From contig NZ_JAJSED010000001.1 of the NCBI RefSeq assembly GCF_023555385.1, forward strand, positions 620,001 to 684,000: a stretch of 64,000 bases of DNA. Reading direction: 5' to 3'. Each line of letters begins with the position of its first letter. Positions within the stretch are counted from its first letter, which is position 1. Source of the stretch: Guyparkeria hydrothermalis. Lineage in GTDB: Bacteria > Pseudomonadota > Gammaproteobacteria > Halothiobacillales > Halothiobacillaceae. This document shows positions 1 to 64,000 of this stretch, one piece after another. Both the position numbers and the translations under genes were made by a program. Below the pieces are notes generated by a model. That model saw only the letters and a list, made by a program, of their open reading frames with translations. It did no database searches and was not told the origin of the DNA.

Positions 1-2147
1 TCAGTTCCTATCCGCACCCCTGGCTGATGCCCAACTTCTGGCAGTTCCCGACCGTCTCGATGGGCCTCGGCCCGCTGATGGCGATCTACCAGGCCCGCTT
101 CATGAAGTACATGGACGCGCGCGGCTTCGGCAAGGTCAGCAGCCGCAAGGTCTACGCCTTCCTCGGCGACGGCGAGATGGACGAGCCGGAATCCCTCGGT
201 GCGATCGGCCTGGCCGTGCGCGAAAAGCTCGACAACCTGGTGTTCGTCGTCAACGCGAACCTGCAGCGTCTCGACGGTCCGGTACGCGGCAACGGCAAGA
301 TCATCCAGGAGCTCGAGGGCAGCTTCCGCGGCGCCGGCTGGAACGTGATCAAAGTCGTCTGGGGCCCGGGCTGGGACGAGCTGCTCGCCCGTGACAAGTC
401 CGGCAAGCTCAAGCAGCTGATGATGGAGACCGTCGACGGCGAGTACCAGGCCTACAAGGCGAAGGACGGTGCGTACGTACGCAAGCACTTCTTCGGCAAG
501 TACCCGGAGACTGCCGAGCTGGTCAAGAACATGACCGACGACGAGATCTTCTCGCTCACCCGTGGTGGTCACAGCCCGCGCAAGATGTACGCGGCCTACA
601 AGGCGGCCAACGAGTGCAAAGGCAAGCCGACTGTCATCATCGCCAAGACGGTCAAGGGCTACGGCATGGGCCCGTTCGGCGAAGGCGCGATGACGGCCCA
701 CCAGCAGAAGAAGCTCGACAACGAAGGCCTCAAGTACTTCCGCGATCGCTTCGGCCTGCCGATTTCCGACGAGCAGCTCGAGAAGAACGTCCCCTTCTAC
801 AAGCCGGACGACAGCCACGAGCTGATCAAGTACATGAACGAGCGCCGTAGCGAGCTGGGTGGCTACCTGCCGTCCCGCGTCGATCGCGCCGAGTCGATCC
901 CGGCGCCCGACCTCAAGGCGTTCGACATGATCCTCAAGGGCACCGGCGAGCGCGAGATGTCCTCGACCATGCTCTTCGGCCGCATCCTGGCGATGATCCT
1001 GCGGGACAAGGGCCTCGGCAAGCGTGTCGTGCCGATCATCCCGGACGAGGCCCGCACCTTCGGCCTCGAGGGCCTGTTCCGTCAGGTCGGCATCTACGAC
1101 CCGGCCGGTCAGCTCTACGAGCCGGTCGACGCCGACCAGGTCGCCTGGTACAAGCAGGCCGCCAATGGTCAGGTCCTGCAGGAAGGCATCAATGAGGCCG
1201 GCTCGATGTCCTCGTGGCTGGCAGCCGCGACTGCCTACGCCAACTACGGCGAGGCGATGGTGCCCTTCTACATCTACTACTCGATGTTCGGCTACCAGCG
1301 CATCGGTGATCTGGCCTGGCTGGCCGGCGACATCCGTGCCCGCGGCTTCCTGATTGGCGCGACCGCCGGCCGGACCACGCTCGAGGGCGAAGGTCTGCAG
1401 CACAACGACGGCCACAACATCATGATGTTCTCCGCCGTGCCCAGCTGCCGCGTCTACGACCCCACCTACGGCTACGAGATGGCGATCATCATCCGTGATG
1501 GCCTCAAGGCGATGGTCGAGGAAAAGCAGGATTGCTACTACTACATCACTGCGATGAACGAGAACTACTCGCACCCGGCCATGCCGGAGGATGTCGAGGA
1601 AGGGGTTCTCAAGGGCGCCTACCTGCTGCGCGAGAGCAAGAAGAAGCTCAAGAACCGCGTCCAGTTGATGGGTTCCGGCACCATCCTGCGCGAGGCCGAG
1701 GCTGCCGCGCACATGCTCGAGGACGAGTGGAAGGTCGCCGCCGACGTCTGGTCCGCGACTAGCTTCACCGAGCTGGCGCGCGAAGGTCAGGCCTGCGAAC
1801 GGCACAACCGCCTGCACCCGGATGCCAAGCCGCAGAAGGCGTACATCACCGAGGCGCTGGAAAAGCGTGACGGCCCCGTCATCGCAGCCACCGACTACAT
1901 CCAGGCCTATCCGGACCAGATCCGCCGCTTCGTGCCGAGCTCGTTCACCACGCTGGGCACCGACGGCTACGGACGCTCCGACACCCGTGCCGCCCTGCGT
2001 CGCTTCTTCGAGGTCGATGCGGCACACATCGTGGTCGCGTCACTCAAGTCGCTGGCCGACGAAGGCGCCATCCCGGCCTCCAAGGTCAACGAGGCGATCA
2101 AGAAGTACGACATCGATCCGGACTGCGCGCCGCCGATCGAGCGATAA
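1..2147 (+). CDS. aceE: Pyruvate dehydrogenase E1 component (homodimeric type), 5' truncated by window edge
   Basis: Thiamine-diphosphate E1 subunit that decarboxylates pyruvate and acetylates the lipoyl groups of E2. The frame is open to the window edge (codons begin at base 3, reading SSYPHPWLMP before the first Met at 27), so the true start lies upstream. About 714 codons are visible; full-length family members are close to 890 residues, so roughly the first 170 are missing. The TPP motif GDGEMDEPES followed by NANLQRLDGP is typical of the gammaproteobacterial AceE family rather than the alpha/beta E1 type. It is followed by aceF after 111 bases and then lpd, giving the complete E1-E2-E3 order. 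Identification is very secure. Confidence 0.97.
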   Translation, partial: SSYPHPWLMPNFWQFPTVSMGLGPLMAIYQARFMKYMDARGFGKVSSRKVYAFLGDGEMDEPESLGAIGLAVREKLDNLVFVVNANLQRLDGPVRGNGKIIQELEGSFRGAGWNVIKVVWGPGWDELLARDKSGKLKQLMMETVDGEYQAYKAKDGAYVRKHFFGKYPETAELVKNMTDDEIFSLTRGGHSPRKMYAAYKAANECKGKPTVIIAKTVKGYGMGPFGEGAMTAHQQKKLDNEGLKYFRDRFGLPISDEQLEKNVPFYKPDDSHELIKYMNERRSELGGYLPSRVDRAESIPAPDLKAFDMILKGTGEREMSSTMLFGRILAMILRDKGLGKRVVPIIPDEARTFGLEGLFRQVGIYDPAGQLYEPVDADQVAWYKQAANGQVLQEGINEAGSMSSWLAAATAYANYGEAMVPFYIYYSMFGYQRIGDLAWLAGDIRARGFLIGATAGRTTLEGEGLQHNDGHNIMMFSAVPSCRVYDPTYGYEMAIIIRDGLKAMVEEKQDCYYYITAMNENYSHPAMPEDVEEGVLKGAYLLRESKKKLKNRVQLMGSGTILREAEAAAHMLEDEWKVAADVWSATSFTELAREGQACERHNRLHPDAKPQKAYITEALEKRDGPVIAATDYIQAYPDQIRRFVPSSFTTLGTDGYGRSDTRAALRRFFEVDAAHIVVASLKSLADEGAIPASKVNEAIKKYDIDPDCAPPIER

Positions 2148-2152
2148 GACTA

Positions 2153-2192
2153 GCCGCCCCGCCCCGGTCCATCCCGACACGGTCGGGGCGGC
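2153..2192 (+). other. Hairpin in the aceE-aceF spacer
   Basis: GCCGCCCCG at 2153-2161 pairs with CGGGGCGGC at 2184-2192, a 9-bp GC stem with a 22-base loop, starting 6 bases after the aceE stop. No T-tract follows, so it does not look like an intrinsic terminator. It may stabilise or separate the E1 and E2 messages. Function is inferred. Confidence 0.4.
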
Positions 2193-2258
2193 GGCCCCAT
2201 TCGATCCGACGTCCGCCCACTCGCGGACGCGCATGCAACCTTTCATGGAGACAGGCTG

Positions 2259-3575
2259 ATGGCCACCAAGTCGATCACCCTCCCCGACATCGGCAACTAC
2301 GACAACACCCCCGTCATCGAGGTGCTGGTCTCGCCCGGTGACCGGGTCGAAAAGGAAGACTCGCTGATAACGCTGGAGTCCGACAAGGCCACGATGGAGA
2401 TCCCGTCCCCGTACACGGGCGAGATCAAGAAGGTACTGGTCAAGGTCGACGACACGCTCAACCAGGGCGACCTGATCGCCGAGATCGAGGCCGAGGAAGA
2501 AGCGGAAGCCCCGGCCGAAGAGAAGAGCGAGGAGCAGCCGGCCGAGGCGCCTGCCGAAAAGGCTGAAGAGAAACCCGCCGAACCGGAAAAGCCGGCAGCG
2601 GCGCCGGAAAAGACTGAGCCCGCAGCTCCCGCCGCGAACGCGCCAACACCGGTCAACCGACAGAGTGCTGGCGCGAAATCCCACGCCAGCCCCTCGGTAC
2701 GCCTGTTTGCCCGCAAACTGGGCGTGGATCTCGGCAACGTCACCGGCACCGGTCCGAAGGGCCGCATCCTGCAGGAAGACGTCGAAGGTGCGATCAAGAA
2801 GGTGATGGAAGGCGCCGGCAAGGGTGCAGCCGGCGGCGCGGGCATCCCGCCGCTGCCGGAAATCGACTTCTCCCAGTTCGGCGAGATCGAGGAAAAGCCG
2901 CTCTCGCGGATCAAGAAGCTTTCCGGCAAACACCTGTCGACCGCGTGGCTGAACATCCCGCATGTCACCCAGTTCGACGAGACCGACATCACCGAGCTCG
3001 AGGCCTTCCGCAAATCGTTGAAGCCGCGAGCCGAGAAGTCCGGTATCAAGATGACCCCGCTGGTGTTCATCCTCAAGGCGCTGGCGCACGTGCTGCGCGA
3101 GTTCCCCAACATGAACGCCTCGCTCGCCCCGGACGGCGAGAACCTGATCGTCAAGAAGTACATCAACCTCGGCGTGGCCGTGGACACACCGAACGGCCTC
3201 GTCGTGCCGGTGGTGCGCGACGTAGACCAGAAGGGCGTGTTCGAGCTCTCCGAGGAGCTGATGGACATCTCCGCCCGAGCCCGTGACGGCAAGCTGACCG
3301 GCGCCGACCTTTCCGGCGGCACCTTCTCGGTCTCCAGCCTCGGCGGCATCGGCGGGACCCAGTTCACGCCGATCGTCAACGGCCCGGAAGTGGGCATCCT
3401 CGGCGTTTCCAAGGCCAGCATGCAGCCGGTCTGGAACGGCTCGGAGTTCGTGCCGCGCCTGATGCTGCCGCTGGCCCTCTCCTACGATCACCGCGTCATC
3501 GATGGCGCCGAGGGCGCGCGGTTCATGACCACGCTCTCGCGCACGCTCACCGATCTTCGCGAACTGATGCTGTAA
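2259..3575 (+). CDS. aceF: Dihydrolipoamide acetyltransferase, E2 of pyruvate dehydrogenase
   Basis: Transfers acetyl from lipoyl-lysine to CoA and forms the core of the pyruvate dehydrogenase complex. 438 residues. An N-terminal lipoyl domain (about 1-80) has the lipoylated Lys43 in the context ESDKATMEIP. A long Glu/Ala/Pro linker (about 82-140) follows, then a peripheral-subunit-binding domain (about 143-180, SPSVRLFARKLGV) and the catalytic domain, ending with the HxxxDG active site in YDHRVIDGAEG. There is only one lipoyl domain, against three in E. coli; the adjacent E3 carries another. The start at 2259 follows GGAGAC. The lpd start lies 10 bases after the stop, so the two are probably co-translated. 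Confidence 0.97.
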   Translation: MATKSITLPDIGNYDNTPVIEVLVSPGDRVEKEDSLITLESDKATMEIPSPYTGEIKKVLVKVDDTLNQGDLIAEIEAEEEAEAPAEEKSEEQPAEAPAEKAEEKPAEPEKPAAAPEKTEPAAPAANAPTPVNRQSAGAKSHASPSVRLFARKLGVDLGNVTGTGPKGRILQEDVEGAIKKVMEGAGKGAAGGAGIPPLPEIDFSQFGEIEEKPLSRIKKLSGKHLSTAWLNIPHVTQFDETDITELEAFRKSLKPRAEKSGIKMTPLVFILKALAHVLREFPNMNASLAPDGENLIVKKYINLGVAVDTPNGLVVPVVRDVDQKGVFELSEELMDISARARDGKLTGADLSGGTFSVSSLGGIGGTQFTPIVNGPEVGILGVSKASMQPVWNGSEFVPRLMLPLALSYDHRVIDGAEGARFMTTLSRTLTDLRELML

Positions 3576-3585
3576 GGAGCGCCGG

Positions 3586-5352
<1,767 letters not shown>

Positions 5353-5379
5353 TCGTCCGACGATCAAGGGAGGCCACGC

Positions 5380-6165
5380 GTGGAATACCTGCTATTCGCC
5401 ATTCTTGGCATGGTCGGTGGCCTGGCCGCAGGCCTGCTGGGAATCGGCGGCGGGCTGATCCTCGTGCCGGTTCTGCTGATGATCTTCCCGACCATCGGCA
5501 TCAGTGGCACCCACCTCGTCCATATCGCGATCGGCACGTCGCTGGCCGCAATCGTGTTCGCCTCGATCACCTCGGTCTACAGCCACCACCGGCATGGGGG
5601 CGTGCTGTGGGGCGTGTTCGCGCGATTCGCGCCTGGCATGGTTATCGGCGCCGTACTCGGTTCGACGGTCGCGCACTATCTGCCCGGTGACGTACTGAAG
5701 ACCGTATTCGGCGTCCTCGAGATCCTCGTCGCCCTGCAGATGGCCTTCGGCCGCCAACCGCCGGCGAGCCGGCAACTCCCCGGGATCGTGCCGTTGACCG
5801 GTGTGTCCACCACGTTCGGGGCCATTGCCTCGATCATGGGCATGGGCGGCGGGGCCATGACCACGCCGTTCTTCCTCTACTGCAACATCACCGCCCGCAA
5901 CGCGATCGCGACCAGTGCGTCCTTGGGCCTGCCAACCGCCCTGTTCGGCGCAACCGGTTATGTGATCAGTGGCTGGGCGACGGAGGGGCTGCCCGAACTC
6001 AGTGCCGGTTACGTGTATCTGCCGGCCCTGGCGGGGATCGCGGTCTTCTCCGTGCTGTTTGCCCCGATCGGTGCCAAACTCGCCCAAGTGCTTCCGGCGC
6101 GCACCCTCAAGCGCATCTTCGCCTTCGTCCTGATGGGACTGGGGCTGAACATGATCCTTGCCTGA
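5380..6165 (+). CDS. Sulfite exporter TauE/SafE family membrane permease
   Basis: 261-residue, strongly hydrophobic protein of the TauE/SafE (DUF81) family. It opens with the glycine-rich first helix typical of the family (GMVGGLAAGLLGIGGG), and a second related Gly/Met-rich segment (ASIMGMGGGAMTTPFF) starts the other half, the usual internal duplication giving about eight helices. Family members export sulfite, sulfoacetate or related anions; the substrate cannot be read from sequence. The start is GTG with RBS AAGGGAGG six bases upstream and 27 bases from the lpd stop, so it may read through from the PDH operon. Family certain, substrate unknown. Confidence 0.85.
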   Translation: MEYLLFAILGMVGGLAAGLLGIGGGLILVPVLLMIFPTIGISGTHLVHIAIGTSLAAIVFASITSVYSHHRHGGVLWGVFARFAPGMVIGAVLGSTVAHYLPGDVLKTVFGVLEILVALQMAFGRQPPASRQLPGIVPLTGVSTTFGAIASIMGMGGGAMTTPFFLYCNITARNAIATSASLGLPTALFGATGYVISGWATEGLPELSAGYVYLPALAGIAVFSVLFAPIGAKLAQVLPARTLKRIFAFVLMGLGLNMILA

Positions 6166-6187
6166 CCGACCGTCGCGGAGATCCGAC

Positions 6188-6682
6188 ATGCCCACCGAAC
6201 GCCGCATTGCGATCTATCCCGGCACCTTCGACCCGATCACCTACGGTCATGTGGATCTGGCCCAGCGGGCCGCCCGCCTGTTCGATGAGGTGATCGTGGC
6301 GGTGGCCGGCGATTCCGGCAAGAACACCCTCTTCCCCCTGGAGAAGCGCACCGAACTGGCGCAAGCCGCCGTCGCCGATTGTCCCGGACACATCCGGGTG
6401 GCACCCTTCGACGGTCTGCTGGTGGATTTTGCCGAAGAATGTGGCGCGACCGCGCTGGTCCGCGGCCTGCGCGCCGTGAGCGACTTCGAGCACGAAATTC
6501 AGCTCGCTGCGATCAATCGCCGGCTCAACAACGAACTGGAAACCGTGTTCCTCTCGCCGGCCGAGGACCTCGGCTTCGTGTCGTCAAGCATCGTGCGCGA
6601 ACTGGCTCGCCTGGGCGGCAATGTTGCTGATTTCGTTCCACCGGCGGTAATGAAGGCTTTGGCGTCAATTGACCGAGGGTAG
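6188..6682 (+). CDS. coaD: Phosphopantetheine adenylyltransferase
   Basis: Converts 4'-phosphopantetheine and ATP to dephospho-CoA, the penultimate step of CoA synthesis. About 164 residues from the ATG at 6188. That start is preferred over an in-frame ATG at 6158 because it sits directly before the conserved opening RRIAIYPGTFDPITYGH and has GGAGATC upstream. The nucleotidyltransferase (T/H)xGH signature is TYGHVDL, and the C-terminal SSSIVREL matches the ISSTxVRE motif. It lies 22 bases after the permease and just before a YfhL-type ferredoxin, a neighbour pair common in gammaproteobacteria. Confidence 0.96.
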   Translation: MPTERRIAIYPGTFDPITYGHVDLAQRAARLFDEVIVAVAGDSGKNTLFPLEKRTELAQAAVADCPGHIRVAPFDGLLVDFAEECGATALVRGLRAVSDFEHEIQLAAINRRLNNELETVFLSPAEDLGFVSSSIVRELARLGGNVADFVPPAVMKALASIDRG

Positions 6683-6696
6683 TACTCGGTTATTTT
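6669..6696 (+). promoter_or_regulatory. Possible sigma-70 promoter for the ferredoxin gene
   Basis: TTGACC at 6669-6674 and TATTTT at 6691-6696 are 16 bases apart, overlapping the coaD stop and about 80 bases upstream of the ferredoxin start. It fits the consensus only moderately, so a weak call. Confidence 0.3.
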
Positions 6697-6751
6697 CGTC
6701 CAGACCGCGCCAAATGCGCGTTTACCTGTTATCCTGTGCGTCAGTGACTGA

Positions 6752-7024
<273 letters not shown>

Positions 7025-7049
7025 TCCCGTTGCCGATTCGGATACGAAG

Positions 7050-7079
7050 AAGGCCCGCCAAACCGGCGGGCCTTTTCTT
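7050..7079 (+). terminator. Rho-independent terminator after the ferredoxin gene
   Basis: GGCCCGCC (7052-7059) and GGCGGGCC (7065-7072) form an 8-bp stem with loop AAACC, followed by TTTTCTTTT. On the opposite strand the tail is weak (CCTTCTTC), so it may only partly stop the convergent ACP transcript. Confidence 0.88.
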
Positions 7080-7113
7080 TTGCTGGTGCAACCGGCTGCG
7101 GAGTGGGTTCCGC

Positions 7114-8681
<1,568 letters not shown>

Positions 8682-8702
8682 TTATCCAGCGTATTTCGTT
8701 GG

Positions 8703-8740
8703 TAAAAAGCGGCCGCCGAGGAAGAGATCGGTCGGCGGCA
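8703..8740 (-). terminator. Intrinsic terminator after greA
   Basis: On the minus strand GCCGCCGA (8739-8732) pairs with TCGGCGGC (8719-8712) around a 12-base loop, and CGCTTTTTA follows. It ends the carAB-greA transcript before serS. Confidence 0.6.
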
Positions 8741-8746
8741 GAGCGC

Positions 8747-9225
8747 TTAGGCGAGGTATTCGACCTCGACGATCTCGAACGTCCGGGTGTTGCCGCCCGG
8801 CGCGTTGAAGGTGACCTCGTCGCCAACCGACTTGCCGATCAGAGCCCGCGCGATGGGCGAGTGGATCGAGATCAGGTTCTGCTTGATGTCGGCCTCGTCG
8901 TCGCCAACGATCTTGTAGCGCGTTTCCGCGTCGGTATCGAGATCGAGCAGCTCGACGGTCGCGCCGAAAATAACCTTGTCACCCGGCGGCATGCGGGTGA
9001 CATCGATGATCTGCGCATGCGAGAGCTTGGCCTCGATCTCCTTGATGCGTCCCTCGACGAACCCCTGCTCCTCGCGAGCGGCGTGGTACTCGGCGTTTTC
9101 CTTCAGGTCACCCAGCTCACGGGCCTCGGCGATCGCCTCGATGATGCGCGGACGCTCGACGCTGCGCAGGCGCTTGAGCTCTTCCTCCAGCTTGGCCGCA
9201 CCGGCGGCCGTCATCGGGGTCTGGT

Positions 9226-9229
<4 letters not shown>
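8747..9229 (-). CDS. greA: Transcription elongation factor GreA
   Basis: Binds RNA polymerase through the secondary channel and stimulates cleavage of backtracked RNA. 160 residues from the ATG at 9229, which overlaps the carB stop (ATGA). This start is chosen over an in-frame GTG at 9238 because [14 protein letters not shown] aligns directly with the family N-terminus. The coiled-coil tip carries the acidic pair in [16 protein letters not shown], followed by the FKBP-like C-terminal domain with [13 protein letters not shown]. carB-greA adjacency is conserved in gammaproteobacteria. Confidence 0.97.
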
Positions 9230-12459
<3,230 letters not shown>

Positions 12460-12470
12460 GCTCGACTCAC

Positions 12471-12491
12471 CTGCCAGCCGTGGCTGGGCAG
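12471..12491 (-). other. Imperfect hairpin over the carB ribosome-binding region
   Basis: CTGCCAGCC and GGCTGGGCAG pair with one bulged base around a GT loop, just upstream of the carB start and adjoining AGGTGAG. It could tune carB translation relative to carA, but this is only inference. Confidence 0.3.
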
Positions 12492-12512
12492 TTGGTTATT
12501 CAGGGATCGGGG

Positions 12513-13667
12513 TTAACGGCGGGCGTCGATGCTTTCGACGAACTGGTCGAATAGCAGGTCCAGATCGTGCGGCCCGGGACTCGCCTCAGGGTGCCCCTGA
12601 AAGCTAAAGGCCGGACAATCGGTGCGGCGGATGCCCTGCAGGCTGCCGTCGAACAGCGACCGGTGGGTGGCCTCGAGGTGGGCCGGCAGGCTGTCCTCTT
12701 CGACCGCGAAACCATGGTTCTGGCTCGAGATCAGCACGCGCTTGCCATGGATGTCCTGGACGGGGTGGTTCGCGCCGTGGTGGCCGAACTTCATCTTGCT
12801 GGTCTTCGCCCCGCTGGCGAGAGCCAGCAACTGATGGCCGAGGCAGATGCCGAACAGCGGAATGCCGCTCTCCAGGAAGCGCTCGATGTCGCCGATGGCC
12901 TTGGTACAGGCTGCCGGGTCGCCCGGGCCGTTGCCGACCAGGATACCGTCCGGCTTGCTGGCCAGAAGCTCGTCAACCGGCATGTCGGCCGGGAACAGTG
13001 TGATCCGGCAACCCCGGTCGACCAGCTTCCTAAGGATGTTGTGCTTGAAGCCGTAGTCGTACGCGACGATGTGACGGCTGGGCTCGGGGCGCTCGCCGTC
13101 CTCCACCCACCAGGAACCGGAAGTCCATTCACGTACTTCTCGGGTGCCGACTTCGGGGATCAGATCCATGCCGGCCAGCCCGGCGAAGCCTTTCGCCTTC
13201 TCGATGGCCGCGGTCGCGTCCAGTTCGCTGCCGGCCACGATGCAGCCATTCAGCGCCCCCTGATCGCGCAGACGCCGGGTCAGTTCGCGGGTATCGACCT
13301 CGGAGATCGCCACGACGCCGTGTTCACGGCAATAGTCCTCGAGTGTCTGCTCGCCGCGCCAGGAACTCATCTGCCCGGAATCACGCACCACCAGGCCGGC
13401 GACGTGAACCGAGTCGGACTCGGCATCCTCGGAATTGGTGCCGACGTTGCCGATGTGCGGGTAGGTCAGGGTCACGATCTGGCGACGGTATGACGGGTCG
13501 GTGAGGATCTCCTGGTAGCCCGTCATCGCGGTGTTGAACACCACCTCACCCACGGACTCCCCGTCGACACCAATGGAGGTGCCGTAAAAAACGCTCCCGT
13601 CTTCGAGAGCCAGGAGCGCCGTGTTGGCCGGGAGCCCGGTGTTCGCGTCTGAGACCGTGCTATCCAA
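12513..13667 (-). CDS. carA: Carbamoyl-phosphate synthase small subunit (glutaminase)
   Basis: Hydrolyses glutamine and passes ammonia to CarB. 384 residues. The N-terminal small-subunit domain starts at [13 protein letters not shown], and the C-terminal class I glutamine amidotransferase has the nucleophile Cys in [13 protein letters not shown] and the His-Glu pair in [13 protein letters not shown]. The N-terminus is about 15 residues longer than in E. coli; no better start is visible. A promoter-like sequence lies about 90 bases upstream, separating it from dapB. Confidence 0.97.
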
Positions 13668-13755
13668 GAACTTTCCCCCACAGATATGTCATGTCGCCCT
13701 GCCCGAGTTGGCACTGGCCGCCGAGGCGGCGCAGGCCCCTCGGTTTCGGGCCGCA

Positions 13756-13785
13756 ATTATGACTGAAACTCCCCAACGCTGTCCA
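13756..13785 (-). promoter_or_regulatory. Likely sigma-70 promoter of carAB-greA
   Basis: On the minus strand TGGACA (13785-13780) and CATAAT (13761-13756), each five of six to consensus, are 18 bases apart. A perfect inverted repeat, ACGGCG-AAA-CGCCGT (13785-13799), abuts the -35 element and might be an operator. No clear ArgR box was recognised. Confidence 0.45.
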
Positions 13786-13870
13786 CGGCGAAACGCCGTT
13801 TCTCCGGGGCCAATTGCCGGTTTTCGGGTTTTCGGGCGACCGCTCGCGACAAAAGGGGGTGGCGGCACGT

Positions 13871-14725
<855 letters not shown>

Positions 14726-14752
14726 CTACCAAGCCGCGCAACGGGGTTTGCC

Positions 14753-15298
14753 CTACAGCTTGAAGAACCCGGCGCGATAGTGGGAGAGCTCGGCCACCGA
14801 GCCGCGAATATCGTCCATGGCCTGGTGGTTCGAGTGCTTGCGAAAGCCGGCCAGCACGTCGGGTTGCCAGCGGCGCGCGAGCTCCTTGATCGTCGAGACA
14901 TCCAGGTTCCGGTAATGGAAATACGCCTCGAGCTCGGGCATCTCCCGTGCGAGGAAGCGTCGATCCTGGCAGATGCTGTTGCCGCACATCGGCGAGGCAC
15001 GCTCCGGCACGTACTGGCGCAGAAACTCGATGGTGCTCCGCTCGGCTGAGCGCATGTCGCTGTCGCTCGACCGGACCCGCTCGATCAGCCCGCTCTGGCC
15101 ATGAACGCGCTGGTTCCACTCGTCCATGCCGGCCAGCGCCGACTCGGGTTGCTGGATGGCGATCACCGGTCCTTCGGCCAGCACGTTGAGGTGCTTGTCG
15201 GTAACCAGGGTGGCAATCTCGATGATCGTGTCGTTGACCGGATCCAGGCCGGTCATCTCGAGGTCGATCCAGATGAGATTGTCTTCCGGGACGTGCAT
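14753..15298 (-). CDS. orn: Oligoribonuclease
   Basis: DEDDh 3'-5' exonuclease that degrades dinucleotides, including pGpG from c-di-GMP turnover. 181 residues, the standard length. ExoI is [12 protein letters not shown] with the metal-binding Asp and Glu, and the ExoIII region near the C-terminus reads [14 protein letters not shown], giving the His and final Asp. It is divergent from mgtE-rsgA. In E. coli orn is likewise divergent from rsgA, so the neighbourhood is partly conserved, with mgtE inserted. Confidence 0.96.
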
Positions 15299-15392
15299 GC
15301 GGTATCTCCTGAATGATTTCGGTCTCGGTGCCGCCGAAACGGCTCACGAGCCTAGCACGTGGCGGCCTGCCCTTGCCGAGACCGTGTCACGG

Positions 15393-15423
15393 CTGACATC
15401 CACGCCGCGGGCTTCGCTATACT
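15393..15423 (+). promoter_or_regulatory. Probable promoter for mgtE-rsgA
   Basis: CTGACA (15393-15398) and TATACT (15418-15423) are 19 bases apart, in the gap between divergent orn and mgtE. The -10 is strong and the spacing long. About 80 bases of leader would follow. No magnesium riboswitch was recognised in it. Confidence 0.4.
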
Positions 15424-15508
15424 GTCGGGCGGGTTTCGCCGGCCCTTCCGGCCCGTGAGCCTATCGGCACCTGTTCGCCCCGCCAATGCAGCCTGGAAGC
15501 GCATCAAC

Positions 15509-16945
15509 ATGCCCGAACTCACCGACATTGATCGTCAGGACGAGCTCGATTCGCTGATCCACGAGATCCGGGACACGCTCGCGCGCCACGAAGTGCACGA
15601 GGACGATGGCGGCACGGACGATCACGCGCCGCCGATCGAAGACCTGCTGCGGGACCAGGACCTGGAGCGCCTGGCGCGCAAGATCGAGCCGTTGCACCCC
15701 GCCGACATCGCCAAGGTGCTGGAGTCCCTGCCCCAGAACGAGCGACTGCTCATCTGGGAGCTGGTTCACTCCGACCGAGACGGCGATGTCCTCCTGGAGG
15801 TCTCCGACTCGGTGCGCGACAGCCTGATCGAGGCGATGGACCGAGAGGAGATCCTCAACGCCGCCTCGAGTCTTGATACCGACGAGCTCGCCGACCTCGC
15901 GCCCGATCTGCCCGAAGGCATGATGCAGGACGTGTTCACGGCGCTACCGATCGACGAGCGCGAGAAGCTGCGCTTCGTCATGTCCTACGAGGAGGACACC
16001 ATCGGCTCGCTGATGGACTTCGACCTGGTGACGGTGCGCGGCGACGTCACCATCGAGGTCGCCCTGCGCTACCTGCGCCGGATGGAATCCCTGCCCGACC
16101 ACACCGACAAGCTGTTCGTCGTCGACCGCGACGGGCTGTTCGAGGGTGTGATCCACCTCAAGACACTGCTTCTGAACGATCCGGAAACGATCGTCGACGA
16201 GGTCATGGTGAGCGACGTGGTGCGCTTTCACCCCGAGGACAGCGCCCGCGACGGCGCCGATGCCTTCGAGCGTTACGACCTGGTCAGCGCGCCGGTCGTC
16301 GACGAGGTCGACCGCCTGGTCGGCCGGGTCACGATCGACGCCGTGGTCGACTTCATCCGCGAATCGAGCGACGAAGAACGCCTTTCGCAAGTGGGCCTGA
16401 CCGAGGAGGAGGACATCTTCGCCCCGGTCAGAAAGTCGGTGCGCAACCGTGCGCCGTGGCTGGCCGTGAACCTGGTCACCGCGATCATCGCCGCCCAGGT
16501 GATCGGGCTGTTCGAGGGTTCGATCGAGAGATTGGTCGCACTCGCGGCGCTGATGCCGATCGTCGCCGGCATGGGCGGCAACGTCGGCAACCAGACGATC
16601 ACCATGATCGTGCGCGAGCTGGCCTTTCGGAAACTTGGCGGCGGCGACATCCGGCTGCTCTACGGCAAGGAGTTGAAGGTCGCGCTGATCAACGGCGTGG
16701 TCTGGGGTGGCGTGCTCGGTCTGGTCACCTTCCTCATGTACCAGAACCCGGGTGTCTCGGCCGTGATGCTTGCCGCGGTCACCCTCAATTTCCTTAGTGC
16801 GGCCTTCTTCGGTGTCACCATCCCGATCGTCCGCACCCGCCTCGGACGCGATCCGGCGCTGGGTAGCGCGGTGATGATCACGGCGATCACGGACTCGGGC
16901 GGTTTTTTCATCTTCCTCGGCCTTGCCACCCTGTTCCTGCTGTAA
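15509..16945 (+). CDS. mgtE: Magnesium transporter MgtE
   Basis: Mg2+-gated divalent-cation channel of the inner membrane. 478 residues from ATG 15509. An upstream in-frame ATG at 15359 is rejected because the intervening residues look non-coding and would cover the putative promoter. Order: acidic superhelical N domain with the family signature LHPADIAKVLESLP (about residues 55-70), a CBS pair (about 150-275), a linking helix, and five C-terminal membrane segments with PIVAGMGGNVGNQT, the conserved pore signature. rsgA starts 6 bases after the stop. Confidence 0.93.
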   Translation: MPELTDIDRQDELDSLIHEIRDTLARHEVHEDDGGTDDHAPPIEDLLRDQDLERLARKIEPLHPADIAKVLESLPQNERLLIWELVHSDRDGDVLLEVSDSVRDSLIEAMDREEILNAASSLDTDELADLAPDLPEGMMQDVFTALPIDEREKLRFVMSYEEDTIGSLMDFDLVTVRGDVTIEVALRYLRRMESLPDHTDKLFVVDRDGLFEGVIHLKTLLLNDPETIVDEVMVSDVVRFHPEDSARDGADAFERYDLVSAPVVDEVDRLVGRVTIDAVVDFIRESSDEERLSQVGLTEEEDIFAPVRKSVRNRAPWLAVNLVTAIIAAQVIGLFEGSIERLVALAALMPIVAGMGGNVGNQTITMIVRELAFRKLGGGDIRLLYGKELKVALINGVVWGGVLGLVTFLMYQNPGVSAVMLAAVTLNFLSAAFFGVTIPIVRTRLGRDPALGSAVMITAITDSGGFFIFLGLATLFLL

Positions 16946-16950
16946 CCCCC

Positions 16951-17934
16951 ATGAGCCGAAAGATCCGCCTGAGCAAGCAGCAGCAACGCCAGATCGACCG
17001 GCGACGACGCGTCCATTCGGCCGCGGATGACTCGCTGGAGCGCGGCATCGTGGTCACTCACCACGGTCATGACCTGCTGATCGAAGACGCCGCGCACCAG
17101 CTGCTGCGCGGCCGTGCACGGCGCACGGTCGGGCGCCTGACGACCGGCGACCGCATCCGCTGGCGACGCGACGAGCAGGACAACGTGGTGATCGAACAGC
17201 GCGAGGATCGTCGCAACCTGCTGATCCGCCCGGACGCCTACGGCAAGAAAAAAATGATGGCGGCCAACATCGATCAGGTGCTGGTGGTCACCTCCGCCCT
17301 GCCCTGGATGAACCCCGAGGTGGTAGAGCGCACCCTGGTGGCCGTTCTCGCCCTGCCGGCCACGCCGGTGATCGTCCTCAACAAGGCCGATCTGCTACCC
17401 ACCCTGCCCGAGTCGGATCGACGCGAGATCGAGGAGACGCTGGATCTCTGGACGTCGCTGGGGTTCGAGGTGATCCGGACCTCGGTCAAGTCGGGAGAAG
17501 GGATCGAATCACTGCGCAACCGCCTGCGCGAGCAGATCACACTCACCGTCGGCCTGTCCGGCGTGGGCAAGACCTCGCTGACGCGCGAAATCACGCCGAA
17601 GGCCGATCAGGCGGCCATCGGCGAGATCTCGGCTTTCAACCGCGAAGGGACGCACACCACCCGCGCAAGCACGCTCTACCGGTTTCCAGACGGTGACGGC
17701 GGCTTGATTGATGCCCCGGGCGTGCGGGACTTCCCGTTGGAAACGGTGCCGTCAGATGCGCTCGCCGCCGCCTTCCCGGAGATCACCGACGCCGCTGCCT
17801 ACTGCCGATTCAACGACTGCCGCCACCTGAACGAACCCGGCTGTGCCGTGCGCGAGGCGGCCGAGACCGGCGAGATCCTGCCACGGCGACTGGCCCAGTA
17901 TCAGGCCCTCGTCGAGGCCAGAAACGCTCGATAA
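16951..17934 (+). CDS. rsgA: Ribosome small-subunit maturation GTPase RsgA
   Basis: Circularly permuted GTPase that checks late 30S assembly. 327 residues. It has a basic N-terminus (SRKIRLSKQQQRQIDRRRR) and an OB-fold to about residue 100. The permuted G motifs run G4 (LNKADLLP), then G1 (GLSGVGKTSL), G2 (REGTHTTRAS) and G3 (DAPGVRDF). The C-terminal zinc domain has YCRFNDCRHLNEPGC. It is shorter than E. coli RsgA (350) but all motifs are present. Translated directly after mgtE. Confidence 0.95.
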   Translation: MSRKIRLSKQQQRQIDRRRRVHSAADDSLERGIVVTHHGHDLLIEDAAHQLLRGRARRTVGRLTTGDRIRWRRDEQDNVVIEQREDRRNLLIRPDAYGKKKMMAANIDQVLVVTSALPWMNPEVVERTLVAVLALPATPVIVLNKADLLPTLPESDRREIEETLDLWTSLGFEVIRTSVKSGEGIESLRNRLREQITLTVGLSGVGKTSLTREITPKADQAAIGEISAFNREGTHTTRASTLYRFPDGDGGLIDAPGVRDFPLETVPSDALAAAFPEITDAAAYCRFNDCRHLNEPGCAVREAAETGEILPRRLAQYQALVEARNAR

Positions 17935-17947
17935 GTCGAACGGGCCA

Positions 17948-18301
17948 TCAGCCCGGCGGCCACTGCATTCCTCGCCCGCCGAGCAGATGCAAGTGAAGGT
18001 GATAGACGTCCTGTCCGCCGTCCCGATTGCAGTTGAACACCGTCCGGTAACCCGACTCGTCGATCCCTTCCTGCGCGGCAATCTCCCCGGCGACCACAAA
18101 CAACTCACCGATCAGCGGCGCATCCTCCGGCGCGATGTCATTGACCGTCGGGATCGCCTTCTTGGGAATGATCAGCACGTGCACCGGCGCCTGCGGATTG
18201 ATGTCACGGAAGGCGAGAATCCGCTCGTTTTCGAACACGATGTCGGCCGGGATCTCCCGGTTGATGATCTTGCTGAAAATGGTCTCGCTCACGGGTTGCA
18301 T
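17948..18301 (-). CDS. hinT: HIT-family nucleotide phosphoramidase (HinT-like)
   Basis: Small purine-nucleoside phosphoramidase of the histidine-triad family. 117 residues from ATG 18301. The start is set by the conserved opening SETIFSKIINREIPADIV; an ATG at 18376 adds 25 residues that do not fit the family. The triad HxHxHxx appears as VYHLHLHLLGGR. It converges on rsgA with 13 bases between the stop codons. Physiological role is unclear in the family as a whole. Confidence 0.93.
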   Translation of the reverse strand: MQPVSETIFSKIINREIPADIVFENERILAFRDINPQAPVHVLIIPKKAIPTVNDIAPEDAPLIGELFVVAGEIAAQEGIDESGYRTVFNCNRDGGQDVYHLHLHLLGGRGMQWPPG

Positions 18302-18493
18302 GCCTCGGACGGAATGAATTCGCCCCCAGCTTAGCCTAAGTTCATCGCTCCGCAGTGCTCGGTTCGCCCACTGCAAACTTTGCTAGTTGCAGAACTCATT
18401 AGTATCGTATCGTTTTCACGCCACGCGTCGGCCCGCCGTATGCCGTGGGCACCAATCGCCATCGCTCGCTGGCTCATTACACGGTACGAATCC

Positions 18494-19651
18494 ATGCTTA
18501 CGAACGTCGTACGATCCGTCGCCCGCACCGGGCGTCCCGGCCTGTCGCTGATCGCAGCCGGTCTGCTGCTCGGTCCGGCTCTCGGCGCTCAGGCCCAGTC
18601 GGGCGGTCAGAAACCGCCTCCGCCAAAGGTCCCTGTGATCACGGTCGAGACCGCATCGGCCGCCGTGTACAAGGAATACGCGGGGCGCACCGAAGCGAAT
18701 CGACACGTGGAAGTCCGAGCTCAGGTCGACGGCATACTCGAGAGCCGCGAATACACCGAAGGGGCGCGCGTGGCCAAGGGCGACCCGCTGTTCCGCATCG
18801 ACGCACGGCCGTACCAGGCGGCAGTGCACGAGGCCGAGGCGGACCTCGCCGCGGCACAGGCGACCCTCGCGGCGGCGCAACGCGACTGGCGCCGGGTCAA
18901 TTCTCTATTCGAGCGCGGGGTGGCGAGCGAGAAGCAGCGCGACGATGCGCGATCCGCCCTCGAGACCGCCCGGGCCGGCGTGAAGGTTGCCGAGGCCCAG
19001 CTCGAATCCGCCCAGGTCGACCTCGACTACACCACGGTTGCGGCTCCGATCCCCGGCATTGCCGGTCGACGCGCCGTCTCTGCTGGCAACCTGATCGAGG
19101 TCGGTGACCGACTGGTAAGCCTGGACGAGATCGACCCGATCCAGATCGTGCTTTCCTACCCGCTGGACGATCCGTTCGCGGACAGCGATGCGCTCAATCC
19201 CACACCCGAGCGACCGACGCCGGCGGAAGTGGTCGGCATTACCGGCCCGAACGGGCAACCACTCACCGGCAAGCTCGACTACCGCACGGCGGCCATCGAC
19301 GAACAGACCAACTCAATCCGGCTGCGCGGCGTGTTCGACAACCCCGGAGACGTGTTACGTCCCAACCGCTATGTCCGGGTACGGATTCAGGTCGCCAGTG
19401 TCTCGGACGCGGTCATCGTGCCGGAAACGGCGATCGGCACCGGTCCGGAACCGGGGAGCACCGTCGTCTACGTCGTTGGCGAGAACGACACCGCCCAGCA
19501 AAAGCGTGTCGAGCTGGGCCCCATGAGCGATCAGGGCCGCATTGTCGAGTCCGGGCTCGAAGCCGGCGAGCGGCTCGTCATCGACGGGCTGCTCAAGGTG
19601 CGCCCGGGCGCGCCGGTCAAGCCGCAGACACCCTCCGACGACAACGACTGA
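18494..19651 (+). CDS. RND efflux periplasmic adaptor (membrane fusion protein)
   Basis: 385 residues from ATG 18494, chosen because a signal sequence (LSLIAAGLLLGPALGAQA, about 16-33) then sits at the N-terminus; an ATG at 18380 would bury it. There is no lipobox Cys at the cleavage site. Order: barrel-sandwich/lipoyl half (ANRHVEVRAQVDGIL), alpha-hairpin of about 80 residues rich in Ala, second lipoyl half, then beta-barrel and membrane-proximal domains. Features match the AcrA/MexA group. It is 65 bases upstream of the cognate permease. No outer-membrane channel gene is present, so a TolC-like protein encoded elsewhere must complete the pump. Confidence 0.88.
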   Translation: MLTNVVRSVARTGRPGLSLIAAGLLLGPALGAQAQSGGQKPPPPKVPVITVETASAAVYKEYAGRTEANRHVEVRAQVDGILESREYTEGARVAKGDPLFRIDARPYQAAVHEAEADLAAAQATLAAAQRDWRRVNSLFERGVASEKQRDDARSALETARAGVKVAEAQLESAQVDLDYTTVAAPIPGIAGRRAVSAGNLIEVGDRLVSLDEIDPIQIVLSYPLDDPFADSDALNPTPERPTPAEVVGITGPNGQPLTGKLDYRTAAIDEQTNSIRLRGVFDNPGDVLRPNRYVRVRIQVASVSDAVIVPETAIGTGPEPGSTVVYVVGENDTAQQKRVELGPMSDQGRIVESGLEAGERLVIDGLLKVRPGAPVKPQTPSDDND

Positions 19652-19716
19652 CGCTGCCTTCCGTCGAGCCACCCCGCCTGCCGTGACGTATTTCACGACA
19701 GGCACGGAGACCACCG

Positions 19717-22700
19717 ATGTTCTCGAAATTCTTCATTGACCGCCCCATTTTCTCGACGGTTCTCGCGATCGTGATCATGATCGCCGGTGGCGCCGCGTTC
19801 ACCGGTCTGCCGGTGGAACAGTACCCGAAGATCGTGCCGCCCGAGGTCGAGGTCCAGGCCACCTACGCCGGCGCCGATGCCGCCACCATCGCCGAATCCG
19901 TCGCCGCCCCGCTCGAGCAGGCGATCAACGGCGTCGACGACATGCTCTACATGACGTCGGGCAGCTCGGACGCCGGCACGATGAACCTCTCGGTCACCTT
20001 TGCGACCGGTACCGACCCGGACCAGGCGGCGATCGACGTCAACAACCGTGTCCAGCGCGCGCTGCCACAACTGCCGCAGGAGGTCCGCGACCAGGGGGTG
20101 GTGGTCAACAAGAAAAGCAGCGCACTGCTGATGGTGATCACCCTGCTCTCGGAGAACGAGCAGTTCGACACCAAATTCCTGAGCAACTACGGCCTGATCA
20201 ACATCATCGACTCGCTCAAGCGGGTCGACGGCATCGGTGATGCCCGCCTGTTCGGCGCCCAGGACTACTCGATCCGCGTCTGGTTCGATCCGGCGAAGCT
20301 GGCCCACTTCGGGCTGACCCAGGACGACGTGGCCACGGCAATCCGTGAACAGAACGCCCAGTTTGCCGCCGGCAAGTTCAACGCCGCGCCCAACAAGAAA
20401 GGCGAGGCCTTCACCTACACCATCAGTGCGGAGGGACGGTTCTCCGAGGTAAGCGAGTTCGAGAACATCATCCTGGCTGCCGGTGGGGACGGCGGCACGC
20501 TGCGTCTCAAGGACGTCGCCCGGGTCGAGCTGGGCACCAAGACCTACGGCTTCAACGCCACCTACAACGGCAAACCCACCGTGCCGATGGGCCTGTACCT
20601 AGCACCGGGCGCGAACGCGCTCGAGACCGTCGATCAGGTCCGTGAGCAAATGAAACAGCTCGCCGAGCGGTTCCCCGGCGACATGGACTATCGCATCCCG
20701 CTGGACACCACCGATTTCGTCCGCATCTCGATCAAGGAAGTCCTCAAGACCTTCCTCGAGGCACTGCTGCTGGTGGTGCTGGTGATCTTCGTCTTCCTGC
20801 AGAAGCCGCGAGCGACCATCGTGCCGCTGGTCGCGATCCCGGTTGCCCTGATCGGCGCGCTTGCCGGCCTGTTCATGAGCGGCATGTCGATCAATCTACT
20901 GACCCTGTTCGGCTTCGTGCTCGCCATCGGCATCGTAGTGGACGACGCGATCATCGTGATCGAAAACGTCGAACGCCTGATGCGCGAGGAAAAGCTCAAT
21001 GCCCGCGACGCCTCGATCAAGGCGATGGAACAGGTCACCGGCCCGATCGTGGCCACCACGCTGGTGCTGCTCGCGGTGTTCGTGCCGGTTGCCTTCATCC
21101 CGGGACTCGCCGGCGAGATGTATCGCCAGTTCGCCGTAGCGCTGTCTATCTCGGTGGTGCTTTCCGGGGTCGTAGCCCTGACACTTACCCCGTCGATGAC
21201 CGCCCTGCTCCTGAAGAATCACAAGGAGAAAGAGCCCTCCCTGCCGTTCCGGTTGTTCAACCGGGGCTTCGACGCGTTCCGCGACGGCTACATGAAGCTG
21301 GTCAACTTCTTCCTCGTGGCCTGGCCGATCGGCCTGCTGGTTTTCGCCGGCGTGGTCGTCGCCGCTGTGGTGATGCTGCGGAGCACCCCGACCGGACTGG
21401 TGCCGGAGGAAGATCCGGGCTACTTCATATCCGCGATCAACCTCGACCCGGCCGCAAGTCTCGAGCGTACCGGGGAGGTACGCGACGAATACTCGCGGCT
21501 GGTGCGCCAGAACCCGGACGTGCACATGCAGGTCGCCTTCGCCGGTTACGATCTCCTGGCCGGCACGCAGCGCTCTTACAAGGGCGTGACCTTTACCCGC
21601 CTGAAGGACTGGTCGGAACGCCCGGATGACGATCAGAGCGTCCAGGCCGCCGTCGGCAAGGCCATGGGCGCGGGTGCGCAGATCGAGGAAGGCTTCATCA
21701 TGTCCTTCGTGCCGCCACCGATCCGCGGCATGTCGACCACCGGCGGTTTCGAGGCCTACCTGCAGCAGCGCGGCTCGGCGGACGTCAAGGCGCTTGCACA
21801 GGCCACCAACGCGCTGGTGGCCGCTGCCAACCAGCGCCCCGAGCTGGCCGGCGTACGTACCACCTTCGTCGACAACACGCCGCAATTCCGCATCGACGTC
21901 GACCGCGAGGAGGCGTACGCGCTGGACATCCCGGTGGCGGCCATCTTCCGCACCATGCAGGGCACCTTCGGCACGCGCTACGTCAACGACTTCACCCTGT
22001 TCGGCCGGAACTTCCAGGTCAATCTCGCCGCCGAGGCGGATCACCGGGCCAACCCCGAGGACCTCGAGCAGGTGTTCGTGCGGGGCGGCAACCAAGAGCT
22101 GGTGCCGATCAGCTCGGTCGTATCACTTACACGCACGACCGGCGCCGACGTGATCAACCGCTTCAACATCTTCCCGGCAGCCAAGATCATGGGTCAGCCG
22201 GCGCCGGGTTATTCCTCCGGGCAGGCCCTCGAGGCCATGCAGGCCGTGGTCGACGAGACGCTGGGCGGCGGCGATTACACCATCGGCTGGGTGGGCTCGG
22301 CGTTTCAGGAACTCAGTTCCGGGTCGGCCGGCTCGATCGCCTTCCTGCTGGGCGTGATCATGGTCTTCCTGATCCTGGCCGCGCAGTACGAGCGCTGGTC
22401 GCTGCCGTTCGCGGTGATTACCGCGGTGCCCTTCGCGGTACTCGGCGCACTGATCGCCATCTGGATGCGTGACCTGAACATCGACATCTACTTCCAGGTC
22501 GGCCTGCTGGTGCTGATCGCGATGTCGGCCAAGAACGCCATACTGGTGGTCGAGTTCGCCTCGAAGATGCACACGCAGGACGGTCTGTCCATCAAGGAAG
22601 CTGCCCTCAAGGCCGCGCGTATCCGCTTCCGTCCGGTCATCATGACCTCGATGGCCTTCATCCTCGGCGTCCTGCCACTGGCCATTGCCACCGGGGCCGG

Positions 22701-22854
22701 CGAAGCGGCGCGACACTCGCTCGGGACCCCGATCGTCGGCGGGATGATCCTCGCGACTTATGTGGCTATCCTGTTCATTCCGATGTTCTTTGAGCTGCTG
22801 CAGACCGGCAGCGAGAAGCTGTTCGGAAACCGCCGCAAAAAGACGGACGCCTAG
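19717..22854 (+). CDS. RND multidrug efflux permease (HAE1 / AcrB type)
   Basis: Proton-driven inner-membrane pump of 1045 residues that exports hydrophobic or amphiphilic compounds in a tripartite complex. Starts MFSKFFIDRPIFSTVLAIV, as in AcrB/MexB. The proton-relay pair is intact in GIVVDDAIIVIENVER, and the relay Lys is in SAKNAILVVEFASK. Two large periplasmic loops follow TM1 and TM7. It follows its adaptor and is followed 12 bases later by ogt. Substrates cannot be assigned. No TetR-type local regulator is seen. Confidence 0.93.
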   Translation: MFSKFFIDRPIFSTVLAIVIMIAGGAAFTGLPVEQYPKIVPPEVEVQATYAGADAATIAESVAAPLEQAINGVDDMLYMTSGSSDAGTMNLSVTFATGTDPDQAAIDVNNRVQRALPQLPQEVRDQGVVVNKKSSALLMVITLLSENEQFDTKFLSNYGLINIIDSLKRVDGIGDARLFGAQDYSIRVWFDPAKLAHFGLTQDDVATAIREQNAQFAAGKFNAAPNKKGEAFTYTISAEGRFSEVSEFENIILAAGGDGGTLRLKDVARVELGTKTYGFNATYNGKPTVPMGLYLAPGANALETVDQVREQMKQLAERFPGDMDYRIPLDTTDFVRISIKEVLKTFLEALLLVVLVIFVFLQKPRATIVPLVAIPVALIGALAGLFMSGMSINLLTLFGFVLAIGIVVDDAIIVIENVERLMREEKLNARDASIKAMEQVTGPIVATTLVLLAVFVPVAFIPGLAGEMYRQFAVALSISVVLSGVVALTLTPSMTALLLKNHKEKEPSLPFRLFNRGFDAFRDGYMKLVNFFLVAWPIGLLVFAGVVVAAVVMLRSTPTGLVPEEDPGYFISAINLDPAASLERTGEVRDEYSRLVRQNPDVHMQVAFAGYDLLAGTQRSYKGVTFTRLKDWSERPDDDQSVQAAVGKAMGAGAQIEEGFIMSFVPPPIRGMSTTGGFEAYLQQRGSADVKALAQATNALVAAANQRPELAGVRTTFVDNTPQFRIDVDREEAYALDIPVAAIFRTMQGTFGTRYVNDFTLFGRNFQVNLAAEADHRANPEDLEQVFVRGGNQELVPISSVVSLTRTTGADVINRFNIFPAAKIMGQPAPGYSSGQALEAMQAVVDETLGGGDYTIGWVGSAFQELSSGSAGSIAFLLGVIMVFLILAAQYERWSLPFAVITAVPFAVLGALIAIWMRDLNIDIYFQVGLLVLIAMSAKNAILVVEFASKMHTQDGLSIKEAALKAARIRFRPVIMTSMAFILGVLPLAIATGAGEAARHSLGTPIVGGMILATYVAILFIPMFFELLQTGSEKLFGNRRKKTDA

Positions 22855-22866
22855 AGGGGACACTCC

Positions 22867-23370
22867 ATGCCGAGCTCGACACCGCGGGAGGCGTGCCTTC
22901 CCCTGGGCCATTCCCGCCTCACGGCTCATCTCGAAGCCGGCTCGGCCGGTATCGAGCGCATGTGGGTCGGGCCGGAAACCGCCCCCTGCAAACCACCAGC
23001 CGACGAGCCGGCGTGGGCCGATGTCATCGCTGCCCTCACCCACTGGCCTGAGCGGTTGTCGGCGGGCGCGGACTGGACGCGCCACCCCGCGTTTCCCGAG
23101 GTTGGCACACCCTTTCAACGGGCGGTGTGGAGCGCACTGTGCGCGATTCCGCCGGGCAAGACGGTGGGTTACGGCGAACTGGCACGACGCATCGGTCGGC
23201 CGAGGGCGGCCCGAGCCATCGGCCAGGCGGTCGGCGCCAACCCCTGGGCACCATTGGTGCCCTGCCATCGGGTATTGGCCGGAGACGGATCGCTGGGAGG
23301 CTATGCGGGCGGCACGGCCGTCAAGTCGGCCCTGCTCGCCCTGGAAGGGATCGCGGCGCGGCGCGACTAG
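22867..23370 (+). CDS. ogt: Methylated-DNA--protein-cysteine methyltransferase
   Basis: Suicide enzyme that removes O6-alkyl groups from guanine. 167 residues. The C-terminal domain has the helix-turn-helix segment (GELARRIGRPRAARAIGQA) with its Arg finger and the acceptor Cys in VPCHRVLAGDGSLGGYAGG. The first 75 residues are poorly conserved. It lies 12 bases after the RND permease on the same strand and overlaps the convergent rarA end by 4 bases. No Ada-type regulatory domain. Confidence 0.92.
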   Translation: MPSSTPREACLPLGHSRLTAHLEAGSAGIERMWVGPETAPCKPPADEPAWADVIAALTHWPERLSAGADWTRHPAFPEVGTPFQRAVWSALCAIPPGKTVGYGELARRIGRPRAARAIGQAVGANPWAPLVPCHRVLAGDGSLGGYAGGTAVKSALLALEGIAARRD

Positions 23371-24797
23371 TCCGAATCGTCCCCGACGGGCGAGCGCCGG
23401 TTCCCGGCCTGCTCGTCCAGCTGCCGCCAGTGGGTAATTCGTTCTGCAATGGTGCGCTCCAGCCCCCGGTCCACGGGACGATAGAAGCGTTCGCCCGTCA
23501 GTCCGTCGGGGAGATAGGTTTCGCCAGCGGCATAGGCATCGGGTTCGTCGTGGGCATAGCGGTAGCCCTTGCCCCAACCTTCGCGCTCCATCAGTGAGGT
23601 CGGGGCATTGCGCAGGTGCATCGGCACCGGGTCCGTTCCGCGCTGCTTCACCGTGGCGAGAATGGCGTTATGCGCGTTGTAGACGGCGTTGCTCTTCGGT
23701 GCCACCGCCAGATACATCGCCGCCTGTGTCAGCATCAGCTCGCCTTCCGGGATACCTAGCCGGTCGTAGGCAGTCCAGGCGTCCAGCGCCACATTGAGCG
23801 CGCGCGGGTCGGCATTCCCGATGTCCTCCGAGGCGATACGCACCAGTCGGCGGGCTAGATAGGCTGGATCCGCGCCGCCATCGAGCATCCGCAGCAGCCA
23901 ATAGGCGCCGGCATCCGGATTGGAACCGCGAATCGCCTTGTGCATTGCCGAGATCTGGTCGTAGAACTCGTCACCGCCTTGGTCGAATCGCCGCGGTGAC
24001 TGGGACATGAGCGCCTCGAGCGTACCCTCGTCCACCTCACGCGCGTCACCCGCATCGGTTTCGTGCGCCAACTGCGCGGCCAGCTCGAGCAGGGTCAGCA
24101 AGCGTCGTGCGTCACCATCCGCCGCCGCCACCAGCCGGTCGGCAATCACCGGTTCCATGGTCAAGCTCGGCCCGCCGGTGGTCTCGCGCACACCCTCGGG
24201 ATGTTCCAGTGCTCGTTCGAGCAGCGACTTCAACGCGCCATCCCCCAGCGGTTCGAGCCGATAGACACGCAGCCGCGACAACAGCGCATTATTGAGCGAG
24301 AACGACGGGTTTTCCGTGGTGGCGCCGACCAGCACAAGCACGCCGCGCTCCACGGATGGCAGGAGCTGGTCCTGCTGGGACTTGTTGAAGCGATGGATCT
24401 CGTCGAGGAACAACACCGTCAGCCGGCCAGTGGCCTGTCGCCGGGCGCGTGCGGCTTCGATTACGCCCCGCAGTTCGCGCACTCCCGCCTCTACCGCCGA
24501 CAGGTGCACGATCTCGGCTTGAAGACGTTCGGCATACAGCCGGGCCAGCGTGGTCTTGCCCACGCCGGGAGGACCCCACAGCAGGCAGGAATGCGCCTGC
24601 CCTTTCTCCATGGCAACCCGCAGCGGGGCCTCGTCCCCCACCACCCGGACCTGACCGGCGAAATCGGTCAGATCGTGCGGGCGCAGACGGTCGGCGAGCG
24701 GACGGTAGGCGTCGGCCGGCTCGCGGGGCTGAGCCGGCTCCGGCGGCGGCTCTTCACTGCCGAAAAGGTCGTCCTGGGGAGGGGTGCCAGCGGCCAT
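23367..24797 (-). CDS. rarA: Replication-associated recombination protein A
   Basis: AAA+ ATPase (MgsA/RarA, Mgs1/WRNIP1 family) that acts at stalled replication forks. 476 residues. After a Pro-rich N-terminus (to about 30), Walker A is GPPGVGKTTLARLYAE and Walker B is TVLFLDEIHRFNKSQQDQL. Sensor 1 is GATTENPSFSLN, and the tetramerisation domain includes MHKAIRGSNPDAGAYWLLRM. It lies 6 bases after lolA, within the conserved ftsK-lolA-rarA order. Confidence 0.95.
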   Translation of the reverse strand: MAAGTPPQDDLFGSEEPPPEPAQPREPADAYRPLADRLRPHDLTDFAGQVRVVGDEAPLRVAMEKGQAHSCLLWGPPGVGKTTLARLYAERLQAEIVHLSAVEAGVRELRGVIEAARARRQATGRLTVLFLDEIHRFNKSQQDQLLPSVERGVLVLVGATTENPSFSLNNALLSRLRVYRLEPLGDGALKSLLERALEHPEGVRETTGGPSLTMEPVIADRLVAAADGDARRLLTLLELAAQLAHETDAGDAREVDEGTLEALMSQSPRRFDQGGDEFYDQISAMHKAIRGSNPDAGAYWLLRMLDGGADPAYLARRLVRIASEDIGNADPRALNVALDAWTAYDRLGIPEGELMLTQAAMYLAVAPKSNAVYNAHNAILATVKQRGTDPVPMHLRNAPTSLMEREGWGKGYRYAHDEPDAYAAGETYLPDGLTGERFYRPVDRGLERTIAERITHWRQLDEQAGNRRSPVGDDSD

Positions 24798-24803
24798 CCG
24801 GGA

Positions 24804-25460
24804 TCAACGCACGCCCGGCGGTTGGGTGGCCTCGACCACGTCCACGCCCTCGGGCGGGTCGAACCGGAAGCGGGACTCGTCGACCGACTGATTGTATTCC
24901 CGCGCATCAAAGGAAACTCGCGTGGTCTGATCGAGTTGATCGACGAAGCGCATTTCTTCCACGCCACGGGCGTCCACGCCCAGCAACACCTCGCGGAAGT
25001 CGCCGGCCTCCTCCCGCGGACGCAGCGCAAACCAGGCCAGGTCACCGTCGCTTTCGAGCGCCCGGATGCGGAAGACCTCGTCCACCGGACGGTCGCCCAT
25101 CAGGATCGCGATAGGCGCTCCCTGGGTGGCCTCGAGGGGCGAGCGAGTCGCCTGGCGCAGGTCGGGCTCGTACACCCACAACACGCCGTCGTTGGCGATC
25201 AGCTCCTGGACGTAGGGCTTTTCGTAGCGCCAGTAAAAGCGCCCGGGCCGGTCCAGGACGAAATGCCCGCTGGATTCGCGACGCAGGTTGCCCTCGGCAT
25301 CCCGGCGCTGCTGAACGAACTCGGCGGCGAAGGTGTCCACGGACGACAATTGCTCGACCAGCGCCTCTACGGTGCGGGGCTTTTCGGCCATGGCCGGGGC
25401 CGCAAGCGGACCGAGTGCCGCCAAAAGTGCGAGGAGTTGGAGGGGGGTTCGAAAGCTCAT
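24804..25460 (-). CDS. lolA: Outer-membrane lipoprotein carrier protein LolA
   Basis: Periplasmic chaperone that takes lipoproteins from LolCDE to LolB. 218 residues with a Sec signal peptide (LALLAALGPLAAPAMA, cleavage near 25). The mature part begins with VEALVEQLSSVDTFAAEFVQ and has the family pattern GHFVLDRPGRFYWRYEKP. Placed between ftsK and rarA as in most gammaproteobacteria. Remaining sequence shows the alternating hydrophobic strands of the half-barrel. Confidence 0.93.
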   Translation of the reverse strand: MSFRTPLQLLALLAALGPLAAPAMAEKPRTVEALVEQLSSVDTFAAEFVQQRRDAEGNLRRESSGHFVLDRPGRFYWRYEKPYVQELIANDGVLWVYEPDLRQATRSPLEATQGAPIAILMGDRPVDEVFRIRALESDGDLAWFALRPREEAGDFREVLLGVDARGVEEMRFVDQLDQTTRVSFDAREYNQSVDESRFRFDPPEGVDVVEATQPPGVR

Positions 25461-25569
25461 TAGTGACCTTATGCGTTACAGGGTATGTTCGATACCCGGA
25501 GCGAGGCGCAGTTCCGTTCCTGCACGGCGGGAGACCCCTGGGTCGGCCCGACGAGGAACGCGAGTCGGA

Positions 25570-27906
25570 TCAGCGAGGCGGAGGCGGCGCAATCACCTCG
25601 CGGCTGCCATTGGCACCCAGCGCCCCGACGACGCCGTCCGCTTCCATCTGCTCGACCAGCCGGGCGGAACGGTTGTAGCCGATCTTTAGCCGGCGCTGCA
25701 CGTAAGAGATGGACGCCTTGCGGGATTCGGTGACGATCGCGACCGCCTGGTCGTAGAGCTCGTCAATCTCCTCGCCGTCCGCGCGGACCGGCTTCTCGCC
25801 CGGCAGCGTGACATTGGCCGCCGTCTGCTCGGAGAGCACCTCGTCGACGTATTCGGGCTCGCCGAGCGTCTTGAGTGCCTCGACGACCCGGTGGACCTCC
25901 TCGTCACCGACGAACGCGCCGTGTACGCGCATCGGCATGCCGCTTCCCGGCGGCAGATAGAGCATGTCACCGTGGCCGAGCAGATGCTCGGCGCCCATCT
26001 GGTCGAGAATGGTGCGGGAATCCACCTTCGAGGACACCTGGAAGGCGATACGCGTGGGGATGTTGGCCTTGATCAGGCCGGTGATCACGTCGACCGACGG
26101 ACGCTGGGTCGCCAGGATCAGGTGGATACCGGCGGCACGCGCCTTCTGCGCCAGCCGGGCGATCAGCTCTTCGACCTTCTTGCCAACCACCATCATCATG
26201 TCGGCGAACTCGTCGACGACGATGACGAGATACGGCATCGGTTCGAGCGTCGGCGGCGGCAGATCCGGGTCGAAGGCCTGTGCGTGGTCGTAGAACGGGT
26301 CCTTGATCGGTTCGCCGCGGGCAATCGCTTCGCGGATCTTCTCGTTGGCCCCGGCAATGTTGCGCACGCCAAGCTTGGCCATCAGTCGGTAGCGCCGCTC
26401 CATCTCGCCCACGGCCCAGCGCAACGCGTTGGACGCTTCCTTCATGTCGGTGACGACCGGCGCGAGCAGATGTCCGATGCCTTCGTACACCGACAATTCG
26501 AGCATCTTCGGGTCGATCAGGATCAGGCGGACTTCCTCGGCCGTCGCCTTGTACAGCAGGCTCAGGATCATGGCGTTCACGCCGACCGACTTACCCGAGC
26601 CGGTCGTGCCTGCCACCAGCAGGTGCGGCATCCGCGCCAGGTCCGCCATGATCGGCTCGCCACCGATATCCTTGCCCAAGGCCACGGTCAACGGCGAGCG
26701 GGCCTCACGATAGCGGCGCGACTCAAGCAGTTCGCGCAGTGCAATCACTTCGCGCGAGGTATTGGGGATCTCCAGGCCGACCGTCGACTTGCCGGGGATC
26801 ACCTCGACCACACGCACCGAGACGATCGACAGCGCGCGGGCGAGATCCTTGGCCAGATTGGAGATCTGGCTGACCTTCACGCCCGGTGCCGGTTGCAACT
26901 CGAAGCGCGTGATCACGGGGCCCGGATGAGCGGCGACCACCTCGACCGAGACCCCGAACTCGGACAGGCGAGCCTCGATCACCTCGGACATGTGCTGCAG
27001 GTCGTCCTGGTTGAAACCGCTGCTCTGCTGCACCGGCCGGTCGAGTAATTCGAGGATCGGCTTGCCGTCTGCGGTGCCAAGCTCCGGCTGCGGCGGCTTG
27101 CCCGCGCTCCCCTTCGCCCGCGCCGTGGACGGTGCCGGTGGCTTGGGCGCTGCCGGCTTAGGCTTGCTCACTTTCGGCGCGGGGGAATCGAGTCGGGGTT
27201 CCTGCTTGCGACGCTTCTGTTCGACTTCAGCATAGCTCGCCCCGACCTCGGGCACCGGCTTCGGTCCGGGCTTGCCGGACCACGGCAAACGCCGAGCCAC
27301 CCAGCCGGCCACGAAACGTGATCCATTCCACAGCCGCATCAAGCTGGCCCCGATCAGGTCGAACAGCGCGAACCAGGACAGGCCGGTCGTCGCGGAAATG
27401 CCCAGCATCCCAAGCCCCAACAGCACGAGCGTGCTCCCGAGTGCGCCGAGCAGTCGGACCATGCCCTCGGCCATCACCAGGCCCACCACGCCGCCGGCCG
27501 AAAGCCCCTCGGGCGAAACGAACGGGGCGTGGTTGATGGCAGCCAGCACACTCACGCACAGCACGAGAAGAGCCGCGCCCAGCCACTGGATCGCAAACGG
27601 CAAATCCGCCCAAGGCTGGCCCTGCCGCGCTCGGCGGAAGGTACGCCACAGCAGCGGTAACAGAGCTGGCACCACCATGTAGGCACCCAGCCCGACCAGG
27701 TAGCGGGATGCATCGGCGACCCACGCGCCAACCAGGCCGGCGGCGTTTTGTACTTGTCCGCCGGTCACGCTGAAGCCCGGGTCGCTGGGCGAGTAGCTCA
27801 ACAGCGCAAGCAGGTAGACACCGAGCAACAGCGACACGACCAGCAGCGCAAGCTCCAACAGGGCGAGCTGGGGACGGAAGATCGCGGGCTTGGTCATTCC
27901 GGGCAT
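25570..27906 (-). CDS. ftsK: DNA translocase FtsK
   Basis: Septum-anchored motor that pumps chromosome dimers to dif and activates XerCD. 778 residues. About four membrane helices lie in the first 190 residues, then a Pro/Lys/Ala linker (about 210-280, much shorter than in E. coli). The RecA-like motor has Walker [14 protein letters not shown] and Walker [14 protein letters not shown], and the C-terminal winged-helix gamma domain ([20 protein letters not shown]) reads KOPS sites. An alternative ATG three codons in (27897) is equally possible as start. It precedes lolA by 109 bases. Confidence 0.95.
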
Positions 27907-28107
27907 TGCTGGCCGCCTATCCTTAACTGGGTCAATGGCTTATTGCATATTCTTAGAGTGACGCGTCGAGTCAGGATGATACCCGAACCCGAGTGTCGTC
28001 ACCAAAAGCGGGGCAAACGGGGCGAACCCTTGACCCCCGCGACGTTCGCTATCATCGTCCTGAGGCGACTCCCGCACCACGCAACCGTTCATTCGCGAGG
28101 GCAATTG

Positions 28108-28509
28108 ATGAGCAACGAACCCGATTTCTGGCGAGAAAACCTGACCGAAGAGCAATATCGCGTCTGTCGGCTGGGAGGCACCGAAGCGCCCTGGTCGGGC
28201 GCCTTGAACGACGAAAAGCGCCCGGGGCGCTTCGATTGCGTCTGCTGCGGCCAGCCGCTGTTCGTCAGTGACGCCAAGTTCGATTCCGGGTCCGGCTGGC
28301 CGAGTTTTATCCGTCCGGCCGACGATCAGGCCGTGATCGAACGACGCGATACCAGTCACGGCATGATCCGTACCGAAGTGGTCTGCTCTGGCTGCAAGGC
28401 CCACTTGGGCCATGTCTTCGAGGACGGTCCGGCGCCAACCGGCCTGCGCTACTGCATCAACAGTGTCTGCCTGGTCTTCCATCCCGCCGAGGAACAGCCA
28501 GCTACTTGA
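28108..28509 (+). CDS. msrB: Peptide methionine-R-sulfoxide reductase
   Basis: Repairs methionine R-sulfoxide in proteins. 133 residues from ATG 28108, the start that gives the normal family N-terminus ([18 protein letters not shown]). A longer frame reaching 27748 is not supported. Zinc cysteines are in CVCCGQPLF and [10 protein letters not shown], and the catalytic Cys is in [10 protein letters not shown]. Oddity: the usual resolving Cys of the SGCGWPSF motif is Ser here (SGSGWPSF), while an extra Cys lies four residues after the catalytic one. Its 3' end overlaps sspB by 8 bases. Confidence 0.94.
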
Positions 28510-29044
28510 CCACCCGGAGACTCGGGCCGCCTTTACCTCCACCACCCCCGCCGGGAGGCGGGTCGTCGTCCGGCCCGCCATCGTCCGGCTTGCCGTCCCG
28601 CTTCGAAATCTCGGGGTCGCTCCCAGCCTCCTCGTTACCGCGGACGGCACGCAGCTGCGGCCGCCCCTTGCGTCCCGTCGTGGGCGCTTCGGTCGACCCG
28701 GCACCGACATCGTCACTCTGCGGAAAGGTTTCTTCCGGTTCGTCGGAGAAGGTGGCGCCCTGCCCCGAATCACGGTCGACGATCGCCTTCACCGCGTGCA
28801 TCGGTACGTAGACCTGTTCGGGCTGTCCGGCGAAACGAGCCTCGAAGGAGATCGCTACGCGGTCCATGTAGAAATCGCGGACCGCGTTCGGCCCGATGTT
28901 CAACTGGATGTGACCGTCTTCCACGAACACGGTCGGCACCATGACACCCTCGGCATGGGCGTTGACGACCAGATGCGGCACATGGCCCTGGTCGACAATC
29001 CAGTCATAGAACGCAGGTATCAGATAAGGGCGCTTGGAAAGCAT
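28502..29044 (-). CDS. sspB: ClpXP protease specificity-enhancing factor SspB
   Basis: Adaptor that tethers ssrA-tagged and other substrates to ClpX. 180 residues. The substrate-binding domain (1-105, [18 protein letters not shown]) is canonical. A long disordered Gly/Pro/Asp tail ends in GPSLRVVK (173-180), the ClpX-binding XB motif. A second similar segment, GRPQLRAV, occurs at 127-134. Starts 2 bases after the sspA stop, so the two are co-translated as in most gammaproteobacteria. Confidence 0.95.
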
Positions 29045-29046
29045 GA

Positions 29047-29673
29047 TCAGGCTTCACGCATCTCGCGTTCAACTTCGGTAAGACTCGCCTGGAACGTCGG
29101 ACGGCTGAAGACGCGATCCATGTAATCAAGGATCGGCTTGGCATTCGGGCCGCTCAACTCGATGCCGTATTTGGGCAAATACCACAGCAGCGCCGCCAAG
29201 GTGACGTCGGCCAGGGAGAACTCCTCGCTCATGAAGAACGGCATGGCCGAGAAGATCGGCGCGGCGGACAGCAGACCTTCCTTGAGTTGCTTGCGGGCGC
29301 GAGCCACGGTCTTCTCGCCGCGCTCAAACTCCGGCAACAGACCGTACCAGTCGTTCTCGATCCGGTAGAGCGCTGTGCGCACCTTCGCCCGGCTGACCGG
29401 GTCGACCGGCATCAGCGGCGGATGCGGGAAGCGCTCGTCGAGGTATTCCATGATCACGCGGGCGTTGGTCAGCACGAGGTCACGGTCGGCGAGCACCGGC
29501 ACGGTGCCTTCCGGCGACAGGTCGTAGAAGTCCTCCGGCGGTTCCTGCTCGGACAGATCGATGATCTCGGCAGTCAGTTCCTTTTCCGCGAGGACGATCC
29601 GGGTCCGGTGACAATCCGGCGAATCCGGGCTGGTGAACAAGGTCATGACCGAACGACGATTGACGGTCGCCAT
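29047..29673 (-). CDS. sspA: Stringent starvation protein A
   Basis: RNA-polymerase-associated protein with a glutathione-S-transferase fold, needed for acid and starvation tolerance in enterics. 208 residues. The thioredoxin-like N-terminus (RRSVMTLFTSPDSPDCHRTR) and all-alpha C-terminal domain are both present. E. coli-like opening supports the ATG at 29673, with RBS GGGAGGC. It lies upstream of sspB and is separated from petC by a terminator. Confidence 0.94.
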   Translation of the reverse strand: MATVNRRSVMTLFTSPDSPDCHRTRIVLAEKELTAEIIDLSEQEPPEDFYDLSPEGTVPVLADRDLVLTNARVIMEYLDERFPHPPLMPVDPVSRAKVRTALYRIENDWYGLLPEFERGEKTVARARKQLKEGLLSAAPIFSAMPFFMSEEFSLADVTLAALLWYLPKYGIELSGPNAKPILDYMDRVFSRPTFQASLTEVEREMREA

Positions 29674-29710
29674 TGGCGCCTCCCGTGATGCAGTTGCTAA
29701 AATGCCATGA

Positions 29711-29739
29711 TAACAAAAACCCGGCCTCGAAGCCGGGTT
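29711..29739 (-). terminator. Intrinsic terminator of the petABC operon
   Basis: On the minus strand AACCCGGC and GCCGGGTT (29739-29732 and 29725-29718) form an 8-bp stem with a 6-base loop, followed by TTTGTTA. It lies between petC and sspA. Confidence 0.85.
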
Positions 29740-29782
29740 TCCGGGGAATCTGGCAGCCCTGCCGGGCCGCCCGCAGACCGCG

Positions 29783-30532
29783 TCAATGCTTGATGTCGCG
29801 CCAGTATTCCTTCTTCAGCAGGTACATCACCAGCGTGAAGATGAACAGGAACGCAAGCACGTACGGCCCGTAGTGCGCACGGAGCAACGCCGCCGGCTCG
29901 GCCATGTAGACCATGAACGCAGTCAGGTCGCGCATCTTCTGATCGAATTCTTCCTCGCTCATGGTGCCCGGGCGTGCCGGCGGCTCGAGGTCGACCAGTT
30001 CCTTCTTGGCGTCTTCGCCTTCCCCATGGGTCTCGTAGACCGGCTGGAGCAGCCCCTGCTGCGCGGCAAGCACGTGCGGCATGCCCACGCCGGGGAAGAC
30101 CGCATTGTTCACACCCCAGGGAGCGTCCGGATCGGCGTAGAACGTCGTCAGATAGGTGTACAGCCAGTCACCGCCACGCACACGTGCCACCAGCGTCAGA
30201 TCCGGCGGGACGATGCCAAAGGTCTGGTTGGCATAGTCCGACGGCATGCTGGTCTCGATGGTGTCACCGGCCTTGCTCTTGTCGGTCGGCATCAGCTTCG
30301 CCAGCTGCTCGTCGCTGAGACCGAGGTCATCGGCAATCCGGCCGAAGCGCATCATGTCGGCACTGTGACAGGTCGCGCAGCTGTCCATGAACGTCTGGGC
30401 GCCGCGGAACAATGACGCCTCGTCACCGAGATCCACTTCGGCATCCTTGAGTGGATAACTGCTGCCGGCAGCCTTGGCGTTGGGCGCGACCAGCACGCCG
30501 ATAAGAAACAGGAAGAATGTCAGTCGGATCAT
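29783..30532 (-). CDS. petC: Ubiquinol-cytochrome c reductase, cytochrome c1 subunit
   Basis: Haem-c subunit of the bc1 complex, carrying electrons from the Rieske centre to soluble cytochrome c. 249 residues. Signal peptide (LTFFLFLIGVLVAPNAKA), haem-binding CxxCH as SCATCHSADMMRFG at about 51-64, and a C-terminal membrane anchor (YVLAFLFIFTLVMYLLKKEYW). Start overlaps the petB stop by 4 bases. Last gene of petA-petB-petC. Confidence 0.95.
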   Translation of the reverse strand: MIRLTFFLFLIGVLVAPNAKAAGSSYPLKDAEVDLGDEASLFRGAQTFMDSCATCHSADMMRFGRIADDLGLSDEQLAKLMPTDKSKAGDTIETSMPSDYANQTFGIVPPDLTLVARVRGGDWLYTYLTTFYADPDAPWGVNNAVFPGVGMPHVLAAQQGLLQPVYETHGEGEDAKKELVDLEPPARPGTMSEEEFDQKMRDLTAFMVYMAEPAALLRAHYGPYVLAFLFIFTLVMYLLKKEYWRDIKH

Positions 30533-31740
30533 TTCAGGCGCTCCGGCACGGGCTTGGTACGTTCATGACGGCTGATGAAGAACAGCGCGATGAAGAAGCC
30601 GAAGTAGACGGCCGACAGCAACTGCGCTGACAGCGTGCCGAGCGGCGTCGGCGGCTGGGTGCCCAGGTAGCCGAGGCCGATGAACGCGGCCGCGAAGGCG
30701 AACAGGTTCACCTTGAATGCTGTCGAGCGGTAGCGAATCGACCGGGTGCGGTTGCGATCAAGCCACGGCAGGACGAACAGGATCAGGATGGCCACCGTCA
30801 TCGCGACCACGCCGAGGAACTTGTCCGGAACGGCGCGCAGAATCGCGTAGTGCGGCGCGAAGTACCAGACCGGCGCGATGTGCTCGGGAGTCTTCAGCGG
30901 GTCGGCCGGGGTGAAGTTCGGGTGCTCCAGGAACAGACCGCCACCGTCAGGCCAGTAGAACAGCACCACGGCGAAGATGAACATGAACACGCCCAGCCCG
31001 AACAGGTCCTTGACCGTGTAGTACGGGTGGAACGGGATGCCGTCCACCGGCTTGCCGCTGGAATCCTTGTTCTCCTTGATGTCGACGCCGTCGGGGTTGT
31101 TCGAGCCCACTTCGTGCAGCGCCATGATGTGGCCGCCGATCAGGAACAGAAGCACCAGCGGCAGCGCGATCACGTGCAGAGCGAAGAAGCGGTTCAGGGT
31201 CGCGTCCGAGACGACGAAGTCACCGCGGATCCACTGCGCCAGGTCCGGGCCGATCACCGGAATCGAGGTGAACAGCGAGATGATCACCTGTGCGCCCCAG
31301 TAGGACATCTGCCCCCACGGCAGCAGGTAGCCCATGAAGGCCTCTGCCATCAGCACCAACAGGATCAGGACGCCAAAGATCCAGATCAGCTCGCGCGGCT
31401 TCTTGTAACTGCCGTACATCATCCCGCGGAAGATGTGCAGATACACCGCGATGAAGAAGAACGACGCGCCGGTCGAGTGCAGATAGCGCAGCAGCCAACC
31501 CCACTCCACGTCACGCATGATGTACTCGACCGAGGCAAAGGCATCATCCGCAGACGGCTTGTAGCTCATCGTCAGCCAGATACCGGTGACGATCTGCAGG
31601 ACGAACACCACCAGCAGCAGCGAGCCGAAGTAGTACCAGAAGTTGAAGTTGTGGGGGACGTAGTACTTCGCCAGGTGCGCATTCCAGAAATGCGACACCG
31701 GCAGGCGATCATCCACCCACTTGCCCAGGCTCTTGATCAT
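30529..31740 (-). CDS. petB: Ubiquinol-cytochrome c reductase, cytochrome b subunit
   Basis: Membrane core of the bc1 complex with two b haems and both quinone sites. 403 residues with about eight to nine hydrophobic helices. The haem-ligand helices contain LLRYLHSTGASFFFIAVYLH and RFFALHVIALPLVLLFLIGGH. The conserved quinol-oxidation loop appears as PVWYFAPHYAIL, the family's PEWYF in variant form (PVWYF). Overlaps petA by 4 bases at its start and petC by 4 at its end, a tightly coupled operon. Confidence 0.95.
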   Translation of the reverse strand: MIKSLGKWVDDRLPVSHFWNAHLAKYYVPHNFNFWYYFGSLLLVVFVLQIVTGIWLTMSYKPSADDAFASVEYIMRDVEWGWLLRYLHSTGASFFFIAVYLHIFRGMMYGSYKKPRELIWIFGVLILLVLMAEAFMGYLLPWGQMSYWGAQVIISLFTSIPVIGPDLAQWIRGDFVVSDATLNRFFALHVIALPLVLLFLIGGHIMALHEVGSNNPDGVDIKENKDSSGKPVDGIPFHPYYTVKDLFGLGVFMFIFAVVLFYWPDGGGLFLEHPNFTPADPLKTPEHIAPVWYFAPHYAILRAVPDKFLGVVAMTVAILILFVLPWLDRNRTRSIRYRSTAFKVNLFAFAAAFIGLGYLGTQPPTPLGTLSAQLLSAVYFGFFIALFFISRHERTKPVPERLK

Positions 31741-32342
31741 GCCTCTTCCTCCTCGGTGCCGCCGACGCGGATAACCTGCTCACTCACGTAGGTGTACTCG
31801 GGAACTTCCAGGTTGGTCGGGGCCGGCACGCCCTTGTAGACACGGCCGGAAAGGTCGAACTTCGAGCCGTGGCAGGGGCAGAAGAAACCGCCCTTCCAAT
31901 CCGCGCCCAGGTCTTTCGGAGCGACCTCGGGGCGATAGGTCGGCGCGCAACCCAGGTGCGTACACAGACCGACGATCACGAGGAAACGCTCGTTCTCCTT
32001 GCGGGCCCGGTAGAGATTGGTGGCGAAGTCCGGCTGCTGGGTTTCCACGGCGGAATCCGGGTCACGCAGCTTGTCGGTCACTTCGGGCAGGGTCTCGAGC
32101 ATGCGCTCGGTGCGGTGCACCACATAGACGGGCTTGCCGCGCCACGCCACGGTGGTCATCTGACCCGGCGAAAGCTTGCCAACATTCACATCGACCGGGG
32201 CGCCGGCCGCCTGGGCCTTAGCACTGGGCTGGAAGGAGCTCAGAAACGGCACGGCGGCAAAGCCGACGCCCACCGCGCCAACCGCCGTCGCCGCGCCGGT
32301 CAGGAACCGGCGCCTTGCCGGGTTGGAGGGAGAATCAGCCAT
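31737..32342 (-). CDS. petA: Ubiquinol-cytochrome c reductase, Rieske iron-sulfur subunit
   Basis: Carries the [2Fe-2S] Rieske centre that takes the first electron from ubiquinol. 201 residues from ATG 32342, chosen because MADSPSNPARRRFLTG then gives a Tat-type signal (twin Arg followed by FLT) and membrane anchor. The in-frame upstream extension to 32504 lacks family likeness. Cluster ligands are in GLCTHLGCAPTY and FFCPCHGSKFD, with the two extra Cys of the disulfide. First gene of the petABC operon. Confidence 0.95.
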   Translation of the reverse strand: MADSPSNPARRRFLTGAATAVGAVGVGFAAVPFLSSFQPSAKAQAAGAPVDVNVGKLSPGQMTTVAWRGKPVYVVHRTERMLETLPEVTDKLRDPDSAVETQQPDFATNLYRARKENERFLVIVGLCTHLGCAPTYRPEVAPKDLGADWKGGFFCPCHGSKFDLSGRVYKGVPAPTNLEVPEYTYVSEQVIRVGGTEEEEA

Positions 32343-32526
32343 TGTTACGTCGTACTCCTGGAGTTTGTCCGTCAATCGATCGCGCCGGGAAGACGGTGCC
32401 CGGGGCATTCGCGTTGCTGACACGCATCGTTGGCTTCCCTGCGCCCGGCGAAAAAACGCCCGGATAGTTCCGGGTCGCGTCTGGGCAACATCGATGCACA
32501 GCATCTGCCATTTTTACGGCCGGGGT

Positions 32527-32554
32527 AGTTTAGACATCTGGTCCCGACCGTCAA
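32527..32554 (-). promoter_or_regulatory. Possible promoter of petABC
   Basis: On the minus strand TTGACG (32554-32549) and TAAACT (32532-32527) are 16 bases apart. It lies in the 297-base gap between the nif3-like stop and petA. The implied leader is long, about 175 bases, so the call is tentative. Nothing else was recognised in that gap. Confidence 0.38.
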
Positions 32555-32639
32555 ACAAGCGGGCTTAATACCCTCGAACCATGGTTTTATTAGGTTGGGT
32601 AAGGAAACCCTCCGGACGGCGTTCCCGCGGTGCCGGTAT

Positions 32640-33398
32640 TCAGGCCGGGTTGTCGATGTCGATGAACCGGTGTTCGATACCGAATTCCTCCGCCAGACGC
32701 TCACCCAGCAGTCGGACCCCACCGGTCTCGGTCGCATGATGACCGGCGGCAAAGTAGGTAACACCGGCTTCGCGCGCCATATGGGTCGTACGCTCGGAGA
32801 TTTCGCCGGAAATGAAGGCATCCAACCCCAGATCGATGGCCTCGCCCAGCATGTCCTGTGCGCCGCCGGTACACAAACCGAGTCGCTCGATGGGCCGATC
32901 GGTCGGGCCAACCACCAGCGGCGTGCGCCCGAGTTCGCCCTGCAGGCGTGCCGCAAGCTCACCACCCGTGCAGGGCTCTTCCAGTCGACCGGCGACGGCC
33001 AGTTGCTGATGACCGAAGCGGTCGGTCACGTTCAGGCCCACAAGATCGGCGAGCCAGGCGTTGTTCCCCAGCGTCGGGTGCCCGTCGAGCGGCAGGTGAT
33101 AACCGATGAGATTGATATCGTGCGCCAGCAGGGTCGCGATACGGCGCCGCTTCATTCCCGTGATCACCTGCGGTTCGTTCTTCCAGAAATAGCCGTGGTG
33201 AACCAGCACCGCGTCGGCATTCTCTTCGACCGCGGCGTCCAGCAGGTCCTGACAGGCGGTCACCCCGGTGACCAGCCGGCGAACGGCGCGCCGCCCCTCG
33301 ACCTGCAGGCCGTTGGGCGCGTAGTCGCGGTAGGTTTCCGGTTCGAGCAGCTGCTCGCAATAACCGAGCAGATCGCGAATATCGACTGTCTCCGGCAT
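32640..33398 (-). CDS. Nif3-like dinuclear metal centre protein
   Basis: 252-residue member of the NIF3/YbgI/YqfO family, which forms ring-shaped hexamers with a two-metal site. Family function is debated (GTP cyclohydrolase I type 2 has been suggested). Metal-ligand patterns are visible: LVHHGYFWKNEP near residue 60, HDINLIGYHLPLDGHPTLGNN about 30 residues later, and YFAAGHHATET near the C-terminus. No central PII-like insertion is present, so this is the short form. Often neighbours petABC-sspAB in related bacteria. Confidence 0.92.
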   Translation of the reverse strand: MPETVDIRDLLGYCEQLLEPETYRDYAPNGLQVEGRRAVRRLVTGVTACQDLLDAAVEENADAVLVHHGYFWKNEPQVITGMKRRRIATLLAHDINLIGYHLPLDGHPTLGNNAWLADLVGLNVTDRFGHQQLAVAGRLEEPCTGGELAARLQGELGRTPLVVGPTDRPIERLGLCTGGAQDMLGEAIDLGLDAFISGEISERTTHMAREAGVTYFAAGHHATETGGVRLLGERLAEEFGIEHRFIDIDNPA

Positions 33399-33535
33399 GG
33401 GGCTCCTCCTGTCATCTCATCACCGCGGGTGGGGTCGAAACCCTAGCATGATCCGCAAGTGCGCAGTCGATACGCTTGGCGCCCCCCACCCCGCGTGTTC
33501 CAATGCGGGCTCACCTTGAGGGAAGCCATCGGTCC

Positions 33536-34804
33536 ATGCCCAGCCCCACGCCGGCCCGCCTGCTGTCACGTCGATTCTTGCCCTACTTCTTCACCCAGGC
33601 GCTGGGCGCGTTCAACGACAACGCCTTCCGCTTCTCGGTGATGTTCCTGATCACCTACGAGCTCAGCGATGCCGCCAACGGCGAGGTCGACGTGCTGATG
33701 AACCTCGCCGCCGGGCTGTTCATCCTGCCGGGCCTGATCTTCTCGCCCATGGCCGGCCACTGGACCGATCGGCTCGATCAAGCGCGCCTGGCGCGGGTCC
33801 TCAAGTGGACGGAGCTCAGTCTGATGCTGGTGGCCGCCGCGGCATTCTGGTGGCAGAGCATCACGCTGCTGATGGCGCTGGTGTTTCTGATGGGCACCCA
33901 GTCGGCCTGGTTTGGACCATTGAAATACGCCATCGTGCCCCGACACCTGCCCGCCGGCATGCTAATGCGGGCGAATGGCTGGGTAACCGCGAGCACCTTT
34001 GCCGCCATCCTGCTGGGAACCCTGACCGGCGGGCTACTGGCCGCCACCGGCGAGCGCGCGACGCTACTGGCCAGCGCCCTGGTGATCGGCGTAGCCGTGG
34101 CCGGGGTGCTCGCCTCCCGCCTGATCCCGACCGCTCCGCCCCCGGGGCGACTGCCCGACCATGCCGGCCCGCTCAAGAGCTGGGTGACCACCTGGCAGCT
34201 GCTGCAGCGACAGCGCTCGTCGCTGCGCCAGTCGATGTGGCTGATCAGCTGGTTCTGGTTCGTGGGGGCAGGCTACCTGACGCAGTTTCCCCGCTTTGCC
34301 GAAGACGTGCTCAACCTGCCCGCCGATGGTGCGACCGGCCTGCTGGCCCTGTTTGCGGTGAGCATCGCCGCCGGCGGCCTGGCCGTCGGCTACCTGGGCG
34401 GGCGGCGCCCTCCACGGGCGCTGGCGCCATTCATGGCCTTGGGCGTCGCGCTGGTCGCCATCGACTGGCATGCCGTCGCTTCCGGCGTCGCGCCGACCCT
34501 GTGGCGCGTCGGGCTCGACGTGGCGCTGACCGGCATGCTTGCCGGTGGCCTCGTCGTGCCGCTGTACAGCCATCTGCAGCGCGCCGCCCGGCCTTCCCAA
34601 CGTGCCCGACTGATTGCCGCACTCAACGTGCAGAACGCCCTGGCGATGGTGGTGAGCAGCGTGCTGGGCATCCTGCTGTTCGCCGTGTTCGCCATTGATC
34701 TGCCGACCTTCTTCCTGCTGTTCGGCGGCAGCGGTCTGCTGGTGGCAGCCGCGGTCTGGTGGCGCTGGGGCGGGCTGCACCCGAATGGCCGGGCTCGTCG
34801 CTGA
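33536..34804 (+). CDS. MFS transporter, LplT-like (lysophospholipid carrier)
   Basis: 422 residues from ATG 33536 (GAGGGAA about 11 bases upstream); other in-frame starts at 33476 and 33503 add residues without family likeness. About 12 membrane helices. The opening LPYFFTQALGAFNDNAFRFS and the loop AGHWTDRLDQARLARVLKWTE match the LplT branch, which flips lysophospholipids to the inner leaflet for reacylation, and the MFS half of fused Aas proteins. No acyltransferase gene is adjacent, so substrate is inferred from family only. Confidence 0.85.
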   Translation: MPSPTPARLLSRRFLPYFFTQALGAFNDNAFRFSVMFLITYELSDAANGEVDVLMNLAAGLFILPGLIFSPMAGHWTDRLDQARLARVLKWTELSLMLVAAAAFWWQSITLLMALVFLMGTQSAWFGPLKYAIVPRHLPAGMLMRANGWVTASTFAAILLGTLTGGLLAATGERATLLASALVIGVAVAGVLASRLIPTAPPPGRLPDHAGPLKSWVTTWQLLQRQRSSLRQSMWLISWFWFVGAGYLTQFPRFAEDVLNLPADGATGLLALFAVSIAAGGLAVGYLGGRRPPRALAPFMALGVALVAIDWHAVASGVAPTLWRVGLDVALTGMLAGGLVVPLYSHLQRAARPSQRARLIAALNVQNALAMVVSSVLGILLFAVFAIDLPTFFLLFGGSGLLVAAAVWWRWGGLHPNGRARR

Positions 34805-34820
34805 CGCGCATCAATCACTT

Positions 34821-36332
34821 TTACCCATCAAAGCCGATCAACTCCCAGAACGTCGTTTGTCGGTCACGGCGCAGGCAGACGGCGCGCCCTCCAGCCAGCT
34901 CGCCGGCACAGTAGTCGGCCGCCTCCTCGGCCGCCGACCACCAGGCCGTCTCCACCCGCTCGATTTCCGCCCGGCGCCGCAGGGGAGCGTCAAGACGCCT
35001 CGGCCCCTCCAGCCACCACAGGGGACGGAAGCTTGCCGCCGCCGACAAGGCCGGCACCTCTCGGAGGGCGGCGGCTTCGACCGGCCGAGATCGCGAGCAC
35101 AGCGGCGGTACCAGCCCCGGCACTCGCTGCAACCGGCCAACCGCCGCCTCGCCCAGCCGGGCCCGCAGGCGGTGCCACAGCGCCCGCTCGTCACGGTCAC
35201 GCTCGCCGTCATCGGCGAACAGGCTGCCCTGCCCTGCCGACGGCGTCACGAACCGATCGGCCTCGACCCGCAGCCGGGTAACCGGTGGCATCCCGCCGAC
35301 CGACTCCAGCTGCAGACGCAACTGCTCCAGCCAGAGGCTCTCGTCCCGGCCCGGCTCGGCCGTGGCGAGCGTCAGGTCGGTAGCCGCCCCGGTCTCGTGC
35401 CCCAGCAGCACGCGAAACGAGGCCACCGCCAGGCGACGTCGGCGCAGGAACTCGGCCAGACCCACCAGTGGTGCGCGGGCGAGCAACAGCAGTCGATCGA
35501 TCTGGCTTGCCGGGTCCCAGAGAGTGACCTCGCGGGCATAACGGACCGGCGCCTCCAGGTCGGATAGCGGCCAGTCCCGTTCGGCGAACAGGCGGTCCAG
35601 GTCCTCGAGCAGGGCCGGAGCAGTCCGCATGCCCAGACCATCCCGTGGCAGGCGGCGGACATCGCCCAATCGCATCAGCCCCAGCTCCTCGAAGCGTTCG
35701 ATCCAGTCCCCGGGCCAATCGAGTGCGGCAAGCGGCAAGCGGCTTATCGCCGCCAGTTGATCACGACGATCGCACAGCCACGGCCGCCCCCCGTCTGCGA
35801 CGACGGCCAGGGCCCAGGCCACCCGTGGATGCGGGGCACCGGCGGCCCGCACCGTCAGCTGGTGTGCGGCGAGTGAATGCATCACGGTCCGGATCAGGGC
35901 CTCCAGCCCGCCAAACAGCGCGGCGCTGCCCCCCAGCTCCAGCAACAGCCCCGGCATGGAGCCTCCCGACGGGCATGTCACGCGCGAGGTATACGTCCCG
36001 GCCCACTCTCCCCACTGTGCCAGCCAGTTCGACACGGTCTCGTCGTCCGTCTCCAGGCAGCGTAACGGTGGCGCGTCCGCCGGCGCGGCGGCCCGGTGCC
36101 GGGATCGCGCGACGGCGAGACTCTGCCCCGCCTCGATACCCATATCGGCCGCCGGGCGGTTCACCGCGACGACCCGGGAACGCCCGGCTTGATCGAGCAG
36201 CTGAACGGCCGGCGGGCGATTCCGCCGGTCCTCCTCGGGACAACGGGATTCGAACCAGGCCTCGGGAAAGCGCAGGGCCAGCCAGAATGCCGTGCCCCGC
36301 GACGAGCGCGGGATGGTGGGTTCGATCGCCAT
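34821..36332 (-). CDS. imuB: Error-prone repair Y-family-like protein ImuB
   Basis: 503-residue catalytically inactive relative of DinB/UmuC that joins the mutasome with ImuA and DnaE2. The N-terminus reads AFWLALRFPEAWFESR, where active Y-family polymerases have the first metal-binding Asp; no Asp-x-Asp or Ser-x-Asp-Glu palm motif is visible. A helix-hairpin-helix-like region (LEELGLMRLGDVRRLPRDGLGMR) is at about 215-240. Starts with RBS GAGGAA and is divergent from lexA across a LexA box only about 20 bases upstream of its ATG. dnaE2 is not in the window. Confidence 0.88.
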   Translation of the reverse strand: MAIEPTIPRSSRGTAFWLALRFPEAWFESRCPEEDRRNRPPAVQLLDQAGRSRVVAVNRPAADMGIEAGQSLAVARSRHRAAAPADAPPLRCLETDDETVSNWLAQWGEWAGTYTSRVTCPSGGSMPGLLLELGGSAALFGGLEALIRTVMHSLAAHQLTVRAAGAPHPRVAWALAVVADGGRPWLCDRRDQLAAISRLPLAALDWPGDWIERFEELGLMRLGDVRRLPRDGLGMRTAPALLEDLDRLFAERDWPLSDLEAPVRYAREVTLWDPASQIDRLLLLARAPLVGLAEFLRRRRLAVASFRVLLGHETGAATDLTLATAEPGRDESLWLEQLRLQLESVGGMPPVTRLRVEADRFVTPSAGQGSLFADDGERDRDERALWHRLRARLGEAAVGRLQRVPGLVPPLCSRSRPVEAAALREVPALSAAASFRPLWWLEGPRRLDAPLRRRAEIERVETAWWSAAEEAADYCAGELAGGRAVCLRRDRQTTFWELIGFDG

Positions 36333-36355
36333 CGGCAGGTTCCTCGGGATGAATA

Positions 36356-36371
36356 CTGTTCTTTTTTACAG
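36356..36371. promoter_or_regulatory. LexA (SOS) box between imuB and lexA
   Basis: Perfect CTGT-N8-ACAG, with N8 almost all T, flanked by TA on both sides. It lies in the 74-base gap between divergent imuB and lexA, so one operator can repress both. TTTACA inside the box (36365-36370) could serve as a -35 for lexA, but no good -10 follows. Confidence 0.93.
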
Positions 36372-36406
36372 TACACTCCATTATCCGTTCCCGCTATCCC
36401 TGAGCC

Positions 36407-37030
36407 ATGACCGAATCGACTGCCCAACGACCGCTCACGCCCCGCCAGGCCGAGATCCTCGCGTTCATCCGCGACACCATTCACGAGACCGGCATGCCGC
36501 CAACCCGGGCTGAAATCAACGCCGCGCTGGGCTTTCGTTCGCCCAATGCCGCCGAGAGCCACCTCAAGGCGCTGGCGAAAAAAGGGGCGATCGAGCTGCT
36601 GGGCGGCCGCTCGCGCGGCATTCGTCTGATTGACGACGGTCACCGCGAGGAACTGGCCGTGGTCGGGCGCATCGCCGCGGGCAGCCCGGTGCTGGCCGCC
36701 GAACACGTCGAGGCCCAGGTGCCGGTGAATCCGTCCCTGTTCCGGCCCCGGGCGGACTACCTGCTGCGTGTGCGGGGAATGAGCATGCGGGATGCCGGGA
36801 TCATGGACGGCGATCTGCTGGCGGTGCATCGCACCGAAGAGGTACGCAACGGCCAGATCGTGGTGGCCCGGCTCGCCGACGAGGTCACGGTCAAGCGTTA
36901 CCGGCGCCGCGGCGCGAAAGTCTGGCTGATCCCGGAGAACAGTGAAATGACGCCGATCGAGGTCGACCTGAAGCGCGAGGAGTTGATCGTCGAGGGACGG
37001 GTCGTCGGCGTGTTGCGCACCTTCGACTGA
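36407..37030 (+). CDS. lexA: LexA repressor
   Basis: SOS master repressor and self-cleaving serine protease-like protein. 207 residues. Winged-helix N-terminus ([27 protein letters not shown]), cleavage site Ala91-Gly92 in [10 protein letters not shown], nucleophile Ser126 in [13 protein letters not shown], and general base Lys163 in EVTVKRY. The operator upstream is of the E. coli type, consistent with autoregulation. imuA follows after 25 bases and is likely co-transcribed. Confidence 0.97.
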
Positions 37031-37055
37031 CCCGGAAGGGAGGCCAGTAGTCATC

Positions 37056-37838
37056 ATGGGAGAGCGCGCACCGGGCGATCAGGGGATCACCAGCCTGCTG
37101 GCGCGTCAGGACATCTGGCGCGGGCGCCAGACTCGGCCGGCCGGCGGCCTCGTGGAAGAGACCTTTCCCAGCGGCTGGTCGGCACTGGACGAACTGCTGG
37201 GTGGCGGCTGGCCACGGGAAGGACTGGTGGAGCTATACGCCGACACCCCGGCACCACGACTCGGGGAACGCCCTTTCGACCGGCTTGATCGCCGATCGCT
37301 TGCCGACCTGCGCGACTGGTTCCAGGCCTCGCTGGGATACGGCATCACGGCCCTGCTTCTGCCCTGGATTGCCGGGCTTACACAGACGGAACGCGTGGCG
37401 CTGATCAACCCGCCAGCCCGGCCCTGTGCCGAGCGTTGGCAACGCGAGGGCGTGGACCTGGACAAGCTGCTGCTGGTGGAGCCCCGCGACATGCGCGAGC
37501 TGGGCTGGGCCACGGAGGAAGTGCTGCAGGCCGGCGTCTACCCACTGGTACTCAGCTGGTTGCCGCCCCTGGGCTTCGCACTCCGGCGACGACTCAAGCT
37601 GGCCGCCGAGTCGGGCCGGAGCTGCCTGGTTACGCCCTACCCCGGTCGGGCGGGCGACACGGCCAGTCCGGCCGGGGTACAGCTCGCGGTGCGCCGTTGC
37701 GACGGCGGACTCGCCGTTCGTCGCCACAAACCGTTCCACCCCGACGAGGCCCGGCTGGAACTCGCCGGCAACACGACTCCCCTGTCACCGGAGCACGGCA
37801 GCCAGGGTCCGGCCCTGAGTATCGTGATCCAGCGCTGA
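37056..37838 (+). CDS. imuA: Translesion synthesis-associated protein ImuA
   Basis: 260-residue RecA-like accessory protein of the ImuA/ImuB/DnaE2 mutasome (also annotated as SulA-like). Recognisable stretches are PSGWSALDELLGGGWPREGLVELY, then LLLPWIAGL and DLDKLLLVEPRD, and a C-terminal VLSWLPPLGFALRRRLKLAAE. Between the first and second there are about 30 extra residues (from APRLGERPFDRL), and no proper Walker A motif is seen. RBS GGGAGG precedes the ATG. Its separation from imuB by lexA is unusual, since the common order is lexA-imuA-imuB-dnaE2. Confidence 0.82.
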   Translation: MGERAPGDQGITSLLARQDIWRGRQTRPAGGLVEETFPSGWSALDELLGGGWPREGLVELYADTPAPRLGERPFDRLDRRSLADLRDWFQASLGYGITALLLPWIAGLTQTERVALINPPARPCAERWQREGVDLDKLLLVEPRDMRELGWATEEVLQAGVYPLVLSWLPPLGFALRRRLKLAAESGRSCLVTPYPGRAGDTASPAGVQLAVRRCDGGLAVRRHKPFHPDEARLELAGNTTPLSPEHGSQGPALSIVIQR

Positions 37839-37859
37839 CCCGTTTCCGGCCGGAGTGCC

Positions 37860-38642
37860 TCAGCGCCCCGTGGCCTGGCGATAGGCCGGCATCACCGAGG
37901 GGATCGCGCGCTGCAACGCCTGGATGCGGTTGCCGCTGGCCGGGTGCGTGCTGAGCCATTCCGGTCCGCCGCCTCCGCCTTTCGCCTGCATCTTGCGCCA
38001 CAGCGACACCGCCGCTCGCGGATCATAGCCGGCACGCGCCGCCAGCAGCAGGCCCACCTCGTCGGCCTCGTACTCCATCCGTCGGCTGAACGGCAGATCG
38101 ATCGCCATCGCCGCGACCTGCTGCGCCATGCCGGCAGTCTGGCTATCCAGCCCGCCCAGTGCGGAGACAACCGACAATCCCATCTGCTGACTCATGGCCA
38201 TCGACATCTTCTCTCGCGTGTGCCCGGAGAGCGCATGGGCAATCTCGTGGCTGATCACCTGGGCCAGTTCGTCGTCGCTGGGGCGCAGCTTTTTCAGCAT
38301 GCCGGTATTGATGCCCACCTTGCCGCCGGCCAGCGCGAAGGCATTGATGCTGTCGTCACGGAACACGCGGGCCTCCCACGCCCAGCCGGCCGAAGCCGGA
38401 TAGACACGGATCGCCTGCGGCACGATGCGCTGGGTAATCCGGGTCACGCGGCGACTCATCGGCGACGAGGCAGGCAGCGTGTCCTTTTCGCGCGCCATCT
38501 GCGTGTAGGCCTGGTAGGCCATCTGGTTGGCCTGCCCTTCCGGCACGATCATCAGCTGGTTTCTTCCGGTGACCGGGTGCGTGGTGCAACCGACCAAGAT
38601 CGTGACAACAGCCCACAGGGAAACGGCAAGCGGAAAACGCAT
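37860..38642 (-). CDS. M48-family metalloprotease, lipoprotein (LoiP/BepA-like)
   Basis: Periplasmic zinc peptidase of 260 residues from ATG 38642 (GAGG about 8 bases upstream; an ATG at 38657 is the alternative). N-terminal lipoprotein signal with lipobox ILVGC. Zinc motif HExxH in VISHEIAHALSGH, and the third ligand Glu in EYEADEVGLLLAARAG. No TPR domain, so it is nearer to LoiP/YggG than to full-length BepA. Probably acts in outer-membrane quality control. The upstream HDOD gene ends at a terminator. Confidence 0.88.
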   Translation of the reverse strand: MRFPLAVSLWAVVTILVGCTTHPVTGRNQLMIVPEGQANQMAYQAYTQMAREKDTLPASSPMSRRVTRITQRIVPQAIRVYPASAGWAWEARVFRDDSINAFALAGGKVGINTGMLKKLRPSDDELAQVISHEIAHALSGHTREKMSMAMSQQMGLSVVSALGGLDSQTAGMAQQVAAMAIDLPFSRRMEYEADEVGLLLAARAGYDPRAAVSLWRKMQAKGGGGGPEWLSTHPASGNRIQALQRAIPSVMPAYRQATGR

Positions 38643-38685
38643 GGCGGACGACCTCATTTCGCGGTGTCGAATGTCAGCAGGCCTT

Positions 38686-38724
38686 CAATAAAAAGACCCC
38701 GGCTCACGGGGAGACCGGGGTCTT
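38686..38724 (-). terminator. Intrinsic terminator after the HDOD gene
   Basis: On the minus strand AAGACCCCGG and CCGGGGTCTT pair around a 12-base loop and are followed by TTTATTGAAGG. It lies about 40 bases downstream of the HDOD stop. Confidence 0.85.
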
Positions 38725-38764
38725 GTGTCTCGGTTCCTGGCCGTGACGCCGTGCAATCAGGATA

Positions 38765-39574
38765 CTAGCCGCCAAGCGCGCGAATCGCTTCGTCGAGCTC
38801 GTCGTCGATCAGGCTGGCTTCAAGATCGACACCCAACTTCTCGGCGGCCATGATCGGCCGATCATCCGGCGTACGGCTGATACCACGAGCCTGTGCAATC
38901 GCGCAGATGACCACGTCGCTGTAGTTCGGATCCCCGTCGTGCTGATAGCCGAGATCCCCACAGTGCTCGATCACCTCGGCGAACATATCCGGGAAATCCC
39001 AAGCCTTGACGATGTTGCCGCCTAGGCGCCATTGCAGGCTCTCGACCAGCTCGTCGAGCAAGGCCGGAGCCTCAAGCAGCTTGGGGATGTCCTCGGCCAC
39101 CACGATCACCGGGATGCCGCCCACGCTGTGGAGCAGACCGGCCAGCAGCGCCTGGTCGGCATCCAGCTTCGTATGACGCTTGGCAATGTGGTTCGACAAG
39201 GCCGCCACCTGCGTGGCGAAGGCCCAGTGATCCCGCATGATGCGCTTGATCGTCGGCGTCTCGGCCGTAAACAACTGCTTGGCCGACAGCGAGATGATCA
39301 GCTGGCTGACCGTGCGCATTCCCAGTCGCGAGACGATTTGGACGAGGTTGTCGATGTGCTGACCGCCCCGGTACATCGGGCTGTTTGCCACCTGGATCAG
39401 GCGCGCGGCAATCGCGGGATCCTGCGAAATCACGTCGACCAGGTCGCTGGCCGAGCTGTTGGGGTCATCGATCACCCGGCGCGCACGCAGCGCCACGTCA
39501 GGCAGTACCGGCAGGGCAATGCCCTTGTCACGGATCTTGTTGATGATCGCCTGTTCAAGTGCCGGATTGGACAC
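38765..39574 (-). CDS. HDOD-domain protein
   Basis: 269 residues from GTG 39574, preferred over ATG 39604 because GGGAGAAG lies directly upstream. The HDOD domain fills most of the protein: VLPDVALRARRVIDDPNSSA, then ISQDPAIAARLIQVANSPMY and VSRLGMRTVSQLI, with a degenerate HD core (LLAGLLHSVGGIPVIV). HDOD proteins lack the metal-dependent phosphohydrolase residues and usually act in signalling, often around c-di-GMP or stress. No partner domain is fused here. Same strand as ettA, 55 bases downstream of its stop. Confidence 0.88.
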   Translation of the reverse strand: MSNPALEQAIINKIRDKGIALPVLPDVALRARRVIDDPNSSASDLVDVISQDPAIAARLIQVANSPMYRGGQHIDNLVQIVSRLGMRTVSQLIISLSAKQLFTAETPTIKRIMRDHWAFATQVAALSNHIAKRHTKLDADQALLAGLLHSVGGIPVIVVAEDIPKLLEAPALLDELVESLQWRLGGNIVKAWDFPDMFAEVIEHCGDLGYQHDGDPNYSDVVICAIAQARGISRTPDDRPIMAAEKLGVDLEASLIDDELDEAIRALGG

Positions 39575-39628
39575 GTTTTCTTCTCCCTGAATAACGCCGG
39601 TCACCTCGATCCGGGCCGGCCTCCACTA

Positions 39629-41296
<1,668 letters not shown>

Positions 41297-41331
41297 ATGC
41301 TTGATCGGGATTTTCTGTTGTTGCAAACGAA

Positions 41332-43242
41332 ATGAAGCGGCACTATCCCGCAGGAATAGTGACCGCGTTTGATCACAAGGATACCAGCACTGTGCCGCGA
41401 CTTGATGCCCCCTCCTCCTCGAATCCACCCGGCCCGCATCCGTGGCAACCGGTCACGCTCGCTGAGTTTCACCTTCCCCTGCCCGCCTTGCTGATTGTCC
41501 TGCTCGTCGTAGCCCTTGGCGCCATGCCGGGCGCCCATGCCGCCTCCGAGCCGGAACTGCATGTCCTGATCGACGTGTCCGGCTCGATGAAGAAAACCGA
41601 CCCCGAAAATCTGCGCGAGCCGGCGCTTCGGCTCCTCGGCGATCTGGTTCCCGAACAGAGCCGCGTACAGGTCGACCTGTTCGGCAACCGCATCACCACG
41701 GAACTGCCCGCCTCCCGGGCCACTCCGGACACCAAACGCGCCATGCGGGCTGCCGCCGAGCGCATCCGTTCGAACGAACCGTTCACCGACATCCCGGCCG
41801 CACTGGAAGCCGCCAACGGCGACTGGGGAGAGGACACGCAGCGCAACGTTATCCTGCTGTCCGATGGCAAGGTGGACATCTCCCCGGACACGGCGGTCAA
41901 CGAGCGTGCCACGGCACGTCTGCGCGACCAGGTGATCCCGGCACTGATCGACGCCGAGGTCCAGGTCCATACGGTTGCCCTGTCCGCGGCAGCCGACGAC
42001 GCCATCCTGACCGAAATTGCCGAACGTACGGGTGGGCTTGCGCTCAGCGCGCGCAGCAACGCCGACCTGCAGCGTGTATTCCTGTCGCTGTTCGAGGCGA
42101 CCGCCCCACGTACCGGCGTACCGCTGGTGGAAAATCGCTTTCGCGTCGACGAGAGCATCAGCGAGCTGACCCTGGTGGTCTTTCGCCAGCAAGGTGCCAA
42201 TCCGACGCGTATCAAGCTCCCCGACGGTGGCGAGGTCGACGCCGGCATCGCCTCCACCCTCGCGAACTGGCGCTGGGACGACAGCGCCGGGCGTGACCTG
42301 ATCACCGTTCAGGATCCCCCTGCGGGCAGCTGGCAGATTCTCGCCGCCGAGGACCCCGACAATCGCGCCCTGGTCATCACCGATCTCAAGCTGGGCATGC
42401 CGGAGCTACCCAGCCGGATCTACCCCGGGGAAACCATCGATGGCCAACTGCTGCTCACCAACCACGGCGACCCCATCGTCGAGCCACGCCTGACCGACGA
42501 CATCAGCGCCGCGGTACGAGTCAACGGACCCACCGGCGAGGCGGTCGACGAGCTGGCACTCAATGACGTCGGTGCCGACCCGGACGTGCTCGGCGGCGAC
42601 GGCGTGTATCACTTTCGCATCCGGATCAGCGAGGACCCGGGCATCTACACCCTCGAGGGGCGGGCCAGCGGGCCTACCTTCGAACGGGTGATCCGCAAGA
42701 AGGTGGCACTGGCCCGCACTCGGCCATTCGACGCCCGGATCGAATCCGAAACCCCAGCCGCCCCCATGGAGTCGGGTCAGGAGCAACCGACACCCGCAAC
42801 CTGGCTGGTCGTCGAGCAAGACGTCTCGGTGCTCGATCCCGCGAACTCTCGTCTGGAAGCCGTCCTCGGGTGCTCCAACTCAGCAGATATTCCCGTAGAG
42901 GCCGCGCTGCCGTCAGCCACCAACCGCATCGACCTCCCGGCTCGGACGAACGAGGACTGCCGTGTCAGCGGCGATATTGTCGGTCAGACGCGCGACGGGC
43001 GGGACATCACGCTGCCGCTGGACCTCAACCTGCCACGCACGGAGCCCGTGGTCGCGGACGATGAGGTCGCGCCGGATGTCGCTGTCGAGGAGGCCACTCC
43101 CGCGAATGACAACGAGGGCAACCCCCTGTTGGCCATGCTGATCGGCCTCGGCGGCCTGCTGGCCCTGGCATTGCTCGGATGGCTCTGGCACGGCGTCGTC
43201 TCACGCAAGCGGCAGCGTCTGATCCAGGCGGCCCGCGCCTGA
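41332..43242 (+). CDS. Membrane-anchored von Willebrand factor A domain protein (TIGR03503-like)
   Basis: 636 residues; role unknown. A hydrophobic signal ([21 protein letters not shown], about 50-70) precedes a VWA domain with the metal-binding site [10 protein letters not shown] and [10 protein letters not shown]. Two beta-rich regions follow (about 270-470, with AGSWQILA and [12 protein letters not shown], as in extracellular Ig-like modules), then a membrane helix ([20 protein letters not shown]) and basic tail. This layout suggests a periplasmic sensor or assembly factor anchored in the inner membrane. Start uncertain: in-frame GTG codons at 41359 and 41392 have purine-rich upstream sequence. 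The next gene is its likely partner. Confidence 0.75.
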
Positions 43243-43288
43243 ACCAAATCGACCACACCCCGAAAGACACAGCACGGATTTCCGACAC

Positions 43289-44620
43289 ATGCTCGACTAC
43301 TTCCTGAGTTCCGACTGGGCCATCATCGCCACCGAGCTGCTCGCCGGCTTGCTCGTAATCACGCTGATCCTGGCTTTTCTTGTATGGCGCGGGCAGCGAC
43401 GCCACACGGACGCCGCCGAACGCCTGCTGGACGATAGAAATCCGATCCTGCGCGCCTCGGAGGAGATGGTCGGACGGCAAGCCGAGCGGGTCTGGCCCGG
43501 CATGACCCTCGATGACGAGCAACGACAGATCTACGCCGAGCGTAGTCTCGATGCCGTGGAGGCGATGGTCGAACCCTGGCTCGAGCCCAAACGTCACGAT
43601 CTTTCCTCGGTCGCCAGACAGTTCCAGCGCGTTCGCCAGGAGGACCTGGAGCAGTTGCTGACGCTGGCCCACGCCCATGCCGAGGCGAGCCAGGCAGACG
43701 ATGCTCGGGTAACCGAGCTCGAAGAGGAGCTGCGCGAACTGCGCGAGCAGCGGGACCGCCAGGCCAACCATCTCAACGACTCGCTGGAAACGGTCAACGT
43801 GATGGTGCGTGAGTATGGCCGCAAGTTCGATTACAACGAGGAGCCCCACGTCGCCACCGTGCTCAAGGCCATCGTGATGGTTCAGGAAATGGCGGCCGGG
43901 GCCGACTGCGAGACGGCTCAACAACGTGCCGAGGATGTCTTCAGCGAGGATCTGGTAGCCGCACCGGCGCCCAAAGTCGAGGACACCCCGGCGCAGGCAA
44001 CCATGGAGGCGCAGGACGAGGCAGCCCCCGAAACCACCCCAGAGATAACGTCACCCGCCGCCGAGCCGGACGAGGCCATGGCGGCCTCCGAACCTTCCAC
44101 TGCAAAGACCACCGACAGCATCGACGTCGGTGGCGAACAAACTGGTCAAAACGCTCAGGACCAGGCCGAAGCGCCGGCAGCCGAGCCCGCCACCCAGGCG
44201 ACATCGGCCATGGAATCGGCGGGCGAAGCCGCAGCCAGTGCCGATGACGACATCGACGCCCTGATCGCGCAGGCCCAGGCCAGCCAGGACGCGACCGCTG
44301 CGGCGAGTCAGGCAATGGTTTCCGGAGGCGAGACGAACGAGGCGGGCGAACGCGAGAGCGCAACCACGTCCACGCCCGGCGATGAAGCGGGCGCCAACGC
44401 CGCTAGCACCGAGGTGCCGACCTCAACCGAGACATCCGCCGACGAGTCGATGGAGCTTTCCGAAGAGGATCCCGAGGAAAACGGGGTGATCGACCTCGAC
44501 GACGTCGAGATCCCCGAAGAGGAAAAGGACAAGCCGCAAACGGAAAGCGACGCCTACGATCTGGACGACATCGACGCCCTGCTTGATGCCGAAATCGCCA
44601 AAAAGCACGGCAAGTCATAA
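43289..44620 (+). CDS. Uncharacterised membrane-anchored coiled-coil protein with acidic disordered tail
   Basis: 443 residues. One N-terminal membrane helix (about 8-30, ATELLAGLLVITLILAFLVW), a cytoplasmic Arg/Glu-rich region, a predicted coiled coil (about 125-175, ELEEELRELREQRDRQ), then about 200 residues of Ala/Glu/Thr/Pro-rich disordered sequence. The motif DDIDAL occurs twice, at 320-325 (continuing IAQ) and at 427-432 just before the C-terminus (EIAKKHGKS). I do not recognise the family. It starts 46 bases after the VWA gene on the same strand and is probably its partner. Confidence 0.7.
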   Translation: MLDYFLSSDWAIIATELLAGLLVITLILAFLVWRGQRRHTDAAERLLDDRNPILRASEEMVGRQAERVWPGMTLDDEQRQIYAERSLDAVEAMVEPWLEPKRHDLSSVARQFQRVRQEDLEQLLTLAHAHAEASQADDARVTELEEELRELREQRDRQANHLNDSLETVNVMVREYGRKFDYNEEPHVATVLKAIVMVQEMAAGADCETAQQRAEDVFSEDLVAAPAPKVEDTPAQATMEAQDEAAPETTPEITSPAAEPDEAMAASEPSTAKTTDSIDVGGEQTGQNAQDQAEAPAAEPATQATSAMESAGEAAASADDDIDALIAQAQASQDATAAASQAMVSGGETNEAGERESATTSTPGDEAGANAASTEVPTSTETSADESMELSEEDPEENGVIDLDDVEIPEEEKDKPQTESDAYDLDDIDALLDAEIAKKHGKS

Positions 44621-44702
44621 GAGTAGCCACCTCCCCTGAGGGGGCTGATGCATTGCTGGACAGAAGGCAGAGCGCTTGCGTGGCACACCGCGTCGGAAGA
44701 CA

Positions 44703-45788
44703 TCAATCCGTCACGCACTCGGGCTCGACGATCAGCTCGATGTCGAAAAGCGTCCGCACCCGGTCCCGCACGTATTCCGCGAACCGAAGAAACGTCTCGC
44801 CAGTCGCCCCGCCGTAGTGTTGCAGCACCAGTGCGTGGCGTTCCGACACGCCGACTGCCCCGTCGCGATACCCCCGCAGGTCCGCCTGTTCGATCAACCA
44901 CCCGGCCGGGATCTTGATTCCGCCCTCGACCGGGAATTGCGGCATTCCCGGCCAGCGATCGGCCAATGCCTGTGCACGGAGGGTCGACACGACGGGGTTG
45001 TGAAAAAAGCTGCCGGCACTGCCCGGCAACCCCGCCCGCCAGTCCGGCAGCTTCGCCAGACGAACCCGGGTGATCATCTGGGCGTATGCCAGCGGCGACA
45101 TCGCCGCCGGGGGGCGGCCTTCCTTGTCCTGCCATGCGGCCACCGCCTCGGCAAGGCCGGGATAGGCGGTGGGCGGCCAGTCCGCCGGAGGCTTGGCGGA
45201 GAGTCTCAGCCCGACCCGCAGGATCAGCCAACGCCCCGACTCGGTCTTGAAACGACTGTCGCGGTAACGGAAATCGCAAGCATCGCGCTCCAGGCGCCGG
45301 ACGGCACCTTCGTGACGATCCCAAGCGTCCACCCAGCGAACACGATCACCCAATTCGACGCCGTAGGCGCCGACGTTCTGCATCGGTGCGGCCCCAACAG
45401 TCCCCGGTATCTCGGCAAGCGCCTCGAGACCGAACCAGCCCCGTGCGGCCGTCTCTCGAACCAGGGCATCCAATCCCAGACCCGCCTCGGCGACGAGATC
45501 GACCTGGTCGGCGTCTTCGCTCTCGACCCACCAGCGAGACGCCGCCACACGGACGGTGCGCTCGACCTGCGATCGGACGAACACCACGTTCGATCCGCCA
45601 CCGAAGATCCGGGTCGCCGGATCGGCGAGCCAACTTGCCACTTCGGGCTGCTCGAGCGTTTCGGGGTCAACGCGGTTGAGGATCAGTGCTCGCGAGGCGC
45701 GCGCCGGAAGCCGCAGCGTGTTTTCCAGCGGCATGTCGTTGTGCCACTCCCAGGCGGCCGGCGTACGACTCGAGTCAGTGGCCTTCAT
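44703..45788 (-). CDS. murB: UDP-N-acetylenolpyruvoylglucosamine reductase
   Basis: FAD enzyme that makes UDP-N-acetylmuramate for peptidoglycan. 361 residues, somewhat longer than the E. coli protein (342). FAD-binding motif ATRIFGGGSNVVF and domain 2 hallmarks EIPGTVGAAPMQNVGAYG. The substrate-binding domain contains the catalytic Ser in GSAGSFFHNPVV and the final Glu in the C-terminal VEPE segment. Type I MurB. It is not next to other mur/fts genes; its start overlaps the GT9-like stop by 4 bases. Confidence 0.94.
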   Translation of the reverse strand: MKATDSSRTPAAWEWHNDMPLENTLRLPARASRALILNRVDPETLEQPEVASWLADPATRIFGGGSNVVFVRSQVERTVRVAASRWWVESEDADQVDLVAEAGLGLDALVRETAARGWFGLEALAEIPGTVGAAPMQNVGAYGVELGDRVRWVDAWDRHEGAVRRLERDACDFRYRDSRFKTESGRWLILRVGLRLSAKPPADWPPTAYPGLAEAVAAWQDKEGRPPAAMSPLAYAQMITRVRLAKLPDWRAGLPGSAGSFFHNPVVSTLRAQALADRWPGMPQFPVEGGIKIPAGWLIEQADLRGYRDGAVGVSERHALVLQHYGGATGETFLRFAEYVRDRVRTLFDIELIVEPECVTD

Positions 45789-46753
45789 TCATCGCGACCA
45801 TCGACCGGTTCGTCTTCGTTCGCCGCCGTGGTTTCCTCGGGGAGCTCGATCGGCGCCTCGCCATGCGTTATCACCTGGATGATCGACTCGACCACGATCT
45901 CGGGCTGGTTCATCGGCGGATGGTCGACATTGATCAGCTTCTGCTTCGATCGGCGTGTCGTGATCACCCCGCGGGTCTTCGCCTCGTCCGGCGGACAGAC
46001 GCATACCCCCGGGATGCCCAGCGCGGCAGCCAGCCAACCGGTCAGGTTGTTGCCCGTCAGAACATACCGGCTCTGCGTCAGCCGGCGCTGCCACTCGGCC
46101 GCATCCTGCGGTGGTTCTGCATCGACGTCGTCGATGCTGACGCCCGTCTCGTCCAGTCGACGACGGATCAGCTCGACGCTATCGGACTCGAACGGCAGCG
46201 CGTCGAGATCGATAAGAAGATCGGTCACTACCGGCTCGGCCTCGATCGACAGGCCGTAGTCGGGGTTGAGGTCGTGCAGGGAATACTCGAGCACCGCGGC
46301 GAGCAACACCCGCACGGCCTGGACACGGTGCAGATCGTCGGGAATCGGGTACTGCGAGTTGTATGGCTGGCGAGTGGGCATCTTGCCCTTCGACGGTCGC
46401 GCGACGCCCACGGAGGTGGCATCAAACCGCTTGGTGACCGCGAGCGTCTCCGCCTCGCCATAGGGATCGATCACGTACTCAGCCTCGTTCAGCTGCGGGT
46501 GATCGCGCACGATCTCCTTCCATGCACGCGACACGCGCCACCCCTTGGGCGTCCAGCGTGAAGCGGTCAGTTGGTCGATATCGAAGGTCACGACATCATC
46601 GACCGCCGGGTGACGACGAAACCAGGCCGCGGCCTTGGGACCAGTGATGACACTGAACGCAAGGCCGGGACGGGCACGAACGGCGTCGGTAAGGGCGGGG
46701 AACGTCGGGATGACCTCGTCCGGGAGGTCGGGGGCGACTATCGCGATACGCAT
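45785..46753 (-). CDS. Glycosyltransferase family 9-like protein (heptosyltransferase-related)
   Basis: 322 residues. The opening MRIAIVAPDLPDEVIPTFPAL and the C-terminal half (RYVLTGNNLTGWLAAALGIPGVCV) resemble the ADP-heptose:LPS heptosyltransferase (WaaC/RfaF) fold. The match is distant, and the usual GT9 donor-site pattern is not clear. The C-terminal 30 residues are acidic and likely disordered. It overlaps murB by 4 bases, suggesting co-translation in an envelope operon. A role in lipopolysaccharide core or a related glycan is possible but unproven. Confidence 0.6.
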   Translation of the reverse strand: MRIAIVAPDLPDEVIPTFPALTDAVRARPGLAFSVITGPKAAAWFRRHPAVDDVVTFDIDQLTASRWTPKGWRVSRAWKEIVRDHPQLNEAEYVIDPYGEAETLAVTKRFDATSVGVARPSKGKMPTRQPYNSQYPIPDDLHRVQAVRVLLAAVLEYSLHDLNPDYGLSIEAEPVVTDLLIDLDALPFESDSVELIRRRLDETGVSIDDVDAEPPQDAAEWQRRLTQSRYVLTGNNLTGWLAAALGIPGVCVCPPDEAKTRGVITTRRSKQKLINVDHPPMNQPEIVVESIIQVITHGEAPIELPEETTAANEDEPVDGRDE

Positions 46754-47019
46754 GCGGTCGGAGGTCCTGAAAAGAAAACCAGTGCCGTTGCCTGCGACTC
46801 CGTTCCCGGCGATGCGCGATACGCGCGGCCATCCCGGCCGCTGGCATGCATGCGCTCCCGTGGACGGTAACGCTCGGTTGCTCGAGGGATCGGAATCCAG
46901 GACGAGCCTGCATGCTAAACTGCCGCGCCTCGAATCACCAATGCCGCCCCCGGGATCGCCGCTTCGCGCGGCCCACAGCGTCCCGGCCAGTCACAACGTT
47001 CACGGAAACTCGGACCCGC

Positions 47020-49074
47020 ATGGACAACCAACGCCGGATTCTCGTTACCTCCGCCCTGCCCTATGCCAACGGCCCCCTTCACCTCGGGCACATCATCGAG
47101 ACCATCCAGACGGATATCTGGGTGCGCGCGCAAAAGCTGTTCGGCAACGACTGCCGCTACGTCTGTGCCGACGACACCCACGGCACCCCGATCATGCTGC
47201 GCGCCAAGCAGGAAGGGATCACGCCCGAGGAGCTGATCGCGAAGATCCACCAGCTTCACGAGGCGGATTTCGACGGCTTCGGCATCGGCTTCGACAACTT
47301 CGGCAGCACGCATACCGACGACAACCGACGCATGGCCGAGGAGATCTTCGGCAAGCTCGATGCCGCTGGTCTGATCAGTCGTAAGACCATCAAGCAGGCC
47401 TTCGACGAGACTGAGCAGATGTTCCTGCCGGATCGCTTCATCAAGGGCACCTGCCCCAAGTGCGGCTCGGACGACCAGTACGGCGACAACTGCGAGGCCT
47501 GCGGGGCGACCTATTCGCCGACCGAGCTCAAAAACCCGAAGTCGGTCCTCTCCGGGACCACGCCGGTCGAGCGCGATTCGGAGCACTATTTCTTCGACTT
47601 GCCCAAGATCGGCGACCGGCTCAAGACCTGGCTCGACGAGGCCGAGGTCCAGCCCTCGATCAAGGCCAAGCTCAACGAGTGGTTCGAGTCCGGCCTGCAG
47701 TCGTGGGACATCTCGCGCGATGCGCCCTACTTTGGCTTCGAGATCCCGGGCGCGCCGGGCAAGTTCTTCTACGTCTGGCTGGACGCGCCGATCGGCTACA
47801 TCGGCTCGTTCATCGAGCTGGCCCGCCGCGAAGGGCTGGACTTCGATGCCTTCTGGGGCAAGGATGCCGACACCGAGCTGGTGCACTTCATCGGCAAGGA
47901 CATCGCCTACTTCCACACCCTGTTCTGGCCCGCGACCCTGATGGGTGCCGGCATGCGCACCCCCGACGCGATCCACGCGCACGGCTTTCTCACCCTCAAC
48001 GGCGAGAAGATGAGCAAATCGCGCGGCACCTTCATCAAGGCCAAGACCTACCTCGAACACCTCGATCCCGAGGCGCTGCGCTATTATTTCGCCGCCAAGC
48101 TGGGTTCAGGCATCGACGACATCGACCTCAATCTCGAGGACTTCCGCTACCGGGTGAATGCCGATCTGGTAGGCAAGGTGGTCAATATCGCCAGCCGCTG
48201 CGCGGGTTTCATCAAGAAGCACTTCGACGGCCGGCTGGCCGACGCGCTCGAGCGCCCGGAACTGCATCGCGAAATGACCGAGGCGGCCGCCGGCATCGCC
48301 GAGCGTTACGAGCGCCGCGAATACTCGGCCGCGATGCGCGAGATCATGGCGCTGGCCGACCGGGCCAACCAGTACATCGACGAGCGCAAGCCGTGGGTAC
48401 TGGCCAAAGACGAGGCCACCCGCGACGAGGTGCAATCGATCTGCACCGACGGCATCAACGCCTTCGCCGTGCTGATGACCTACCTCTCGCCGGTACTGCC
48501 AAAGCTGGCCGCCAAGGCCGCCGAGTTCCTCAATATCGAAGCGCTCAGCTGGCAGGGGCTGTCCGAACCGCTGCTGGACCACCAGATCAACAAGTTCAAG
48601 CCGATGATGCAGCGCATCGAGGAATCCTCGCTCGAGGCCCTGCTCAAGGCAGCTAAGCAGGATGCCGCCGACGAGGCGAAGGCCAAGGCTGGTGGTAACG
48701 CGCCGGCGAAAAAGGCCGAAAAGCGCGAGATAGAGCCGATTGCCGAGACCATCGACATCAAGCAGTTCGGCGCCGTCGACCTGCGGATCGCGAAGATCCT
48801 CGAAGCGGATCACGTCGAGGGGGCGGACAAGCTGCTGCGCCTGTCGCTCGACATCGGCGAGGAGCGCCCGCGACAGGTGTTCGCCGGCATCAAGGCCGCC
48901 TACGACCCGGCCTCCCTCGTGGGTCGACACACCGTGATGGTCGCCAACCTCGCGCCGCGCAAGATGAAGTTCGGCCTCTCCGAGGGCATGGTTCTCGCCG
49001 CCGGCTCCGGTGGCTCCGACCTTCACATCCTCTCGCCGGATGAAGGAGCCACGCCGGGCACGCGCGTGAAGTAA
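47020..49074 (+). CDS. metG: Methionyl-tRNA synthetase
   Basis: Charges elongator and initiator tRNA-Met. 684 residues from ATG 47020; an in-frame ATG at 46846 is rejected because [20 protein letters not shown] is the true family N-terminus. HIGH motif as PLHLGHI, zinc knuckle [18 protein letters not shown], and KMSKS motif as [11 protein letters not shown]-terminal tRNA-binding (EMAP/Arc1-like) domain begins near 580 ([20 protein letters not shown]). A Lys/Ala-rich linker joins them. It lies directly upstream of two initiator tRNA genes. Confidence 0.96.
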
Positions 49075-49097
49075 CGACCGCCCCGATCGGTTTCCCG

Positions 49098-49132
49098 AAC
49101 GCCCCACGCCGCCGGCCTGGGGCGTTTTTGTT
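49098..49132 (+). terminator. Intrinsic terminator of metG
   Basis: AACGCCCCA (49098-49106) pairs with TGGGGCGTT (49118-49126) around an 11-base loop and is followed by a T-tract. It separates metG from the tRNA genes. Confidence 0.87.
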
Positions 49133-49180
49133 GGACGGGTTCACTGATGCCTATGGAAGCCGAATATTGTGGATGCCGGG

Positions 49181-49208
49181 ATGACAAATGCCGTCATCCA
49201 TGTATAAT
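49181..49208 (+). promoter_or_regulatory. Promoter of the first initiator tRNA gene
   Basis: ATGACA (49181-49186) and a perfect TATAAT (49203-49208) are 16 bases apart. A GC-rich discriminator (GCGCC) follows, as in growth-rate- and ppGpp-controlled stable RNA promoters. Confidence 0.75.
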
Positions 49209-49223
49209 GTGCGCCATACCAGA

Positions 49224-49300
<77 letters not shown>

Positions 49301-49308
49301 GATCGAAA

Positions 49309-49336
49309 AGACCCCGGCATCCGCCGGGGTTTTTTA
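49309..49336 (+). terminator. Terminator of tRNA-fMet copy 1
   Basis: ACCCCGGC (49311-49318) and GCCGGGGT (49323-49330) form an 8-bp stem with loop ATCC, followed by TTTTTA. Confidence 0.9.
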
Positions 49337-49386
49337 TTGCCGCCACCAATGGCTTTCTACCAAGGGCTTCGCCGGTTGAATTTCCC

Positions 49387-49414
49387 TTGACAGACTACCG
49401 GCGCTGCGTACAAT
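49387..49414 (+). promoter_or_regulatory. Promoter of the second initiator tRNA gene
   Basis: Perfect TTGACA (49387-49392) and TACAAT (49409-49414) with 16 bases between, then the GC-rich discriminator GCGCGCC. The spacing matches that of copy 1. Confidence 0.75.
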
Positions 49415-49429
49415 GCGCGCCATACCAGA

Positions 49430-49506
<77 letters not shown>

Positions 49507-49511
49507 GATCG

Positions 49512-49548
49512 AAAAAAGCCCCGAGGCACCGCTTCGGGGCTTTTTTTT
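49512..49548. terminator. Terminator after tRNA-fMet copy 2, probably bidirectional
   Basis: GCCCCGA (49518-49524) pairs with TCGGGGC (49534-49540), with an A-run before and eight T after. It lies between the tRNA and the convergent RND permease gene (stop at 49554) and can serve both. Confidence 0.88.
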
Positions 49549-49553
49549 GCGGT

Positions 49554-52500
49554 TCAGCTGGACGGGGCCCGTCGATTGACCACGGCGAGCACGCTGGCGG
49601 TCAGTGCCGGCAGGAACGTCAGGGTCACCACGGCCGCACCGAGCAGACCGAACATCACGATCACGCCCACCCCCCGGTACAGCTCGGTACCCTCCCCCGG
49701 AATCAGCACCAGCGGCGACAGGCCGCTCAACGTGGTCAGCGTCGTCATCACGATCGGGCGCAGGCGCACCGAAACGGCGTGCATCACGGCCGAAACCGCA
49801 TCGCTTTCCTCCGCCAGGCTGCGCCGCGCCTGTTCGACCAGCAGAATCGGGTTGTTGACCACCGTGCCCATCAGGATCAGAAAGCCCAGCATCGTGATCA
49901 TGTCGAAGGGCTGGCTGATCGCCGGCAGGCCGACAAGCGGCAGCAACTTGCCGACCAGATTCATCAACGCCAATCCCGCGATGCCGCCGGCGATGCCCAA
50001 GGGGATCGCGGTCATGATCAAAAGTGGATAGCGCCAGTGGGTGAAGATCGCGACCAGAAGCAGGTAGATGATCGCCAGCGCAATCACGAAATTGCCGGCG
50101 AGCGCCTCGCGCGTGGCATCGAGCTGATCGCTCGCCCCCGAAAGGGATAACGTCACTCCGGCGGGAATCTCGCCGGCGGCGCGCATCTCGCCGACCAACT
50201 CGTCGCGCACCCGTTGCACGCCCGTCTCCAGCGCCACCGATTCGGGCGGAATGATGTCCAGGGTCACCATCCGCTTGCCATCGACGCGGCGGACGATGCT
50301 GGTATCGACGGTCGTCTCGATATCCGCGACGCTCGAAAGTGGCAGGCTCGGCCCGCGCGGGCTCTTGATCAGGATCTCGTCCAGCCGTGCCAGGCGGGGG
50401 TCGCGACCGCCGGCGCCGTAGAGGTAGATATCGATCTTGTCGTCGTCGAGGAAGAAATCGTCGACGTAGGCGCCCTCGGTCAACGCCGATACCGTGAAGC
50501 CGATCGCCTCGAGGCCGAGCCCCAGTTCCGCTGCCCGATCCCAGTCGGGCCGGATCTCGACCAACGGTTGCGCCAGTTCCAGCGTCGACGGTCTCGTCTG
50601 GATGCGCGGCTGGTCGAAGATCGTCTCGGCCCGTGTGTAGGCCCGTCGCGCGACACGGTAGATATCGACCAGATCCGACCCGGCGATATCGAGACTGATA
50701 CTGCGCGTGCCGCCATCGTTGCTGGAAATGATCGACCCCTTGGCCGCGAAGGCGCGCATGCCCGGGAACTGCTCGTAGAACCGCGTGATCTCGTCCATCA
50801 GGGCTTCGATGTGGTTCGGGTCGATCGTCTCGGCGATCACGCGCAGGTTCGTGGGCTGGACCAGCAGCACCATCATGCGGATCGGGGGCACCGGCGTCTC
50901 ACCGTTTTCGAAGGCCGCGGCATCGGCCTGGACCGCCGGAACGAGGTGATCCTCGACCTGCTGAGCGATCCCTCGCATTTCCTCGAGGCTGTACCCCGGC
51001 GGCGCGCTCATGGTGGCGAAGGTCTTGGGCTCCTCGCCCTCCGGCAGATATTCGGCCGGTGGTGTCAGGAAGATCACGATCGCCGCACTCACCCCGAGCA
51101 CGACAGCCATCGTCACCCCCCGCCGCCACGGCGCCGAGATCAGGGCACGGATCATCGACTGGAGCGCCCCGTGCCAACCTGGCTCTCCGTCACGCGGCGA
51201 AGCCGAACGACCGAATGCCAGTCGGGCACCGAGGGTGGGGACCAGCGTGATGGCCACAAGCATCGAGGCGATGATCGCCGAAGCGATCGCGATGGCCACA
51301 TCCGAGTACAGCTGACCGGCCTCCTCCTGGATGAACAGGATTGGCAGGAACACCAGAACGGTGGTGGAGGTAGAGGCCAGTACCGCCGGCCAGACCTCGC
51401 GCACGCCCTGCACGGCGGCCTCGAACCGCTCCATGCCGCCTCGGCGCAACCGCTCGATGTTCTCCAGCACCACGATGGTGTTGTCCACCGTCATGCCGAT
51501 CGCGAAGGCGACACCGGCCAGCGAGATGACGTTGATCGTCCGGCCGGTGACCATCAGTCCCAGGAATGCGGCAATCGCGCACAACGGGATGCCCACCACC
51601 CCGATCAGGGTCGCCCGCCCGGATCGAAGGAACAGGTACATCACCAGGGTGGCGAACGCCGCCCCGATGCCGAGGTTGGTCCAGACATTCCGGATCGACG
51701 CCTCGACGTAACGCGCATCGTCGGTATTGAGCTCGAGCTGCATGCCGGCCGGTTCGAGAATCTCGGCGTTGATGCCTTCGACCTCGGCGAGCATGCCGTG
51801 CTTGATGTCGATCACGTTTGAGCCGCTCTCGCGGCGCACCTGCAGACCGATTACCTTCTCGCCGTTAACGAATGCCAGCGAGCGTTGCCTCGCCCCGCCC
51901 TGCTCGACCCGGGCGACATCACCCAGACGGATCACGCTGTCGCCGCGCCGGGTAATGACGAGTTGCTCGAGCTCCTCGGCCGTGGCAAAGCGGCCGACGG
52001 TGCGCAACAGGTAGCGGCGCTTGCCGGCATCGACTTCGCCACCGGAGATGTCCTGGTTGCGCGCACGAATGGCATCTCGAAGGTCGATCAGCGTCAGGCC
52101 GCGCCGGGCGAGCTGCCGTTCGTCGACGTGGATCTGCATCTGGCGCTCGGTGCCGCCGCGCAAGGTGACCTCCGAGACGCCCGGCACGCTCTCCATGCGC
52201 GGCCTGACTTCGTCGTTGACGAAATCGCGCATCAGGTCGATCTCGAGACCTCGCGGATTGTCCGGCAGGGTCGACACACGGAAGTACATGAAGGCGTTGG
52301 AGGAGAACGAGGTGGCGGCAATGCGCGGTTCGTCGACATTGCGCGGATAGTCGGGTACCTGACTCAAGGCGTTGTTCACCTCGATCAACGCCTCGGTGAT
52401 ATCGGTGCCGTAGGGGAATTCCAGCTCGATCTCGGCCCGGTCGCTCGTCGCCGTCGCGTTGAGTTCCGCCAGCGCCGGAATGGTGCGCAGGTAACGCTCC

Positions 52501-52694
52501 TGCTCGATGAGGATCTCTTTCTCGATGTCCTGGGGCGTGGCACCGGGCCAGCGTGTCTCGACCGTGATGGTCCGAACGTCGAGATCCGGGATCATCTGCA
52601 CCGGGATGCGCAGTGCGGCAACCGCGCCCAGAATGGCCACGATCAGCGTGATCACCGCCACGAGCGTGCCGTGGCGTGCGATGGCCGCGAACAT
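49554..52694 (-). CDS. RND efflux permease with non-canonical proton-relay residues
   Basis: 1046 residues with RND topology (two halves, large periplasmic loops after TM1 and TM7). The opening FAAIARHGTLVAVITLIVAILGAVAALRIPVQ differs from AcrB. TM4 reads GMTVDNTIVVLENIER, so AcrB Asp407 is kept (Asp404) but Asp408 is Asn405. TM10 reads VVNNPILLVEQAR, so the relay Lys940 is Asn947. These residues occur in other RND subfamilies (acriflavin-resistance type), so it is not necessarily inactive. It does not have the CusA-type methionines I would expect of a copper exporter. The start overlaps the adaptor stop by 1 base (TGATG). No outer-membrane channel nearby; substrate unknown. Confidence 0.88.
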   Translation of the reverse strand: MFAAIARHGTLVAVITLIVAILGAVAALRIPVQMIPDLDVRTITVETRWPGATPQDIEKEILIEQERYLRTIPALAELNATATSDRAEIELEFPYGTDITEALIEVNNALSQVPDYPRNVDEPRIAATSFSSNAFMYFRVSTLPDNPRGLEIDLMRDFVNDEVRPRMESVPGVSEVTLRGGTERQMQIHVDERQLARRGLTLIDLRDAIRARNQDISGGEVDAGKRRYLLRTVGRFATAEELEQLVITRRGDSVIRLGDVARVEQGGARQRSLAFVNGEKVIGLQVRRESGSNVIDIKHGMLAEVEGINAEILEPAGMQLELNTDDARYVEASIRNVWTNLGIGAAFATLVMYLFLRSGRATLIGVVGIPLCAIAAFLGLMVTGRTINVISLAGVAFAIGMTVDNTIVVLENIERLRRGGMERFEAAVQGVREVWPAVLASTSTTVLVFLPILFIQEEAGQLYSDVAIAIASAIIASMLVAITLVPTLGARLAFGRSASPRDGEPGWHGALQSMIRALISAPWRRGVTMAVVLGVSAAIVIFLTPPAEYLPEGEEPKTFATMSAPPGYSLEEMRGIAQQVEDHLVPAVQADAAAFENGETPVPPIRMMVLLVQPTNLRVIAETIDPNHIEALMDEITRFYEQFPGMRAFAAKGSIISSNDGGTRSISLDIAGSDLVDIYRVARRAYTRAETIFDQPRIQTRPSTLELAQPLVEIRPDWDRAAELGLGLEAIGFTVSALTEGAYVDDFFLDDDKIDIYLYGAGGRDPRLARLDEILIKSPRGPSLPLSSVADIETTVDTSIVRRVDGKRMVTLDIIPPESVALETGVQRVRDELVGEMRAAGEIPAGVTLSLSGASDQLDATREALAGNFVIALAIIYLLLVAIFTHWRYPLLIMTAIPLGIAGGIAGLALMNLVGKLLPLVGLPAISQPFDMITMLGFLILMGTVVNNPILLVEQARRSLAEESDAVSAVMHAVSVRLRPIVMTTLTTLSGLSPLVLIPGEGTELYRGVGVIVMFGLLGAAVVTLTFLPALTASVLAVVNRRAPSS

Positions 52695-53785
52695 CAGTGT
52701 GTTTCCTCATCCGTCGGACGAACCGTCATCCCCTCGGACAACGCCTCGTTGCCCTTGACCACGACGGCCGCGCCGGGCTCGATACCGCGCGTCACGATGA
52801 CACGTTCATCGAAGCCACCGGACAGCGTCACCGACCGTTCGGCGACCGTGTCGCCGTCACCGGTGACGATCCAGACAGTGGTGCGTCCGTCAGGGTAGCG
52901 TTGCACGGCATCACGTGCCACGGTCAGGCCGTGACGCCCGGTGGGCAACCGCAGTCGACCTTCCACCGCCATCCCCGGCAGTAGCGTCTGGTTGACCTCG
53001 GGCTCACCGCGCACCAGGAAGGTCCGATCGGTGGAGTCCGTTACCGGCACTACGGTCGCGATCCTCGCTTCGCTCCAGCCCGCGGCGCTGCCGTCATCCG
53101 GCCGATAGGCAAGCTCCGCCTCGTCGCCGAGCAGCCCGTGGAAGCGTTGCGGCACCGGGAAATCCAGTCGGATAACGTCCAGGTCGACGAGCACGAACAG
53201 CGGGTCGCCCGGATCCACCCACTCGCCGCGCTCGGCCTGGCGAGTGACGATGACCCCGTCGAAAGGGGCGTCGACACGCAACTTCGCCACGCGGGCTTCA
53301 CCTCGGGCCACCGCGGCGTTCAGGCGCGACTCCCGGGCGTCGGCCTGCGCAAGTGACGCGGCACGTGCCTGCACTTCGGTCTCGGCAATATGGCGCCCCG
53401 CTCCGACCGAACGGGCCTCACGTAGCCGGCGAGCGGCCTCGCGACGGGCCGCTGTGGCTTCACGTCGCTGGGCCTCAAGCTCATCCAAGGCGAGTCGTTC
53501 AAGCTCCGAATCCAGTTCGAGCAACGGGGTGCCGGCGACGACCTGATCGCCCGCATCGACGAACACGCCATCCACCAACCCGCCGATCTGCACGGACAGC
53601 TCGGCTTCATGCAGGCTTCTGACTGTTCCGTCGAGAGTCACGACCTCGACGATTTCCGTGCGCTGGGCCGTCTCGACGACCACCTGGGGCGGACTTGCCG
53701 CGTCGACCGGAGGCTGCCCGAGAAGAGACAACCCGACCAACAGCATGGCCAGCCGGGCGGTTTTCGGGGAAACGGGCGTGATCAT
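52694..53785 (-). CDS. RND efflux periplasmic adaptor
   Basis: 363 residues. N-terminal signal (MLLVGLSLLGQPPVDA, cleavage near 30), lipoyl half LHEAELSVQIGGLVDGVFVDAGD, a short Ala/Arg/Glu-rich helical hairpin (about 100-150), second lipoyl half (DAPFDGVIVTRQAERGEWVDPGD), and beta-barrel and membrane-proximal parts. It is shorter than the first adaptor in the window and lacks a lipobox. Overlaps the permease gene start. A 20-base perfect hairpin lies 30 bases upstream of the start. Confidence 0.88.
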   Translation of the reverse strand: MITPVSPKTARLAMLLVGLSLLGQPPVDAASPPQVVVETAQRTEIVEVVTLDGTVRSLHEAELSVQIGGLVDGVFVDAGDQVVAGTPLLELDSELERLALDELEAQRREATAARREAARRLREARSVGAGRHIAETEVQARAASLAQADARESRLNAAVARGEARVAKLRVDAPFDGVIVTRQAERGEWVDPGDPLFVLVDLDVIRLDFPVPQRFHGLLGDEAELAYRPDDGSAAGWSEARIATVVPVTDSTDRTFLVRGEPEVNQTLLPGMAVEGRLRLPTGRHGLTVARDAVQRYPDGRTTVWIVTGDGDTVAERSVTLSGGFDERVIVTRGIEPGAAVVVKGNEALSEGMTVRPTDEETH

Positions 53786-53814
53786 GATGGCGGGAGACTC
53801 CTCCGTGTCGCGGC

Positions 53815-53834
53815 GGGATAGGCGCTCCTATCCC
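53815..53834 (-). promoter_or_regulatory. Perfect inverted repeat upstream of the second RND operon
   Basis: GGGATAGG (53815-53822) and CCTATCCC (53827-53834) with four bases between, centred about 40 bases upstream of the adaptor start. It could be a repressor operator or a leader hairpin. No regulator gene is adjacent. Confidence 0.4.
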
Positions 53835-53913
53835 ATCGGGCAACATGCGTTCAATCGCATCAAGCCTAGTCCAGCGCCCGGCCTTGCTGCCACCCGTGCC
53901 GGGAGTTCACCAC

Positions 53914-53944
53914 AAAAAACCCGTCGACCCTCGCTCAGTACGGG
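53914..53944 (-). terminator. Weak possible terminator of the DUF305 gene
   Basis: On the minus strand CCCGT and ACGGG flank a 15-base loop and are followed by TTTTTT. The short stem makes this doubtful. A second ACGGG nearby offers an alternative pairing. Confidence 0.3.
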
Positions 53945-53993
53945 CCAACGGGCTAGCGGTGCGTGCCCAGCGACCGGAGTTATTCGGTCGATA

Positions 53994-54845
53994 TCACGAC
54001 TGTTCACTGCATTCGTAGAATCCTCGATAGCCGGCGGTGAGGCCCTGCTCGAGTTCGAAGACCAGTTCCGAGTCGGATCGCCAGTCCTTGTCGTTGCCCA
54101 AGGGCTTCACGTTCACGGAGATGCCCGGCGCGGAAAACGCGCCCTCCTGCCCTTCCGGCTCGAGCGGCACGATGACACCGTTCAGCTTGACCGCGGCGGG
54201 GCCTTGCTCTCCCACCCAGAGAATCGGTTCGGACTCGGGGCTGCGCTTGAACCGACATGCCGGCACGGATTGGAGTGCCTGCTGTGCTTCGCTCTTGGGC
54301 AGTTGCGCGAGATCCATCCCTTCGAGCAGGGTATTCGAAAGGACGGTCTCCATCGTGCCGACCTTGGCCGGCGGATCACGGTAGATGTCGTCCACCACGT
54401 TGCCGCGGGAAACGTCCGCAATGAGGTATCGCATCTCGGCAATCTCCTTGCGCTGTGCATCCGTGATCTCGCGGGCAAGCTTTTCCACTCGCGCGTCACG
54501 AATCTGAGCGCGCTCGGACGTCATCACCGCGATGGAGTGGTGCGGAATCATCGCGCGCATGTAGCTCTCGCCGCTGACGGTGGCCTGGCTGCGAACGAGC
54601 CAGAGCATCGCACCAAAAACCACGATCGCGCCCAGGAATATGGCGACATTCAACCGCTTGTTGGAGTACATGCCCAGCATGTAGGCCAGCATGATGACGG
54701 CCATGGTGGCGCCCATCATGATCGCCATGTAGGTCCGTGTCTCCGAGAAGAAGAGATGCTCCCAGGCGTAGGTGTTCAGGTACATCAGGATGAACATCAC
54801 CACGGTCGAGGTGAGGATCATCAGGCCGAAACGCACATAGGACAT
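53994..54845 (-). CDS. DUF305 membrane protein with extra C-terminal domain
   Basis: 283 residues from ATG 54845 (strong RBS GGAGG; a longer frame to 54986 is rejected). Three to four membrane helices (about 5-105, MILTSTVVMFILMYLNTYAW and so on), then a DUF305 segment with the conserved MIPHHSIAVM plus acidic ARVEKLAREITDAQRKEIAEM. The His pair is a likely metal site. The last 100 residues are a separate domain with SVPACRFKRS, KLNGVIVPLEPEG and a C-terminal Cys, which I do not recognise. DUF305 proteins often accompany copper or metal resistance genes. Lies 208 bases upstream of the RND operon on the same strand. Confidence 0.8.
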   Translation of the reverse strand: MSYVRFGLMILTSTVVMFILMYLNTYAWEHLFFSETRTYMAIMMGATMAVIMLAYMLGMYSNKRLNVAIFLGAIVVFGAMLWLVRSQATVSGESYMRAMIPHHSIAVMTSERAQIRDARVEKLAREITDAQRKEIAEMRYLIADVSRGNVVDDIYRDPPAKVGTMETVLSNTLLEGMDLAQLPKSEAQQALQSVPACRFKRSPESEPILWVGEQGPAAVKLNGVIVPLEPEGQEGAFSAPGISVNVKPLGNDKDWRSDSELVFELEQGLTAGYRGFYECSEQS

Positions 54846-55126
54846 GGAGGGCCTCCTTTCAATCGGTGACGACAGCGAGCTCAACGCCTTGGACCAAAAG
54901 CGCCGACCGCGCTTACAGCCTAGGCCATCAGGCCTAATGGGGCTGTCCGTGTGAAGCACGCCTTCGCGGTAGACCGCCTGAAGCACAGCCTGTTCCCAAG
55001 CCCGAACTTACGTATGCGTAACGCTGGCAGTGTCACCCCGCCCGGTCCGCCCGATCGTGGGCGAAAATGCTAACCTGCCGGGTTCAACGAATCCCGACTT
55101 ACCATCCAATGCGCCGAGAGCCGAGA

Positions 55127-57187
55127 ATGTCCAATCCCCTGCTCGATACCCCCGACCTGCCCGCCTTCGACCGCATCGAACCGGCACACATCGAGCCGGC
55201 GATCGACCGAATACTCGCCGACAACCGCCGCGCAGTCGCCGAGCGTCTCGACCAGGGCGCGCCCTTTAGCTGGGACAATTTCGTCGCGCCGATGGAAGCC
55301 CTCGACGACCGTCTCGACCGGGCCTGGTCGCCAGTTAGCCACCTGAACGCGGTGGTCAACACCCCGGAGCTCCGACAGGCCTACGAAGCCTGTCTGCCGA
55401 AGTTGTCGGACTACGCCACCGAGCTCGGACAGAACGAGGCACTGTTCGCCGCCTATCGCGCCGTGAGCGAACGCGATGACTTCAGCGAGCTTTCCGTCGA
55501 GCAGCGTCGGGTCGTCGACAACGCCCTGCGTGATTTCCGCCTCGCCGGTGTCGATCTCCCGCCGAGCGACAAGGAGCGCTACAAGGCGCTCAAGAGCGAG
55601 CTGTCGCAACTTACCACCCGCTTCGCCAACAACCTGCTCGATGCCACCAACGCCTGGTCACTGGACATTGACGACGAGAGCCGACTGGCCGGCCTGCCCG
55701 AGTCGGCGCGTGCCATGTTCCGTGCCGCCGCCGACCGTGACGGCCAGTCCGGTTGGCGGGTGACGCTCGAGATGCCGAGCTTTCTGGCCGTGATGACACA
55801 TGCCGAAGACCGTTCGCTGCGCGAGACTCTCTACGAGGCGTTCGTCACCCGGGCTTCGGATGTCGGCCCGCACGCCGGCGAATGGGACAACGGTCCGGTG
55901 ATGGACCGTATTCTGGCCATCCGTCACGAACTCGCGCAGCTGCTGGGTTTCGACAACTACGCCCAGCGTTCGCTGGCCACCAAGATGGCCTCCGACCCGG
56001 CACAGGTGTTGGGCTTCCTGCAGGATCTGGCCGACCAGGCCGTGCCGCGGGCGCGTCAGGAGCTCGGCGAGCTTGAAGCATTCGCACGGGAAAGCGGCGG
56101 GCCGGATGCGCTTCGCCCCTGGGACGTCGCCTTCTACGCCGAGAAGCTGCGTGAAGCGCGCTTCGACATTTCCCAGGAGCAGATCAAGCCCTACTTCCCG
56201 GCCGACCGGGTGGTCGACGGCCTGTTCGCCGTGGTCGGACGACTGTTCGGCATTCGGGTCCGCGAGCGCACCGACGTGCCCACCTGGCACCACGATGTGC
56301 GCTTCTTCGAGATCGAGGACCGTGACGGCCGACCGCGGGGTCGCTTCTACCTCGACCTGTACGCCCGACCGCACAAACGTGGCGGAGCCTGGATGGCCGG
56401 GGCGATTCAGCGCCGCCGTCTACCCGATGGCAGCATCCAGCAGCCGGCGGCGTTTCTGACCTGCAACTTCACTCCGCCGGTTGATGGCAAGCCGTCGCTG
56501 CTGACCCATGACGAGGTCACCACCCTGTTCCACGAGTTCGGCCACGGCCTTCACCATCTGCTCACGCAGGTGGAAGCCGCCAGCGTCGCCGGTATCAGCG
56601 GTGTCGCCTGGGATGCGGTCGAGCTGCCCAGCCAGTTCCTTGAGAACTGGTGCTGGGAGCGCGAGGCGCTCGACCTGTTCGCGCGCCACCACGAGACCGG
56701 CGAACCCCTGCCGCAGGAACTATTCGAGCGGCTTCGGGCATCACGCCAGTTCCAGGCCGGCATGCAGATGGTTCGACAGCTAGAATTTTCGCTGTTCGAC
56801 CTGCTGCTTCACCAGGACTACGATCCGGCCACCGGCGCGCGCATCCAGGAGACGCTCGACGAGGTCCGGCGTTCGGTCGCGGTGATGCACCCGCCGGCCT
56901 ACAACCGCTTCCAGCACGGTTTTGCACACATCTTCGCCGGTGGCTACGCAGCCGGTTACTACAGCTACAAGTGGGCCGAGGTGCTCTCCGCCGATGCCTG
57001 GTCGCGCTTCGAGGAAGACGGCGTGTTCAACGAGCGCACGGGCGCGGATTTCCTCGTCCACATTCTCGAGCGTGGCGGTAGCGAAGACCCGATGGCCCTG
57101 TTCAAGGCCTTCCGCGGTCGGGAACCGAGCATCGAACCGCTGCTCCGTCAGCACGGCATCAAGGCCTCGACGGAGAATCACGCGTGA
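55127..57187 (+). CDS. prlC: Oligopeptidase A (M3 metallopeptidase)
   Basis: Cytosolic zinc endopeptidase that degrades peptides, including cleaved signal peptides. 686 residues from ATG 55127, the start that matches the family opening SNPLLDTPDLPAFDRI. Zinc motif HExxH in LFHEFGHGLHHLLT near residue 475, with the third Glu ligand about 25 residues later (VELPSQFLENW). The C-terminal family signature is FAHIFAGGYAAGYYSYKWAE. Its stop overlaps the AI-2E family gene start. Confidence 0.95.
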   Translation: MSNPLLDTPDLPAFDRIEPAHIEPAIDRILADNRRAVAERLDQGAPFSWDNFVAPMEALDDRLDRAWSPVSHLNAVVNTPELRQAYEACLPKLSDYATELGQNEALFAAYRAVSERDDFSELSVEQRRVVDNALRDFRLAGVDLPPSDKERYKALKSELSQLTTRFANNLLDATNAWSLDIDDESRLAGLPESARAMFRAAADRDGQSGWRVTLEMPSFLAVMTHAEDRSLRETLYEAFVTRASDVGPHAGEWDNGPVMDRILAIRHELAQLLGFDNYAQRSLATKMASDPAQVLGFLQDLADQAVPRARQELGELEAFARESGGPDALRPWDVAFYAEKLREARFDISQEQIKPYFPADRVVDGLFAVVGRLFGIRVRERTDVPTWHHDVRFFEIEDRDGRPRGRFYLDLYARPHKRGGAWMAGAIQRRRLPDGSIQQPAAFLTCNFTPPVDGKPSLLTHDEVTTLFHEFGHGLHHLLTQVEAASVAGISGVAWDAVELPSQFLENWCWEREALDLFARHHETGEPLPQELFERLRASRQFQAGMQMVRQLEFSLFDLLLHQDYDPATGARIQETLDEVRRSVAVMHPPAYNRFQHGFAHIFAGGYAAGYYSYKWAEVLSADAWSRFEEDGVFNERTGADFLVHILERGGSEDPMALFKAFRGREPSIEPLLRQHGIKASTENHA

Positions 57188-58266
57188 ACCTGATCGCCGA
57201 TCGGTCGCAGAAAGCCGGTGCCCTGCAATGGCTCGTCGGCGGGGCCGCCGTGTTCATCCTGCTCGCGGGCCTGCAGACCGTCAGCCATATCGTCACACCG
57301 TTTCTGCTCGCGGCCTTCCTCGCGATCATCAGTGCCCCGCCGCTGGCGTGGATGCAGCGCCACGGCGTGCCGGGGATCATCTCGATCCTGGTGCTGTTCT
57401 CGCTGGTAGGCCTGGCATTCTTCCTTCTGTTTCTCGCCCTGCAGGGGGCGGCCGAGAGCCTTGCAAACCAGGCGCCGGCCTACCAGGCCAAGCTCGCTGG
57501 TTGGCTGGAGCAACTTCGCACCATGCTCGCCGAACGCGGCGCGCCCCCCGAGCTGCTGCCGGACCGCCTGCCCCTGCCGCAGACCAGCACCATTACCGGG
57601 ACGGCCACCGGCATTGCCACCGGCCTCGGTCAGTTTACGGCCAGCACGCTGCTTGTCCTGCTGGCATTCATGTTCCTGCTGCTGGAGGAACGCACGCTGG
57701 CCGAGAAGCTCGAGGCAGCGTTTCCCGGACGGCGGCGCGCCCGTGTCCGCACGCGCCGGTTCCTGCGCTCGGTTTACCGCTACCTGCTGATCAAGACCGG
57801 GGCGAGCGTGCTCACCGGTCTGCTCGTGGGTGCGGGGTTGAGCTGGCTCGGAATCGATTTCGCCATCCTGTGGGGCATCGTTGCCGGCCTGCTCAATTTC
57901 ATCCCCACCATCGGTTCGTTCATTGCCGCGGTTCCCGCATTGCTGGTGACCATCGTCGGCGGCTCGCCGATCGACATCCTGTTCGTCGGCGCCCTCTACT
58001 TGGTAGTCAATGTCAGCATCGGCAGCATTCTGGAGCCGCGCCTGCTCGGTCGCAGCCTCGGGCTGTCGCCGGTGATCGTGTTGATCTCGCTGCTGGTCTG
58101 GGGATGGGTGTTCGGGCCGGTGGGCATGCTGCTGGCCGTGCCGCTGACCATGATCGCCAAGCTCGCCCTCGATTCCAGTCCGCAGACCCGCTGGGCCGGC
58201 ATCCTCTTGAGCGACCGGGTGCGCCGAGCCCCCTCGGATCAGACCACCTCGCGGCATGGCAGCTGA
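57184..58266 (+). CDS. AI-2E family transporter
   Basis: 360-residue membrane protein of the AI-2E (TqsA/PerM/YdiK, formerly UPF0118) family. About seven to eight hydrophobic helices in two blocks, with a central amphipathic region (about 85-140). Conserved C-terminal patterns are WGIVAGLLNFIPTIGSFIA, then VNVSIGSILEPRLLGRSLGLSP and FGPVGMLLAVPLTM. Family members are proposed to export autoinducer-2 or to be Na+/H+ antiporters; this one cannot be assigned. GTG start overlaps the prlC stop by 4 bases. Confidence 0.88.
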   Translation: MNLIADRSQKAGALQWLVGGAAVFILLAGLQTVSHIVTPFLLAAFLAIISAPPLAWMQRHGVPGIISILVLFSLVGLAFFLLFLALQGAAESLANQAPAYQAKLAGWLEQLRTMLAERGAPPELLPDRLPLPQTSTITGTATGIATGLGQFTASTLLVLLAFMFLLLEERTLAEKLEAAFPGRRRARVRTRRFLRSVYRYLLIKTGASVLTGLLVGAGLSWLGIDFAILWGIVAGLLNFIPTIGSFIAAVPALLVTIVGGSPIDILFVGALYLVVNVSIGSILEPRLLGRSLGLSPVIVLISLLVWGWVFGPVGMLLAVPLTMIAKLALDSSPQTRWAGILLSDRVRRAPSDQTTSRHGS

Positions 58267-58996
58267 CCAAGCACCGCGGCGGGATTCCGGGCGCCGTGAT
58301 GACTCGGGCAATTCACGCCGCGTCGAATCCAGCCAGACCGGCCCTCACGAGGCGCTACGCGCCCGACTCCAACGGCATGCAAAGGGGCAATTCGACAAGC
58401 CGATTGCCGACTACAACCGTGCGGCCTTCGATACCGTCGCCCGACGCGTGGCGGACGATGGTCGCCCCCTGATCCTCGATTCGGGCTGCGGGACCGGGGA
58501 CAGCACGCGCGAGCTCGCGAGGCATTACCCGGATCACCTCGTGGTCGGCGTCGACCGTTCCGCCGATCGCCTCGCTCGCCAGCGGGACGACACGCCGCCC
58601 AACTGCCTCCTCACGCGCGCCGACCTGGTCGATTTCTGGCGACTGGCGCGGCAGGCCGGCTGGCATCTCTCGCAACACTACCTGCTTTACCCCAATCCCG
58701 AGCCGAAGGCCCGTCACCTCAAGCGGCGCTTTCACGCTCACCCGGTCTTTCCCGACCTCGTCGCCCTCGGCGGTCGGATCGAATCGCGGAGCAACTGGCG
58801 CATCTACCTCGAGGAGCTGGCGATCGCGCTGGCGTTCCATGGACGACAAACACGCCTGAGCACTCTAGAGGCGCAGCCCCGCCCACTGACGCTGTTCGAG
58901 CGCAAGTACCAGGCGAGTGGTCAACCGCTCTGGTGTCTGGAAACCATTGACGTTCCTCACTTACCGGACGACCGGGATGACAGTCCCGGACGATAG
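58256..58996 (+). CDS. Divergent TrmB-like SAM-dependent methyltransferase
   Basis: 246 residues. Class I SAM-binding motif ILDSGCGTGDSTRELA and acidic loop VVGVDRSADRLARQ, followed by a TrmB-like helix (KARHLKRRFHAHPVF). TrmB has DPWPKxRH at this point; here it is YPNPEPKARH, and the later TD motif is SN (ESRSNWRIYLEE). The first 40 residues are basic and probably disordered. Likely a paralogue of tRNA m7G46 methyltransferase with altered chemistry or substrate. The ATG lies inside the preceding gene (11-base overlap). Confidence 0.72.
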   Translation: MAADQAPRRDSGRRDDSGNSRRVESSQTGPHEALRARLQRHAKGQFDKPIADYNRAAFDTVARRVADDGRPLILDSGCGTGDSTRELARHYPDHLVVGVDRSADRLARQRDDTPPNCLLTRADLVDFWRLARQAGWHLSQHYLLYPNPEPKARHLKRRFHAHPVFPDLVALGGRIESRSNWRIYLEELAIALAFHGRQTRLSTLEAQPRPLTLFERKYQASGQPLWCLETIDVPHLPDDRDDSPGR

Positions 58997-59004
58997 CGGT
59001 CGAT

Positions 59005-59145
59005 AATCATCGATAATCCCGCTCATTTCCCATGGGACCGCAAATGGAGGGCAGTGCCGGCCCATCGGTTAATCGTCGGATTTGACAATGACGTTAGGCT
59101 GGACGAGGCAAACCGCCGCAATCCGCCCTCGGACAATCATCGATA
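59005..59145 (+). repeat. Direct repeat upstream of the usp-BCCT operon
   Basis: AATCATCGATA occurs at 59005-59015 and again at 59135-59145, the second copy lying almost wholly within the spacer of the predicted usp promoter. CGATAATC also occurs twice at 59001-59008 and 59011-59018. Possible regulator-binding sites. Confidence 0.5.
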
Positions 59146-59159
59146 TTGGTGCCTATACT
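59130..59159 (+). promoter_or_regulatory. Probable promoter for usp and the BCCT transporter
   Basis: TATACT at 59154-59159 with a weak -35 CGGACA at 59130-59135 and 18 bases between. About 100 bases upstream of the usp start. A weak -35 fits activator control. Confidence 0.42.
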
Positions 59160-59259
59160 CCATTCGGTCTGAACTGTGTCCGAGGAAGGATGCATTTACA
59201 GCGGCAAAAAACATCCGGCCGATTCCGTTCATGCAACCGATTCACAGAGGAGCCAATGC

Positions 59260-59676
59260 ATGTACAACAAGATAATGGTGCCGGTGGACCTCGCCCATCT
59301 TGAGGCGCTGGAAAAACCGTTGACCGTCGCCGCCGACATGGCGAAGCACTACCACGCCGCACTCTGCTACGTCGGCGTGACCACGTCGCAGCCGAGCTCG
59401 GTGGCACGGACCCCGGAAGAGTACGAGCAGAAGCTCAAGGCGTTCGCCCACGAACACGCGCCCGACAACGGCCTGGAGCCGAGCGCGCGCGTCTACAACA
59501 GTCACGATCCGGTCACGGATCTGGACGACATCCTCCTCAAGGCAATCGGGGAAGTCGAAGCGGATCTCGTGGTGATGGGCACTCATCTGCCGCATCACAT
59601 CGACGCGATCATGCCTGCCAACGGCAGCAAGGTCGCAGCGCACACCAACGTATCGGTATTCCTGGTCCGTCCGTAA
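59260..59676 (+). CDS. Universal stress protein family protein
   Basis: 138 residues from ATG 59260 (AGAGGAG upstream; an in-frame ATG at 59176 does not match the family). UspA fold: first strand NKIMVPVDLAHLEALEKP and final strand SVFLVRP. In the ATP-binding consensus G-x2-G-x9-G(S/T) the second Gly is Pro (MGTHLPHHIDAIMPANGSKV), so ATP binding may be lost or altered. It sits 57 bases before a BCCT transporter. In halophiles a Usp protein coded with an osmolyte transporter is known to modulate uptake (TeaD with TeaABC), which suggests a similar role. Confidence 0.88.
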   Translation: MYNKIMVPVDLAHLEALEKPLTVAADMAKHYHAALCYVGVTTSQPSSVARTPEEYEQKLKAFAHEHAPDNGLEPSARVYNSHDPVTDLDDILLKAIGEVEADLVVMGTHLPHHIDAIMPANGSKVAAHTNVSVFLVRP

Positions 59677-59733
59677 GTCCAGACCGATACGACCCGTTTC
59701 CGCTAACCAGAACCAACGAACGGAGAGAATCTC

Positions 59734-61404
59734 GTGGACAACAAACCCGAAAATTCCCCGGACAAACACCAGCAGGCCGAAGATGTCGGCGTACCGGCGC
59801 CGGAAGGGGCCGCGAACCTGATCAACACCGACTACAAGATCGGTCAGGACAACTACCAGGCCGCCCCGATGGGCGTGAACATCGACATCCACGGTGCGGT
59901 GTTCGCCTTTTCCTCGCTGGTGATCCTTGCCTTCGTGATCCTGTCGCTCGCCCTGCCGGACCAGTCGACCGCCTGGTTCGGCGCCGCGAAGGACTGGATC
60001 AACAACAACATGACCTGGTTCATCCTGGGGGCAGCCAACATCTTCGTGCTGCTGTGCCTGGTACTGATCGTCACGCCCTTGGGCAAAGTGCGCATCGGCG
60101 GGGCCAACGCCAAGCCCGACTTCAGCTACCTGGGCTGGTTCTCGATGCTGTTTGCCGCGGGCATGGGCATCGGCCTGATGTTCTACGGCGTTTCCGAGCC
60201 GATGTCGCACTACGGCACCTCCCTGGGTGGCATCAGCGTCGGTGAAGACGGCGCACGGACCGACTGGGCGCCGCTGGGTGCTGCCGCCGGTGACGAGGGT
60301 GCAGCCATGAGTCTCGGCATGGCGGCCACGATCTTCCACTGGGGCCTGCACCCGTGGGCGATCTACGCCATCGTCGCGCTGTCGCTGGCGATCTTTGCCT
60401 ACAACAAGGGCCTGCCGCTGACCGTCCGCTCCATGTTCTACCCGATCCTGGGTGAGCGGATCTGGGGCTGGCCGGGCCACATCGTCGACATCCTCGCGGT
60501 ATTCGCGACCCTGTTCGGCCTGGCGACATCGCTTGGCATCGGCGCCCAGCAGGCATCGGCGGGTCTGAGTTACCTGTTCGACATCCCCGGTGGCAACACC
60601 ACGCTAGTACTGCTGATCACCGGCATCACGGCTGTTGCCATCGTCTCGATCGTGGCCGGTGTCGACAAGGGCGTTAAGCGCCTGTCGGAGATCAACATGG
60701 TGCTGGCGTTCCTGCTGCTGATGTTCGTGATCTTCGTCGGCCCGACGCTGCTGATCGCGACCGGCTTCTTCAAGAACCTGGGTTCGTACTTCGCCGAACT
60801 GCCGTTCCTCTCCAACCCGTTCGGGCGCGAGGACGCGAACTTCAGCCAGGGCTGGACCACCTTCTACTGGGCCTGGTGGATCAGCTGGTCGCCGTTTGTC
60901 GGCATGTTCATCGCACGGGTCTCCCGTGGCCGCTCGGTACGCGAATTCCTCACCGCCGTGCTGCTGGTGCCGTCGACTATTTCGGTGCTCTGGATGACCG
61001 CCTTCGGCACCACCGCGATCAAGCAGACGCAAGCCGGCTTCGAGGGCATTCAGAACGCCGACCTGCCGGTCAAGCTGTTCGAGATGCTCAGCCAGCTGCC
61101 CCTGGCCGAGATCACCTCGTTCGTCGGCATCGTGCTGGTCATCGTGTTCTTCGTGACCTCCTCGGACTCCGGTTCGCTGGTCATCGATACGATCACCGCC
61201 GGCGGCAAGATCGACGCACCCAAGCCGCAGCGTGTCTTCTGGGGCGTGATCGAGGGCGCCATTGCGATCGCCCTCCTGGTCGGCGGCGGGCTCGCCGCCC
61301 TCCAGTCGGCCGCGGTGGCGGCAGGCTTGCCGTTCACCTTCGTCCTGCTGGTGGGCTGCTACGCCATCGTCAAGGGACTGTGGAGCGAGCCTCGAGCCAA
61401 GTAA
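59734..61404 (+). CDS. BCCT-family betaine/choline/carnitine transporter
   Basis: 556 residues, twelve hydrophobic helices. GTG start with GGAGAG six bases upstream. N-terminal 45 residues are polar (KPENSPDKHQQAEDVG). The family signature is TTFYWAWWISWSPFVGMFIA with RVSRGRSVREF after it, and the glycine-rich helix 1 region is LFAAGMGIGLMFYGVSEPM. The short C-terminal tail lacks the long osmosensory extension of BetT. Substrate (glycine betaine, choline or ectoine) cannot be decided. Co-transcribed with usp; ends at a bidirectional terminator. Confidence 0.93.
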   Translation: MDNKPENSPDKHQQAEDVGVPAPEGAANLINTDYKIGQDNYQAAPMGVNIDIHGAVFAFSSLVILAFVILSLALPDQSTAWFGAAKDWINNNMTWFILGAANIFVLLCLVLIVTPLGKVRIGGANAKPDFSYLGWFSMLFAAGMGIGLMFYGVSEPMSHYGTSLGGISVGEDGARTDWAPLGAAAGDEGAAMSLGMAATIFHWGLHPWAIYAIVALSLAIFAYNKGLPLTVRSMFYPILGERIWGWPGHIVDILAVFATLFGLATSLGIGAQQASAGLSYLFDIPGGNTTLVLLITGITAVAIVSIVAGVDKGVKRLSEINMVLAFLLLMFVIFVGPTLLIATGFFKNLGSYFAELPFLSNPFGREDANFSQGWTTFYWAWWISWSPFVGMFIARVSRGRSVREFLTAVLLVPSTISVLWMTAFGTTAIKQTQAGFEGIQNADLPVKLFEMLSQLPLAEITSFVGIVLVIVFFVTSSDSGSLVIDTITAGGKIDAPKPQRVFWGVIEGAIAIALLVGGGLAALQSAAVAAGLPFTFVLLVGCYAIVKGLWSEPRAK

Positions 61405-61444
61405 GCGGCTCATACCCTGCCGACACGAGCGGCAGGCGGAACCT

Positions 61445-61475
61445 AAAAAGCCCCGCCTTTCGGCGGGGCTTTTTT
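61445..61475. terminator. Bidirectional terminator between the BCCT and exonuclease genes
   Basis: GCCCCGCC and GGCGGGGC (61450-61457, 61462-61469) form an 8-bp stem with loop TTTC, with AAAAA before and TTTTTT after. It serves both convergent genes. Confidence 0.92.
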
Positions 61476-61487
61476 ATGGCGGGTGGA

Positions 61488-62210
61488 TCAACTCCAGAGA
61501 TCACCCAGCGGCGTCTCTGGCGAATGGTGTTTCGCCACCTGGGCCTGGAGGAGTTCGGCTGTCGCAAGGGCGTCGAGTTTGGCGTGGTGGGCCGAATAGC
61601 TCGGCAAGCCGTAGCGTGCCCGACTATCGCCAAGCCGAATCGAGGTCTGCGGCACACCGAGGAGTGTCTGTACGCGTCGCCACCAGCCCTGACGGACTTG
61701 CCGGGCCTCGAGGTTCATGGTGTCGATCAGGGGGAACAGGCAGCGCTCGCCGCGCCGGTCCAGCACGGCCGCGTCAAGAAACGGGCGCTCGATGCCCTGA
61801 TAGTGAACCACGACGACCTTCCCGGCGAGCAACGACAAGAGGCGATCCAGGATGGTATCCAGTTCCGGGGCCGTTGAAACTTCCGCATGGGTGATGCGGT
61901 GGAAACGGATCGACGCCTCATCCAGCGGCCGTGGCGGACGAACCACCCAGTAGTGCCCTTGGGCTGGACGGATCCGTTGCAGCGTGAACGGCACGAGCCC
62001 CACCGAAACGATGGCGTGCTGGTGGACGTCCATCCCCGTGGTTTCGAAATCCAGCGCCACCATCTCGACCTCGCCGATCGGCGTGTCGGGATCCGGCATG
62101 CCGGCTTCATAGAACGCACGCAGGGCCGGATCCTGTGAGCGGCTCGCACGATCCGCGAAATAGCGCGGCCACGTAGCGGCCTCGTCGGCTTTGGCTCTCC
62201 TTCGTCCCAT
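61488..62210 (-). CDS. DnaQ-like 3'-5' exonuclease (DEDDh)
   Basis: 240 residues. ExoI is VALDFETTGMDVHQHAIVSV with Asp and Glu ligands, ExoII is around FHRITHAEV, and ExoIII is AHHAKLDALATAELL with the catalytic His and last Asp. The N-terminal 40 residues are Arg/Ala rich. It is not the replicative epsilon subunit: no polymerase-binding tail is seen. Its start shares one base with the stop of the DUF294/CBS gene (TGATG), an arrangement seen next to acetate or solute transporters in other gammaproteobacteria. Confidence 0.9.
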   Translation of the reverse strand: MGRRRAKADEAATWPRYFADRASRSQDPALRAFYEAGMPDPDTPIGEVEMVALDFETTGMDVHQHAIVSVGLVPFTLQRIRPAQGHYWVVRPPRPLDEASIRFHRITHAEVSTAPELDTILDRLLSLLAGKVVVVHYQGIERPFLDAAVLDRRGERCLFPLIDTMNLEARQVRQGWWRRVQTLLGVPQTSIRLGDSRARYGLPSYSAHHAKLDALATAELLQAQVAKHHSPETPLGDLWS

Positions 62211-64000
62211 CAGCGATTCGGCATCGGATAACGAAAGCGAAGGAATTTCTGCGCGTTGCTCAGTACCTGGAAGGCATCCTTGAGGTTATGGCGCTCTTCG
62301 TCGGATACGTTTTCCGGCTCGATGTTGTTGTCGGGCGCGTGATGGTGCTTGAGGTCGTGTGCCTGGTGCCGGATGCGCACCATCGACAGGAATTCCAGCG
62401 CATAGCGCAGCCGATCCGCCTGACCGGCCGGCAACGTGTCCGCCCGGGTGATGTCATCCAGGCGATCGAACGAGTTCTGCGACCGTGATCCCACGGACAG
62501 GGCATGCACACGGATTACGTCGATCAACGGCGCCGTGCCACGGCGTTTGATGTTTATGGAATTGTTGTGTCGGCCATCCTGCTCCATGACGAAGGTGCGG
62601 AAGAACCCGAGTGGGGGTGTCCGATTGAGCGCGTTGCGCGCCATCGACGCCAGGAACAGCGGACTTTGGCTGGCCCGTTCCGCAATCCGGTCCTGCAGCT
62701 GCTCAACGAACCGTTCCTCCCCGTAGACCGGCTCGAGGTCGAAAAAGATCGAGCTGTGCAAAAGGCGCTCGGGATCCGGCTGATTGATCCATTCTTCGAA
62801 ATACCGGCGCCAGACGGACAGTGGCTGCCGCCACTTGTCGTTGGTCGCCATGATGCCACCCTCGCAGTACGGGTACCCGCAGGCATTCAGTCCGTCACTG
62901 ACGCGCTTGGCCAGGGCTGCGAACCAGGCATCATGCTGTTCCGGGACGAACGAGTCGTCCAAAATCAGGGCATTGTCCTGATCGGTCGAGATGGACTGAT
63001 CGTTCCGCGCCATCGATCCGTTGACCATAAAGCAGTACGGCACCGGCGGCGGGCCCAATTCGTCCTCGGCCAGTTCGATCAGTCGGCGGATCAGGCTGCG
63101 CCCGATGCTCGACATGGCTTCGCCGATCATCTGTGCGGTCGCCCCTTCGTCGACCAACCGGATGAAGGCCGCTCGCACATCCGGCATCAGGCGCACAAGG
63201 CCCTTCACGCTGCTCTGATTGAAGATATTGCTGACGAGGTAAAGGCTGCTGTGCGTCTCGTAGCGGACGATGTCCGAGAGATGCACCACCCCGACAGGCC
63301 GGCGGCGGTGCAACACCGGCAGGTGGTGCACGTTGTTGCGCAGCATTGCCAGCATGGCCTCGTAGACCGATTCCTCCGACTGGATCGTGATCAGATGCTC
63401 GTGCTTGATATCCGCCAGTCGGGTGTCGGCAGAACCGCCGGCGGCGAGAACGCGTACTCGGAAATCGTGGTCGGTCAGTATGCCGGTTACACGCCAGTAA
63501 TCGCCCTGCTCGCCGGTGAACGCCCGATCGTCGTTCTGGTCCGTTCGTGCGGCCAACAGGATCGAGGAGACATAGTTCTCGGTCATCATCCGAGCGGCAT
63601 CCCGAACGGAGGCCGTCTCCTCGATCGTCACGGGAGAACGGCTCAACAGCCGACGCACCCGGGTGACCATCAAGTCGTTCTCGCGCTCGTTCTGTTCGAC
63701 CGCCGCCTTCAGGCGGGGCCCAGAGAGCTCGACGAAATCGGCGAAATGATCGTCCTCGTTGCTGAGGCGATCGAACACGGCGGCGGGGATCAGATAGAGA
63801 AGCGTGTCCTCGATAGCCTTGGCGGGGAATCGCACCTGTCGCTTATGCAGCAACCCGGTCTGACCGAAAATATCGCCTTCACTCAGCCGGTTGTAGAGTT
63901 CGCCATTGTGGCGGTAGACCTCGACGGCACCGCTGCGAACGTAACGCAAGGTGTCGATGGGTTCACCATATTCCTGAATCATCGTGCCATCGCGGTAGTA
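62210..64000 (-). CDS. cNMP-binding/CBS/DUF294 nucleotidyltransferase-like protein, N-terminus outside window
   Basis: 596 codons visible; the frame remains open to the edge (YYRDGT before the first in-window Met at 63982), so the true start lies upstream. Domain order: cyclic-nucleotide-binding domain (EPIDTLRYVRSGAVEVYR), a CBS pair (about 120-250, with HHLPVLHRRRPVGVVHLSD), a DUF294 nucleotidyltransferase core (VNGSMARNDQSISTDQDNA, with G-S and D-x-D), and a C-terminal DUF294 domain. It probably modifies or regulates a transporter in response to cyclic nucleotides and adenylates; the target is unknown. Co-translated with the exonuclease. Confidence 0.9.
   Translation of the reverse strand, partial: YYRDGTMIQEYGEPIDTLRYVRSGAVEVYRHNGELYNRLSEGDIFGQTGLLHKRQVRFPAKAIEDTLLYLIPAAVFDRLSNEDDHFADFVELSGPRLKAAVEQNERENDLMVTRVRRLLSRSPVTIEETASVRDAARMMTENYVSSILLAARTDQNDDRAFTGEQGDYWRVTGILTDHDFRVRVLAAGGSADTRLADIKHEHLITIQSEESVYEAMLAMLRNNVHHLPVLHRRRPVGVVHLSDIVRYETHSSLYLVSNIFNQSSVKGLVRLMPDVRAAFIRLVDEGATAQMIGEAMSSIGRSLIRRLIELAEDELGPPPVPYCFMVNGSMARNDQSISTDQDNALILDDSFVPEQHDAWFAALAKRVSDGLNACGYPYCEGGIMATNDKWRQPLSVWRRYFEEWINQPDPERLLHSSIFFDLEPVYGEERFVEQLQDRIAERASQSPLFLASMARNALNRTPPLGFFRTFVMEQDGRHNNSINIKRRGTAPLIDVIRVHALSVGSRSQNSFDRLDDITRADTLPAGQADRLRYALEFLSMVRIRHQAHDLKHHHAPDNNIEPENVSDEERHNLKDAFQVLSNAQKFLRFRYPMPNR

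Follow-up and report, generated by a model that had tools for sequence, protein, structure and literature searches.

A predicted two-protein inner-membrane module linked to flagella in Gammaproteobacteria, with FliM- or FliN-type motifs in a subset of its tails

The window analysed here, a 64,000-nucleotide stretch of the Guyparkeria hydrothermalis genome, contains two adjacent genes on the plus strand, separated by 46 bases. Gene 1 (41332-43242) encodes a TIGR03503-like VWA protein of 636 residues, predicted from the ORF, Pfam, NCBIfam and AlphaFold2 to be periplasmic with a C-terminal membrane helix, and gene 2 (43289-44620) encodes a 443-residue partner, which the ORF, the structure model and a locus survey describe as a single-pass membrane protein. 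Both reading frames and their spacing are as described in an earlier sequence-only reading of this DNA. The pair is flanked by EttA, which is divergent, and MurB, which is convergent, and therefore no MoxR, pilus or secretion genes adjoin it, in agreement with that reading. The EttA and VWA starts lie about 35 bp apart (41294-41332), which leaves no room for a VWA promoter clear of both the EttA gene and its leader. Gene 1 shares a membrane-anchored VWA domain and a metal site with the MoxR-associated VWA proteins of the BatA/BatB type; however, an adjacent MoxR AAA+ ATPase, the mark of that group, is not present at the window pair, and the partner is instead a helical membrane protein.

Gene 1 matches the Pfam VWA family PF00092 (E = 5.2e-10), with the VWA domain at residues 74-257 (41551-42102) by the Pfam match and the AlphaFold2 model. 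The MIDAS motif D81-x-S83-x-S85 (41572-41586) and the further metal ligands T152 (41785-41787) and D178 (41863-41865) were all invariant or nearly so in an alignment with 32 relatives, and the combination of a Pfam match with a complete MIDAS places the protein in the VWA superfamily. The AlphaFold2 model was confident (pLDDT 86) and comprised the VWA domain, beta-sandwich domains and a C-terminal helix at residues 598-635, where hydropathy and the model place the membrane helix at about residues 597-620 (43120-43191); the claim of a VWA protein with an intact metal site and a C-terminal anchor was thus borne out. The beta-sandwich region (residues 264-566, 42121-43029; NCBIfam and AlphaFold2) falls within the match to NCBIfam TIGR03503 (5.9e-34), which runs over residues 263-595 and covers most of the model (positions 3-332 of 374). 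The resemblance to TIGR03503 proposed earlier was therefore the correct family lead, although the score of 117.6 bits lies below the family cut-off of 305.6 bits. TIGR03503 is a hypothetical equivalog with no assigned function, and its layout of a VWA domain plus a C-terminal helix is common to gene 1. The two loci above the cut-off (L092 and L093) both have a FliA-like site upstream and, unlike the window pair, have no adjacent partner gene. A structure search with the VWA protein returned VWA-type matches alone, none of them full-length. The earlier suggestion that the pair is a candidate for an undescribed system is also supported: we found no open-access paper mentioning TIGR03503, and searches of open-access papers for this family, the motif strings and flagellar VWA proteins gave nothing on the module.

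The model of gene 2 showed an N-terminal membrane helix (about residues 10-34, 43316-43390, from hydropathy and alignment), further helices up to residue 218, and disorder beyond. A helical, coiled-coil-like region at about residues 99-181 (43583-43831) was indicated by the model and a heptad test, in which the a/d enrichment over residues 138-181 was modest, being matched by 0.75% of shuffles. Thus, from the earlier picture of a single helix, a coiled coil and an acidic tail, the helix and the tail hold and the coiled coil is modest, and the predicted topology agrees with the opposite anchoring proposed for the two proteins. The only clear helices modelled in the disordered tail, at residues 321-341 and 427-440, start exactly at two FliM-type motifs, DIDALI (residues 321-326, 44249-44266) and DIDALL (residues 427-432, 44567-44584), both of which the sequence-only reading had omitted. 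A conserved acidic block, EENGVIDLDDVEIPEEE (residues 396-412, 44474-44524), is 84% identical within the genus. Within-genus identity was 65% in the block around motif 1 and 85% in that around motif 2, as compared with 26-33% in the linker, and gene 2 diverges fast, with 12-32% identity outside the genus. No significant family match was obtained for gene 2 in Pfam or NCBIfam, including no FliM, SPOA, CheZ or DUF2802 domain in Pfam; PHROGs gave no match, and a profile search against the PDB gave coiled-coil noise.

The VWA gene was detected with the TIGR03503 model in 103 of 377 sampled gammaproteobacterial genomes, with relatives spread over the class (13 of 34 genera), and Guyparkeria and Halothiobacillus are among the named relatives sharing the conserved VWA motif. 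We fetched 100 loci from VWA-positive genomes across the class and called a partner by a hydropathy rule requiring a strong N-terminal membrane helix in a gene starting directly downstream. A partner was present in 88 loci from 38 GTDB families and was not found in the other 12; among the 88, the gap was 20 bp or less, or an overlap, in 74, the commonest overlap being 4 bp. The C-terminal half of the partner was net acidic in 81 of 88 cases. The two genes are therefore retained as neighbours, and the second is not a lineage-specific protein, the two outcomes on which the sequence-only reading had made its proposal depend. Some VWA proteins (L140, L125, L121, L099, L101 and L142) have a long acidic cytoplasmic tail of their own, and the partner tail of L111 contains a very long low-complexity repeat, (EAEP)n.

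The pair is located outside the flagellar gene cluster, and the genes flanking it differ by lineage (EttA, Min, PBP1b and others), on which ground a larger operon was rejected. L143, L144, L148 and L155 (families f86 and f87) have MinC/MinD genes upstream of the VWA gene in divergent orientation. In 7 of the 100 fetched loci, HDOD-type genes lie no more than about 5 kb from the pair, and one is near the pair in the window (38765-39604). A response regulator or CheV follows the pair directly in just five loci from three families: the next gene downstream encodes CheV in L121 and, in L094, L099, L101 and L162, a response regulator whose long C-terminal part is repeat-like. The upstream unit in these five loci is either the pair or a VWA gene with its own long tail, and a kinase-like gene comes next in some.

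The 377 genomes were searched for FliM, with the type IV pilus protein PilP as a control. FliM was found in 98 of the 103 genomes with the VWA gene as compared with 106 of the 274 without it (odds ratio 31, p = 4e-26), where absence of FliM may reflect assembly gaps in the sampled genomes. All 45 VWA-positive families had FliM in some member. When one random genome was taken per family, the odds ratio was about 32, with a median p of 1e-9 over 500 draws and a p of 2e-6 in the worst draw. The association was also seen within families (Mantel-Haenszel odds ratio 12, chi-square 6.0). PilP was associated with the VWA gene overall (odds ratio 4.6), but this association was gone among FliM-positive genomes (odds ratio 1.1, p = 1.0), whereas the odds ratio for FliM among PilP-positive genomes was 26; a link to type IV pili was therefore rejected. 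In the family of the window organism, FliM is missing from the three genus-g3 genomes that lack the VWA gene, one genome (G014) has both genes, and in another (G020, 92% complete) the VWA gene occurs but FliM does not. The G. hydrothermalis genome itself, a single contig of 2,392,942 bases, contains flhF, flhG, fliA, cheY, cheZ and cheA, as named from reading the sequences, together with a separate FipA-type DUF2802 protein. These results suggest that the two proteins very probably make up a conserved inner-membrane module of flagellated Gammaproteobacteria.

Regions up to 200 nt upstream of the VWA start were scanned for FliA (sigma-28) sites agreeing with at least 10 of the 12 consensus positions. 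Such a site was present in 41 of 96 loci, representing 24 of 43 families, as compared with 3 of 96 on the opposite strand and a rate of 3.3% in random windows. With the threshold raised to 11 positions, 18 loci remained, against none on the opposite strand and 0.2% of random windows. The sites concentrate at about -50 to -125. When the comparison was with the regions preceding other genes of these loci, the enrichment was significant (odds ratio 11.5, p = 8e-18; controls overall 3-6%), and of the nine strongest control sites, three stand before CheV-like or response-regulator genes. Sigma-54 sites were few and close to the shuffled level. No FliA-like site was found upstream of the window gene (best 7 of 12) or anywhere in its family, and thus the regulon evidence concerns the wider family and not the window locus. 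Sigma-28-class sites in many lineages would also fit late motor or chemotaxis parts, and hence a structural accessory in which the VWA protein, whose VWA and beta-sandwich ectodomain is large and of an adhesive type, braces the periplasmic motor or binds the cell wall while the tail touches C-ring or export parts, with no signalling. We regard this as unlikely, since the tail motifs described below resemble switch-protein ligands rather than ring-binding sites and are missing from most loci.

Polar residues inside membrane helices are seldom conserved without reason. Glu16 of the partner helix (43334-43336) was invariant in the alignment of relatives, and over all loci the partner membrane segment contained a Glu in 83 of 84 cases and the VWA membrane segment an Asn in 88 of 99. 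Their depth is mostly similar: counted back from the first basic residue, the Asn is at 11-16 residues and the Glu at 14-19. The window genus retains the Glu and has lost the Asn at the equivalent place. From this conservation, we infer that the VWA and partner helices bind each other within the membrane, and the polar residues conserved in both make it plausible that the pair passes information across the membrane.

FliM starts with a disordered segment containing LSQxEIDALL, which binds CheY-P (PMC6700473; PMC9126983). Partner tails were compared with composition-preserving shuffles (200 trials) for two motif types, FliM-type (DIDALL/EIDALL) and FliN-type (DDWAxAL; DDWAAAL in the switch protein). 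We found 51 FliM-type motifs in 26 of 142 distinct tails (shuffled expectation 0.5, maximum 4) and 44 FliN-type motifs in 10 of the 142 (shuffled expectation 0.27), both about 100-fold above the shuffles. As a comparison, 884 neighbouring ORFs, which at 280,000 residues amount to about six times as much sequence, contained six FliM-type and no FliN-type motifs. No locus combines the two types, and some tails hold five or six copies. The window protein has two FliM-type copies, placed in a disordered tail as is the CheY-binding EIDALL motif. In its genome, the DNA pattern for [DE]IDA followed by two L/F-type codons occurs five times: in gene 2, in FliM, at the C-terminus of a ParA-like protein and in two spurious-looking frames. 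The ParA-like ATPase (L332, G000:C1:1692783, minus strand) ends in ...LWEEIDALFA, which is FliM-type and may be another docking motif, and the CheA linker of the same genome (L335, 5090-7168) has two similar acidic motifs, ITDDEFESLLDELHGKG and ITDEEFEAVLDELYGKG.

Like the N-terminal segments of FliM and FliN, the tails carry motifs of the EIDALL or DDWAxAL type within disordered sequence. Unlike FliM and FliN, gene 2 has no SPOA/FliM domain and is membrane-anchored, and the motifs in partner tails are often repeated and stand at or near the C-terminus. A likeness to the CheZ C-terminal CheY-binding motif, a short acidic helix of the ...DD[IV]Dx LL type at the protein end (the CheZ of this genome ends in QDDVDDLLASLGF), is also apparent, but gene 2 has no CheZ domain match and is a membrane protein. 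Two single examples connect FliN-like repeats with the FliN of the same genome: in L107, tail repeats of the type EEDPWADALAEQASAE accompany a FliN reading EEDPWAEAMNEQADSE, and in L140, four repeats like VADAWAEALDEAGDST in the tail of the VWA protein itself accompany a FliN reading VADDWAAAMEESGDAA. Strict motifs were present in 37 of 153 loci; they therefore mark a subset, and docking would not be the general function of the module unless other tails use other motifs. For lineages like that of the window, we judge from the sequence that docking of a switch-complex ligand by the tail has about even odds.

These data also bear on the view that the two genes are a general envelope pair unrelated to flagella, with the co-occurrence due to lifestyle and the motifs to chance in acidic low-complexity sequence. 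This view gains from the lack of a FliA-like site in the window family, from the housekeeping genes beside the window pair and from the variable neighbourhoods elsewhere. We nevertheless consider it very unlikely, as the association holds with one genome per family and within families and is specific to FliM relative to PilP, and as the motifs far exceed composition-preserving shuffles and are conserved within a fast-changing linker. The envelope-stress setting suggested by the sequence-only reading found no support and was rejected; the co-occurrence, the promoters and the tail motifs point to flagella.

Taken together, the flagellar co-occurrence and, in some lineages, the switch-protein docking motifs of the tail suggest that the module helps control the flagellum. 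Alongside the gene pairing, the sigma-28-like sites in many lineages and the motif enrichment and conservation obtained by computation, we favour, with a probability of roughly 55%, an undescribed flagellum-associated inner-membrane complex that serves as a membrane docking site for CheY-P, FlhG or some other ligand of the switch complex. For the ligand, the role and the direction of any signal, we infer the following arrangement. Both proteins would form one inner-membrane complex in the flagellar/chemotaxis apparatus of many Gammaproteobacteria, with the VWA protein in the periplasm, anchored by its C-terminal helix, and the partner crossing the membrane once, so that its helical stalk and long disordered tail would reach into the cytoplasm. 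The two would pair in the membrane via the conserved Glu and, in most lineages, the conserved Asn. In a subset of lineages, including that of the window, tail copies of the FliM (EIDALL) or FliN (DDWAAAL) N-terminal motifs would hold motif-reading proteins at the membrane, these being CheY-P or FlhG for the FliM type, and an envelope cue, or position alone, may then tune flagellar switching, number or placement.

Landmark proteins have a one-pass membrane anchor and an acidic cytoplasmic tail, a layout similar to that of gene 2, and HubP/FimV and FipA of polar flagellates likewise cross the membrane once and have a cytoplasmic part. One alternative is therefore that the tail acts as a polar landmark or in numerical control, recruiting FlhG, and thereby FlhF and FlrA control, rather than CheY-P, beside HubP/FimV and FipA. 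FlhG is known to interact via the FliM N-terminus in monotrichous bacteria (PMC12826062), and FlhF, as read from the results table, occurs in at least 95 of the 103 module-positive genomes. However, FlhF is about as common as FliM, so that it does not discriminate and was dropped as a sharper marker, and no connection between FliN-type tails and FlhG is known: in monotrichous species, FlhG reportedly binds FliM but does not bind FliN (PMC12826062). Moreover, the genome already has its FipA-type protein, the HubP/FimV hallmarks (a periplasmic LysM and a C-terminal TPR-type domain) are absent from both proteins in Pfam and NCBIfam, and gene 2 differs from HubP/FimV and FipA in having neither LysM nor DUF2802, its periplasmic part being a separate VWA protein. 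We consider recruitment of FlhG alone a possible but rather doubtful account. Within the favoured reading of a ligand-docking complex, tuning CheY-P near the motor, placing FlhG and bracing the motor are candidate roles. The boldest form of that reading, which we put forward tentatively, is a widespread transmembrane system in which a periplasmic VWA receptor governs a membrane-anchored, switch-like motif array sequestering CheY-P or FlhG, and would thus couple envelope and flagellum through a control layer not described before.

About one in four of the gammaproteobacterial genomes sampled, and roughly half of the FliM-positive ones, have the module, and Halothiobacillus, a close relative of the window organism, is culturable. 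If the favoured reading is true, a transmembrane component would join the flagellar control network, switch-protein motifs would have been reused as repeated tail modules, and an uncharacterised family would gain a testable role.
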